Made by a program: the position numbers and the translations under genes. Source: Eubacteriaceae bacterium (lineage in GTDB: Bacteria; Bacillota; Clostridia; Eubacteriales; Eubacteriaceae). From it: a DNA stretch of 42,924 nt. This document shows, one piece after another, positions 1 through 42,924 of this stretch; within the stretch, counting starts at the first letter, position 1; each line of letters begins with the position of its first letter. Below the pieces are notes generated by a model. The model did no database searches. It was not told the origin of the DNA and worked only from the letters and a program-made list of their open reading frames with translations. The stretch is from the NCBI GenBank assembly GCA_028705955.1, contig JAQWCN010000003.1, positions 1-42,924 of the forward strand. Reading direction: 5' to 3'.

Positions 1-181
1 ATCCGGAGGCACCGCTTTCCGTTAACAGCTCCCGGTCAATTTTAGAAAGGTCCTTTAACAGACAGCGCAGTCGTGTTGCACAGTTGACCAAATGAATAAT
101 ATTGCTTTTTCCTCCCAGTCCCCAGGTTATCATTGCAGGAATCCGATTGTTTTCATGGTTTGTATTTTTTTTCTGATTCAT
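1..181 (-). CDS. PTS system, glucose/sucrose-type EIIB domain protein (partial, N-terminus only)
   Basis: The first 60 residues of a protein that runs off the left edge. It contains GLGGKSNIIHLVNCATRLR, the phosphorylation-site signature of glucose-superfamily PTS IIB domains; Cys34 would be the phosphorylated residue that passes phosphate from IIA to the incoming sugar. The ATG at 181 is preceded by AAAGGTGA at a good distance. A well-formed minus promoter lies at 240-268. IIB at the N-terminus fits either a B-C(-A) permease of the beta-glucoside/sucrose type or a stand-alone IIB. Substrate and total length cannot be known from this fragment. Confidence 0.85.
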   Translation of the reverse strand, partial: MNQKKNTNHENNRIPAMITWGLGGKSNIIHLVNCATRLRCLLKDLSKIDRELLTESGASG

Positions 182-239
182 CACTTTCACCTTTTCTTTT
201 TCAATGTTTTCATCGAAATGTAAATTTTCATCCGCCACA

Positions 240-268
240 ACTATATGGTATATTCCCACTTTTGTCAA
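240..268 (-). promoter_or_regulatory. Sigma-A-type promoter of the PTS gene
   Basis: Reading the minus strand, TTGACA (268-263) and TATAGT (245-240) are separated by exactly 17 bp, about 60 bp upstream of the PTS start codon. The -35 is a perfect consensus. Strength and regulation are inferred only. Confidence 0.7.
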
Positions 269-300
269 GTTAAATTCCCTTCTCTTTTTTGTAAAAAAGC

Positions 301-329
301 TTGTCAAAAAAAATGAACCGTGTTACTAT
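301..329 (+). promoter_or_regulatory. Promoter of the T-box leader
   Basis: TTGTCA (301-306) and TACTAT (324-329) with a 17-bp spacer. Predicted transcription start is near 336, just before the first strand of the T-box Stem I at 338. Confidence 0.7.
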
Positions 330-337
330 TTGTGAAA

Positions 338-610
338 GGCTTCGACCGAAAAAGAGTAAGTCTGTGTCGTTCTGACAGAGAGCTGCTGGCGGGTGAAAAG
401 CAGCGGGAACAATCGGGCCGAATACATTTCGAGAGCCGTGCACCGAACGCCACAGTAGGCTGCACCGGGAGCGCCCGTTATGGCGCAGGGGTATTCAAAA
501 ATCACAAAAGGATTTCGCGTACCCTGCGAGCGTCAGTCTGCGAGGTCTGGCGAAATTGAGGTGGTATCACGGGAATGCTCTCGTCCTCTTAACCGGAGGG
601 CGATTTTTTA
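338..610 (+). promoter_or_regulatory. T-box leader, apparent tyrosine (UAC) specifier
   Basis: A tRNA-sensing leader. Stem I base pairs GGCTTCGA (338-345) with TCGAGAGCC (429-437). The specifier loop has AGTA (355-358) opposite GAA (420-422), a loop-E type pair, followed by TAC (423-425) and the usual purine. Further up, GTCTG and GTTCT pair with CGGGC and GGGAAC; the apical hairpin GCTGCT/AGCAGC carries a GGTGAAA-type loop after AGAGAG. The T-box sequence AGGTGGTATCACGG (559-572) has UGGU, complementary to an ACCA tRNA end, as tyrosine tRNA has. The terminator TCGTCCT/AGGGCGA plus T6 is at 581-609. Expected behaviour: read-through into the transporter when uncharged tRNA-Tyr is abundant. The class is secure; the specifier is a manual fold. 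Confidence 0.88.
581..610 (+). terminator. T-box regulatory terminator
   Basis: TCGTCCT (581-587) pairs with AGGGCGA (597-603), followed by TTTTTT. The left arm lies directly 3' of the T-box sequence, so the antiterminator and terminator are mutually exclusive, as the T-box mechanism requires. Confidence 0.75.
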
Positions 611-661
611 TTGCCCGAAGGAAAAAATCTCAGGCTACGGCCTGATTCTCCGGGAGGTCTT

Positions 662-2200
662 ATGATTATTAAATTCTTATTGCTCTTTTTATTTTTCGGT
701 GTCATGCTGGGTGTTGGGTTTTATTGCCGGAAACACACAACCGATGTCAACGGCTTTGTCCTTGGCGGCCGGTCTGTCGGCCCATGGCTGACCGCCTTTT
801 CCTTTGGGACGTCTTACTTTTCCGCCGTTATTTTCGTGGGTTACGCAGGCCAGTTTGGCTGGAAGTATGGACTCGCCTCGACCTGGATCGGTCTGGGTAA
901 TGCACTGGTTGGCTCCATGCTCGCCTGGATCATTTTAGGCCGCCGCACCCGTATCATGACCCAATATTTTGATACTGCCACCATGCCGGAGTTTTTCGGT
1001 GAACGCTTTGGCAGCAAACAGCTTAAAATTGCAGCGTCCATTATTACTTTTATCTTCATGATTCCTTATACGGCTTCTTTATATAACGGTCTTTCCCGGC
1101 TTTTTGGCATGGCTTTTAATATTGACTATACGGTTTGCATTATCGTCATGGCTATTCTCACGGCTGTGTATGTCATCGCCGGCGGGTATATGGCTACCGC
1201 CATTAACGATTTTATTCAGGGAATTATTATGATTTTTGGGATCGCCGCTGTTGTCGTGACCGTTCTCGGAAATAATGGCGGGTTTACCGCAGCCATCAAT
1301 GCTCTGGCCCAGGTGTCCGATTCCACCGTCTCTTCCCAACCTGGTGTCTTTGCCTCTTTCTTTGGTCCGGATCCCCTCAATTTACTGGGTGTCATTATTC
1401 TGACTTCCCTCGGGACCTGGGGACTGCCACAAATGGTCGGCAAATTTTACGCCATTTCTGACGAGCACGCAATCAACAAAGGAATGGTCATTTCCACCTT
1501 ATTTGCCTTTATCGTTGCCGGTGGTTCCTATTTTCTCGGTGGGTTTGGCCGTCTTTACGCCGGGCAGATCAACATCAAAGCCGATGGGTTTGATTCCATT
1601 ATTCCTTCCATGCTCTCCGGACTTCCGGACATTTTGATTGGAATTGTGGTGATTCTGGTTCTCTCCGCCTCGATGTCCACTTTATCTTCTTTGGTCATGG
1701 CCTCCAGTTCAACCCTAACCCTGGATTTGATCAAAGACAACCTTATCAAAGGTATGGATGAAAAACATCAGGTCCTGGTGATCCGGATTTTAATTGTTGT
1801 TTTCATTCTGATTTCTGTCGTTCTGGCCATTATCCAGTACAAAAGTTCAGTCACCTTTATTGCTCAGCTGATGGGGATTTCCTGGGGTGCTATGGCCGGA
1901 TCATTCCTGGCTCCCTTCTTCTACGGACTGTATTCTAAAAAAGTTACCACCGCTTCTGTCTGGTTCTCCTTTATCTTCAGCACCGCTTTGATGGTTGCCA
2001 ACATGGCTTTTCGGACCGCTTTTCCCGCCTGGCTCCAGTCTCCCATTAATGCCGGGGCTTTTGCCATGGTCTTCACGCTGGTTCTCGTTCCCATTATCAG
2101 TCTCTTTACAAAGAAACCGGATCCCGCATTGATCAAGGACGCTTTCGCCGCTTACGACCGGACCGTCACCGTTCCAGTCAAAGATGATTTAGGCGAATAA
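662..2200 (+). CDS. Sodium:solute symporter (SSS family), candidate tyrosine/aromatic amino acid importer
   Basis: A 512-aa polytopic membrane protein with about 12-13 hydrophobic segments. The segment GGYMATAINDFIQG (about residues 178-191) matches the SSS/PutP family signature, and the early FGTSYFSAVIFVGYAG stretch fits the TM2 region. SSS proteins couple Na+ entry to uptake of proline, pantothenate, sugars or other organic solutes. I chose the ATG at 662 because GGGAGG sits just before it; an in-frame ATG at 611 lies inside the leader. The gene stands alone between the T-box leader and a strong terminator. The tyrosine assignment rests only on the leader's specifier codon, so the substrate is inferred. 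Confidence 0.85.
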   Translation: MIIKFLLLFLFFGVMLGVGFYCRKHTTDVNGFVLGGRSVGPWLTAFSFGTSYFSAVIFVGYAGQFGWKYGLASTWIGLGNALVGSMLAWIILGRRTRIMTQYFDTATMPEFFGERFGSKQLKIAASIITFIFMIPYTASLYNGLSRLFGMAFNIDYTVCIIVMAILTAVYVIAGGYMATAINDFIQGIIMIFGIAAVVVTVLGNNGGFTAAINALAQVSDSTVSSQPGVFASFFGPDPLNLLGVIILTSLGTWGLPQMVGKFYAISDEHAINKGMVISTLFAFIVAGGSYFLGGFGRLYAGQINIKADGFDSIIPSMLSGLPDILIGIVVILVLSASMSTLSSLVMASSSTLTLDLIKDNLIKGMDEKHQVLVIRILIVVFILISVVLAIIQYKSSVTFIAQLMGISWGAMAGSFLAPFFYGLYSKKVTTASVWFSFIFSTALMVANMAFRTAFPAWLQSPINAGAFAMVFTLVLVPIISLFTKKPDPALIKDAFAAYDRTVTVPVKDDLGE

Positions 2201-2218
2201 CGAAATTCTTTTTCTATC

Positions 2219-2260
2219 AAAAGACCCGCACACTTTTTCTGAAGTGTGCGGGTCTTTTAA
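2219..2260. terminator. Bidirectional intrinsic terminator
   Basis: AAAAGACCCGCACACTT and its complement AAGTGTGCGGGTCTTTT form a 17-bp arm pair around a 5-nt loop. A tract and T tract on either side let it serve both the symporter gene (plus) and the converging L,D-transpeptidase gene (minus). Confidence 0.9.
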
Positions 2261-2290
2261 TGTCTTATCCTAAAATGTCAGTTGATCTTT

Positions 2291-4810
2291 TTACCGCACG
2301 TATACCGGCGTCCCTTCCGGGAAGATACTGTACAACTCTGCCATGGATTCAAGCGGCGTATTGACACAACCGTGGGAACCATCATAGAGGTAAATGTTGC
2401 CACCATACCCGCTGCTGCGCCAGGTCGAATCGTGAATTCCTATATCGTTGCCCACAAAAGGCATCCAGTAGTTGACGTAAGCCCGGTACCCGGGGCCAAC
2501 CAGATAAGATGGGCTTTCTTTACTATTGACGACAAAATCACCCCGGGGCGTATCCAGAGAATTGGCCATTCCTGTGACCACCGGTGTCATGACCACCCGC
2601 TGGTTATTGACATACCCTTCCAGTGTCTGACCGCCGATATCAATACAAATACAGGTATCAGACAAAGGCATCCAGCCAAAATCTTTCTGAATCACATGAA
2701 TATAATGGCTTTCTGTTGACCCCGGCGCCGCCGCACCTTTTCTGACGAGTTTGATGTTAATGGCTTCCATTTGCAGATTGCCGTCCGACGTGCCGGCCCA
2801 CTCGCCATTCTTGGCCCAGCCGAGCCAACCGTAATTTTGAACGTGGACTTGATAATAAATATCAAAAATTTGGGAAGCCTCTCCATTTAAAGCGATTTGG
2901 AATGCCTCCATGTGTTTGTGCTGACCGGTGGTCCCGGCCACCTGATTCTGGCCGACCCATCCCTGCCAGCCGATATCCTGGCAGTACGCCTGGTAAGATA
3001 CACTCGAACTTTGAGCAAGCATGCCTTCCAGTTTACACTGAATTGCTTCGACAGCCAAACCTTGTCCTACCGTTCCCGCTGTCACCCCATTTGCCCGGAA
3101 ACCCTGCCAGCCAATATTGGTAACATGGGTCTGATAAGCGATGTTGGAATGGCCGAGAAGATAATCTGCATTAATATACGGACGGTCCGTACTTCCCGGC
3201 GCCGCTTCCCCTTTAGGGACCAATTGAATTTCAATAGCTTCCATCTGGTACCCTAATTGAGAGGTTCCTGCGGATTCTCCATTCTTTGCCCAATCGAGCC
3301 AGCCATAATTTTGAACATGAGCCCGGTAATACACATCGTATTCTTTTGACAATGGCGAATCCAGTTTAATCTCAATGGCTTCCATTTGAAGGGCACGCCC
3401 CACCGTTCCACTGAGTTGTCCGTTATTTTTCCAACTTGTCCAGCCGATGTTTTGAATATGGGTCCGGTAAGAGATGCCTGTTCCCGCCGGTAAATTATCC
3501 GCTGTGGCTGAAATTTTAATGGCTTCCATTTGCTGGCCTTTTCCAACCGTCCCGGAAGTTTCACCGTCTTTAACGGCACTCTGCCACCCCACATTGCCAA
3601 CGTGACTTTGATACGAAACGGTTCCGTTTGTAAACATGGAAGGATCGATATGGGCCCGTGTCGTGGCTCCCGGGGCCTCTCCGCCCTTTGCCACAATTTG
3701 AATCTGAACCGCTTCTACACGGTATGCCAAATCCCGGGTCCCTGCTTCTTCGCCATTTTTTGCCCAATCCAGCCAACCGTAATTTTCAACATGAACTCTG
3801 TAATAAATATCAAAGAACTGGGCCTGATCGCCGGTCAGCTCCATTTTCACTGCTTCAGTCCGAAGTTTTTTTCCTTCGGTTCCGGCCATTTGCCCGTCCT
3901 TTACCGCACCTTGCCAGCCATAATTTTCAACATAAGCCTCATAGCTGATACCCAGGGCACTGGCTTCCTGTCCAGTGGAAATTTTAAGGGCTTCAACCCG
4001 TTCAGCTTTTCCGGTGGTTCCCGCAGTTTTACCCAGGGATACTGGTTTCATCCACCCTTCGTTTTCAACATGGGCCTGGTATGTAAAGGTCTTGTTAATG
4101 TCATCCAAAGACAAGGTCTGTTTTACATCGTTCACGGTAACCGTTTGGTCGGCGTTTAACCCATCGATTTTTGCCGTTATGGTTGTCGTTCCCGCAGCCA
4201 CTGCTGTTATTTTTCCATCCTGATCCACCGTTGCAACGGCCGGATCAGTGCTACTCCAGCTCACTGCGGTGCTGTCGTCAAAAAACGCCGGTTTGGATGC
4301 CAGACTGGCCTGACTGTTTTGACCAACCGCCAGGGATGCCGGATCAACCTTTACCGTAACGCCTTGTGTATTAACCGTTACGCCGTTTCCAGTGGCAAAG
4401 GTTTCCGCCGCACTGCCCGCATTGCAATAAAAGGTCACCGCGTTTTCCAAAACCGATGGGGATGGGGATGGCGTCGCACTGTCCTTTGGTGTCAATGCCC
4501 CGGCATCAATGGCTAAGACACTATCTGGAATCACGACGTTCTTGATAGAAGCTTCCCCCAGAGCTCCTGCTCCGATTCCGGTGACCGCATAATCCTGATT
4601 ATTGGCCGATATTTTTTCGGGAACCATCACGTTTTCGGTATTGCCGGCTGCCGTCAAACTGACCTGGCCGTCCTGGGTGACTGTGTACGTCAATCCCTCC
4701 ACACTGATTGTGTTGTTTTCTGTCTGATCCGCTGCCCAGACCGCACCGCCGCTAAATGTCAGCAGGCCAAAGACCAGTGTCAAAAGGATTGCCCATTTTT
4801 GATGTTTCAT
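2291..4810 (-). CDS. Secreted L,D-transpeptidase with Big2 and nine ChW repeats
   Basis: An 839-aa exported wall protein. Signal peptide 1-27 (cut after AVWA). Residues 36-105 resemble a BspA-type leucine-rich fragment. A bacterial Ig-like 2 domain spans about 152-227. Nine ChW repeats (about 242-690; core HVxNxGWxxWxxNGxxAGT) are arranged as three triads, each ending in a KGxxAPG linker. The YkuD catalytic domain is 703-839 with His793 and SHGCVN (Cys815). YkuD enzymes make 3-3 peptidoglycan cross-links or attach proteins to wall peptides; ChW repeats are thought to bind extracellular ligands. HGCVN rather than HGCIR suggests a clostridial YkuD subgroup. The start has a GGAGAGG site and an extended -10 TATAAT at 4851-4856. 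Confidence 0.92.
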   Translation of the reverse strand: MKHQKWAILLTLVFGLLTFSGGAVWAADQTENNTISVEGLTYTVTQDGQVSLTAAGNTENVMVPEKISANNQDYAVTGIGAGALGEASIKNVVIPDSVLAIDAGALTPKDSATPSPSPSVLENAVTFYCNAGSAAETFATGNGVTVNTQGVTVKVDPASLAVGQNSQASLASKPAFFDDSTAVSWSSTDPAVATVDQDGKITAVAAGTTTITAKIDGLNADQTVTVNDVKQTLSLDDINKTFTYQAHVENEGWMKPVSLGKTAGTTGKAERVEALKISTGQEASALGISYEAYVENYGWQGAVKDGQMAGTEGKKLRTEAVKMELTGDQAQFFDIYYRVHVENYGWLDWAKNGEEAGTRDLAYRVEAVQIQIVAKGGEAPGATTRAHIDPSMFTNGTVSYQSHVGNVGWQSAVKDGETSGTVGKGQQMEAIKISATADNLPAGTGISYRTHIQNIGWTSWKNNGQLSGTVGRALQMEAIEIKLDSPLSKEYDVYYRAHVQNYGWLDWAKNGESAGTSQLGYQMEAIEIQLVPKGEAAPGSTDRPYINADYLLGHSNIAYQTHVTNIGWQGFRANGVTAGTVGQGLAVEAIQCKLEGMLAQSSSVSYQAYCQDIGWQGWVGQNQVAGTTGQHKHMEAFQIALNGEASQIFDIYYQVHVQNYGWLGWAKNGEWAGTSDGNLQMEAINIKLVRKGAAAPGSTESHYIHVIQKDFGWMPLSDTCICIDIGGQTLEGYVNNQRVVMTPVVTGMANSLDTPRGDFVVNSKESPSYLVGPGYRAYVNYWMPFVGNDIGIHDSTWRSSGYGGNIYLYDGSHGCVNTPLESMAELYSIFPEGTPVYVR

Positions 4811-4888
4811 GTTCTTTCCTCTCCTCCTTTACAAATTCTTAATTTAATTCATTATAACATGTTTTTATTCTTTTGAATAGAAAACAAT

Positions 4889-4943
4889 TAAAAAAAGGGG
4901 TGTCGTACTCAGCAAAAGTCAACGGCTTAGTGCGACAACCCCT
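4889..4943 (-). terminator. Terminator after the binding-lipoprotein gene, built on a repeated element
   Basis: On the minus strand, AGGGGTTGTCGCACT pairs with AGTACGACACCCCT (one mismatch region), followed by a run of seven T. It lies 16 bp past the stop of the lipoprotein gene. Its left part (4901-4929) resembles 8405-8433 at 24 of 29 positions, so it may be a captured mobile-element end acting as a terminator. Confidence 0.75.
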
Positions 4944-4958
4944 CTCATCTGTTTTGGG

Positions 4959-5789
4959 CTATTCAATAATGTTCAAATTGGTATCAATGTCTTTGGTCAT
5001 ATCTTTTTTAAACCACTTGTTGGAAATTTCCGACAACGTTCCGTTTTCTCTGAGCTTTTTAATGGAGGCGTTCAATTTTTTTGTAAAATCGTCTTCGCCT
5101 TTAACCACGGTAATCCCAATGGGTTCATTGGTTAATGTCGATGATGTCACAGAAAAAACATCCGGCTGTTGGGCGGCATAGTATTCACCCACACCTACAT
5201 CGGTGATGACATTATCAATCTGTTTACCTTCCAGGGCGGAGAATGCATCCAACATCGCGTCAAATTCCTTAATCGTCACGTTTGTCTTCTTTTCTTCTTT
5301 CAGTTTTTTTGCGGCGATATCCGCTGAAGTTTCGATCTGCGCTCCCAGTGTTTTGCCGTCAAGCTGTTCAAAACTCGTCACCGGCGTGGCATCTGTCCGG
5401 GAAACAATCACAATCCCATTGGAAATATAAGGATCGGTTTGATTAAATCCCTTTTGTCGTTCCGGTGTAATACTGGTACTGGAAATAATGGCATCATACT
5501 GCTTGGAATTTAACCCGTTAAAGATTCCATCCCATGCCACCGTCTGAAATTCCACCTTGACGCCCAGATCTTTTCCCAGCGCATTGGCAAAGTCGATATC
5601 AAAACCGACCAAATTGTTTTGGTTATCACGAAATTCCATTGGCAGATAAGTATCATCCACCGCCACAGACAGCGTTCCATCTGCCAGTGGGTCTTCCTGA
5701 TCGCCGCTTGAACTTCCGCAGCCGGCAAAAATCAGCGTACACATTAAAATCAAAACCGCCGTCAGACCTATCCAAACTTTTGACTTCAT
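4959..5789 (-). CDS. Amino-acid-type ABC transporter substrate-binding lipoprotein (SBP_bac_3)
   Basis: A 276-aa lipoprotein. The signal peptide ends in the lipobox IFAGC, so Cys24 would be lipidated and tether the protein outside the membrane. The mature part has the family-3 features: DDTYLPMEFRDNQNNLVGFDIDFA near the N-terminus, then WDGIFNGLNSKQYDAIISS and a C-terminal lobe. These proteins bind polar amino acids and hand them to an ABC permease. No permease or ATPase gene is adjacent, so its partners must lie elsewhere. The ATG at 5789 is chosen because GGGAGGAAAG precedes it; an upstream in-frame ATG at 5849 overlaps the promoter. Confidence 0.9.
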   Translation of the reverse strand: MKSKVWIGLTAVLILMCTLIFAGCGSSSGDQEDPLADGTLSVAVDDTYLPMEFRDNQNNLVGFDIDFANALGKDLGVKVEFQTVAWDGIFNGLNSKQYDAIISSTSITPERQKGFNQTDPYISNGIVIVSRTDATPVTSFEQLDGKTLGAQIETSADIAAKKLKEEKKTNVTIKEFDAMLDAFSALEGKQIDNVITDVGVGEYYAAQQPDVFSVTSSTLTNEPIGITVVKGEDDFTKKLNASIKKLRENGTLSEISNKWFKKDMTKDIDTNLNIIE

Positions 5790-5820
5790 CTTCTTTCCTC
5801 CCAGTGTAAAAGTTATCTTC

Positions 5821-5849
5821 ATTATATCCAGATTGTATACATCCAGCAA
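5821..5849 (-). promoter_or_regulatory. Promoter of the binding-lipoprotein gene
   Basis: Minus strand: TTGCTG (5849-5844), 17-bp spacer, TATAAT (5826-5821). It sits about 30 bp upstream of the chosen start and overlaps any longer N-terminus, which supports the shorter protein. Confidence 0.65.
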
Positions 5850-5892
5850 GCAGAAAAAGAAAAAGTTTTAAAATGAATTAAAAAACAAGCCT

Positions 5893-7179
5893 TTATTCGA
5901 CACTGCCCTCATCCAACGGCACAATTATCCGGGTTAAAAATGTTTGATTCTGCTGGGAATATTCCACAATGCCGGCATGCTTGCTCACAGTATTGGCGAT
6001 GCTTCTTGTCCCCACACCGCCACCAGCCCGTTTTGAAACAGGTACTCCATTTCTGAACGTAACCGGGCCAACCGCCGTGTTGCGTAATGCCAACAGCAAG
6101 TTATCATCTTCGAAACGGGCCGTAAACGTGATAAAGGCACTGCTTTTCCCGGACGCAACCGCAGCGTTAAAAGCATTTTCAAGCGCATTGCCTAAAAGAC
6201 TTCCGATTTCCGGCCCCGATACGGGCAAGGCTTTAGGCAAAGCCGCTGTAGCTGTAAAAGCAATTCCTGCAGATTCACAGCGGTTTTCATAAATTCGCAG
6301 CACAGCGTTAACGGTCGGCTCAGCACAAAACTGTTTAAGGGATGCTTTGTCCATTTCTTTTTCATGCGTGCAAAGGTACGCAATCGCCCCTTTTACATCA
6401 CCGTTTTCCAGCTGTTCCAAAAGCAGGGCATCGTGGTGACGCAGATCGTGGCGGCTGGCCCGGGCCGTTTCCAAATAAGTCTGGTATGAATGGATCTCGG
6501 TCCGAAGCTGTTCACTGCGAATTTCCTGTTCTGAAAGGCTACTGATTCGTTGTAAATTGCGGTACATCGTAAAAAGATACCAGAAAAAACTGCATTCAAC
6601 CCCCACCATCAAGATCGTACAGTACACGGGGTGATTGGCATAATTTTGAGGTGGGAAAACAGGAATCACACTTGTAATCCCCAGAGTAAACAACGGCAAC
6701 GCCAAAAGTGAGCGCATACTGTCCTGGGAATGATCCACCAGAAAGCGAAGCGGTCTTGCCCAGTACTTCAGCCCAATAAAAAAAATAATCGGGCTGGCAA
6801 CGGCCAGCATCAGAAGTAAAACCGGATAAGAAAGGCCACAAACCGTTCGGATCATATTAAGAATAACGGACAGCACCGTTACCATTCCTCCCTGGGCCAG
6901 CTGCAAAAAAATTGTCTTTCCCGGTGTATCCGACGAAAAAATCAAAACGGCAAGGCTGCCGATAATCATGACAATTGAGGCGATATGGGTATACGCACCG
7001 TATCCCATCACTTTCATCAAAATCGCTGGGACCACCACGACATAAAGGGTATATCCAATAAAACCCAACGCCACTTTTCCCCGGGTGGTATAACCAAAAG
7101 CATAGACCCGGAATATAATCGACCACGCTGCAGGAATATAAAATTTAAGAACAAACAATACGATTTCAGATAAACTCAT
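5893..7179 (-). CDS. GHKL-type sensor histidine kinase (AgrC/HPK10-like)
   Basis: A 428-aa membrane kinase. About six hydrophobic segments fill residues 1-205, followed by a coiled stretch and the phospho-acceptor region SRHDLRHHDALL (His244 the likely site). The GHKL ATPase has an N box GNALENA (330-336) and a G box GGGVGTRS (386-393). Kinases of this group sense peptides or other extracellular cues and phosphorylate LytTR-type regulators. The ATG shares 4 bases (ATGA) with the stop of the frame-restored response regulator gene upstream, so the pair is translationally coupled in the ancestral reading. No AgrB/AgrD-like gene is visible nearby. Confidence 0.88.
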   Translation of the reverse strand: MSLSEIVLFVLKFYIPAAWSIIFRVYAFGYTTRGKVALGFIGYTLYVVVVPAILMKVMGYGAYTHIASIVMIIGSLAVLIFSSDTPGKTIFLQLAQGGMVTVLSVILNMIRTVCGLSYPVLLLMLAVASPIIFFIGLKYWARPLRFLVDHSQDSMRSLLALPLFTLGITSVIPVFPPQNYANHPVYCTILMVGVECSFFWYLFTMYRNLQRISSLSEQEIRSEQLRTEIHSYQTYLETARASRHDLRHHDALLLEQLENGDVKGAIAYLCTHEKEMDKASLKQFCAEPTVNAVLRIYENRCESAGIAFTATAALPKALPVSGPEIGSLLGNALENAFNAAVASGKSSAFITFTARFEDDNLLLALRNTAVGPVTFRNGVPVSKRAGGGVGTRSIANTVSKHAGIVEYSQQNQTFLTRIIVPLDEGSVE

Positions 7180-7912
7180 GACTCTGGTTCCTCTTTAAAA
7201 CGCCAGGCCACATATTCCGCCTGAATTTTTCTGAAAGATCCCCGGGGAATAGGAATGCGCGTTCCACAGCGCAGCAAAATATCCCTGGCTTCTATGGTGA
7301 CAATCGCCCGCTGATTAATAATGAACCCTTTGTATGGCGTGACAAACTGCCCTTGACCACCTTCTGAAGCTCTTCAAAAAGTCTGGCCAGGGAACGGCGT
7401 TTTTCGATAATAATTTCATTTTTAAAATGCACCTGCTGTGTATGACAGCGGCTTTCAATATATTGAATGGCGTCGACATTAACGGTTCGCAGCTCCCCTG
7501 CTTCTGTTCTAATTACGAGTCCTTTGCTACCGGGGCTACTCAGATTATCGATGGCGCGCTGAAGGGCATCATCCAATTTTTTCCCGGTGAAAGGTTTAAT
7601 CAGATAATGAACAGCCTGAAGTGAAAAAGCCTCGACGGCAAATTCATCACTGGTTGTCAGATATATAATCTGGGCACCATTGTGATGCTTTCGCAACATT
7701 CTCCCCACTTCAATCCCGTTCATCATCGGCATAACAATATCCAGCAAATATAAATGAAAAAGTTTCTTTTCACTGGCCGTAAGCAAAGCATCAGGGTGAG
7801 AAAACCCTTCAACATTTGCTTCCAGGCCATGCACAGAAAGATATTTTTTTGTCTGTTGCATAATGATGCTTAAATCTTCAGGTGTATCGTCACAAACGGC
7901 GATCTGCAACAT
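7176..7912 (-). pseudogene. LytTR-family response regulator, interrupted by a one-base frameshift
   Basis: The frame from 7912 gives a receiver domain (Asp8, Asp9, phospho-acceptor Asp58 in LLDIVMP, and KPF) and the first half of a LytTR DNA-binding domain. After EELQKVVKG it veers into an unrelated tail and stops at 7292. In the next frame the expected LytTR C-terminus continues without a stop: QFVTPYKGFIINQRAIV, then IPIPRGSFRKIQ, ending in a TGA at 7176 that overlaps the kinase ATG. Restoring one base near the G run at 7350-7352 gives 245 aa, the normal family length. The damaged half is part of the DNA-binding fold, so the product as sequenced (206 aa) should not bind DNA normally. It may be a true mutation or a homopolymer sequencing error. 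RBS GGGGAGG precedes the ATG; a TATAAT lies at 7959-7954. Confidence 0.88.
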
Positions 7913-8053
7913 TACGTTTCCTCCCCATTTTCCTCATATTAACAACTTTATTTATTATAAAGGTTTTTCCCTCAAAATAAAAGTATCTAAAAGACTTCAT
8001 CTTCTTTCTTAACCTAGCTGACGTCAAAACGTCTCTTGCAGCTTCCCGCTCAA

Positions 8054-8257
8054 TCACTGCTTAAATTTACACAACCCTTTGCCTTCAAAACCAGCATTAT
8101 GCGCAAAAACACTGTACTGACAATAACGACATTGTTTTATACTTGCATAACAACCCTGGCGTCTTTTAAAAAAAATAGAGGTATCCTCTGGCAGAATACA
8201 AATGGCCTTCAGCCGAATTTCAAGTTCCCGGGTACGGTCGATTCCGGATGTTTCCAT
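8054..8257 (-). CDS. Small Cys-rich protein, function unknown
   Basis: A 67-aa protein beginning METSGIDRTRELEIRL, with five cysteines. Four lie in a pattern like a small metal site: RQGCYASIKQCRYCQY, then GLCKFKQ at the end. I do not recognise a named family. It is called real because GAGGAGG lies 7 bases before the ATG, and a candidate LytTR-regulated promoter lies just upstream. It precedes the LytTR regulator and kinase in the same direction and may be a target or partner of that system. No leader peptide or double-glycine motif is seen, so a signal-peptide precursor is not supported. Confidence 0.6.
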   Translation of the reverse strand: METSGIDRTRELEIRLKAICILPEDTSIFFKRRQGCYASIKQCRYCQYSVFAHNAGFEGKGLCKFKQ

Positions 8258-8297
8258 GTCTATCCCTCCTCAAAAAGACATTTATTTGTTTTAATCA

Positions 8298-8362
8298 GTA
8301 TAGCAATTTTTTTGTCATCCATCGCCTGTTTTTCCTGAAACCGACATTATTCTTCCTGAAAC
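8298..8362 (-). promoter_or_regulatory. Candidate LytTR-regulator binding site and promoter
   Basis: Minus strand: GTTTCAGGAA at 8362-8353 is repeated at 8341-8332, with starts 21 bp apart (two helical turns). TATACT lies 28 bp downstream (8303-8298), with no convincing -35. Direct repeats of 9-10 bp with about 12 bp between, placed at the -35 position, are the usual layout for LytTR regulators such as AgrA and ComE. It faces the small Cys-rich gene and the regulator/kinase genes. Confidence 0.5.
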
Positions 8363-8404
8363 GTCCTTTTGACCAACCCTTCTTTAAGGGAAAATAAAAA
8401 AAGC

Positions 8405-8433
8405 TGTCGCACTAAGCACAATTCAACCGCTTA
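8405..8433. repeat. Partial copy of the 4901-4929 element
   Basis: 24 of 29 bases match 4901-4929 in direct orientation, and both copies follow an A7 run. The 13-mer TGTCGCACTAAGC here is also found inverted at 4925-4937, because the first copy is a hairpin. Only one arm remains in this copy. This resembles an insertion-sequence or MITE end, but no transposase is present. Confidence 0.45.
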
Positions 8434-8526
8434 TCCATTCCAACGGGTCGCTCTTTCATATGGCTTTATCCAACAGTAAACGTGTCTAACGGTACTTTTT
8501 TAATACAGTTTTTAATGCTTTTTTCG

Positions 8527-8555
8527 TACAACATTTATACAACAACTGTACAACA
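8527..8555. repeat. Three TACAACA direct repeats, 11-bp period
   Basis: TACAACA at 8527-8533, 8538-8544 and 8549-8555. The exact 11-bp phasing places all copies on one face of the helix, as in iterons, operators or integrase arm sites. Confidence 0.6.
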
Positions 8556-8632
8556 GTTAGCGTGGTTTTTTGCTCGTTTTAGAGGGTAATTCATTGTTTA
8601 TTTTATCCATTTTATCCGTTAATTTTTGCAAC

Positions 8633-8670
8633 GAAAAAAATCTCAAGCCCTCTATTTACAAGGCTTGAGA
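8633..8670 (-). terminator. Terminator of tRNA-Arg
   Basis: On the minus strand TCTCAAGCC and GGCTTGAGA flank a short loop and are followed by seven T. It lies 14 bp past the tRNA 3' end. Confidence 0.85.
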
Positions 8671-8683
8671 CGTTCTTTCATTA

Positions 8684-8760
8684 TGGTGCGCCCGATGTGA
8701 TTCGAACACACGGCACATGGCTTCGGAGACCATTGCTCTATCCACCTGAGCTACGGGCGC
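8684..8760 (-). tRNA. tRNA-Arg (anticodon CCG)
   Basis: A 77-nt cloverleaf with encoded CCA. The acceptor arms GCGCCCG/CGGGCGC pair fully. The D-arm has GTAGCTCAG, the anticodon stem ATGGT/GCCAT surrounds the loop CTCCGAA (CCG at positions 34-36), and the T-arm has GTTCGAAT. It reads the rare codon CGG. The region just 3' of it carries possible integration remnants. Confidence 0.96.
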
Positions 8761-8838
8761 ATTTAAGTTACTAAAACATTATACCCTAAAGCCCAGATAA
8801 ATCAACCGGTTTTTCGTTTTTTTTAAGAAGAAACCGTA

Positions 8839-9855
8839 TTACTTCCCATATCCTTCGGGATTCTGCTTCTGCCAATTCCAGCTGTCCCGACACATTTCTT
8901 CCAAATTCCGGGTTGCTTTCCATCCTAAAACTTTATCCGCCTTTTCCGCATTGGCCCAGCATTCCGGCAAATCGCCATCCCGGCGGTCACCGATAACATA
9001 AGGGAGCTTGAGATCATTGACTTTTTCAAAAGCCTTGACCATATCAAGAACGCTGTAAGGTGTCCCTGTTCCCAGATTGATAATGTCGACCCCCTTGTAC
9101 GCCGCGGCGTATTCCACCGCTTTCACATGACCGTCCGCCAAATCCATAACATGAATATAATCCCGGCGGCAAGTCCCGTCCGGCGTAGCGTAATCCCCTC
9201 CGTAAATGGTCAAATGATCCCGTTTGCCCACCGCAGTTTGGGTGATATAAGGCATCAGATTATTGGGGATCCCCTGGGGATTTTCCCCGATTTTCCCTGA
9301 GGGATGTGCCCCAATGGGATTAAAATAGCGAAGCAGAATCACCGTCAATTCCGGATCGGCTTTAGCTGCATCTTCCAGAATCTCCTCCATCATCACTTTG
9401 GTCCAGCCATAGGGATTGGTGCAGCTTCCCCGTTTCATGGTTTCAACATAGGGCACCGGATTTTCTTCGCCGTACACCGTCGCTGAAGACGAAAAAACAA
9501 AGCGGTGAACCCCCGCCCGTTTCATACTTTCAAGCATCGAGAGGGTGGTATCGATATTGTTGCGATAATACAGCAGCGGCTTTTCAATGGATTCCCCCAC
9601 CGCTTTCAGTCCGCATAAATGAATGACACAATCCACGGCATTTTCTGAAAAAACCCGGTCCATCGCTGATGTATCTTTGATGTCTGCTTCATAAGTTTTT
9701 ATTTTTTTGCCCGTAATCGCTTCGACCCGACGGATGGCTTCCGGCGAACTGTTGCTGTAATTATCCACAACAATCACATCATGACCCGCATTTAACATTT
9801 GCACTGCGGTGTGAGACCCAATAAATCCAGCCCCTCCTGCCAATAGTATTCTCAT
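8839..9855 (-). CDS. galE: UDP-glucose 4-epimerase
   Basis: 338 aa, the usual GalE length. A short-chain dehydrogenase/reductase that interconverts UDP-glucose and UDP-galactose with bound NAD. It has the nucleotide-binding GGAGFIGSH at the N-terminus, SSSATVYG, and the catalytic YGWTK (YxxxK). The ATG at 9855 is chosen because AAAGGA precedes it and the NAD motif then begins at residue 7; a longer start at 9888 adds 11 unrelated residues containing that ribosome site. It is a single gene here. The product could feed galactose into cell-surface glycans or serve galactose breakdown (Leloir pathway). Confidence 0.95.
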   Translation of the reverse strand: MRILLAGGAGFIGSHTAVQMLNAGHDVIVVDNYSNSSPEAIRRVEAITGKKIKTYEADIKDTSAMDRVFSENAVDCVIHLCGLKAVGESIEKPLLYYRNNIDTTLSMLESMKRAGVHRFVFSSSATVYGEENPVPYVETMKRGSCTNPYGWTKVMMEEILEDAAKADPELTVILLRYFNPIGAHPSGKIGENPQGIPNNLMPYITQTAVGKRDHLTIYGGDYATPDGTCRRDYIHVMDLADGHVKAVEYAAAYKGVDIINLGTGTPYSVLDMVKAFEKVNDLKLPYVIGDRRDGDLPECWANAEKADKVLGWKATRNLEEMCRDSWNWQKQNPEGYGK

Positions 9856-9980
9856 TGTCTGTTCATTCCTTTCATGCTGCCCATTCAATTTATGATCAAA
9901 TCAATCAAAATATTTTATTATTATAACACAAACCCTTCGTAATGTTTTCCCTTAAACCTTTTGCTTTTTAAAGAAAACAA

Positions 9981-11399
9981 TCAATGTGTAAATCCGTAAG
10001 CCCCATTGGACGAAGTATCGGTAAACCCTTCTGTCAAAATATGCGCGTGGTTAAGCTCATCGATGGCTGTCGTAATATCCCGAATCAACAATTCTCCCAA
10101 TTCCCGGCTCAGATCAGCACGCACCACAATACGCTGGATAATGATCTGATCCATATTTTTCGGAAGCGGATATGCCGGAACCTGCCACCCATGCATCCGG
10201 ACCCGGTCGGCTAAATCATAAAGATTCCATTTGACCCGGGCGTCTTTTTTGAACGTCCAGCAAACAATAGGCAGATTGCTTCCGTCGTTAATCATATCAA
10301 ATAAACCCGTATCCGCCAGTGCTCTGGAGAGGGTCATTGCCACCCTTCGGGTTCTCTTTTGAATCGCCTGATAGCCATTAAATCCGAAACGGACAAAATT
10401 ATAATACTGACCAATAATCTGACTGGCCGACCGGGAAAAATTAATGGCCATGGTCGGCAGCTCCCCGCCCAGATAACTCACCCGAAAAATAAGTTCATCC
10501 GGAAGACACGCTTCATTCCGCCAAATCACCCAGCCCACTCCGGGATACACCAAGCCATATTTATGTCCCGAAGTATTGATGGAAACCACATTTTTTAACC
10601 GGAAATCCCAGGAGAACCCCGGATCTACAAAAGGAGCAAAAAAACCACCGGAAGCCCCGTCCACATGAATATAAACCGGAAAATCCGGATGTGCTGCATT
10701 GTAGTCTTCGACTTTGGCATCCAGACCTGCAAGATCATCGTACTTCCCGGTGTACGTAATGCCCATAATGCCCACAATACCGATGGTATATTCATCCACT
10801 TTATCCATCACCGTATCCAGGTTGAGGCTCAAATGTGCCGCATCCATCGGCACGGTCCGCATCTCGATATCCCAGTAAACACAAAACTTTTCCCAGCAAA
10901 CCTGATAGCCTGATGAGATCACCAGATTGGGACGGCGGGCGTTGACATCCAGGCCGTGCGCTTTTGCGTTATTCCGCCAGCGAAATTTCATCGCCATTCC
11001 GCCCAGCATACAGGCTTCTGACGATCCGACAGTTGATGTCCCTAAAAATGTTTCATTTTGGGGGATATGCCAGAGATTGGCTAAAATATTAACGCAGCGT
11101 TGTTCGATCGCCGCTGTCTGAGGATATTCCGATTTATCAATCGCATTTTTCTCCAGCGTTTGGGCCATCAGTCTTGTCCCTTCCGGATCCATTTCCGTCG
11201 TGCAAAATGTGGATAAATTCATCCGGGCACTGCCTTCGTCGAGAAGTTCATCACTGATAATCCGGTACGCTACCTCCGCAGGAATGGGAGCTTCGTATAA
11301 ATGATCCTGGGGAAGTAAGGTGTCTTCTTCATCCATTTCAAAATATTCTTCCAGAAAATGATCCCGGCAAAGTTCTTTTCTTTGCTTTTTTTCGCTCAC
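9981..11399 (-). CDS. gadB: Glutamate decarboxylase (PLP-dependent)
   Basis: A 472-aa cytosolic enzyme that converts glutamate to GABA and CO2, consuming a proton. It matches group II PLP decarboxylases: HVDGASGGFFAPF, and SINTSGHKYGLVYPG in which the Lys binds PLP. The N-terminus has the GadB/GAD-like STFCTTEMDPEG region. Start: GTG at 11399, 7 bases after GGAGG; the GTG at 11405 overlaps that site and is unlikely. GadB usually works with a glutamate/GABA antiporter in acid resistance, but no gadC-like gene is in the window. The neighbouring membrane HEFSH protein is transcribed the same way, 52 bp upstream. Confidence 0.95.
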   Translation of the reverse strand: MSEKKQRKELCRDHFLEEYFEMDEEDTLLPQDHLYEAPIPAEVAYRIISDELLDEGSARMNLSTFCTTEMDPEGTRLMAQTLEKNAIDKSEYPQTAAIEQRCVNILANLWHIPQNETFLGTSTVGSSEACMLGGMAMKFRWRNNAKAHGLDVNARRPNLVISSGYQVCWEKFCVYWDIEMRTVPMDAAHLSLNLDTVMDKVDEYTIGIVGIMGITYTGKYDDLAGLDAKVEDYNAAHPDFPVYIHVDGASGGFFAPFVDPGFSWDFRLKNVVSINTSGHKYGLVYPGVGWVIWRNEACLPDELIFRVSYLGGELPTMAINFSRSASQIIGQYYNFVRFGFNGYQAIQKRTRRVAMTLSRALADTGLFDMINDGSNLPIVCWTFKKDARVKWNLYDLADRVRMHGWQVPAYPLPKNMDQIIIQRIVVRADLSRELGELLIRDITTAIDELNHAHILTEGFTDTSSNGAYGFTH

Positions 11400-11451
11400 A
11401 AGCACACCTCCAAAAGTGAATTTAAATTCTTTTAATTATACCTTCTGAATC

Positions 11452-12243
11452 TTAAAATAAGTTCACAATCCCATTGAGAACCGCATTGCAAAAGGCCAGA
11501 ACCACTGCGAGGATCAGGCATAGGGCAAGAATCATATTGTACCGGAGCATTCCGGCATTCAGCGTGCTCAACGGAAACCCGGGGATGGTATTGGCCACAA
11601 CAGCAATCAGGATAAACACCAGAAAGATCGTAATGACACCGGGAATGCTGCCTTTAATATCCTCCGGGCTAAGGCGCATATGTGCCGCAATGCACATAGA
11701 CAAAAATAGGAAAAGAATAAAAAGCACCGGATGGCCAGCCTGTTCAAAAATTGCCGAAACCATCTGACCAAAGGTTGTATAAAAAAGGGAAACACTCGGG
11801 ACCCCATTCAGATTGGCACTCAGGATGGAAAGAAAAGCTGTGGATGCCCCCGGCAGCAAAAGCATCATCAGCAGATAAATCGCAGCTGTCCCGCCGAGCA
11901 GCGGCGCCACCCCAATAAAATAATTTCCAATTTGCTGATAAAGACTCATCTGATTGTACGCATGATTCACATATCCCATCGTTCCCGTCGCATCAGGTTT
12001 TTGGTAAAAACAAATATCCACAATCCGATGCCTGAAGAGCACACACATCAGCGCATGGCTGAACTCATGAACCGGTGTGCCAATTAAACCGGTCCAAATC
12101 ACGAGGGTCTGATTGCGCTGACTTATTTTCGCAAGACCCCAAATGATTAAGCCAGCGGCATAGAGGATCCCCACTGTGTAAAACGTATAGAGCAATGCGG
12201 ATTCGCAAATTTGTAAGATTTCAAGAACAATTGATGACATCAA
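11452..12243 (-). CDS. Membrane protein with HExxH-like motif (candidate M50-type metalloprotease)
   Basis: 263 aa with about six hydrophobic segments. The segment GTPVHEFSHALM (about residues 56-67), within or next to a membrane helix, has the HExxH zinc-protease pattern (His-Glu-Phe-Ser-His), as in site-2-protease-like proteins. The second-half NPDG-type motif of classical M50 proteases is not obvious. No PDZ domain. It lies just upstream of gadB on the same strand and may share its transcript; nothing shows a functional tie. GGAGG precedes the ATG region. Classification as a protease is tentative. Confidence 0.6.
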   Translation of the reverse strand: MMSSIVLEILQICESALLYTFYTVGILYAAGLIIWGLAKISQRNQTLVIWTGLIGTPVHEFSHALMCVLFRHRIVDICFYQKPDATGTMGYVNHAYNQMSLYQQIGNYFIGVAPLLGGTAAIYLLMMLLLPGASTAFLSILSANLNGVPSVSLFYTTFGQMVSAIFEQAGHPVLFILFLFLSMCIAAHMRLSPEDIKGSIPGVITIFLVFILIAVVANTIPGFPLSTLNAGMLRYNMILALCLILAVVLAFCNAVLNGIVNLF

Positions 12244-12265
12244 CCGGCCTCCTGTTATAAGATGA

Positions 12266-12277
12266 TTATGATCATAA
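12266..12277. promoter_or_regulatory. 12-bp perfect palindrome upstream of the HEFSH gene
   Basis: TTATGATCATAA is a perfect inverted repeat, 23 bp before the start codon and about 7 bp downstream of a -10-like TATAAA on the minus strand. That position suits a repressor operator, but AT-rich palindromes of this size also arise by chance. Confidence 0.3.
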
Positions 12278-12332
12278 ACTTTATACCCCTGAATTTAGCT
12301 TAACCGGTCTAAATGGTTCCTGATGTTTTTCA

Positions 12333-12360
12333 TTGAAAATATTCATACTTATGCTATAAT
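12333..12360 (+). promoter_or_regulatory. Promoter of the HNH-repeat protein gene
   Basis: TTGAAA (12333-12338), 16-bp spacer, and TATAAT (12355-12360) preceded by TGC (extended -10). It lies 30 bp before the ATG. Confidence 0.7.
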
Positions 12361-12390
12361 GAAAAAAGAATTTCAAATGTTGGAGGAATT

Positions 12391-12876
12391 ATGGCAAAGT
12401 ACTATAATAAACAGGATTTAGTTAAAATATTACAAAACAAAGCAGATGCGCTGGGCCGGATGCCCAAACCGGAAGACCTTGACAACGCCTCTGTTCAGGC
12501 TGTGTTGTCTTATTTTAAAAAATGGAATAAGGCCCTTAAAACGGTGAAACCTGCCGCCGTTTCAAACCATTTACAGGCAGCGCATAATTCAAAGAAAAAG
12601 AATCATCCCAAACCTGCGAAAAAAATTGAAAAAACTGTTTCAGAAAAAAAACCAGAACCAGAAAAAAATACGAAACAGGATGCTGTATCTCACGGCCGTC
12701 GCCGTTATTCCAAATCCATCATTACCCAAATGCTGCTTGACGAATTTAACCGCTTGGGTAAAAAACCGACCCGAAAAGAAATTGACGAAAACAAAAATCT
12801 TCCTACCGTGGCCACATGTTTAAATTATTTTGATACGACACGAATCGGAGATGTTTGGAACGAAATTTTAAAATAA
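12391..12876 (+). CDS. Small protein with two homing-endonuclease-associated (HNH_repeat) modules
   Basis: A basic 161-aa protein. Two related modules flank a Lys/Glu-rich linker (about residues 68-100): residues about 3-56 (DLVKILQNKADALGRMPKPED ... YFKKWNKAL in pattern) and 106-160 (LLDEFNRLGKKPTRKEI ... YFDTTRIGDVWNEIL in pattern). The G-R/K-x-P-x-x-x-(D/E) and F/Y-xx-W signatures match the HNH_repeat DNA-contact module found beside HNH nucleases. No nuclease domain is present, so it may be a stand-alone DNA-binding protein. TGGAGGAATT precedes the ATG; the gene has its own promoter and terminator. Confidence 0.72.
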   Translation: MAKYYNKQDLVKILQNKADALGRMPKPEDLDNASVQAVLSYFKKWNKALKTVKPAAVSNHLQAAHNSKKKNHPKPAKKIEKTVSEKKPEPEKNTKQDAVSHGRRRYSKSIITQMLLDEFNRLGKKPTRKEIDENKNLPTVATCLNYFDTTRIGDVWNEILK

Positions 12877-12879
12877 AAC

Positions 12880-12918
12880 AAAAGCATGGTTTCCCATTGA
12901 GAAACCATGCTTTTTTAT
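12880..12918. terminator. Bidirectional terminator between HNH-repeat gene and lgt
   Basis: AAAAGCATGGTTTC and GAAACCATGCTTTT pair around a 7-nt loop, followed by a T tract (A tract on the other side). Confidence 0.9.
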
Positions 12919-12921
12919 TGG

Positions 12922-13710
12922 TTACCGGTCTGGACCATGACAAGGCATCTTCTGATCCCGGGATTTTTTCCGGAACCAGGCCAGTCCAATACCACCTGCC
13001 ACCATCATAACGATACTGATAACTTGTGCGGCCCGCAGCCCCAAAATCATCAGGCTGTCAGTCCGCAACCCTTCAATCCAAAATCGGCCGGCTGCATAAA
13101 GGATCAAATACAGAAAAAACACTTCTCCGTCACAGCGCTTGCCCTTCTTTTCATACCATAATAAAAGGCCAAAAACCATCAAATCCCAGATCGATTCATA
13201 CAAAAATGTCGGATGGACGCGAATGACCCCCAGTTTGGAATCATTGACCACAATGGCCCAGGGCAAATTGGTCTGAACCCCATGGGCTTCCTGGTTAAAG
13301 AAGTTTCCCCACCGGCCAATGGCCTGACCCAGGGGCAGTCCTGGAATCACCGTGTCCGCCAGCGTCCAAAAAGAAATGTGCTTAACCCGGCACATGATGA
13401 TCCCCACCAAAATCCCGGCAATGATTCCCCCGTGGATGGCAAGCCCGCCATTCCAAACCGCCAGGATCTCTTCCGGATGAACCGCGTAGTAATCCCATTC
13501 AAAAATGACGTAATATGCCCGGGCTCCCACAATGATGGCGGGAATCAACGCCAGAAAGAAATCTGTAATATCATCTTCGGAAATACCGTAAACCCGGGAA
13601 CGGCGCAAAGCTAAAACCAGGGCAATGATCAGCGCTGCGGCAATAAGTATTCCATACCAACGCACATCAATCCCAAAGAGCGTAAAGACAATCGGATCTG
13701 GGGCGCGCAT
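12922..13710 (-). CDS. lgt: Prolipoprotein diacylglyceryl transferase
   Basis: A 262-aa integral membrane enzyme that moves diacylglycerol from phosphatidylglycerol onto the lipobox Cys of prelipoproteins, such as the binding protein at 4959. It has the Lgt signature GRWGNFFNQEAHG (about 141-153), the early RWYGILIA, and seven hydrophobic segments. The ATG shares one base with the TGA of the PduL gene upstream (TGATG), so the two are likely co-translated. The C-terminal RKKSRDQKMP tail is short and basic. Confidence 0.96.
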   Translation of the reverse strand: MRAPDPIVFTLFGIDVRWYGILIAAALIIALVLALRRSRVYGISEDDITDFFLALIPAIIVGARAYYVIFEWDYYAVHPEEILAVWNGGLAIHGGIIAGILVGIIMCRVKHISFWTLADTVIPGLPLGQAIGRWGNFFNQEAHGVQTNLPWAIVVNDSKLGVIRVHPTFLYESIWDLMVFGLLLWYEKKGKRCDGEVFFLYLILYAAGRFWIEGLRTDSLMILGLRAAQVISIVMMVAGGIGLAWFRKKSRDQKMPCHGPDR

Positions 13711-14390
13711 CAGATTTCTTGTTCTTCAGACAGCGGGATATCACCGAGCATCGGTGGCTGGTTAAAGACCTCCAACAGTTCGGCCATGGTCATTTTTTCT
13801 TCCATTTCCCGGTCGATGATCAAAGCGAGCTGATTATTTTTTGCCCCTGCGGCATTCCCTTCCTCAATATCAATATGCATTTCCATTTTATGGGTTTCCC
13901 CCACCCGGCAAAGGACATTATTCAGCACAAGTCCCCGGGGGCCTTTAATACGCACCGATACAATATCGCCATCTTTAATATTGTACGCTTCCCCTTCTTC
14001 CCGGGAAAGATGAATATGCCGCTGGGCAACAATCATTCCCTGGTCCTTGACGACCCGGCCTTTAGGCCCGATAATTGTAAAACCCGGTGTGTTGTCAAGA
14101 TCCCCGGAAAGGCGCAGGGGCACGTCCCGAATGCCCAATGTTCTGGCATCGGAATAACTGATTTCGAGTTGGGTGTAAGGGCGCAGGGGGCCCAACACCC
14201 TCACATTTTCCATTGTCACTTTAGGTCCGACGATGGATACCTGTTCTTCTGCCGCGTATTGTCCCGGCTGAACCAACATTTTTTTTGGGGTCAGCTCATG
14301 CCCTTCCCCATAAAGAATATCCAAATCTTCCCTCGTTAGATGGATATGCCTGTTCGATAGTCCCAACGGAATCCGTTTAATTTTCACCAT
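13710..14390 (-). CDS. pduL: PduL-type phosphate acyltransferase (phosphotransacetylase)
   Basis: 226 aa. PduL enzymes exchange phosphate and CoA on acetyl or propionyl groups, linking acyl-CoA to acyl phosphate and ATP. The two halves each carry a zinc-site motif: GLSNRHIHLT near residue 10 and AQRHIHLS near 123, with EMHID later. No N-terminal encapsulation extension and no microcompartment shell genes nearby, so a cytosolic metabolic role (acetate formation or CO2 fixation by acetogenesis) is likely. RBS GGAGGA before the ATG. It is coupled to lgt, an unrelated function. Confidence 0.9.
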   Translation of the reverse strand: MVKIKRIPLGLSNRHIHLTREDLDILYGEGHELTPKKMLVQPGQYAAEEQVSIVGPKVTMENVRVLGPLRPYTQLEISYSDARTLGIRDVPLRLSGDLDNTPGFTIIGPKGRVVKDQGMIVAQRHIHLSREEGEAYNIKDGDIVSVRIKGPRGLVLNNVLCRVGETHKMEMHIDIEEGNAAGAKNNQLALIIDREMEEKMTMAELLEVFNQPPMLGDIPLSEEQEI

Positions 14391-14483
14391 TCAATCCTCC
14401 TCAACAAAATAATGCAGTTTAAATTAAATTCATTTAAAAATATACCACAATATTTTATCATCTCTTTTTGATTGAGGCCTTAA

Positions 14484-16196
14484 TTATTTTGCCTGCTTCT
14501 TTGACTTTTTCGTTTTTTTAGACATCTCAAGCATTTCGGCGGCATGTTCCACCGTCTTTTTGGTCACCTTGGCGCCACTGATCATCCGCGCCAATTCATC
14601 CCGGCTTTCTTCGGGGGACAACTGTGCGAAGTCAACTTCCACCGATTCATCATCCATGGATTTTTCAACCCGGAAATGCCGGTCAGCCATCGCCGTAATC
14701 TGAGGCAAATGCGTGATGCAAATAATCTGTCTTTTTTGGCTTAACCCCATTATTTTTTCCGCCACTGTCTGCGCTGTCCGCCCACTGATGCCTGTATCAA
14801 TCTCATCAAAGATCATCGTTTCAATATGATCCATGGCTCCAAAAATCGATTTGACGGCCAGCATAATCCGGGAAATTTCCCCACCGGAGGCGACTTTTTT
14901 AAGCGGCCCTGGTGCGACACCAGGATTGACCGAGATCCAAAAGGACACGGTATCATTCCCCCAGGGTGCAATGACCTGGGCGTCTTCTTCAACCCGGATT
15001 TGCACATTGGCCTTATCCATAGCCAGATCTGCAAGTTCTGTTTCCAAATCCTTTTTCAAACGACCCGCAGCCTCTGTCCGGGCAGCATGAAGATCGGAAG
15101 CGCTCTTCCGGTATTGGCGCCACAGTATTTTGTATTCCGCTTTATTTTGTTCCAAATCATCATCGTGGTGGGCCAACCGGTCGTATTTGTCCTGAAGCTC
15201 CTGCCCGTAAGCCATGATATCATCCACAGTCGCCCCGTATTTTCGTTTCAGACCATCGATCACCGCCATTCGCTTTTCCACCACTTCCAGCCGGGCCGGG
15301 TCAAAATCCATGGTATCCAGATACCGGCTCAGTTCAAGGCCCAAATCCTCCAGGTCTCCCGTTGCCGACGACAATGACGTCAAGTAAGGACTGAACTGAT
15401 CATCAATGGCTGCAATACGTCCAATCCGGTCAGCCACCTGAGCCAGGGAGGTAAGCAACCCGGAATTTTCCATCTCATCCCCATTTAAAAGCTCACAGGC
15501 TTCGTTGGCTGTGGAAAAAAGCTGCTCACCGTTCTCCAAAATCCGCCGTTCCTTTTCCAGCTGATTGTCTTCACCGGAAACCAGTTCTGCCTTTCTGATA
15601 TCCTTCAGCTCAAAAGCATAGATTTCTTTTTGGCGCATCAATTCCCGGTCATCCTTTTCTTGCTCCCGGATGGTCTTATTTAAAATCTTAAGCCGCGTGG
15701 CCTGGTCCCGGGTTTCATCGAGCAGCCTGGCCACCGCTTGACCGCCGTATGCGTCCAACAGACGCCGCTGGGTTTCATTTAAAAATAATGAATTCTGTTC
15801 GTGCTGACTGTAAATATCAACCAGTGTCGCCCCTAAACTTTTGAGTTGGGCCACCGTCAGTGAAAAACCGTTAGCCCGGCACTGATTACGTCCCCGGCGG
15901 TCGATAGAACGGGTCAGAATCAGATCGCCATCCTCTACCTCAATGGCCATGGCGTCCAGTAAATTGAGAAGGGCCTCATTTTTTCCCACGCCAAAAACGC
16001 CCTGAACCACCATTTTTCCAGCACCATGACGGATGTTGTCTTTGTTGCCCCGCTGACCTAAAATAAGGGTCAGTGCGTCGATGACAATTGATTTTCCAGC
16101 GCCGGTTTCACCTGTAATGACATTAAGCCCCTGATTCCATTCAATTTCCAGGGTTTCGATTAAGGCATAGTTTTTTATGGAAATCCGTTTTAACAT
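14484..16196 (-). CDS. recN: DNA repair protein RecN
   Basis: 570-aa SMC-like ATPase involved in double-strand break repair. Walker A GETGAGKS at about 30-37, long coiled-coil arms (about 150-370), the ABC signature SGGEISR near 445 and Walker B MIFDEIDTGISG, followed by ICITHLPQIT. The C-terminus ends in a Lys-rich tail. GGAGTGAG precedes the ATG. It is last in the oapA-tlyA-nadK-argR-recN gene run, which is the usual Firmicute order. Confidence 0.97.
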   Translation of the reverse strand: MLKRISIKNYALIETLEIEWNQGLNVITGETGAGKSIVIDALTLILGQRGNKDNIRHGAGKMVVQGVFGVGKNEALLNLLDAMAIEVEDGDLILTRSIDRRGRNQCRANGFSLTVAQLKSLGATLVDIYSQHEQNSLFLNETQRRLLDAYGGQAVARLLDETRDQATRLKILNKTIREQEKDDRELMRQKEIYAFELKDIRKAELVSGEDNQLEKERRILENGEQLFSTANEACELLNGDEMENSGLLTSLAQVADRIGRIAAIDDQFSPYLTSLSSATGDLEDLGLELSRYLDTMDFDPARLEVVEKRMAVIDGLKRKYGATVDDIMAYGQELQDKYDRLAHHDDDLEQNKAEYKILWRQYRKSASDLHAARTEAAGRLKKDLETELADLAMDKANVQIRVEEDAQVIAPWGNDTVSFWISVNPGVAPGPLKKVASGGEISRIMLAVKSIFGAMDHIETMIFDEIDTGISGRTAQTVAEKIMGLSQKRQIICITHLPQITAMADRHFRVEKSMDDESVEVDFAQLSPEESRDELARMISGAKVTKKTVEHAAEMLEMSKKTKKSKKQAK

Positions 16197-16211
16197 TGCT
16201 CACTCCTGTTA

Positions 16212-16661
16212 TTATTTCATCAACTTTCGAAAACGTTCGGCAATGCTCACCACGTCTTCTTCATTGCGGACAGCCACAAAAATAGTATCGTCCCCGGCAA
16301 TGGTTCCAACAATTTCCCGCCATTCCATACCGTCGATGGCCAATGCGGCTGCCTGGGCCATGGCCGGGAGCGTGTGAAGCACCACCAAAAATGCGGCTGT
16401 ATCCACCGTTAAGACCGACTCTGTAAAGACAGTAGCTACCCGTTCATCGTACAGTGTCCCCATGTCTTTCATGGAAGCGTAGCATTGACGGCCACCTTTT
16501 CCCGCCACTTTAATCAGTTTGAGTTCTTTAATATCTCTGGAGACCGTCGCCTGCGTCACATGGAAGCCTTCAACCTTTAAATGTGAAGCCAGCTCTTCCT
16601 GGGTTTCAATCTGATAATTTTCAATAATCTCCAAAATTTTCGATTGTCGTGAAACTTTCAT
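16212..16661 (-). CDS. argR: Arginine repressor
   Basis: 149 aa. N-terminal winged helix with TQEELASHLKVEGFHVTQATVSRDIKEL and a C-terminal hexamerisation/arginine-binding domain (VLHTLPAMAQAAALAID, then GTIAGDDTIFVA). ArgR/AhrC controls arginine synthesis and breakdown with arginine as corepressor. GGGAGGG precedes the ATG. Its place beside recN is conserved in Firmicutes, and no arginine genes are adjacent. Confidence 0.96.
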   Translation of the reverse strand: MKVSRQSKILEIIENYQIETQEELASHLKVEGFHVTQATVSRDIKELKLIKVAGKGGRQCYASMKDMGTLYDERVATVFTESVLTVDTAAFLVVLHTLPAMAQAAALAIDGMEWREIVGTIAGDDTIFVAVRNEEDVVSIAERFRKLMK

Positions 16662-16681
16662 TTTCCCTCCCTGACTGTCCT

Positions 16682-17542
16682 TTATTCTGTGCTGGATGAC
16701 AGTTTTTTGCGCAACCGCTTAAAAAAGTGCATATCTTCAAAATGGATTAAATGGGTATAATGGGGTGACCGGCTAACCTCCACCTTGTCCTGGGGCCCCA
16801 CCGGAATCGTGATCTGTCCGTCCATACACACTGCGATACTATTGGAACGGCCCCTAAATTGAATGCCGACTGTACTTTCACCCGAAACCACATAGGCCCG
16901 GTCATGGAGGCGGTGTGGACAAATCGGATTCACCAGTATGGCATCCGTTCCCGGGGCCACCACAGGCCCTCCCGCAGCAAGGGAATACGCGGTCGAACCC
17001 GTTGGCGTCGCGATGATAACCCCGTCGGCCCGAAAGGTATCCAGCGGTTCACCGTCAATGACGATACTCATTTCCATCATGCGAAAACTGCCGCTTTTGA
17101 TTAGCACATCGTTGAGCGCGATTTGCGTTTCTGTGGATCCATCGGCCTTGATGATTTTTCCGTTGAGCATCATCCGCCGGTCGATTTCATAATCCCCTGC
17201 GCAAAGCTTGTCCAATACTTCTTCGTAACTGGTAGTTTCCCCTTCTGTCAAAAATCCCAGTTTTCCCAAATTAATCCCGCATAAGGGGATTCCTGATTCG
17301 CTGGCATGTCGGGCCACCCCCAGTAATGTTCCATCGCCCCCCAAGGTCACAATGCACTCCGGTTCCGAAAAAAAGACATCTTTTGTAACGCCTTGAACAT
17401 CGAAGATATTATTAATCTCCTGAAGTTGGCTAATCAACATCACCGGTTTAACACCCCGGGCCTTTAAAAAAGCGATACAGCGCCCGGCCATTGCCACGCT
17501 GTCCGCTTTGTCACAATTCATATGGATCGCGATTTCCTTCAT
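16682..17542 (-). CDS. nadK: NAD kinase
   Basis: 286 aa. Phosphorylates NAD to NADP. The catalytic GGDGTLL at about 68-74 is followed by GINLGKLGFLTE, then the substrate motif ATPTGSTAYSLAAGGP. The ATG overlaps the stop of tlyA by one or two bases, indicating coupled translation. Confidence 0.96.
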   Translation of the reverse strand: MKEIAIHMNCDKADSVAMAGRCIAFLKARGVKPVMLISQLQEINNIFDVQGVTKDVFFSEPECIVTLGGDGTLLGVARHASESGIPLCGINLGKLGFLTEGETTSYEEVLDKLCAGDYEIDRRMMLNGKIIKADGSTETQIALNDVLIKSGSFRMMEMSIVIDGEPLDTFRADGVIIATPTGSTAYSLAAGGPVVAPGTDAILVNPICPHRLHDRAYVVSGESTVGIQFRGRSNSIAVCMDGQITIPVGPQDKVEVSRSPHYTHLIHFEDMHFFKRLRKKLSSSTE

Positions 17543-18381
17543 TAACTGTCCTTCCTGTATAACGTGTCATGGGCCCTGGCAACGAGATCTTTAACCGCTT
17601 GTTTTCCCGCGATAGCTTCATTGAGGACCGCACCGTTCTGTTTTTGTGTCAAACATAAAAACTCGATGTTTCCCTTTGGTCCCCGAATGGGAGAATAATC
17701 CAACCCCAATACCGCAAAGCCTGCCTCTGTAATCCCCGCTGTCACCCGGGTCAACACCGCTTCGTGAATGGCGGCGTCCCGGATGACACCGTGTTTGCCC
17801 ACATGATCCTTTCCCGCTTCAAACTGGGGCTTGATGAGCCAAATTCCCTTGCCGCCTTCTTCGGTCAGCGCGTAAATTGCCGGCATCAATTTAAGAATAG
17901 AAATGAAAGAAACATCCATCACAGTGCCCCAGGCGGGCGTTCCCCCAATCGCGTCCAATGTCATATACCTGAAATTGGTGCGTTCCATGCAAACCACCCG
18001 GCTATCGTTGCGCAGTGACCAGTCAAACTGACCGTATCCCACATCGATCGCCCAAACTTTCTTTGCCCCGTGCTGAAGCAGACAATCGGTAAACCCTCCA
18101 GTGGATGCGCCAATATCCAAAAACGTTTTATTTTTTACCGGGAAATCAAAAACATCAAGCCCCCTGGCCAATTTTAATCCTCCGCGACTGACAAAGGGAA
18201 GGGGATCTCCCTTAATCTTTACATGCGCCGGTTCCAAATCTACCGGAATTTGATCGCCTGCTTTGGTATGAATTTGGCCATCAATTTCAACCATACCGGC
18301 CATGATTGCTTTTTTTGCCTTTTCCCGGGTTTCAAAAAGTCCCAGTGCCACCAGGCATTTATCCAAACGTTCTTTTTTCAT
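17542..18381 (-). CDS. tlyA: TlyA family rRNA methyltransferase (YqxC-like)
   Basis: 279 aa. N-terminal S4 RNA-binding domain (residues 1-60, RLDKCLVALGLFETREKAKKAI in pattern) and a class I SAM methyltransferase with DIGASTGGFTDCLLQ at about 88-102. TlyA proteins 2'-O-methylate 16S/23S rRNA; the older name 'hemolysin' is misleading. The start abuts the oapA stop (18382), so both are in one operon. dxs, often upstream of tlyA in Clostridia, is absent here; OLE/oapA occupy that place. Confidence 0.94.
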   Translation of the reverse strand: MKKERLDKCLVALGLFETREKAKKAIMAGMVEIDGQIHTKAGDQIPVDLEPAHVKIKGDPLPFVSRGGLKLARGLDVFDFPVKNKTFLDIGASTGGFTDCLLQHGAKKVWAIDVGYGQFDWSLRNDSRVVCMERTNFRYMTLDAIGGTPAWGTVMDVSFISILKLMPAIYALTEEGGKGIWLIKPQFEAGKDHVGKHGVIRDAAIHEAVLTRVTAGITEAGFAVLGLDYSPIRGPKGNIEFLCLTQKQNGAVLNEAIAGKQAVKDLVARAHDTLYRKDS

Positions 18382-18966
18382 CTATTCCTGTCCTTTAAAC
18401 ATCATTTTTACTGTTGCCACCGGTACCGCGATCCCATGAACAATTGCCGTCCCGTTCTGCATGGCAATGTCCTTGCCAAATGCTTTCCCGCCCACTGTCA
18501 GACAGGCCACAGCCGCACTGGATGCCAAACTTAAAATGGAAGCATTCAGAAGTGGATAATGCGCCACCAATTGGGCTGCGATATTCACAACAATGGCCCC
18601 ACTGACAATACCGCAAATATCCCCAATGACATCATTACAAACATTGGAGACCCGGGGCGCATTTTTAACCAAATTTACAGCTGTTTTGGCGCCCTTGATC
18701 TTCTTGGCGGCCATCGCGTTAAACGGATCGATCGTCACCGACGCCACCGCTATCCCAATGATATCGGTAAAAATACCAAGGGCAATAATCACAAACAATA
18801 AAATAAGAGAAAACACCAAATTGGTATGGGTAAGCAGCGTATCTGAAATGTACGTAATGACAATTGTAGATAAAAAAGTGCCCACTGTAACCCAAATGAC
18901 CCAATGCTGATGTTTTTTCCCGTTGATTTCTTTTTTTGATAATTTTTTCTTTTGCTCGTCTTTCAA
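18382..18966 (-). CDS. oapA: OLE-associated membrane protein OapA
   Basis: A 194-aa membrane protein with about four hydrophobic segments after a short basic N-terminus. The centre has SNVCNDVIGDICGIVSG, giving the DxxxD pattern (DVIGD) that I recall from OapA proteins. It is identified mainly by location: it directly follows the OLE RNA and precedes tlyA, exactly as ole-oapA is placed in Bacillus halodurans relatives. OapA recruits OLE RNA to the membrane. Start: TTG at 18966, 5 bases past GGAGA; a TTG at 18978 would overlap that site. Similar proteins are sometimes labelled CorB-like. A hairpin terminator lies between the RNA and this gene. Confidence 0.85.
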   Translation of the reverse strand: MKDEQKKKLSKKEINGKKHQHWVIWVTVGTFLSTIVITYISDTLLTHTNLVFSLILLFVIIALGIFTDIIGIAVASVTIDPFNAMAAKKIKGAKTAVNLVKNAPRVSNVCNDVIGDICGIVSGAIVVNIAAQLVAHYPLLNASILSLASSAAVACLTVGGKAFGKDIAMQNGTAIVHGIAVPVATVKMMFKGQE

Positions 18967-18985
18967 ATTTTTCTCCAAAATAGTG

Positions 18986-19012
18986 AAAAAGGATTATGCC
19001 GCGCATAATCCT
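18986..19012 (-). terminator. Hairpin with T tract between OLE RNA and oapA
   Basis: Minus strand: AGGATTATGC pairs perfectly with GCATAATCCT across a 3-nt loop, followed by five T. It starts 5 bp past the OLE closing helix and ends 20 bp before the oapA start. It should define the RNA 3' end, with oapA made by read-through. Confidence 0.85.
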
Positions 19013-19017
19013 CGATA

Positions 19018-19642
19018 GGTGGTGATATAATGAGTAAACTTTGCGACATAGGTTCAGTAGGATTTCCCGGAATGTGACTGATGCGTCGCCGCTTCAGCGG
19101 TTTCCCTTTACACTTTCCCCACACTGTCACCAGACATGGGACTGAATTACCACTTAGTGTGCACTATAATCCCCATTACACCTCTTTCGAACAGCCTAGG
19201 GGTTTTCCCCGACGGCTCAAGCCGGTCCTTAGCCTCTTTTGCAATAAAGGTTTCGAACGCAATATTCCCAACGCACCGGGCCCTGGTTTACCGGGAACTG
19301 TCAGTCCATCTCCCCCCATCACTCAAGGCAGGCTACACTGGTTCAGAATTTTCGGGGCCACAATAGCCCTCAACTCATTCCCAGGTTTTCCCTGGAGCAC
19401 TGCGCAGCTTGTTGCGCAAAATACGCTGAATTGTTACACTGCTACACGTGGAATCCAGGTCTCCACGGAAGCAGGGTCGTCATCTGCATGCCGTTGCAGA
19501 TTGCCCCATCTTCCTTAACCCCCTGTCAATGCCCTCAACTGGGCGTCAAAGGCAGAAACAAGGGACTTCATCGATATGCCCTTCGACGGATTTTTAGGCC
19601 CGCCCTGGTGACCGGTCAAGCCGACTAGGATACTGCACCACC
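19018..19642 (-). ncRNA. ole: OLE RNA (ornate large extremophilic RNA)
   Basis: A structured noncoding RNA of about 625 nt. The 5' end GGTGGTG (19642-19636) pairs with CACCACC (19024-19018), giving the closing helix. Internal hairpins include CCGC-TGAA-GCGG (near 19091-19102), CAGG-GAAAA-CCTG (near 19381-19395) and GGGG-AAAA-CCCC (near 19198-19211). It has its own promoter (19652-19680) and a 3' hairpin. Size (OLE is about 600 nt), dense structure, no credible coding frame, and position before oapA-tlyA-nadK-argR-recN all match OLE. Known role: with OapA it forms a membrane-bound ribonucleoprotein needed for resistance to short-chain alcohols and cold. The assignment is by structure and context; no covariance model was run. 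Confidence 0.9.
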
Positions 19643-19651
19643 TTTAAAATA

Positions 19652-19680
19652 ATTATAACACCAATGCATCCCAACCACAA
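19652..19680 (-). promoter_or_regulatory. Promoter of OLE RNA
   Basis: Minus strand: TTGTGG (19680-19675), 17-bp spacer, TATAAT (19657-19652). Predicted start near 19645, 3 bases before the first base of the closing helix. Confidence 0.75.
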
Positions 19681-19691
19681 GCGATACCGGA

Positions 19692-19720
19692 TTGCGGTTT
19701 CCCGCCATTTACGATATAAT
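19692..19720 (+). promoter_or_regulatory. Promoter of pyrE
   Basis: TTGCGG (19692-19697), 17-bp spacer, TATAAT (19715-19720), about 25 bp before the start codon. It is back to back with the OLE promoter, with only 11 bp between the -35 boxes. Confidence 0.7.
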
Positions 19721-19744
19721 TAAGAAAAAATGAATGGAGAAAAC

Positions 19745-20410
19745 ATGGGCTATCAAGAAGATTTTATCGATTTTATGGTGCGCTCCGGCGTTCTGACTTT
19801 TGGGGATTTTATAACCAAAAGCGGCCGCAAAACACCTTACTTTGTCAACACCGGCAACTATCAAACTGCTGAACAAATTGCCAAACTCGGGCAATACTAC
19901 GCAGCCTGTATCGCAGAGCATCTTTCGGGAATTGATTTTCTTTACGGCCCCGCCTATAAAGGCATTCCCCTGGTCATCGCCGCTGCCACTTCCCTGTACC
20001 GGGATCACAATATTAACATTCCCTATTGCTTTAACCGCAAAGAAGCAAAAGACCACGGTGAAGGGGGCAGCCTCATTGGGTACAAGCCGCAAGCCGGCGA
20101 TCACGCCATGATCATCGAAGATGTCATCACTGCCGGCACCTCGGTTAAAGAAAGTGTTCCCCTTCTCAAATCCATTGCCGATGTATCCGTTGACGCCCTT
20201 ATTATCTCCGTCGACCGGATGGAAAAAGGAGACGGTGACCAAACCGCCATTCAGGAAATTGCCGGCAGCTTTGGCATCACCACCACTCCCATCGTCACCA
20301 TTTTGGATATTGTTTCCCATTTACACAACCATCCAGTAGACGGCCGGATTATCATCGACGATGCCATGCAAGCACAAATCAAAAAACATTTGGAACGTTA
20401 CGGAGCTTGA
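19745..20410 (+). CDS. pyrE: Orotate phosphoribosyltransferase
   Basis: 221 aa. Joins orotate and PRPP to make OMP in pyrimidine synthesis. The PRPP-binding motif MIIEDVITAGTSVKES is near residue 122; the N-terminal GDFITKSGRKTPYFVN is typical of OPRTases of this length. The ATG at 19745 follows TGGAGA; an in-frame ATG at 19730 overlaps the likely transcription start. No other pyr gene adjoins it. Confidence 0.95.
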   Translation: MGYQEDFIDFMVRSGVLTFGDFITKSGRKTPYFVNTGNYQTAEQIAKLGQYYAACIAEHLSGIDFLYGPAYKGIPLVIAAATSLYRDHNINIPYCFNRKEAKDHGEGGSLIGYKPQAGDHAMIIEDVITAGTSVKESVPLLKSIADVSVDALIISVDRMEKGDGDQTAIQEIAGSFGITTTPIVTILDIVSHLHNHPVDGRIIIDDAMQAQIKKHLERYGA

Positions 20411-20429
20411 CCGCCGTCCTTTGTGCAAT

Positions 20430-20466
20430 AAAAAAAGTCTGACTTTTTGGGTCAGACTTTTTTATT
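20430..20466. terminator. Bidirectional terminator between pyrE and pgsA
   Basis: AAAAAAGTCTGAC and GTCAGACTTTTTT pair around a short loop. It overlaps the last codons of the converging pgsA gene, so pgsA ends inside its own terminator. Confidence 0.88.
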
Positions 20467-21054
20467 TCCTTTTGATTCCCGGTACATCCGGGCCAACGCC
20501 CTGGCATATTGAACAAAAGAAATGATCAGGAAAACCGCTGTTAAAACCATCAGACTATTGGCCTGCCATGGCTTCAAATTTGGAAAAGCAACCAAAATAA
20601 ACATCGTCACAAAAAAAACAGTCGTCGAAACCTTTCCTGCCCACAAAGCTCCCGAAAAATGCAGTCCCTTGCGGTAAACCACGATGTCACCAAAGAGCAA
20701 ATAAAATTCCTTGGCTGCCAGCAGCACAAACAAAAGCAGCATCTGTGGATAATTCATGATCAGCATCACCGCCACCGCTGCCTGGGTCAGTTTATCCGCA
20801 ATGGGGTCAATGATTACCCCCAATTCCGTCCGCTGATTAAACCGTCTGGCAATTTGACCGTCCAAAAAATCAGTGATCCCGGACAAAGCAATCAGCCCAG
20901 CCACCAGGAAATAATCCTCCGGTTTGTCTGCTTTTAAATAGAGCTGAATCACTACGGGGATAAGCAAAAACCGAAAATACGTCAGAATATTGGGAATTGA
21001 GAAAAAATCCCGCCAGGTAATTTTTATTTTCTCCTTATTGGCTTCCTCTTCCAA
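20452..21054 (-). CDS. pgsA: CDP-diacylglycerol-glycerol-3-phosphate 3-phosphatidyltransferase
   Basis: 200-aa membrane enzyme making phosphatidylglycerol phosphate. The CDP-alcohol phosphotransferase motif D-x2-D-G-x2-A-R-x8-G-x3-D-x3-D is complete (TDFLDGQIARR, then GVIIDPIADKL). Start is TTG after GGAGGACGCA. The N-terminal charged extension before SIPNILTYFRF is slightly longer than usual. It lies 15 bp downstream of prfB on the same strand. Confidence 0.94.
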   Translation of the reverse strand: MEEEANKEKIKITWRDFFSIPNILTYFRFLLIPVVIQLYLKADKPEDYFLVAGLIALSGITDFLDGQIARRFNQRTELGVIIDPIADKLTQAAVAVMLIMNYPQMLLLFVLLAAKEFYLLFGDIVVYRKGLHFSGALWAGKVSTTVFFVTMFILVAFPNLKPWQANSLMVLTAVFLIISFVQYARALARMYRESKGNKKV

Positions 21055-21069
21055 TGCGTCCTCCTGTTT

Positions 21070-22161
21070 TTAAACATCCATCCGCAGTGTCGCGTTCATA
21101 AACTGATCCAGATCGCCATCCATCACCGATTGAATATTGCCAACTTCGACGCCGGTGCGATGGTCCTTAACCATGGTATAAGGATGAAAAACATAAGATC
21201 TGATTTGAGAACCCCAGGCAATCTGGCTGTAATCCCCAACAATATCTTCCAGTTTTTCCTTTTTTTCCTGTTCCATGATATCGACCAATTTCGACTTCAG
21301 CATATTCATCGCCACTTCTTTATTTTGATGCTGGCTCCGTTCATTCTGACACTGGACCACCACACCGGTGGGAATATGGGTAATTCTGATTGCCGAAGAG
21401 GTTTTATTAACATGTTGTCCACCGGCACCGCTTGAACGATAGGTATCCACCCGAATATCATCCGGATTAATTTCTATTTCCACACTGTCGTCCACCTGGG
21501 GTGACACGTCCAGAGACGCAAAGGATGTATGCCGCCTGCCGGATGAATCAAAGGGGGAAATTCTCACCAGACGGTGAACGCCCCGTTCCGTTTTAAGATA
21601 TCCGTAGGCATTGATGCCTTCAATGAGCAGCGTCGCACTGTTGATGCCCGCCACATCCCCGGGTTGTAAATCCAAAGTTTTGACCTTATATCCCTTGGCT
21701 TCCGCCCAACGGGTATACATTCTTAGCAGCATCTCTGCCCAGTCATGGGATTCTGTTCCACCTGCGCCTGGATGAAGGGAGATAATCGCATTGTTGCTGT
21801 CATATTCTCCTGATAAGAGTGTCTCCAGTTTAAAGGACTCAAATTTTTTGCCGTATACTTCCAGCGTCTTGGGAAGTTCGTCAACCGCTTCCCCTTCTTC
21901 TGCCAGTTCCAACATGACATTCACATCATCCAGATCATCTTTGATTTCGTCATAACGGTTGCGTTTTAAACGCAGAATCTTCTGCTCTTTTAAAACCTTC
22001 TGGGCTTTTTGCTGGTCGTTCCAAAATTCAGGATCTTCTGTCGTGCGCTCCAATACTTCCAAACGTTTATCGATACCCGGAAGATCCAAAGACTTGCCCA
22101 ATGCATCCAACTCGGTTTCCATTTCTCCAGCCTGTTGACGGCATTCATACAAATCGATCAA
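21070..22161 (-). CDS. prfB: Peptide chain release factor 2 (no programmed frameshift)
   Basis: 363 aa. Terminates translation at UGA and UAA. It has the GGQ loop in SSGAGGQHVNKTSSAIRI and the N-terminal PEFWNDQQKAQKVL of RF2. Many prfB genes need a +1 frameshift near codon 26 at CTTTGA. Here the segment SLDLP reads straight through as TCT TTG GAT CTT, so no internal stop exists. Start TTG at 22161, with AAAGGA upstream. secA-prfB order is common in Firmicutes. Confidence 0.95.
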   Translation of the reverse strand: MIDLYECRQQAGEMETELDALGKSLDLPGIDKRLEVLERTTEDPEFWNDQQKAQKVLKEQKILRLKRNRYDEIKDDLDDVNVMLELAEEGEAVDELPKTLEVYGKKFESFKLETLLSGEYDSNNAIISLHPGAGGTESHDWAEMLLRMYTRWAEAKGYKVKTLDLQPGDVAGINSATLLIEGINAYGYLKTERGVHRLVRISPFDSSGRRHTSFASLDVSPQVDDSVEIEINPDDIRVDTYRSSGAGGQHVNKTSSAIRITHIPTGVVVQCQNERSQHQNKEVAMNMLKSKLVDIMEQEKKEKLEDIVGDYSQIAWGSQIRSYVFHPYTMVKDHRTGVEVGNIQSVMDGDLDQFMNATLRMDV

Positions 22162-22190
22162 ATTGTTTTTTCCTTTCTATCTGCCATGGC

Positions 22191-24707
22191 TCAGACTGCG
22201 TTTCTTCCACAACAATTTTTATATTTCTTTCCACTTCCACAAGGGCAGGGCGCATTACGGCCAATCTTTTTCTTATGAATGGTCGTTTGTTTTTCTTTGC
22301 CCTGACCCTGAATTTCCGATTCATTGGTCCGAATATTGGCGACATTATTGGATGACACCCTGGATGGGTTAGAGGAAATTCTAATTTTTACATTATAAAT
22401 ATACTTAACCGTATCTTCCTGGATTTGCGCCACCATATCTTCAAACATGGCAAAGCCTTCGTTGGTATATTCCTTAACCGGATCGTTCTGGCCGTAAGCT
22501 CTCAAACCAATCCCTTGTTTAAGCTGTTCCATATTGTCGATATGCTCCATCCAGGCGGAATCGACACTGCGCAGTAAAACGGCCCGTTCCAGATTTTGCA
22601 TTTCCGCATCGCCCAATAGTTTTTCTTTTTCTTTGTAGTTCTTTTCGCACAGGCCTAACAAACCTGCTTTTAAATCGTCAATGGACGTGTGTTCATCAAC
22701 ATGGAGTTCTTCAACCGGTAAGAAAGAGCTGAAAAATTTACGCAGCTTTTCCACATCCCAATCCTGATAATCAGGACCGCCATTGGTATACATATCCACA
22801 TAATCCTTGATCGTATCTTCTGTCATTTTGCCGATTTGTTCGTGCATATTTTTGCCGTCCAACACTTCCTGGCGCTGGGCATAAATAATTTCCCGTTGAC
22901 GGTTCATGACATTATCATACTGGAGAACATTTTTACGAATATCAAAGTTCCGGGCTTCAACTTTGCGCTGCGCGCTTTCGATTCCCTTGGTGAGCATCTT
23001 GTTTTCGATAGGCGTTTCATCGTCCATCCCCAGACCTTCCACCATGCTTTGCATCCGTTCCGAACCAAAGACCCGCATCAAATCATCTTCCAGGGATACA
23101 AAAAACTGGGAAGAACCCGGATCGCCCTGCCGGCCTGAGCGACCACGCAGCTGATTGTCAATCCGTCGGGATTCATGGCGTTCTGTCCCGATAATATGAA
23201 GGCCTCCCACATCAGGTACTCCTTCTCCCAATACGATATCGGTCCCACGACCAGCCATATTGGTTGAAATGGTCACAGCCCCCATTTGCCCGGCATTGGA
23301 TACAATTTCCGCTTCTTTTTCCAAATATTTGGCATTGAGGACATTGTGCTTAACCCCTTCTTTGCGCAAATATTTACTGAGTAATTCTGATTTTTCAATG
23401 GAAATCGTCCCGATCAAAACCGGCTGTCCGGTTTCGTGGCGACGTTTTACCTCTTTGGCCACAGCGTGGAATTTGCCTTCTTCTGATTTATAAACCAAAT
23501 CATTCATATCATCTCTGATCATTGGTTTATTTGTCGGAATCGTCACAACATTTAAATTATAAATGGTGTTGAACTCTTCTTCTTCTGTTTTAGCCGTCCC
23601 GGTCATCCCGGATAACTTATTGAACATCCGGAAATAATTTTGGAAAGTGATGGTTGCCAATGTTTTGGACTCCCGGTTTACTTTCACATTTTCCTTGGCT
23701 TCAATCGCCTGGTGTAATCCGTTGGAGTAGCGGCGTCCCGGCATCAAACGACCGGTAAATTCATCAACGATGATAATTTCCCCGTCTTTAACGACATAAT
23801 CCACATCTTTCGTCATCAGCACGTTGGCATGAAGGGCTTGATTGATGTTATGGGTGATTTCCATATTGTCGACATCCGCCAGGTTTTCGAGGCCAAAGAA
23901 TTTTTCTGCCTTGGCAATCCCGGAAGCCGTCAGCATAGCTACTTTTTCTTTTTCATCTTTTTCGTAATCGTCAGGCTTTAAACTCTTTGCAAAACTATCA
24001 GCCACTTTATAAAGCTGGGTGCTTTTATCGCCGCTGCCTGAAATAATCAACGGTGTTCTGGCTTCATCAACGAGAACGGAGTCAACTTCATCGATAATGG
24101 CATAATTCAGAGCGCGCTGAACCTGCTGTGCCTTTTCCCCGACCATATTATCCCGCAGATAATCAAAACCAAATTCGTTGTTCGTCCCATAGGTGATATC
24201 AGAATTATAGGCTTCAATCTTTTCTTCAAAAGACATCCCATGAACAACCAGTCCAACTTTCAAACCCAGAAATTCATGAATCCGTCCCATCCATTGACTA
24301 TCACGGGTAGCCAGATAATCATTGACCGTTACAATAAACACACCCTTGCCTTCAAGCGCATTCAGGTATGCCGGTAAAGTTGAAACCAGGGTTTTCCCTT
24401 CACCGGTTCGCATTTCGGCGATATCCCCATCGTGAAGGACCATTCCCCCTAAGAGCTGAACCGGGAAATGCCGCATGTGAACCGTCCGGTCTGCTGCCTC
24501 CCGAACCGTCGCAAACGCTTCGACCAATAAATCGTCCAGCGTTTCTCCCTGTTTCAATCTTTCTTTAAATTCAATTGTTTTATGCTTTAATGCATCATCC
24601 GACAGCGCTTTATATTCATCTTCAAGCGCCAAAACTTTATCGACCACTTTATCTAAGCGTTTGACCTCTTTTTTACTGGGATCAAACAATGATTCCAAGA
24701 ATCCCAT
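22191..24707 (-). CDS. secA: Preprotein translocase ATPase SecA
   Basis: 838-aa motor that drives secretory proteins through SecYEG. It has [20 protein letters not shown] (Walker A), [19 protein letters not shown] (Walker B region), [10 protein letters not shown] and [15 protein letters not shown], and ends in the zinc-binding SEC-C tail [17 protein letters not shown]. Full length. Three genes of this window carry export signals that would depend on it (2291, 4959 and probably 40982). Upstream terminator at 24808-24838 separates it from the charged-tail protein gene. Confidence 0.97.
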
Positions 24708-24807
24708 TTTCCACGCTCCATTCTTTATATATTATTGATCGTTTTAAATTCCTTTTTTGCATTTTATAAGTATAACATAGTTTTCTTTGAAATTTTCAAT
24801 TTATAAT

Positions 24808-24838
24808 GAAAAAGAGACTGAGATTTCAGTCCCTTTTA
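24808..24838 (-). terminator. Terminator after the charged-tail membrane protein gene
   Basis: Minus strand: AAAAGGGACTGAA, 3-nt loop, TCAGTCTCTTTTT. It lies 12 bp past the stop. Confidence 0.8.
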
Positions 24839-24849
24839 ATATCCGTATT

Positions 24850-26673
24850 TTACTGTTTCTTTTTTCGCCAAAAAGCGACAGTCCGGCCTTCCACATTAAT
24901 CTCAACTTTTTCGAATCCTGCTTTTTCCCGTTCTTCATCCGAGGAACTCCGCCGCATTGTCGATTGCGCGTTCACCGCCGGCGGCACCGTCTTTCCACCC
25001 TGATCGGACTGAGCGACATCTTTTTCAAAATCAGCAATTTCATTATTACTCTTTTTATTCGCCGCATTCCGCCCTTTTTCTTTCGTTTTAACACGACTTT
25101 CATTTTCTACTTGAAAAGGGTTGGAATCATCCGTCAGTTTTTTCCGTTTTGCTTTCTTCCGGGCTGCCTCGTTATCTTCTAACACTTGGTGCCAAATGTT
25201 TAACATATCCCGTTCGCTTTTTCTGGATTGATCATTTTTCATGGCTTGTTCCTCATTACTATATTTCCGGTACGGATTAATTTTATTTACATCTGCAGGC
25301 CGTTCTCTCTTGGAAGCCGTCCGAACAACCGAAGGATCAGGTTGCCATATTGGCGTTTTTTCTCTTTCCGACTTCTGAGGTTTAACCTCTTTTTCTTGTT
25401 CTAACTTTGGTTCTTGCTTTTTTTCTACCTTACTGATTAAGCGTTCCGGTTTACTTTCTGTTACTTTTGGTTCATCCCCGGATGCAAAATCAAAAGTGTG
25501 TTTTTCCCCATCCATTATGCCTTCCTCCTTCTGATCCTCCGGATGCTGAGATTCTTCAGAAAAAACAAGCTTTCCTTTTTCCTTCTCAGCGTAAAATGAT
25601 TTTGTAAAAAATCCAGAATCTGCAAAATCCTCTTCCTCCTGGTTTTCCTGAGTTTGAAAGGTTGGAATGGGTTTGGTATCATAGGATCCCAGATTCTTCA
25701 GTGCTGTAAATACCTGTGTGTCATCATTCTGCTGCCAATCCTGTTTTTCTTCTCCGAACACCGGATTTTTTTTGTTTTGGATTTGCTTCATCCGGTCCGG
25801 GTCCAACTCTGGGAGTACAACAGTTTGCTCCACATTTCCGTCTCCGTTTGAACGGTTAATGCCTCTGTCGGAAGCTGTATAAGGCTCATCAAACAAAACT
25901 TGCGTCTGTTCAAATAAATCATCGTCATCCTGAAAAGGGGACTGACTTTCCGCTTCATCATCAAACCATGTTTTATCCATTTCCCCCTCTTCATTTTCTT
26001 GAAAGAAATCATCGGCAGCTCTGGCTGCTGGTTCTTGTTGAGACGCCAAAATATAATCACTGCTTCCAAACTCGGGATCATTTTTAAACGGTGCATCTAT
26101 CGGAATCTGGGCCATGGTGTACTGAATCCATCCTGCAATTCCAATAAAAATCATGGCGCCACCCACACTGAATCCTGGCACCGTTCCATACACCCCGGTT
26201 AAGAAACCCACTCCAGGAATCGGAATATTAATTCCCAAAAACCACAGTGTTGTTGTATCCTGGCTCAGCAGAGCATAAATGGCATTCGTTCCCTGCGTTA
26301 TCCCGCTTGCCAAACTGGCATTACTCAAAGCATTAACCACACTCTGAATAACAGGCATTTTCCCGCCATTAATAAAAGAAACAATAAAATTGGCTGTTGT
26401 TCCAACGGCCATCATAATCGTCCAGAAATCCTCAAGGTTAAAGACAAACATAACAAGAATGAGGATATAACTGACAAAATTTACAATGGGAGCAATGGTT
26501 GTGAAGGTTTCACTCAGACTGAAATAAAATTGCAGATGCAATACAATCTGAAGAATAATACCAATGAGTCCCACCGGCCACAACATTATTTTACCAGGTG
26601 ACAGATTTTTTAATTTTCCCTTTCGAATCACTCCGATGAGAATCCCTATCAGAATGGCCAAAACTATAAACAT
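24850..26673 (-). CDS. Membrane protein with DUF5317-like N-terminus and long charged cytoplasmic-type tail
   Basis: 607 aa. Residues about 1-210 hold five or six hydrophobic segments with a conserved-looking NGGKMPV and WFLGINIPIPG, resembling DUF5317 membrane proteins. Residues about 215-607 are hydrophilic and low in complexity, dominated by Glu, Asp, Lys and Gln, with several Arg/Lys-rich patches, and are probably disordered. The last residues (RTVAFWRKKKQ) are basic. I chose the ATG at 26673, 7 bases after AAAGGTGG; a TTG at 26679 is closer to that site. It sits between hpf and secA, which are normally adjacent. Function unknown. Confidence 0.7.
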   Translation of the reverse strand: MFIVLAILIGILIGVIRKGKLKNLSPGKIMLWPVGLIGIILQIVLHLQFYFSLSETFTTIAPIVNFVSYILILVMFVFNLEDFWTIMMAVGTTANFIVSFINGGKMPVIQSVVNALSNASLASGITQGTNAIYALLSQDTTTLWFLGINIPIPGVGFLTGVYGTVPGFSVGGAMIFIGIAGWIQYTMAQIPIDAPFKNDPEFGSSDYILASQQEPAARAADDFFQENEEGEMDKTWFDDEAESQSPFQDDDDLFEQTQVLFDEPYTASDRGINRSNGDGNVEQTVVLPELDPDRMKQIQNKKNPVFGEEKQDWQQNDDTQVFTALKNLGSYDTKPIPTFQTQENQEEEDFADSGFFTKSFYAEKEKGKLVFSEESQHPEDQKEEGIMDGEKHTFDFASGDEPKVTESKPERLISKVEKKQEPKLEQEKEVKPQKSEREKTPIWQPDPSVVRTASKRERPADVNKINPYRKYSNEEQAMKNDQSRKSERDMLNIWHQVLEDNEAARKKAKRKKLTDDSNPFQVENESRVKTKEKGRNAANKKSNNEIADFEKDVAQSDQGGKTVPPAVNAQSTMRRSSSDEEREKAGFEKVEINVEGRTVAFWRKKKQ

Positions 26674-26778
26674 GAACAAACCACCTTTTTTTCTGTTCCT
26701 TACGGAATAATTTTCTATTCTTTTCCCACGTTAACTTATATTCTTTTATTTTAAATCAAAGCTCGCCCTATGTCAAAC

Positions 26779-26813
26779 AAAACACCCGTTTTACGACACA
26801 AAACGGGTGTTTA
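26779..26813 (-). terminator. Terminator of hpf
   Basis: Minus strand: AAACACCCGTTTT and AAAACGGGTGTTT pair around an 8-nt loop, ending in a T-rich tail. Confidence 0.85.
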
Positions 26814-26843
26814 ATAGAGACTTTATTCTTTTGTGGAACCTCA

Positions 26844-27380
26844 TTATGCAAAAATTGGTTCAATTAATCCAAAATTACCATCTTTTCTCATATAAACGAC
26901 ATTGACATCTTCTGTTTCAGAATTCAGGAAAACAAAAAAATCATGTCCCAAAAGTTCCATTTGCATCGTCGCTTCATCAACCGACATGGGCTTAATCGCA
27001 AAACGTTTGGTTCTAACCACTTTAGGCTGATGTTCTTCGTATTCTTCGTCGGGTTCCAATGCATCAAAATCAAATTTAACCGGTTCATTGGCATACCGTT
27101 TTTGCAATTTTGTTTTATGTTTTCTCAGTTGCCCTTCCAGTTTGTCAACGACAGCTTCAATGGATCCCCCCATATCATCTGTTCTTTCTTCTGCTCTCAG
27201 GATTGTTTTGCCCAGCGGAATCGTCACTTCAAGCATCTGATGATTTTTTTCTTTGCTGAACGTCGCATATACTTCTGTTTCCTTATCGAAATAGCGGTCG
27301 AATTTTTCAAATTTCTTTTTGAGAGCATCTTTCATACCTTCGGTAACGTGCATGTTTTTCCCATAAATTGTAAATTTCAT
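26844..27380 (-). CDS. hpf: Ribosome hibernation promoting factor, long form
   Basis: 178 aa, the long HPF type that dimerises 70S ribosomes into 100S particles in stationary phase. N-terminal ribosome-binding domain 1-100 (YGKNMHVTEGMKDALKKKFEKFDRYF in pattern) and C-terminal dimerisation domain about 120-178 (VVRTKRFAIKPMSVDEA, then GHDFFVF). GGGAGGATTACAACA precedes the ATG. Confidence 0.94.
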   Translation of the reverse strand: MKFTIYGKNMHVTEGMKDALKKKFEKFDRYFDKETEVYATFSKEKNHQMLEVTIPLGKTILRAEERTDDMGGSIEAVVDKLEGQLRKHKTKLQKRYANEPVKFDFDALEPDEEYEEHQPKVVRTKRFAIKPMSVDEATMQMELLGHDFFVFLNSETEDVNVVYMRKDGNFGLIEPIFA

Positions 27381-27485
27381 TGTTGTAATCCTCCCAGTCG
27401 TTATTCATTTTTCAACCAACCGCAATGATTAAAAAATGGACCCCAGAAATGAGATGTTTGCTATCTCTGTTCTGGTTACGACTTC

Positions 27486-27494
27486 ATTATACCA
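27486..27494 (-). promoter_or_regulatory. Extended -10 promoter of hpf
   Basis: Minus strand TGGTATAAT, an extended -10, about 106 bp upstream of hpf. No good -35 is present. The roughly 100-nt leader contains no recognisable riboswitch. Confidence 0.5.
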
Positions 27495-27577
27495 CACTTT
27501 ATCCAAAATTGCACGACCCTCATTAGGTTTTATCCCCTTTAAAGAATCGATTAATCTGTCCGTTTTCCTGTTCCCGT

Positions 27578-28507
27578 TCAATGGTTTTTCGTCATATAAT
27601 GAAGGATATGTAGATATTGCTCAAAGCGTTGAACGTGTTGTTTTCTTAAAACCGTCAGGATCACGCCGCAGAAGAAATTAATAACCCCCACTGTGGCTGC
27701 CGCAGAAATAACAATGAGTGTTGGAAATTTTTTAACCATGCCTGTGATCGCAAATTCCCTGGCAATGGGAATAAAGAAACACAGACAAACAATCCAAATC
27801 ATCATACTGATACTGGTAAAAAAAGCAAAAGGCCGGGTATCCCGAAAGAGTCTAAAGATAGTGCGCATGACACGAAAACCATCAGAATAGGTGTTGAGCT
27901 TGGATTCGCTTCCTTCCGGGCGGTCCCGGTATTCAATGGGAATTTCAACAATACTAAATCCGCTGTCCAGCGCAAAAATAGTCATCTCGGTTTCAATTTC
28001 AAATCCTTTTGAGATCACCGGAAATGATTTGACAAATTCCCTGCTGAATCCCCGGAGCCCTGTCATAATATCTTTAACTCTGGATTGATACAAACCATTA
28101 ATCATCTTGCGTACCAGCACATTCCCCATGTTATGAAAAGGCCGTTTATTTTCTGTAAAATATGTGGATGATAACCGGTCGCCAATGGCCATATCCGCTC
28201 GGCCGCTCAAAACCTCCTGTTCCAGCTCAGGCCCGCTCTCTGCCGGATAGGTGTCATCTCCGTCCGTCATGATGTAACAGTCTGCATCAATCTCCCTAAA
28301 CATGGAGCGAACAACATTTCCTTTTCCCTGTTTGTATTCATAACGAACAATGGCTCCCGCCTTTCGCGCAATCTCATCGGTGCCATCTGTCGAATTGTTA
28401 TCATAAACATAGATATCCGCCCCGGGCATGGTGCGCTTAAAATCATCAATGACTTTTTGAATCGTTTTTGCCTCGTTGAAACAGGGAATCAGTACCGCTG
28501 TTTTCAT
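27578..28507 (-). CDS. Family 2 glycosyltransferase, polyprenyl-phosphate sugar synthase type (DPM1-like)
   Basis: 309 aa. GT-A domain 1-220 with IPCFNEAKTI, the metal-binding TDGDDTYP and KGNVVR; two hydrophobic segments at about 230-250 and 265-290. Such enzymes move a sugar from a nucleotide donor to a polyprenyl phosphate at the inner membrane face. It is last in the polysaccharide cluster, separated by 120 bp from the next gene and with GAGGAGTAG before the ATG. It could prime or side-decorate the polymer, or act on another glycan; the sugar is unknown. Confidence 0.85.
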   Translation of the reverse strand: MKTAVLIPCFNEAKTIQKVIDDFKRTMPGADIYVYDNNSTDGTDEIARKAGAIVRYEYKQGKGNVVRSMFREIDADCYIMTDGDDTYPAESGPELEQEVLSGRADMAIGDRLSSTYFTENKRPFHNMGNVLVRKMINGLYQSRVKDIMTGLRGFSREFVKSFPVISKGFEIETEMTIFALDSGFSIVEIPIEYRDRPEGSESKLNTYSDGFRVMRTIFRLFRDTRPFAFFTSISMMIWIVCLCFFIPIAREFAITGMVKKFPTLIVISAAATVGVINFFCGVILTVLRKQHVQRFEQYLHILHYMTKNH

Positions 28508-28627
28508 TTTTTTCTACTCCTCTATAAAATGAATGGGATGCTCTGCTTTTGTCAAATTGTTATCCCTTCGCTATCTTAATGCTTCGCTAACACCCTTGTT
28601 TCCCTTTGTTGTTGCCCTGCTGCCCAA

Positions 28628-30769
28628 CTAATCATCCAGATTAATCGAAAAATCCGCATGCATTTTAGTCAAGTTTGGATTATAAAATGGGTCATTTTTA
28701 ATGTATTTCAACCATTTATCCTGAAGCATTTTGATTTCCCTGGCAAAGCGTTCCCGTTTTTCCGGATTATCTTCGTATCCTCTGGATTTGGATTCAAAAT
28801 GATACAATTCTGCCTCAGCAACCCAAACATTATAACGCCCTGATTCATAGAGTTTTATACATAAATCCACATCGTTATACGCCACGGTAAATTCTTCCGT
28901 GAAGCCGCCAACCCGTTCAAAATCGGCACGTTTGACCATTAAGCACGCTCCAGTAACCGCCAGGTAGTTGGTTGCACTGACCAGTTTTCCAAAATATCCG
29001 TTTGAATGGCGCGGAAAATTATAATGAATATGTCCGGCTGCTCCGCCCATACCTAAAACGACTCCTGCATGCTGAATGGTTTCATCCAAATAATACAGCT
29101 TTGCTCCCACAGCTCCAACGTGTTCTAACTGTGCATACCCCAGCATGCGTTCCATCCAAACATCCGCAATCACTTCTGTGTCATTATTTAAAAACAACAG
29201 GATATCCCCCTGCGCTTCTTTTACCGCCAGATTATTGATCCGGGCATAATTAAAGGGGATGTCAATCCGGACAACTTTAATTTTATCCGGATAGTTTTTC
29301 GTATATGCGGCAAACAGATCCAGCGTTTCCTGTTTTTCACTGCCATTGTCGGCAATGATAATTTCATAGTGCGGATAGGTTGTTTTCTTCAAAATTGAAT
29401 CCACGCAGGTCTTAACATCTTCCGCCCCATCCCGCGTTGGAATAATAATGGAAACGAGATGTTTCTCCGTGATCGCATAATGAATATTATAAAGACCCGG
29501 GAATGCGCCATCAACGACATCCCCCTTTAAGCCACGGCGCTGAAGTGCGTCTGCCAGAGCCTTTTTCCCCGCCTGATAAGCGTACCCTTTGGAATCCACA
29601 TTTTGAGCCGTTGACGATTTTAATAAACGCCAGTGATACAAAATTTTGGGAATATGGCCAATTTTTTCTGTGAGCTCTGTCGTTCTCAAAAGCAGGTCAT
29701 GGTCCTGGGCCCCTTCATATCCAGCCCGCAGTCCACCCACCTGATCGATCAAAGCCTTCCGGTAAACGCAAAGATGACAAATATAATTGCCTGACATCAA
29801 TGAATCGGGTGCCCAGTCACTTTTAAAATACGGATTTTGACGCTTATCATTGGTGTCTATTTTATCTTCATCGCTGTAGAGAATATCCCAGCGTTCCTCT
29901 TTATTGAGTGCATTGACCACTTCACTTAAGGCATTGGGAGCCAATGTATCATCATTATCCAAAAATGTAACGTATTCCCCCGTTGCAAGCGCCAGAGCAG
30001 AGTTGGAAGCTTTGGAAATATGCCCATTTTCTTCCCTGAAAACCACTTTGATACGATCATCTGCATTTTGTATCGCCTCAAGATCTTGTTTAACCGATTT
30101 GAGTGTCGAACAATCATCAGCGATGCACAATTCCCAATTCGAATAATATTGATCTTTAACGGATTGAACACATGCGTTCAACCATTTTGACTCGACATTA
30201 TACACGGGAAGAATAATTGAAATTTTGGGTTGATACCCATTCTTTGCCAGTTGATTGTCATAATCCTCTTTTGTCAGCGTTTCATTGCGCTTCATCCATT
30301 CCTGATACTGGGCATTTTTTTCCTGATAAACGTGTTTGATTTTTTTTGCCGTTTCAAGAATACCGTGTTTTTGTATGTATTTATATCCCTTTTGAAACAT
30401 GATAAACGCTTTTTGTCTGGGATTGTTTTTTTCCATCGCATGACAATAAGCTTTTTTCATATTCAGTTTTAATTTCTTTTGAATCTCACCATTTCTAAAT
30501 ACAATGGTAACCGTATTGGTAAAAGACCTTAAACGGATCAGAATATAAAACCCGCAATTGACTTTAACCGGAAACTGGTACGTCGCATTCACGTCTCCCC
30601 GGTATTCCTGTTCGATCTTCACAGATTCAATTTCAGGATTTGATAGAATCTTAACTTCCAATGCTTCTTTTTGGGCCGTATCAATGCCCCATCCCTGAAC
30701 GATCAGCAGACCATCCTCTTTTTTTCTTTCAATAGCGTCAATAATGACCATTAAACGACTGTTAGACAT
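28628..30769 (-). CDS. Bifunctional-type tandem family 2 glycosyltransferase
   Basis: 713 aa with three parts. Residues 1-110: a beta-rich module with VQGWGID. Residues 182-400: first GT2 domain (ISIILPVYNVE, metal motif LDNDD 270-274, HW at 379-380). Residues 439-700: second GT2 domain (VSIIIPTRDG, LFLNND 525-530, NDVDLC near 632). Both active sites look intact, so it may add two sugars or make two linkages. dTDP-rhamnose is the likely donor, inferred from the neighbouring rml genes. RBS GGGGG precedes the ATG, 11 bp after the paralogue upstream. Confidence 0.87.
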   Translation of the reverse strand: MSNSRLMVIIDAIERKKEDGLLIVQGWGIDTAQKEALEVKILSNPEIESVKIEQEYRGDVNATYQFPVKVNCGFYILIRLRSFTNTVTIVFRNGEIQKKLKLNMKKAYCHAMEKNNPRQKAFIMFQKGYKYIQKHGILETAKKIKHVYQEKNAQYQEWMKRNETLTKEDYDNQLAKNGYQPKISIILPVYNVESKWLNACVQSVKDQYYSNWELCIADDCSTLKSVKQDLEAIQNADDRIKVVFREENGHISKASNSALALATGEYVTFLDNDDTLAPNALSEVVNALNKEERWDILYSDEDKIDTNDKRQNPYFKSDWAPDSLMSGNYICHLCVYRKALIDQVGGLRAGYEGAQDHDLLLRTTELTEKIGHIPKILYHWRLLKSSTAQNVDSKGYAYQAGKKALADALQRRGLKGDVVDGAFPGLYNIHYAITEKHLVSIIIPTRDGAEDVKTCVDSILKKTTYPHYEIIIADNGSEKQETLDLFAAYTKNYPDKIKVVRIDIPFNYARINNLAVKEAQGDILLFLNNDTEVIADVWMERMLGYAQLEHVGAVGAKLYYLDETIQHAGVVLGMGGAAGHIHYNFPRHSNGYFGKLVSATNYLAVTGACLMVKRADFERVGGFTEEFTVAYNDVDLCIKLYESGRYNVWVAEAELYHFESKSRGYEDNPEKRERFAREIKMLQDKWLKYIKNDPFYNPNLTKMHADFSINLDD

Positions 30770-30780
30770 TCTCTACCCCC

Positions 30781-32895
30781 TTATTTTATTTCCAGAAAAT
30801 GGATCAAATTCGGATTATAATACGAATCATTCCATAAGGATTCTTCATATTTCAAAAAGATACGGTTGGATAATCGGCGTCTTCCATATTTTGCAGAGAC
30901 TGTACTTTCGAAAACCGCATGGGGAGTCCAAACAACAGCTTTTCCCTCTTTGCGACACCGCATACAGAGATCGATTGACAACTCACAACCGTTCAGGTTC
31001 TCATCAAAACCGCCCCATTGTTTCCAATCTGAAACACGCATCATCAAACCGTTCAAACGCACAGCAAATACATTCTGGGATAGAATCAAGCGGAAATAGT
31101 AACCCAATTCTTCACATTGATAACCGTTGTGCACATCGAATACTTGCTTTTTATCCGGAATGGTACTCATCCCGGCCGATAAAACAACATCCTTTTTCTT
31201 GATTTTACTTCCAGCGATCGCCACCTGGGGATCCACCAACTCGTTACAATAGGCATCGACCCACGTCTCTTTTTCCGGTAATGTTTCACCGTCCCAAAAC
31301 CAAATCAAACAATCCGGATCCACATGCTCAATCGCTTGATTCACAGCGGACGGTTCAAACGAATCAGAATCCATCCGATCTATTTTTATTTCCGCCCCAG
31401 TGATATTTTTATATTTTCCCGGTAACAGAAACTGCAGCCGGGCTCCCTGGGTTTGAAGACACAGGGTTTTAATCGCTTGATCCAAAAGGGGTTCAGACCG
31501 TTTGTCCTGGCAAAGCACCACGCAAACCTTTTTTTCCTGTTTGATCTCATAATGAATATCATACATCCCATAATGAGGTGCTAATTCAACTTTTCCTGAA
31601 AGATTCCGACGTTGCAGCGCTTCATCCAATGCTTTTTCCCCGGCAAGATAAGCATACATTTTAGCCTCCGGATTGGATGCTGTTGACCCTTCAATGGTCC
31701 GCCAATGGTAGAGAATCCTGGGAATATGAACGATACACCGGGCCTTTTCCGTCGCTCTCAAAACAAAATCATAATCCTGAGCCCCATTCATTGCACTGCG
31801 CAGTAAACCCGCCTGTTCCTGAAGGCATTTTTTCACAACGACAAAATGCGTAATATAATTATGTGCCAACAACAGTTTGGGATTCCAATCCGGTTTAAAG
31901 AACGCATCAAAACGGTGTCCGTAAATATCCATCTTATCTTCATCGCTGTACAGGAAATCCGCCTGGGGATTTTTGTTAATGGCTTTTACATTTTCATATA
32001 AAGCAAAGGGTGGCAATTCATCGTCATTATCCATAAAGGCGATAAAATCGCCAGTAGCCATTTTAATTGCCGTGTTCGTCGCTTCAGAAATATGACCATT
32101 TTCTTTTCGATAAACAACCTTTATTCTTTGATCCTTTGCCACATAGGCATCGATAACCGGTTTAATATGAGGAGCCGGTGAATGATCATCTGCAAGACAA
32201 AGCTCCCAGTTAGGATAATACTGTCCAAGGACAGACTCAATGAAACCTCTGAGCCATTTTTCCTCCACGTTATAAACCGGGACGACAATCGAAATAACCG
32301 GCTGCAATTTAAAAGCAGCAATTTCTTCAAACACCGCAGCCAGATCATAATCTTCGTGCGTATGGATCCAGGAAACATAACGATCAGGATTTTTAAGCTG
32401 CAATGATAAGCGGGTTGCAGAAAGTGCTTCTGTAAGGGAATTTTCTTTCTTAATTAACTTAAAATTTCGATTAATTTCCGACAAATACTGTTTTTGACTG
32501 TAAATTCGAACGGGATAACTGATTTCATCCTGGGTTTTCAACAAACACCAAAGCTGATTGATTTTTACATTAGGTTTATACTTTAAAACGACTTGAAAAC
32601 CAACAGCAGATCCCTTTTCCAGATTCAATTTTTTTTCGATATCCGGACGGTCAACCGGCCGAAAATAAACTTTTTTAACCTGTCTGTTCAAAAAACAAAG
32701 TTGAAGAGGCTCTTTTGAATTTGAAGAGATGCCCCAGCCATTGATCACACATTGATGATCCTTTTCCTGAATAAATAAAGCATCAATTTGATATAAAAAA
32801 ATGTTTGCCTTTTTATTCAATTTTCCCCTGATATGTTCAAGTATCAAGGATGTATCAGAATAGTCTTCATTGATTACAACCGCATTATTATTCAT
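30781..32895 (-). CDS. Family 2 glycosyltransferase, paralogue with degenerate second domain
   Basis: 704 aa, the same three-part layout as the next gene: beta-rich module with INGWGIS (30-145), GT2 domain at about 200-400 (ISIVVPVYNVE, MDNDDE 288-293), and a second GT-like domain at about 456-690. In that second domain the metal motif reads WFWDGET (532-538) instead of the paralogue's FLNNDTE, and the start motif is VCVVLCQDK, so it is probably non-catalytic or altered. Its ATG overlaps the stop of the methyltransferase/kinase gene by four bases (ATGA), implying coupled expression. Confidence 0.85.
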   Translation of the reverse strand: MNNNAVVINEDYSDTSLILEHIRGKLNKKANIFLYQIDALFIQEKDHQCVINGWGISSNSKEPLQLCFLNRQVKKVYFRPVDRPDIEKKLNLEKGSAVGFQVVLKYKPNVKINQLWCLLKTQDEISYPVRIYSQKQYLSEINRNFKLIKKENSLTEALSATRLSLQLKNPDRYVSWIHTHEDYDLAAVFEEIAAFKLQPVISIVVPVYNVEEKWLRGFIESVLGQYYPNWELCLADDHSPAPHIKPVIDAYVAKDQRIKVVYRKENGHISEATNTAIKMATGDFIAFMDNDDELPPFALYENVKAINKNPQADFLYSDEDKMDIYGHRFDAFFKPDWNPKLLLAHNYITHFVVVKKCLQEQAGLLRSAMNGAQDYDFVLRATEKARCIVHIPRILYHWRTIEGSTASNPEAKMYAYLAGEKALDEALQRRNLSGKVELAPHYGMYDIHYEIKQEKKVCVVLCQDKRSEPLLDQAIKTLCLQTQGARLQFLLPGKYKNITGAEIKIDRMDSDSFEPSAVNQAIEHVDPDCLIWFWDGETLPEKETWVDAYCNELVDPQVAIAGSKIKKKDVVLSAGMSTIPDKKQVFDVHNGYQCEELGYYFRLILSQNVFAVRLNGLMMRVSDWKQWGGFDENLNGCELSIDLCMRCRKEGKAVVWTPHAVFESTVSAKYGRRRLSNRIFLKYEESLWNDSYYNPNLIHFLEIK

Positions 32896-35129
32896 TCATG
32901 ATCCTTTTTGAGTTTGTCCATTCCCTTACGTAATGGCTTTGATAATTTCCAAACCGTACTATTTTTTATCTCATCCAATGTTCTTTGGGTCTGCGCATAG
33001 CGGCGCTGCCATTTTTGTGCCATGTCCTTTGATTGGCCCAGCACCTGTCTGGCCGTTTGTAATTGTTGATGATACCCTTCGATTCGTTGAGCTGGTGTAA
33101 TTTTTTGAAGGGATCCCTTAATTCCAATCCTATGATTGGTCTTTTTTAAATTTTTAAAAAGAATTTGAGGATCTTTTTCAGGAAAATGCCATTCTCCATC
33201 TCCCAAGTAAAGCCCATTCGACTCAAGTCCCGTAAATTGTTTACCATCCAGCGTACATTTTAAGTCTGTAATCGTACAAGGATAAGCACAGGGATCAAAC
33301 CGCAACGTTTCGATCGGGACCTGCCATTTTTTTCTCAATGCATCCAATGATATTTTAATTTCGAAGGTATTTTGTGTTACATAATCCGAAAGGATTTGTT
33401 TTCTGGCTTCTGTAAAACCCGTCCCGTCATCGCCATATAATTCAGCCTCATACGGTTCATCACTGAGAAAATCAGTCAACATTCCATTTTCATTATAAGT
33501 CTTTTTTAAATAACGACTTGTTTGATTATCCCCTGCCACATATTGTTGTCCAAAATGATAATCCCATTTTAAAAAGGCCTGATGATCTTCTTCTGAAATG
33601 TCTCCTTTCATTAAAAACGTTTTGAAATCATAAAATTTTTCAATTTCCGGATTATGAATAAAGAAATAAAATAACGATCGCCAGGTGATAAATTTAACTG
33701 GAACCGCAAAATCAAAAACCCACTCATAATCAATGATCCAATAATGCCTGTCCGCCTCGTCATAGAAAATATTGCCTAAAATATAATCGATATTCGTATT
33801 CTTCTTACATAACGCCGGCGCATTGAAGGGATCCTCACCAAAAACGTTTATAAAACCCGGATCATCCCCATAGCGTATCATTTCACCATTCTGGCCGATA
33901 AAAGCCAGCAACTGATCCAATCTCTCATCAAATTGTTTCTGATTTCCCTGATCAATGTATGTTTTCAGCATTTCTTCCAACGTTGGAAGCTGCAAATACG
34001 GCATTGTAATACTCTGATCCTTTTCCACAACTGTTAAATGACGAAAAAGCTGATTCTCTGTCTTTAATCCGCTTTTTATCATCTTCTTTAAATGGGGCCA
34101 GGCCTTTTCTGTCAGCGGTTTTTTTTCAACCCGCCATTTTCCTTCTTCACTGGAGATTATGGTTGAAATTTGGAATTCATTCCGGCGTTTATTACTGTAT
34201 TTAACGTATTTTAGATCGGATTCGGCTTTTGGGAGCGCATTGCATCCCACTTCAACAATGAAAGAATTGGCAAAACGGTCCAGTATTTTTTCGTGCTGCA
34301 GCGTATCGATCATTTTGTTTTCATCGAAAAAAACCAAGCGGTCGTGATTATAACCAGAAATACTATTCCCATAGTTATAGCCCATGGTGTTGATCGTTTC
34401 ATCTGTCAAAATGGTATCCGGAAATTTGTAATCCGGAAAGGGGTAGTAAAAGCGATAGTGATCATATCCGCTTTTTTCTAAAAGGGATTGAAGTTCACTT
34501 TTGGAAAAGGTTTTGACGAAATCAACCCCCGGGTATTCATTAAGCCCACTAAAAAGTGCACTGGTATGATCCTCAACCACGCCATTAAAATATTTCAAAC
34601 CCAGCCGGTTTTCGATTGCAATTAATAAGACCCCCTGAGGTGCCAACAAACTTCTGATCTTTTGCAAAAAAGAACAATAGGGATCTTCCCCTTCTGTAAA
34701 GCTTCCGGCATATTCCAAAACACCGTTAAGCACAATCATATCAAAGGGTTTATCAAAAACCATATTGTTAAAATTTCCTGTCAGCAACTCCAGGTTATCA
34801 CACGATTGATTGCGTTGAAAGTTGATAGCGCTGCGTCTTTTCGTCAATTCAACGGCTGTGACCGTCTTAACCTTTTTGCAAAATAACCCGGTCAGAGCGC
34901 CACATCCTGCTCCAATTTCCAACAAACTGCTTTCAGGATTAAAGGGATACCAACTCAAAACATTTTGGCGCAGCGGGCTGAGATGATAAAACATCGCCCA
35001 TCGATCATCCTCTTTTAAGATGTCATTGGGCTGTTTGCCGGATTTTAACAGTTCGAGGATTTCTGTTTCAATATCGCCATCCGAATAGCCATCCTCATCC
35101 TGGTAAAAATCCAAATTCCATTTTGCCAT
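32892..35129 (-). CDS. Fused methyltransferase / kinase-like / coiled-coil protein, WbdD-like chain terminator candidate
   Basis: 745 aa (positions below count four residues more, from the upstream ATG). Residues 50-230: class I SAM methyltransferase, LLEIGAGCGALTG (73-85) and VLNGVLEYAG. Residues 310-520: protein-kinase-like fold, with WRVEKK (Lys340/341), IDYILGN (Asp452, Asn457 of the catalytic loop) and IIDYEW (469-474) in the DFG place; the usual catalytic-loop His is absent. Residues 590-680: beta-rich region. Residues 683-727: coiled coil, then STVWKLSKPLR. In E. coli O9a, WbdD joins a kinase, a methyltransferase and a coiled coil to cap the O-antigen and fix its length. The adjacent Wzt has a matching binding domain. 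Start chosen at 35129 because GGGAGA precedes it. Confidence 0.82.
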   Translation of the reverse strand: MAKWNLDFYQDEDGYSDGDIETEILELLKSGKQPNDILKEDDRWAMFYHLSPLRQNVLSWYPFNPESSLLEIGAGCGALTGLFCKKVKTVTAVELTKRRSAINFQRNQSCDNLELLTGNFNNMVFDKPFDMIVLNGVLEYAGSFTEGEDPYCSFLQKIRSLLAPQGVLLIAIENRLGLKYFNGVVEDHTSALFSGLNEYPGVDFVKTFSKSELQSLLEKSGYDHYRFYYPFPDYKFPDTILTDETINTMGYNYGNSISGYNHDRLVFFDENKMIDTLQHEKILDRFANSFIVEVGCNALPKAESDLKYVKYSNKRRNEFQISTIISSEEGKWRVEKKPLTEKAWPHLKKMIKSGLKTENQLFRHLTVVEKDQSITMPYLQLPTLEEMLKTYIDQGNQKQFDERLDQLLAFIGQNGEMIRYGDDPGFINVFGEDPFNAPALCKKNTNIDYILGNIFYDEADRHYWIIDYEWVFDFAVPVKFITWRSLFYFFIHNPEIEKFYDFKTFLMKGDISEEDHQAFLKWDYHFGQQYVAGDNQTSRYLKKTYNENGMLTDFLSDEPYEAELYGDDGTGFTEARKQILSDYVTQNTFEIKISLDALRKKWQVPIETLRFDPCAYPCTITDLKCTLDGKQFTGLESNGLYLGDGEWHFPEKDPQILFKNLKKTNHRIGIKGSLQKITPAQRIEGYHQQLQTARQVLGQSKDMAQKWQRRYAQTQRTLDEIKNSTVWKLSKPLRKGMDKLKKDHE

Positions 35130-35140
35130 AATATCTCCCA

Positions 35141-36424
35141 TTATTTTTTTTCTATCGCTATTTTAGCATCCATATCAAAAAATCCAACCGTGTCTTTCGC
35201 AGAAATCACATTGAGATCAACAATATCATAAAAACGATGATAGACGACAAAATTCCCATCAAGACCAATCCCGGTACACCCCAGGGAAATGAAATAATCC
35301 CCGCTCTGGAATAAAATCTTTTGCTTAAAGGAGATTTCATATTCGTCCCCCGGCTGGGCAATAAAGCCATCCAACCCTTCATACATATTATTGGTTCCTG
35401 TGATTTCTGTCCCTTTAATGTCTTTAAAGGACAGGGCGAAAATCGGATCGTGAATCTCTTCATTGAAATGAACGGTAAACCGGATATCAATCGTTTTGAA
35501 TTTTTCAATGCGTTCACAGGGTTTGCCTTCTTGATCCAATAGATTGACTTCGATAATTTCAGCTTGTTTCGTTCCGTAATCAATAATATTTTCGCTGAGG
35601 GGAATATTGCTCTTTAATTTCCCTTTTTCCAGTAATTCTTTTCCCGTTTCCTTATCTTCACTCTTGGTTTCCTGATCAACAAGAATTTTTTTATATAAAT
35701 CCACCATATCTCTTGCCGATCCGATATCGATTTGTTTACCTTCGTTGAGAACCATCACACGATCGCAATACTTGATCACTGAGCTCAAATCATGCGTTAC
35801 AAAAACGATGGTTTTGCCTCTTTTTTTAAAATCCATAAATTTCTTATAGCATTTTAATTGAAAGAAAGCATCCCCAACACTCAAGGCTTCATCAACAATT
35901 AAAATTTCTGGTTCAACATTGATCGCCAGGGCAAAAGCCAACCGAACAAACATCCCGGAAGAATAGGTTTTAACCGGCTGGTAGATATGATCGCCGATAT
36001 CAGCAAACTCCACAATTTCTGGTAAGCGTTGATCCATTTCCTCTTTGGTGTAGCCCATAATATCACCATTTAGGTAGATATTTTCAATGCCGGTATATTC
36101 CTGATTAAAACCAGCTCCGAGTTCAAGCAGCGCTGAAATCCGGCCATCAATTTGCATTTCACCCTCTGTTTTTGACAGAACCCCGGTGATAATTTTTAAA
36201 AGCGTTGATTTTCCGGAACCATTTTTTCCAATAATTCCAAAACATTCTCCTTCATTTACACTGAAAGAGATATCTCTCAATGCATAAAAATCCGAATGGT
36301 ATTTTTTCCGCGTGATTGAAAAAGCTTCTTTCATGCGATCCTTCGGTTTTTTATACATACTATAGACTTTCGTCATATGGTCTATATTTATGATGGTTTT
36401 TTTTGTCGTTATTCCTTCATCCAT
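35141..36424 (-). CDS. wzt: Polysaccharide ABC exporter ATPase with C-terminal glycan-binding domain (Wzt)
   Basis: 427 aa. ATPase domain 10-245: Walker A GKNGSGKST (66-74), LELGAGFN, signature YSSGM (154-158), Walker B ILIVDEALSVGD (174-185), and THDLSS. Residues about 285-427 form a beta-sandwich extension of the Wzt_C type (IEVNLLDQEG, then GDYFISLGCTGIG). In O9a and related systems this part binds the capped, non-reducing end and licenses export. Simple teichoic-acid exporters (TagH) lack this type of domain. RBS AGAGGATCATGT precedes the ATG. It follows wzm by 14 bp. Confidence 0.92.
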   Translation of the reverse strand: MDEGITTKKTIINIDHMTKVYSMYKKPKDRMKEAFSITRKKYHSDFYALRDISFSVNEGECFGIIGKNGSGKSTLLKIITGVLSKTEGEMQIDGRISALLELGAGFNQEYTGIENIYLNGDIMGYTKEEMDQRLPEIVEFADIGDHIYQPVKTYSSGMFVRLAFALAINVEPEILIVDEALSVGDAFFQLKCYKKFMDFKKRGKTIVFVTHDLSSVIKYCDRVMVLNEGKQIDIGSARDMVDLYKKILVDQETKSEDKETGKELLEKGKLKSNIPLSENIIDYGTKQAEIIEVNLLDQEGKPCERIEKFKTIDIRFTVHFNEEIHDPIFALSFKDIKGTEITGTNNMYEGLDGFIAQPGDEYEISFKQKILFQSGDYFISLGCTGIGLDGNFVVYHRFYDIVDLNVISAKDTVGFFDMDAKIAIEKK

Positions 36425-36438
36425 ACATGATCCTCTTT

Positions 36439-37245
36439 CTATAATACATCTGAAAAATGCGGACGCATTTTAGTGTAAATCAATGAGCCCACAATCAACA
36501 AAGCGATCGACACAGCCCAAAAATACAGTGTCATTTTACCATACTGCCAGAACCAGCCTGTTCCAAAGAAAGAATCCCGGTATCCCTGAACAATATAAAA
36601 TAAGGGATTGAGTTTAAACATAAAATGGAATTTTGCCGGAAATGTATTTATGCTCCACAAAATCGGGCTGCCCCACATCAAAACCTGTAAGATAATATTA
36701 ATGAGCGGGGAAATATCTGAAAAAAATGGCTGGATGGAAGAGGAGATCCAAGTGATTCCTGTAACCAATACAACCATACAAAAAAGATAATAAATCAGCT
36801 GCAACGTATGGAGTCCCGGATAAAACCCATAGATCGCTGTCAAAATCAATGCGATCCCGATAAAAAAGAAATGGGTATATAAATTCGATAATAATTTGGC
36901 AGTTGGTAAAATACGAATATTAAAGACAACTTTTTTAACCAAATAACTGTAATCCCTAAAACAATTGGTGGCTGTCAAAACTGTGTCCGAAAAAAAGAAC
37001 CACGCAATGATCCCGGTAACCAGAAAGCAAATAAATGGAATGGATCCATCGGTCATCCCCGCTTTCAAACCCTTTTCAAAGACAAACCAATATACAACAA
37101 TCGTTACAAATGGCGTAAAAAATGCCCAAAAAACACCAAAAAATGAACCGGCATACCGCGCTTTAAAATCATTTTTTGAAAAACGTATTAAAAGCTTTCG
37201 ATTTAGCCACAAGTCTTTAAAAAATGAATAAAAATCTTTAAACAT
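36439..37245 (-). CDS. wzm: Polysaccharide ABC exporter permease (Wzm)
   Basis: 268 aa with six hydrophobic segments; ABC-2 type. The N-terminus FKDLWLNRKLLIRFSKNDFKARYAGS is the typical amphipathic lead-in, and NPLFYIVQGYR near the C-terminus is typical of Wzm/TagG. It pairs with Wzt to move a lipid-linked polymer across the membrane. The ATG at 37245 is chosen because AAAGGATTAGG precedes it; a longer frame from 37287 adds 14 unlikely residues. Confidence 0.93.
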   Translation of the reverse strand: MFKDFYSFFKDLWLNRKLLIRFSKNDFKARYAGSFFGVFWAFFTPFVTIVVYWFVFEKGLKAGMTDGSIPFICFLVTGIIAWFFFSDTVLTATNCFRDYSYLVKKVVFNIRILPTAKLLSNLYTHFFFIGIALILTAIYGFYPGLHTLQLIYYLFCMVVLVTGITWISSSIQPFFSDISPLINIILQVLMWGSPILWSINTFPAKFHFMFKLNPLFYIVQGYRDSFFGTGWFWQYGKMTLYFWAVSIALLIVGSLIYTKMRPHFSDVL

Positions 37246-37270
37246 CCTAATCCTTTCATAAAAACAAAAC

Positions 37271-37311
37271 CACCGCTGCCTTCCCAAACAATCGGTCAGT
37301 CAGCGGCAGTC
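37271..37311 (-). terminator. Weak hairpin between rmlB and wzm
   Basis: Minus strand: CCGCTG and CAGCGG pair across a loop of about 20 nt, followed by TGGTTTTGTTTT. It could partly reduce transcription from the rml genes into the exporter. Weak stem. Confidence 0.4.
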
Positions 37312-37318
37312 TGAACTA

Positions 37319-38428
37319 TTATTTTTTCTTTGAATACATTTTTTCGTAGTATTCCTGATAACCACCGGATTCGACCTGAGCAACCCATTTTTGGTTTTTC
37401 AAATACCATTCAATGGTTTCTTCAATGCCCTTTTCAAAGGTATAGGAAGGGCTCCATCCCAATTCCGTCGTAATTTTCGTGTTGTCGATGGCGTAGCGGC
37501 GATCATGACCCAATCTGTCTTCAACATGTATTTTTAACGCATCGCTGATCTTTGACGTGTCTGTTGCAATGCCATCATAATTGTCTTTTTCCAATTTTTC
37601 TTTAACGAATTTCAAAATCAAATCGACAATATGAATATTGGCCTTTTCATTATTGCCGCCAATATTATACACTTCCCGCAGACGTCCTTTATGCAAAACG
37701 GTGTCAATCCCGCTGCAGTGATCTTTGACGTGCAGCCAATCCCGAACCTGCATGCCATCACCGTAAATGGGCAATTCCCTTAAGTCAATCACGTTGGAAA
37801 TCATGAGTGGAATCAATTTTTCCGGGAACTGATACGGCCCGTAGTTGTTGGAACAACGGGTAATGTTCATCGGAAATTTAAAGGTATTCCCATACGCTCT
37901 GACCAGTAAATCCGCACTGGCTTTAGAAGCCGAATATGGACTGTTGGGCTGAATGGGTGTTGTTTCTGTAAACATCCCTGTTTTACCTAAAGCGCCGTAC
38001 ACTTCATCGGTAGAAACCTGAAGGTATTTTACATTTTCTTTATACGTCGGGTATCCTTCGTCATCTTTGCCCGTTTGCCAGGCATTTTTCGCCGCGGCCA
38101 GAAGCACCTGGGTTCCCATAATATTGGTTTTCACAAAAATCTGGGGGTTTTCAATACTCCGGTCCACATGAGATTCAGCGGCAAAGTTTACCACAAAATC
38201 AAACGTATAATCCTTAAACAACTGATTGACAAAATCAGAATCCGAAATATCCCCTTTGACAAAAACATAATTGGGATTATCTTCGATATCGGTCAAGTTT
38301 TCAAGATTTCCTGCGTAAGTTAAAGCATCTAAATTAACGATCAGATAATCCGGATGTTTTTCCAACATGTATTTCACAAAATTTGAACCAATAAATCCCG
38401 CTCCGCCAGTGACTAGTACAGTTTTCAA
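37319..38428 (-). CDS. rmlB: dTDP-glucose 4,6-dehydratase
   Basis: 369 aa. Second step of dTDP-L-rhamnose synthesis. NAD-binding TGGAGFIGSN at the N-terminus, STDEVYG, catalytic YSASKASADLLV and DRRYAID near the C-terminus. Start TTG with GGGGAGAAACACA before it. 37 aa longer than some RmlB proteins, mostly through an insert near 110-125 and the C-terminus. Confidence 0.95.
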   Translation of the reverse strand: MKTVLVTGGAGFIGSNFVKYMLEKHPDYLIVNLDALTYAGNLENLTDIEDNPNYVFVKGDISDSDFVNQLFKDYTFDFVVNFAAESHVDRSIENPQIFVKTNIMGTQVLLAAAKNAWQTGKDDEGYPTYKENVKYLQVSTDEVYGALGKTGMFTETTPIQPNSPYSASKASADLLVRAYGNTFKFPMNITRCSNNYGPYQFPEKLIPLMISNVIDLRELPIYGDGMQVRDWLHVKDHCSGIDTVLHKGRLREVYNIGGNNEKANIHIVDLILKFVKEKLEKDNYDGIATDTSKISDALKIHVEDRLGHDRRYAIDNTKITTELGWSPSYTFEKGIEETIEWYLKNQKWVAQVESGGYQEYYEKMYSKKK

Positions 38429-38444
38429 TGTGTTTCTCCCCTAT

Positions 38445-39008
38445 CTAAAAATTCAGTGTATCTTTAATATCTTTTAAAAACGGCTGTTTCGTATCTTTAT
38501 CCGATAAGATTAAATCTTTAATGCCATCAATCGGCCATTTGACATTAACGTCCGGATCATCCCAGCGAATGCCACCATCGTATTCCGGCGCGTAGGGATT
38601 GGTGCATTTATAGTTAAACTTGGCTTCGTCCGATAAGACCACAAAGCCATGGGCAAATCCTTCAGGAATATAAAACATCGTATTGTTTTCTGCACTCAGG
38701 GTTACGCCTTCCCATTCGCCGTAGGTTTTTGAACCTTTGCGCAAGTCCACGCCCACATCCCACACAGCACCTTCGGTACAACGCACGAGTTTTCCCTGAC
38801 TAAATTTTCGTTGAAAATGAAGACCTCTGAGAACCCCTTTGCGGGATTTTGATTCATTATCCTGAACAAAAACCATATCAAGCCCTGCATCATTAAAGAC
38901 TTGTTGGTTGTATGTTTCCATAAAATAGCCCCGTTCATCTCCAAAAACCTGAGGCTGGATAATAACGAGTCCTTCAATTTTTGTTTTTTTAATTTCAATG
39001 GCTGCCAT
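38445..39008 (-). CDS. rmlC: dTDP-4-dehydrorhamnose 3,5-epimerase
   Basis: 187 aa, the normal length. A cupin enzyme: [10 protein letters not shown], the catalytic His in GVLRGLHFQ, and [11 protein letters not shown]. The ATG at 39008 follows GGAAGGAAAG; its first 14 bases overlap the end of rmlA. A longer frame from 39056 would extend further into rmlA and is rejected. Confidence 0.95.
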
Positions 39009-39888
39009 AAGTTTCTTTCCTTCCTTCGCTTGCTCTTCTTGCCAGATATTGTCCATAAGCGGTTTTTTTCATCGGTTCTGCCAGTTTCATGAGCTGATCG
39101 GCTCCGATAAACCCTTTATGGAAGGCAATTTCTTCGACACAGGATACATAAAGTCCCTGCCGTTTTTGAATGGTTTCAACAAAATTGGACGCTTCGATCA
39201 AACTGTCATGTGTCCCTGTATCGAGCCAAGCCATTCCCCGGCTGAACAATTCAACTTTTAAATCCCCGCGTTTTAAATAAGTTTCATTAACGGTTGTAAT
39301 TTCCAATTCACCCCGGGCCGATGGCTTAATGTTTTTGGCAATATCCACCACGTCATTATCGTAGAAATACAAACCCGGCACAGCAAAGTTAGATTTGGGA
39401 TGTTCCGGTTTTTCTTCAATGGACAGCACACTGCCATCTTCGGCAAATTCAACAACCCCATAGCGCTTTGGATCGTTGACAGGATAACCGAAAACCACTG
39501 CGCCATTTTCCAGGGACGCCGCTGATTTTAACGAATTGGTAAAACCCTGGCCGTAAAATATATTATCTCCCAGAACCAGCGCAACTTTATCATCCCCGAT
39601 AAAATCTTCACCAATAATAAAGGCTTCTGCCAAACCATTGGGAGCTTCCTGAATTTTATAGGTAAAATTCAAGCCCAGATCTTCTCCGGTTCCTAAAAGC
39701 CGTTTAAATCCCGGCATATCAACCGGTGTCGATATAATCAAAATATCCCGGATTCCCGCCAGCATGAGTGTAGACAGCGGATAATAAATCATCGGTTTAT
39801 CATAAATTGGCAACAATTGCTTTGATACCGCCCGGGTAATTGGATACAACCGTGTTCCGGACCCTCCGGCTAAAATAATTCCCTTCAT
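38995..39888 (-). CDS. rmlA: Glucose-1-phosphate thymidylyltransferase
   Basis: 297 aa. First step of dTDP-rhamnose synthesis. [25 protein letters not shown] at the N-terminus (nucleotide- and sugar-phosphate-binding), LGDNIFYG and [26 protein letters not shown] precedes the ATG. The C-terminus overlaps the rmlC start by 14 bp. Confidence 0.96.
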
Positions 39889-39904
39889 TTGTACTCTCCT
39901 TTAT

Positions 39905-40774
39905 CTAAACTTCCTGATTTTCAAGTCTTTTAAGATACTCTACCAGAGATTCTTTCCAAGGTCTGAATGCATTGATTCCCAACCCCTTCAGTCCCGCGTT
40001 TTCCAACACAGAATATTTGGGACGCGGTGTATCACTGGGATATTCTTCTGATGTGACAGGGACCACATGAACCGGTTTGCCGCTCAATTCAAAAATTGCT
40101 TTGGCAAAATCACACCAGCTGCACTGCCCTTCGCACGTGCCGTGATACAAGCCATATTGTTGTGTTTGAATGAGGGCTAAAATCGCCCGGGCCAGATCAA
40201 CCGTACTCGTCGGTGACCCCACCTGATCATCGACAACGGTGAGTTCTGGATGGGTATCCGCAAGACCGAGCATCGTTTTGACAAAGTTCTTGCCGTCTCC
40301 ATAAAGCCAGGCCGTCCGGATGATAAAGTGTTTGGGAGCTGTTTGTGCCACAAGTTTTTCACCCAGAGCTTTGCTTTCCCCATAAACGGTTTTTGGATCA
40401 ATGGCATCTGTTTCAACGTAGGGACGTTTTTTCCCATTTTCTTCAATCCCGTTCCCGTCAAACACATAATCGGTTGATACATGAACCAGCGTAATATCCT
40501 GATCCCTGGCAATTTCTGCCAATTTACCCGGGCCTTCCCCGTTTACCTTCATTGCCGCTTCACGGTGTGTTTCGCATCCATCGACATTGGTCATGGCCCC
40601 ACAGTTTATAATAACGGAAGGTTTTTCTTTTTCAATTATTTCCGCCATTGCTTTCTTGTCTGTGATGTCAAAATCCGGAATATCATATCCCACAAAATCG
40701 GTTTGACACGCCGTCAGCTGCTTTGTTAATTCCCGGCCAAGCTGGCCGTTACATCCCGTTAGTAATACTTTCAT
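39905..40774 (-). CDS. rmlD: dTDP-4-dehydrorhamnose reductase
   Basis: 289 aa. Last step of dTDP-L-rhamnose synthesis. TGCNGQLGRELTK (NADPH-binding), HVSTDYVFDG, YGESKALGE (YxxxK) and RTAWLYG. The ATG at 40774 follows GAGGAGATTT; the upstream ATG at 40813 lies only 11 bp past the promoter. It is the first gene of the polysaccharide cluster, so rhamnose supply leads the operon. Confidence 0.96.
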   Translation of the reverse strand: MKVLLTGCNGQLGRELTKQLTACQTDFVGYDIPDFDITDKKAMAEIIEKEKPSVIINCGAMTNVDGCETHREAAMKVNGEGPGKLAEIARDQDITLVHVSTDYVFDGNGIEENGKKRPYVETDAIDPKTVYGESKALGEKLVAQTAPKHFIIRTAWLYGDGKNFVKTMLGLADTHPELTVVDDQVGSPTSTVDLARAILALIQTQQYGLYHGTCEGQCSWCDFAKAIFELSGKPVHVVPVTSEEYPSDTPRPKYSVLENAGLKGLGINAFRPWKESLVEYLKRLENQEV

Positions 40775-40823
40775 AAATCTCCTCGTTAACCATTTTTCAC
40801 TGTATTCAGACAAAACTAGTATT

Positions 40824-40852
40824 ATTATACTTCAGTGCCTTTATATTGTCTA
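40824..40852 (-). promoter_or_regulatory. Promoter of the rml/polysaccharide cluster
   Basis: Minus strand: TAGACA (40852-40847), 17-bp spacer, TATAAT (40829-40824), about 50 bp before rmlD. Divergent from the LCP promoter. Confidence 0.7.
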
Positions 40853-40901
40853 ATATTATTCTTAAATTTTCATATAATGTATCCAACTTGTATCATTTTT
40901 A

Positions 40902-40919
40902 TGCTATAATAGCGCTATT
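40902..40919 (+). promoter_or_regulatory. Extended -10 promoter of the LCP gene with overlapping palindrome
   Basis: TGCTATAAT (40902-40910) is an extended -10; the -35 is poor. AATAGCGCTATT (40908-40919), a perfect 12-bp palindrome, covers the expected start of transcription and could be an operator. Confidence 0.5.
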
Positions 40920-40981
40920 GTTTCACTCAATAAAGTTACGAATTAGTTACAACTCATCTGCAGATTATGAAAGGAACTTTA

Positions 40982-42208
40982 ATGTCTCTTAAACGCAAAA
41001 TATTAGCAATTGTATTGTCTCTCCTGCTGGTTGCAGGCGGCAGTTCCGCCGTCTACGCCTACGGCATCATCAGTACGGTTTCCGGTGATACGCTCGACGA
41101 AAGCACACTCAGTATCAATGATTTACTCAGCGAAGATACTGTCAACATTGCCCTCTTTGGCATTGACGGCCGGGATGATGTTGAAGGGGATCGTTCCGAT
41201 ACCATTATGATCGCCTCGATCAATTTTAAAACGGGCGAAATCAAAATCACTTCAATCATGCGGGACCTGATGGTTCAAATTCCCGCAGGAACCAACAACG
41301 ATGTAACCTACGAAAAAATTAATGCGGCCTATCAATACGGCGGCGCGCAACAAGCCGTTCAAACCCTTAATGAAAACTTCGATTTAAACATCACCGATTA
41401 TATTGTTGTTAACTTTGACTGTCTGGTCGATACGGTTGATGCCCTTGGCGGCGTCGACATTAATGTTCAAAATGATGACGTGCTGTACTGGACCAACCAA
41501 TACATCATGGATGTCAATGACAAAACCCACCATGCCGATCCATTTTTGGAAACAACCGGGGCCAACCACATGACCGGTGTTCAAGCTCTGGCTTATTGCC
41601 GGAATCGTTATAGTGACGATGATTACGGCCGTACTGAACGCCAGCGTGAAGTGGTCCAGCAAATTTTCAACAAAGCGACCTCTGCAGATCTGCTCACCAC
41701 CGTTAATGTCATTGGCCGGATTTATCCTTATATCTCGACGTCCTTAAGCCTTCAGGAAATGAGCACCTACGCAAAAGGGTATATGGCTCTTGAAAACAAA
41801 TCCTTTGTCAGTAAACGGGTTCCTTTTGACGAATACAACACCACCGGCGATATCAACGGCGTATCCTATGTCATTCCGGTGACGCTGCGGGATAATACCA
41901 TTGCGCTTCACAAACTGATTTACGGCGATGATGTCTCCTACACCCCTTCCGATAAGGTGAACCAAATCAGTAACCGCATTACCCAGCTTTCCGGATATGG
42001 CTCCGGATCGTCCAGTGGGGAAAGCACATCCTCCGGCACCTTCTCGTCACCTGCCAATTCTGGTTCCAGTTCGGGCACAAGCTCCGGAAGTGGGACCAGT
42101 ACGACAACCCCGGGAACCACTGACAACAGCAGCAGTTATACAAACAATAGCGATACGGGAAGCGGTGGCAGCAACGGAACCTCAACCGAAACCCAGCAAA
42201 ATTATTAA
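40982..42208 (+). CDS. LCP (LytR-CpsA-Psr) family glycopolymer transferase
   Basis: 408 aa. Short cytoplasmic N-terminus and a membrane anchor/signal segment (about 3-25), then the LCP domain at about 60-280: NIALFGIDGRDD, RSDTIMIASIN, SIMRDLMVQIP, INAAYQYGG, and YCRNRYSDDDYGRTERQREV. Asp and Arg residues in these motifs bind the polyprenyl pyrophosphate and Mg. The last 75 residues are Ser/Gly/Thr-rich and low in complexity. LCP proteins attach polymers such as teichoic acids and capsules to peptidoglycan. It is divergent from the rml cluster and is the natural candidate to anchor that polymer. The ATG at 40982 follows AAAGGAACTTTA. Confidence 0.93.
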   Translation: MSLKRKILAIVLSLLLVAGGSSAVYAYGIISTVSGDTLDESTLSINDLLSEDTVNIALFGIDGRDDVEGDRSDTIMIASINFKTGEIKITSIMRDLMVQIPAGTNNDVTYEKINAAYQYGGAQQAVQTLNENFDLNITDYIVVNFDCLVDTVDALGGVDINVQNDDVLYWTNQYIMDVNDKTHHADPFLETTGANHMTGVQALAYCRNRYSDDDYGRTERQREVVQQIFNKATSADLLTTVNVIGRIYPYISTSLSLQEMSTYAKGYMALENKSFVSKRVPFDEYNTTGDINGVSYVIPVTLRDNTIALHKLIYGDDVSYTPSDKVNQISNRITQLSGYGSGSSSGESTSSGTFSSPANSGSSSGTSSGSGTSTTTPGTTDNSSSYTNNSDTGSGGSNGTSTETQQNY

Positions 42209-42218
42209 ATCCAAAAAA

Positions 42219-42265
42219 TATAAAAAACCAGAACCGCCCGGTTAAAGCGGTTCTGGTTTTTTATT
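42219..42265. terminator. Bidirectional terminator between the LCP gene and pgi
   Basis: AAAAAACCAGAACCGC and GCGGTTCTGGTTTTTT pair around a short loop, with T runs in both directions. Confidence 0.9.
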
Positions 42266-42280
42266 TGTGATGTTTTTGGT

Positions 42281-42924
42281 TTAAAGCCGTTTGAGCAATG
42301 CTTCCCGTTCTTTTTCAAATCCGGGTTTCCCGAGGAGTGCAAACATATTGTGCTTATACGCTTCAACTCCTGGTTGATTAAAAGGATTCACGCCCAATAG
42401 ATAACCACTTAACCCACAGGTAAATTCAAAGAAGTAGAATAATTCGCCCAGCGAATGTTCGTCCAGCGCCGGAATTTTGATCATCAGATTGGGGGTATTG
42501 CCGTCCGTGTGTGCCAACACGGTTCCCATCATGGCATTTTGATTGACAAAATTCATATCTTTCCCTGCCAGGTAATTCAAGCCATCCAAATCTTTTTCTT
42601 CCTCTTTAATGGTCACTGTGGACATGGGTGTTTCGACGTTTAATACCGTTTCAAACATGATCCGGGAACCATCCTGTACAAACTGACCCAGGGAGTGGAG
42701 ATCGGTGGAAAGATCATAAGATGCCGGGAACAGTCCCTTTTGATCTTTTCCTTCGCTTTCCCCAAAGAGTTGCTTCCACCATTCTGACATGGAATGCAGG
42801 CTGGGTTCATAGTTGGCCAAAATTTCCATCTTCTTGCCCTTCCGCAGGAAAATATTCCGGATGGCTGCGTATTGCATGGATGGATTTTCTTCAAAATCAC
42901 TTTCGATAACGTGTTTGCGCATTG
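42281..42924 (-). CDS. pgi: Glucose-6-phosphate isomerase (partial, C-terminal half)
   Basis: About 214 residues visible; the gene continues past the right edge. It has the PGI C-terminal block [24 protein letters not shown], with the Gln/Lys of the active site, and [11 protein letters not shown]. Full-length clostridial PGI is about 450 aa. Interconverts glucose-6-phosphate and fructose-6-phosphate. The first Met in view is probably internal, so no start is claimed. Confidence 0.93.

Follow-up and report, generated by a model that had tools for sequence, protein, structure and literature searches.

Leader and symporter gene at the start of the contig

The window analyzed here is the whole stretch of 42,924 bases that makes up contig C70 of a 2.01-Mb assembly (87.65% complete). 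Near its beginning, a full-length T-box leader precedes a gene for a sodium:solute symporter (SSS) (Table 1). The leader matches all of model RF00230 (positions 1-219 of 219) in a cmscan search, with a score of 107.8 bits against a gathering threshold of 93 (E = 4.8e-23). The original prediction, made from the letters alone, had described a T-box controlling a sodium:solute symporter at 338-2200 and proposed Infernal with the T-box model as a check; that search and the Pfam match of the gene product both agree with it, except that the leader begins five bases earlier than was proposed. Upstream, a consensus scan, which is a weak kind of evidence, places a promoter-like pair of hexamers at a fitting distance from the leader.

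Table 1 Features of the T-box leader and the symporter gene, in window coordinates
Feature	Position	Strand	Basis
Promoter-like pair TTGTCA-17-TACTAT, TG preceding the second hexamer	301..329 (301-306/324-329)	+	Consensus scan only
T-box leader RNA (RF00230)	333..591	+	cmscan; covariation in 34 leaders
Lower Stem I helix closing the specifier loop	347..431 (347-351/427-431)	+	Read from sequence; Rfam alignment
Specifier UAC (tyrosine)	423..425	+	Sequence reading; UAC in 38/38 orthologous leaders
Antiterminator with T-box bulge UGGU (562-565)	558..588	+	Sequence reading; UGGU in 38/38 leaders
Intrinsic terminator, stem 581-603 and U6 604-609	581..609	+	Hairpin scan of sequence
Shine-Dalgarno-like GGGAGG	652..657	+	Sequence
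SSS-family symporter, 512 aa, start ATG 662	662..2200	+	PF00474, 184.6 bits; AlphaFold model
Terminator-like hairpin behind the gene, 18-bp stem	2219..2258	+	Hairpin scan of sequence

In the lower Stem I helix, CGAAA pairs with UUUCG, closing a specifier loop with the seven bases AAGAGUA (352-358, with AGUA at 355-358) on the 5' side and GAA-UAC-A (420-426) on the 3' side. Under the TBDB rule (PMC7778990), the specifier consists of nucleotides 2-4 counted upstream from where the specifier bulge ends; because this rule picks UAC, we read the triplet as a tyrosine specifier, as had been proposed. The antiterminator, with arms GAGG (558-561) and CCUC (585-588), overlaps the terminator, and both lie ahead of the gene. 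The source genome's own tRNA-Tyr has the anticodon GUA and the 3' end A-CCA and fits both contacts, GUA with UAC and ACCA with UGGU, the latter being the complementarity that the original prediction had pointed out. By analogy with the T-box family, the leader would attenuate transcription by reading tRNA-Tyr: binding of the uncharged tRNA through both contacts would favor the antiterminator and transcription of the symporter gene, and with charged tRNA-Tyr the terminator would form.

On its own, the leader sequence has an unremarkable folding energy (z = -0.98; 35 of 200 shuffles are as good), which was dropped as evidence. That the leader exceeds chance follows instead from the covariance-model score and the alignment of orthologues: in the 34 of 38 leaders that were aligned, 27 of the 37 RNAalifold consensus pairs show at least one double-sided compensatory change.

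As a control for specifier reading, the 10 other T-boxes of the source genome were read by eye with the same rule, the genes behind them being named by eye from their translations. Nine specifiers agree with the gene that follows: CUG for LeuA, AUG for MetRS, ACC for ThrRS, GCC for AlaRS, AUC for IleRS and IlvC, and UGG for TrpE (twice) and TrpD. The tenth T-box, located ahead of a gene for phenylacetate-CoA ligase (PaaK), reads UUC (Phe). Many T-boxes were misread by an automatic caller that used complementarity of the helix, and all specifier calls used here are manual.

Conservation of the tyrosine specifier

Orthologous symporters were detected in 21 of 61 genomes comprising the source genome and its relatives (E <= 1e-60) and in 62 of 291 genomes sampled evenly across the class (E <= 1e-150). 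Sixty of these 62, taken with flanks and leaving out the source genome and G008, are referred to as class loci; a further set of 80 contig loci came to 79 after removal of one duplicate, with 75 assessable. By cmscan, a T-box lies ahead of the symporter gene at 8 of 15 loci in one set and 5 of 11 in another. A T-box core occurs within 400 bases upstream of the gene at 28 of the 60 class loci, confirmed by cmscan in all 14 tested, and 32 are without a T-box; cmscan of two loci that had no core found no T-box there. Leaders were also present at 4 of the 75 assessable contig loci and 5 of 12 loci from relatives.

Together with the window, this yields 38 leaders (28 class, 4 contig, 5 relatives', and the window's own), which are not independent, several being near-copies (genus g40). 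All 38 carry UAC and all 38 carry UGGU; UAC directly follows (G)AA in 34 of them, including the window leader. The original prediction had envisaged that orthologues might carry a different specifier or that another triplet might occupy the specifier place; neither was observed, and no competing triplet is common to all 38 leaders. A misread specifier, with the leader sensing some other tRNA, is very improbable and was rejected on this alignment: one extra U in four leaders (GAAUUAC in L070, L105, L106, and L237) would permit UUA by distance from GAA, and L249 and L262 require a G-A mismatch at the first pair of the lower helix, but UAC comes straight after (G)AA in 34 leaders, the window's included, lies as far from the lower helix in the four with the extra U as in the rest, and is matched, along with UGGU, by the organism's own tRNA-Tyr. 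On a tree of 85 symporters, presence of the T-box changes 12 times, at least 8 of these changes being forced by well-supported branches; thus, through repeated gain and loss of the leader, UAC either persisted or came back.

The symporter

The symporter matches PF00474 (TC 2.A.21) over profile positions 1-397 of 406. The AlphaFold model (pLDDT 82.4, pTM 0.85) aligns with SiaT (5nva; Z-score = 34.9, rmsd 3.2 over 454 residues) and CHT1 (8j74; Z-score = 35.1, rmsd 3.3 over 465 residues), and the predicted structure has the SSS fold. The hairpin behind the gene suggests a monocistronic unit.

Among curated families, the proline symporter PutP (TIGR02121) is nearest by score, with 189.5 bits against a cut-off of 515.5, so a proline symporter identity was rejected. 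The window protein shares fold and superfamily with PutP but is only 28% identical to it, in addition to scoring far under the cut-off. ActP-type models score low (43 bits). PaaL-type permeases, which import phenylacetate, are SSS members like the window symporter. The counterparts of PutP Ser340/Thr341, which we take to be Na+-site residues, are Ser339/Thr340 in all 35 aligned orthologues, and the position of PutP Asp55, presumably essential in that protein, is occupied by Tyr52 in the same 35. Such a pocket argument, drawn from an alignment, is suggestive only.

Linkage to arylacetate genes

We searched symporter neighborhoods for a group of genes denoted arylacetate genes, namely those for an AMP-forming acyl-CoA ligase (AL; PF00501/PF13193), IorA, IorB, PaaK, and the ACT-pair protein. 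At least one of these lies within 8 kb of the symporter at 38 of the 60 class loci (AL at 29, IorA at 25, IorB at 23, PaaK at 20, and ACT at 15), compared with 1 of 20 control regions, each 17.5 kb long and taken from other parts of 20 of these genomes, the single positive containing PaaK and ACT and neither AL nor Ior genes. With flanks of up to 3 kb, at least one arylacetate gene was found at 36 of the 79 contig loci. An Amidohydro_2 protein (PF04909) is also encoded near the symporter at 28 of the 79 contig loci (L081, L088, L101, and others) and at 4 of the 60 class loci.

AL is located downstream on the same strand at half of the T-box-bearing class loci (14 of 28), within 210 bases in 13 cases. 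At six loci (L242, L243, L248, L257, L260, and L263), AL is followed by iorA-iorB, and two of these, L257 and L263, run on into PaaK and ACT. Given this same-strand order, a single tyrosine T-box precedes symporter, ligase, and oxidoreductase in what are therefore predicted operons.

Linkage is weak within the family of the window: PaaK and ACT lie near the symporter at one of the 12 loci from relatives (in G060), and the other 11 have no arylacetate gene nearby. Arylacetate genes are absent beside the window symporter, whose neighbors (a ChW/YkuD protein, an amino-acid-type binding protein, and two-component genes) were uninformative as a substrate clue. The first of these (2291-4810, minus strand) is an 839-aa protein with nine ChW repeats, a Big_2 domain, and a YkuD L,D-transpeptidase domain.

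T-boxes upstream of candidate arylacetate ligases

AL genes located away from the symporter can themselves follow a T-box: a core with the UAC motif lies upstream at 5 of 36 AL loci (L331, L332, L343, L350, and L354). Among six AL loci searched by cmscan, L331 and L332 were confirmed, and the other three calls (L343, L350, and L354) rest on the motif. By eye, the L331 leader region of G060 (1096-1501) has two tandem copies of the antiterminator core AGGTGGTAACACG ahead of the AL gene, both with a terminator-like hairpin behind them.

Phenylalanine T-boxes (UUC) precede PaaK followed by ACT in G008, G015, G055, and G060. In the source genome, a UUC T-box (L001, G000:C131:6107-6361) stands before the gene for a PaaK-type ligase, inside which the contig ends. 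A second PaaK-like ligase is found behind UGG (Trp) T-boxes in G005 (L182) and G021 (L218) and is a candidate indoleacetate-CoA ligase. Inspection by eye also turned up T-boxes before genes for TrpX/ABC binding-protein-like lipoproteins in G005 (L177), G008 (L196), G060 (L217), and G015 (L228).

Co-occurrence across genomes

AL is encoded in 45 of the 62 genomes with the symporter versus 64 of the 229 without it (Fisher p = 2e-10, kinship ignored); for full-length IorA the corresponding counts are 55 of 62 and 140 of 229 (p = 1e-5, kinship likewise ignored). A PaaK-like ligase was present in all 23 symporter genomes tested, and an IorA match in all 17 symporter genomes that have no AL, the match in the source genome being partial and at a contig end. 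Full-length IorA is missing from seven of the 62; the source genome and G116 have partial or split matches, and an IorA piece adjoins the symporter in G289 (L286), which leaves G142, G185, G257, and G271 as exceptions. Presence of IorA or PaaK was rejected as a discriminator because both are too common (IorA in 195 of 291 genomes), which leaves linkage and shared regulation as the evidence that counts. AL was not found in the source genome or in most of its relatives (6 of the 61 genomes have it), and the source organism encodes a TyrA candidate.

Predicted substrate and role

Since the symporter is linked to genes that lead from arylacetates to arylpyruvates, and since AL and PaaK themselves sit under tyrosine and phenylalanine T-boxes, the cargo is more likely a precursor of tyrosine than tyrosine itself. 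We propose, with a probability of roughly 60%, that the symporter is a Na+-coupled importer of 4-hydroxyphenylacetate, or of arylacetates, controlled by a tRNA-Tyr T-box. It would bring in the aryl acid, chiefly 4-hydroxyphenylacetate, with Na+; the CoA ligase would activate it; the indolepyruvate:ferredoxin oxidoreductase IorAB would reductively carboxylate the aryl-CoA to 4-hydroxyphenylpyruvate; and transamination would yield tyrosine. The switch would thus govern precursor uptake within a T-box-controlled regulon leading from arylacetates to aromatic amino acids, of which the symporter (Tyr) and a PaaK (Phe) are seen in the source genome. The original prediction is upheld as to the T-box, its specifier for tyrosine, and the SSS gene; its further step from a tyrosine specifier to a tyrosine transporter is not, as the recurrent linkage with arylacetate genes points to a precursor.

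PMC13285125 describes activity of ligases and kinases toward 4-hydroxyphenylacetate and argues that AMP-forming arylacetate ligases beside indolepyruvate oxidoreductase favor biosynthesis. A biosynthetic direction would fit the leader, because T-boxes activate their genes during a shortage of the amino acid. For the same reason, and because the ligases are AMP-forming and the degradative route is reported to use a kinase/phosphotransferase system (PMC13285125), degradation in the form of Stickland oxidation of tyrosine was ranked low.

Several points speak against a precursor as the cargo: linkage is weak and AL scarce in the window's own family, 32 class loci have no T-box, and seven symporter genomes have no full-length IorA; with its TyrA candidate, the source organism need not salvage tyrosine; and the usual cargo of a transporter under T-box control is the very amino acid that the T-box senses. 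Import of tyrosine, raised on starvation and with the linked ligase and IorAB as a parallel tyrosine source, is the leading alternative, which we consider unlikely overall. It agrees with UAC in all 38 leaders, with PutP as the nearest curated family, with G055, which has the T-box and the symporter and no TyrA match, and with the cognate cargo normal for T-box transporters, for tyrosine those of the NhaC and NSS families (PMC2494555). Plain tyrosine importers would not, however, be expected in recurrent operons with AL and iorAB, and the presumably essential aspartate of PutP is replaced by tyrosine throughout the aligned orthologues. Direct tyrosine uptake is a possibility above all for the family of the window, in which AL went undetected in most genomes and a TyrA candidate is encoded.

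We give less credence still to import of some other tyrosine-related compound (an arylpyruvate, a phenylpropionoid acid, or an aromatic dipeptide) or to unselective import of several aromatic acids. SSS members, among them the solved relatives matched by the model, differ widely in substrate, and the Amidohydro_2 neighbor has no place in the arylacetate scheme, but the pair of ligase and IorAB fits arylacetates directly and no gene for an alternative route recurs in the neighbor clusters.

Extending the arylacetate reading to the whole subfamily, we see about even chances that these SSS proteins are Na+:4-hydroxyphenylacetate (arylacetate) symporters forming the uptake arm of a T-box regulon in the class, with tRNA-Tyr, tRNA-Phe, and tRNA-Trp each turning on a separate set of genes for aryl-acid activation.

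Relation to known systems

T-boxes, tyrosine T-boxes on transporter genes, and arylacetate salvage are each already known. For arylacetate salvage, we are aware of neither a regulator nor an uptake gene that has been assigned; older tracer work dealt with phenylalanine formation from phenylacetate in rumen cultures. Known tyrosine T-box leaders (of tyrS and of NhaC and NSS transporter genes) share Stem I, UAC, UGGU, and the terminator/antiterminator switch with the window leader, whereas the gene controlled here encodes an SSS symporter. Tyrosine T-boxes ahead of transporters are described in PMC2494555, which tabulates the T-box transporter families ABC, APC, DAACS, LIVCS, MFS, NhaC, and NSS and in whose text "SSS" is absent.

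In Methanococcus maripaludis, aryl acids feed a second route to aromatic amino acids via indolepyruvate oxidoreductase (PMC4162585), and rumen cultures reportedly convert phenylacetate to phenylalanine (PMC7356843). The scheme proposed here resembles this route in the conversion of an aryl acid to an aryl-CoA and its carboxylation by IorAB; it differs in that a dedicated SSS symporter and tyrosine, phenylalanine, and tryptophan T-boxes accompany the genes. The words "T-box" and "transporter" are both absent from the text of PMC13285125. A literature search returned no paper tying a T-box to an SSS symporter or to arylacetate genes; earlier surveys or TBDB may list such leaders.

These findings delineate a testable transporter subfamily, represented in 62 of the 291 class genomes, and a candidate 4-hydroxyphenylacetate-CoA ligase. 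If the scheme holds, anaerobes would use scavenged products of fermentation to rebuild the three aromatic amino acids, with one tRNA sensor for each, the three sensors would keep the branches to tyrosine, phenylalanine, and tryptophan apart, and cross-feeding on 4-hydroxyphenylacetate and indoleacetate would be explained. As a caution for annotation, the specifier of a T-box identifies the amino acid in short supply, which need not be the molecule carried.

Other features of the window

On the minus strand, the window contains a complete OLE RNA (RF01071) at 19003-19657 (442.2 bits, E = 9.8e-127 by cmscan). Directly downstream, a 198-aa open reading frame (18382-18978, minus strand) without a Pfam match could encode an OLE-associated protein. 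Farther along, a cell-surface polysaccharide cluster (28628-38428, minus strand) encodes glycosyltransferases, a Wzt-type ABC ATPase, and a GDP-mannose dehydratase.

Follow-up and report, generated by a model that had tools for sequence, protein, structure and literature searches.

A genuine and complete copy of the OLE RNA, a large RNA of a well-known kind that resides with the protein OapA in bacterial membranes, here from a genus within the Eubacterium family that is still undescribed, is located on the minus strand of the window, the term used for the whole 42,924-nucleotide stretch of contig JAQWCN010000003.1 (Eubacteriaceae bacterium) that was analysed. An Rfam cmscan search of the whole window matched OLE (RF01071) at 19657-19003 (-) with a score of 442.2 bits against a gathering cut-off of 50 bits and an E-value of 9.8e-127, the match covering the complete model from position 1 to 616. 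The score also exceeds the 390 bits that define 'full-length' OLE in PMC11332333, though a different model was used there. The initial annotation had named OLE at this position and had set the covariance-model search in advance as the test of that identity, a test passed by a very wide margin. The RNA, predicted at roughly 625 nt between GGTGGTG and CACCACC and ending at a perfect hairpin, measures 627 nt with both closing strands located, and a 10-bp hairpin with a T run lies 3' of it. The E-value together with the compensatory base changes described below excludes chance. At a probability of roughly 0.9, the locus as a whole is explained by a full-length OLE RNA and OapA, with the RNA under its own promoter and terminator, that would form a membrane dimer with the help of OapB and OapC and adjust the cell to stress. 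The features of the locus and its surroundings are as follows.

19652-19680, minus strand: ole promoter, extended -10 element TGTTATAAT at 19660-19652 and -35 element TTGTGG at 19680-19675 (sequence)
19643-19017, minus strand: OLE RNA, P1 strand to P1 strand, 627 nt (RF01071 and covariation)
19636-19643, minus strand: P1 5' strand, AGGTGGTG (covariation)
19388-19458 (approximate limits), minus strand: extended P7 with the GTGTAACAA / GCAACAAGC element (motif count and six-sequence alignment)
19017-19024, minus strand: P1 3' strand, CACCACCT (covariation)
18990-19012, minus strand: hairpin resembling an intrinsic terminator, 10 bp with a GCG loop, between ole and oapA; T run ends at 18986 (sequence)
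18382-18966, minus strand: oapA, 194 aa, TTG start at 18966, GGAG at 18976-18973 (OapA alignment, DVIGD, CNNM-like fold)
17542-18381, minus strand: tlyA, rRNA methyltransferase (TIGR00478, FtsJ/S4)
16682-17542, minus strand: nadK, NAD kinase (Pfam NAD_kinase)
16212-16661, minus strand: argR (NF001680, TIGR01529)
14484-16196, minus strand: recN (TIGR00634)
19730-20410, plus strand: pyrE, divergent upstream neighbour of ole, outside the system (TIGR00336)

The closing helix P1 pairs GGTGGTG at 19642-19636 with CACCACC at 19024-19018 (-). P1 is absent from the structure line of the Rfam OLE model. Pairing was observed in 96.5% of cells, with 39 double-change cells versus 10.0 ± 2.5 in shuffles, and slid controls fell far below the real register. 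The compensatory forms include GGTGGTG/CACCACC in the window, AAGGAAG/TTTCCTT in genus g5 and AGATGAC/GTCATCT in genome G021. Over the whole structure, double changes were found in 90 of the 158 predicted pairs in an alignment of 29 OLE sequences. P1 is proven as the closing helix by these compensatory changes; since the published OLE model already places P1 in domain 2 (PMC12265935), the result is a confirmation and not a discovery.

The loops predicted to mediate dimerization are likewise preserved in sequence. The L9 loop is self-complementary in all 29 relatives, with a GGCC or AGCT core tetramer extended to a hexamer in most, and that of the window agrees with the published OLE kissing loop (PMC12286853). 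The sequence TAAAAAT of L4 is invariant in the aligned OLE RNAs, and the putative k-turn strands near P5 for binding of OapC, TCGATGAAG and GTGGAGAC, are present in the window and in nearly all relatives. Lengths were compared among 65 distinct motif-anchored OLE RNAs, a set that leaves out RNAs breaking the motif chain and so favours canonical ones. Of these, 61 have 26 nt in the 5' strand of P3 plus P4 (SD 0.25) and 63 have 21 or 22 nt in the 3' strand of P3, with far greater spread in P7 (SD 27) and P8 (SD 12); the pairs of P3.1 vary freely, with compensatory changes. The constant length of P3 fits its proposed span of the membrane (PMC12265935). The dimer-contact stem P5.1 is as constant in length as P3, so that constant length alone is no proof of a membrane span. 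P6 of the window OLE carries GGAAG and not GGAGG, and a perfect anti-Shine-Dalgarno mimic in P6 was rejected as a general OLE feature because GGAGG occurs in only 7 of 29 sequences. Thus P1, the length of P3 and the dimer loop are constant across the family, and P7, P8 and the P6 mimic are free to vary.

P7 of the window is 71 nt long and holds GTGTAACAA...GCAACAAGC. The same element (GTGTARCAA...GCARCAAGC) was seen in the window and in L102, L106, L108, L109 and L004, and of 59 distinct OLE RNAs 6 have the two motifs together, all of them from genera g1, g4 and g5. An alignment of the six gives weak support for an inner hairpin with a conserved internal loop. In the tree of OapA and TlyA the three genera group with E. 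barkeri, which itself lacks the P7 insert; the order of branches within that group is weak (54), which leaves room for a single gain. Since P7 takes no part in the dimer contacts of the published OLE model (PMC12265935), the added element is probably accessory.

The promoter-like site upstream of the RNA had been described as a consensus promoter, which holds for the perfect extended -10 element and fails for the poor -35 element, TTGTGG, which matches 3 of 6 consensus bases at a spacer of 17 bases. A consensus promoter scan of the window did not list the site, the weak -35 element being the reason. TGnTATAAT is found at the ole promoter position in 22 of 29 aligned OLE loci. The terminator-like hairpin is composed of AGGATTATGC-GCG-GCATAATCCT (19012-18990) followed by the T run, and a hairpin with T run follows OLE in 26 of the 29 loci, two of them doubtful. 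The flanking of ole by promoter and terminator in most of the family argues that ole is, as read from these elements, its own transcription unit. In Anaerofustis stercorihominis oapA (L011 6019-6570) and ole (L142) lie on different contigs and ole is flanked by a promoter-like site of its own and by a strong terminator, further indicating that ole works as a separate gene. That species had been a candidate for OapA without OLE, none lying beside oapA, until ole was found on the other contig; nine further loci that seemed free of OLE in a motif search all proved OLE-positive with the covariance model.

The gene following the RNA was proposed in the initial annotation to encode OapA on account of a DxxxD pattern in a membrane protein. 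GGAG lies six bases upstream of the TTG start, and the deduced protein contains DVIGD at residues 112-116, as do 36 of 36 relatives, to which it is 37-67% identical. The protein has hydrophobic stretches and an all-helical AlphaFold2 model (pLDDT 87.4). The six best PDB matches of the model are all CNNM/CorB/CorC Mg2+ transporters (probability 0.99-1.00, best E 3.9e-3, none of the E-values at or below 0.001), in line with the CNNM-type fold comparison already published for OapA of H. halodurans (PMC11332333). No Pfam or NCBIfam name was obtained above cut-off; the CNNM profile gave 18.2 bits against a cut-off of 28.4, and the 194 residues hold no further domain and no CBS. The full-length OLE match together with an OapA carrying the invariant DVIGD and a CNNM-like predicted fold thus identifies the known ole-oapA locus. 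All four genes placed downstream, tlyA, nadK, argR and recN, were borne out by profile matches. ArgR has been named as a candidate OLE partner on the basis of unpublished data (PMC12265935).

Other observations were made elsewhere in the window. A T-box leader (107.8 bits) at 333-591 precedes a sodium:solute symporter gene at 611-2200, which indicates an amino-acid-controlled transporter. Positions 2291-4810 encode a secreted 839-aa protein with nine ChW (clostridial hydrophobic W) repeats and Ig-like and L,D-transpeptidase domains, and 12391-12876 (+) encodes a small stand-alone protein with a homing-endonuclease associated repeat (HNH_repeat). The prfB gene for release factor 2 (21070-22161) apparently reads as a single frame that lacks the programmed +1 frameshift typical of this gene.

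The host is the sole genome of genus g1 among the 40 Eubacteriaceae genomes examined, 23 of which contain OLE; its draft genome (2.01 Mb, 245 contigs, 87.65% complete) contains a single OLE copy. The search for oapB and oapC that had been suggested recovered both. The gene for OapB (98 aa) lies between map and infA, and its product matches the solved OLE-associated protein B (PDB 7k9b) with an E-value of 2.4e-11; OapC (YbxF), an 82-aa L7Ae-type k-turn protein encoded upstream of rpsL, matches YbxF with an E-value of 1.7e-8. The reported OLE partner bS21 was not found in the 87.65% complete draft. Since bS21 is present in all 48 good-quality relatives, a true loss was set aside in favour of a likely assembly gap. 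No CNNM protein other than OapA itself was found in the host draft genome, and MpfA was not detected there. Within the family, MpfA was undetected in 14 of 23 OLE-bearing versus 1 of 14 OLE-less genomes, counts that are not independent since the genomes are related and that are in line with the published anticorrelation of OLE and MpfA. Spo0A was absent from all 37 Eubacteriaceae genomes searched, most of which carry OLE, and the sister families are Spo0A-positive. OLE correlates with sporulation across Bacillota (PMC11332333); in contrast, OLE in this family is not tied to sporulation.

Three other explanations were weighed. The structured region could act mainly in cis as a leader or attenuator of oapA-tlyA-nadK-argR, for which the terminator-like hairpin before oapA could allow controlled read-through. 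However, the gene order after OLE varies, with tlyA in Acetobacterium and the window but another long gene in its place in L014 and L010, the OLE of Anaerofustis is not near oapA, and in H. halodurans OLE exists as a free RNA in abundance (PMC9723947), so that a leader in place of a free RNA is improbable. Even less probable is a decaying, non-functional copy. The P6 without a perfect anti-Shine-Dalgarno mimic and the failure to find bS21 would be expected of such a copy, but the match is full-length, the conserved loops, OapA and the partners are intact, and E. limosum-like genomes pair bS21 with a similar P6. The frame on the opposite strand (19081-19518), although open over 145 codons, was rejected as a gene because base changes among relatives follow the RNA pairing and indels break the frame; of the three, a real gene there deserves the least credence.

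The preferred reading of a full-length OLE with OapA was compared with the systems already studied. The window resembles OLE/OapA of H. halodurans (PMC9723947, PMC11332333) in the complete RNA model, the position of ole before oapA, the DxxxD, the presence of OapB and OapC and the failure to detect MpfA. It differs in a longer P7 with an added element, an imperfect SD/ASD mimic in P6, a host family without Spo0A and an ole with its own terminator before oapA. With the OLE of C. acetobutylicum and C. botulinum resolved by cryo-EM (PMC12286853, PMC12265935) it shares the L4 A-run, the self-complementary L9, the k-turn strands and the constant length of P3, whereas P7 of the window is much longer and its RNA is known from sequence alone. 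OapA shares a predicted membrane fold and weak profile similarity with the MpfA/CorC/CNNM Mg2+ transporters, but differs from them in carrying DxxxD, in lacking CBS and CorC domains and in scoring below the CNNM cut-off.

From these comparisons a mechanism may be proposed in which the extended -10 promoter drives OLE RNA and most transcripts would stop at its own terminator, with OapA supplied in smaller amounts by some read-through; a terminator placed ahead of oapA points to an excess of OLE RNA over OapA. Two OLE RNAs would dimerize via the A-run of L4 and the self-complementary loop L9, as in the species studied, and an OapA dimer would hold the OLE dimer in the membrane with the help of OapB and OapC. 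The particle would adjust the cell to cold, alcohols, Mg2+ and poor carbon sources, most likely with OapA acting on divalent ions in the manner of CNNM proteins. The host itself shows the OLE RNA with its fold and dimer-loop sequences, as well as OapA, OapB and OapC; we infer the dimer and the membrane location from H. halodurans and from the cryo-EM of clostridial OLE, and the stress role in this host is carried over from another species. Since MpfA is not detectable in the host, OapA-OLE may be its only CNNM-type divalent-ion device. The alcohol and glycan traits of the host, raised in the initial annotation, are not evidence for OLE function.

Within Acetobacterium (g3), OLE is present in 5 of 19 genomes. 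The order in A. paludosum (G029) is ispA-ole-oapA-tlyA, and ispA and tlyA are immediate neighbours, in that order, in those OLE-less Acetobacterium loci of which the full sequence was read. In a tlyA-nadK tree the OLE carriers lie on two branches around a woodii-like clade (supports 97 and 80), a pattern most simply explained by a loss of OLE in the woodii-like clade; a second absence within the genus is that of G009/G034. The carriers G028 and G027 are probably A. bakii and A. tundrae, and the carrier G030 may be A. fimetarium. None of the single-contig Acetobacterium genomes contains OLE, and A. woodii, which has a closed genome, must accordingly be among them. The temperature comparison comprised A. 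bakii, A. paludosum, A. fimetarium, A. tundrae and A. woodii, G031 being without a growth temperature. Growth at 1 C is on record for A. bakii, A. paludosum and A. fimetarium (PMC6239172), the title of a work cited in PMC6925170 calls A. tundrae psychrophilic, and A. woodii is mesophilic (PMC4582577). Mesophiles elsewhere in Eubacteriaceae retain OLE. Tentatively, ole-oapA may have been ancestral in Acetobacterium, kept in the cold-growers and, within the mesophilic woodii-like clade, cleanly lost from the ispA-tlyA junction, with OLE in this genus maintained mainly by selection for growth at low temperature, an account that is possible rather than likely. A literature search found no paper combining 'OLE RNA' and 'Acetobacterium'.

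OLE is among the largest structured RNAs of bacteria, and the copy in the window adds an undescribed genus. The novelty is modest in that OLE is already known from about 2,800 genomes (2,822 Bacillota genomes in PMC11332333); apparently new are the P7 subdomain of three genera, OLE across a family without Spo0A, and the split between retention and loss in Acetobacterium. Eubacteriaceae allow comparisons beyond the model species, of OLE without Spo0A and of OLE with and without MpfA. The split in Acetobacterium is the lead most worth following. It amounts to a natural experiment on the role of OLE in the cold, although only one or two independent events underlie it, and it sets sister species with OLE against those that lack it at a gene junction that is otherwise the same, in cultivated acetogens with differing growth in the cold.
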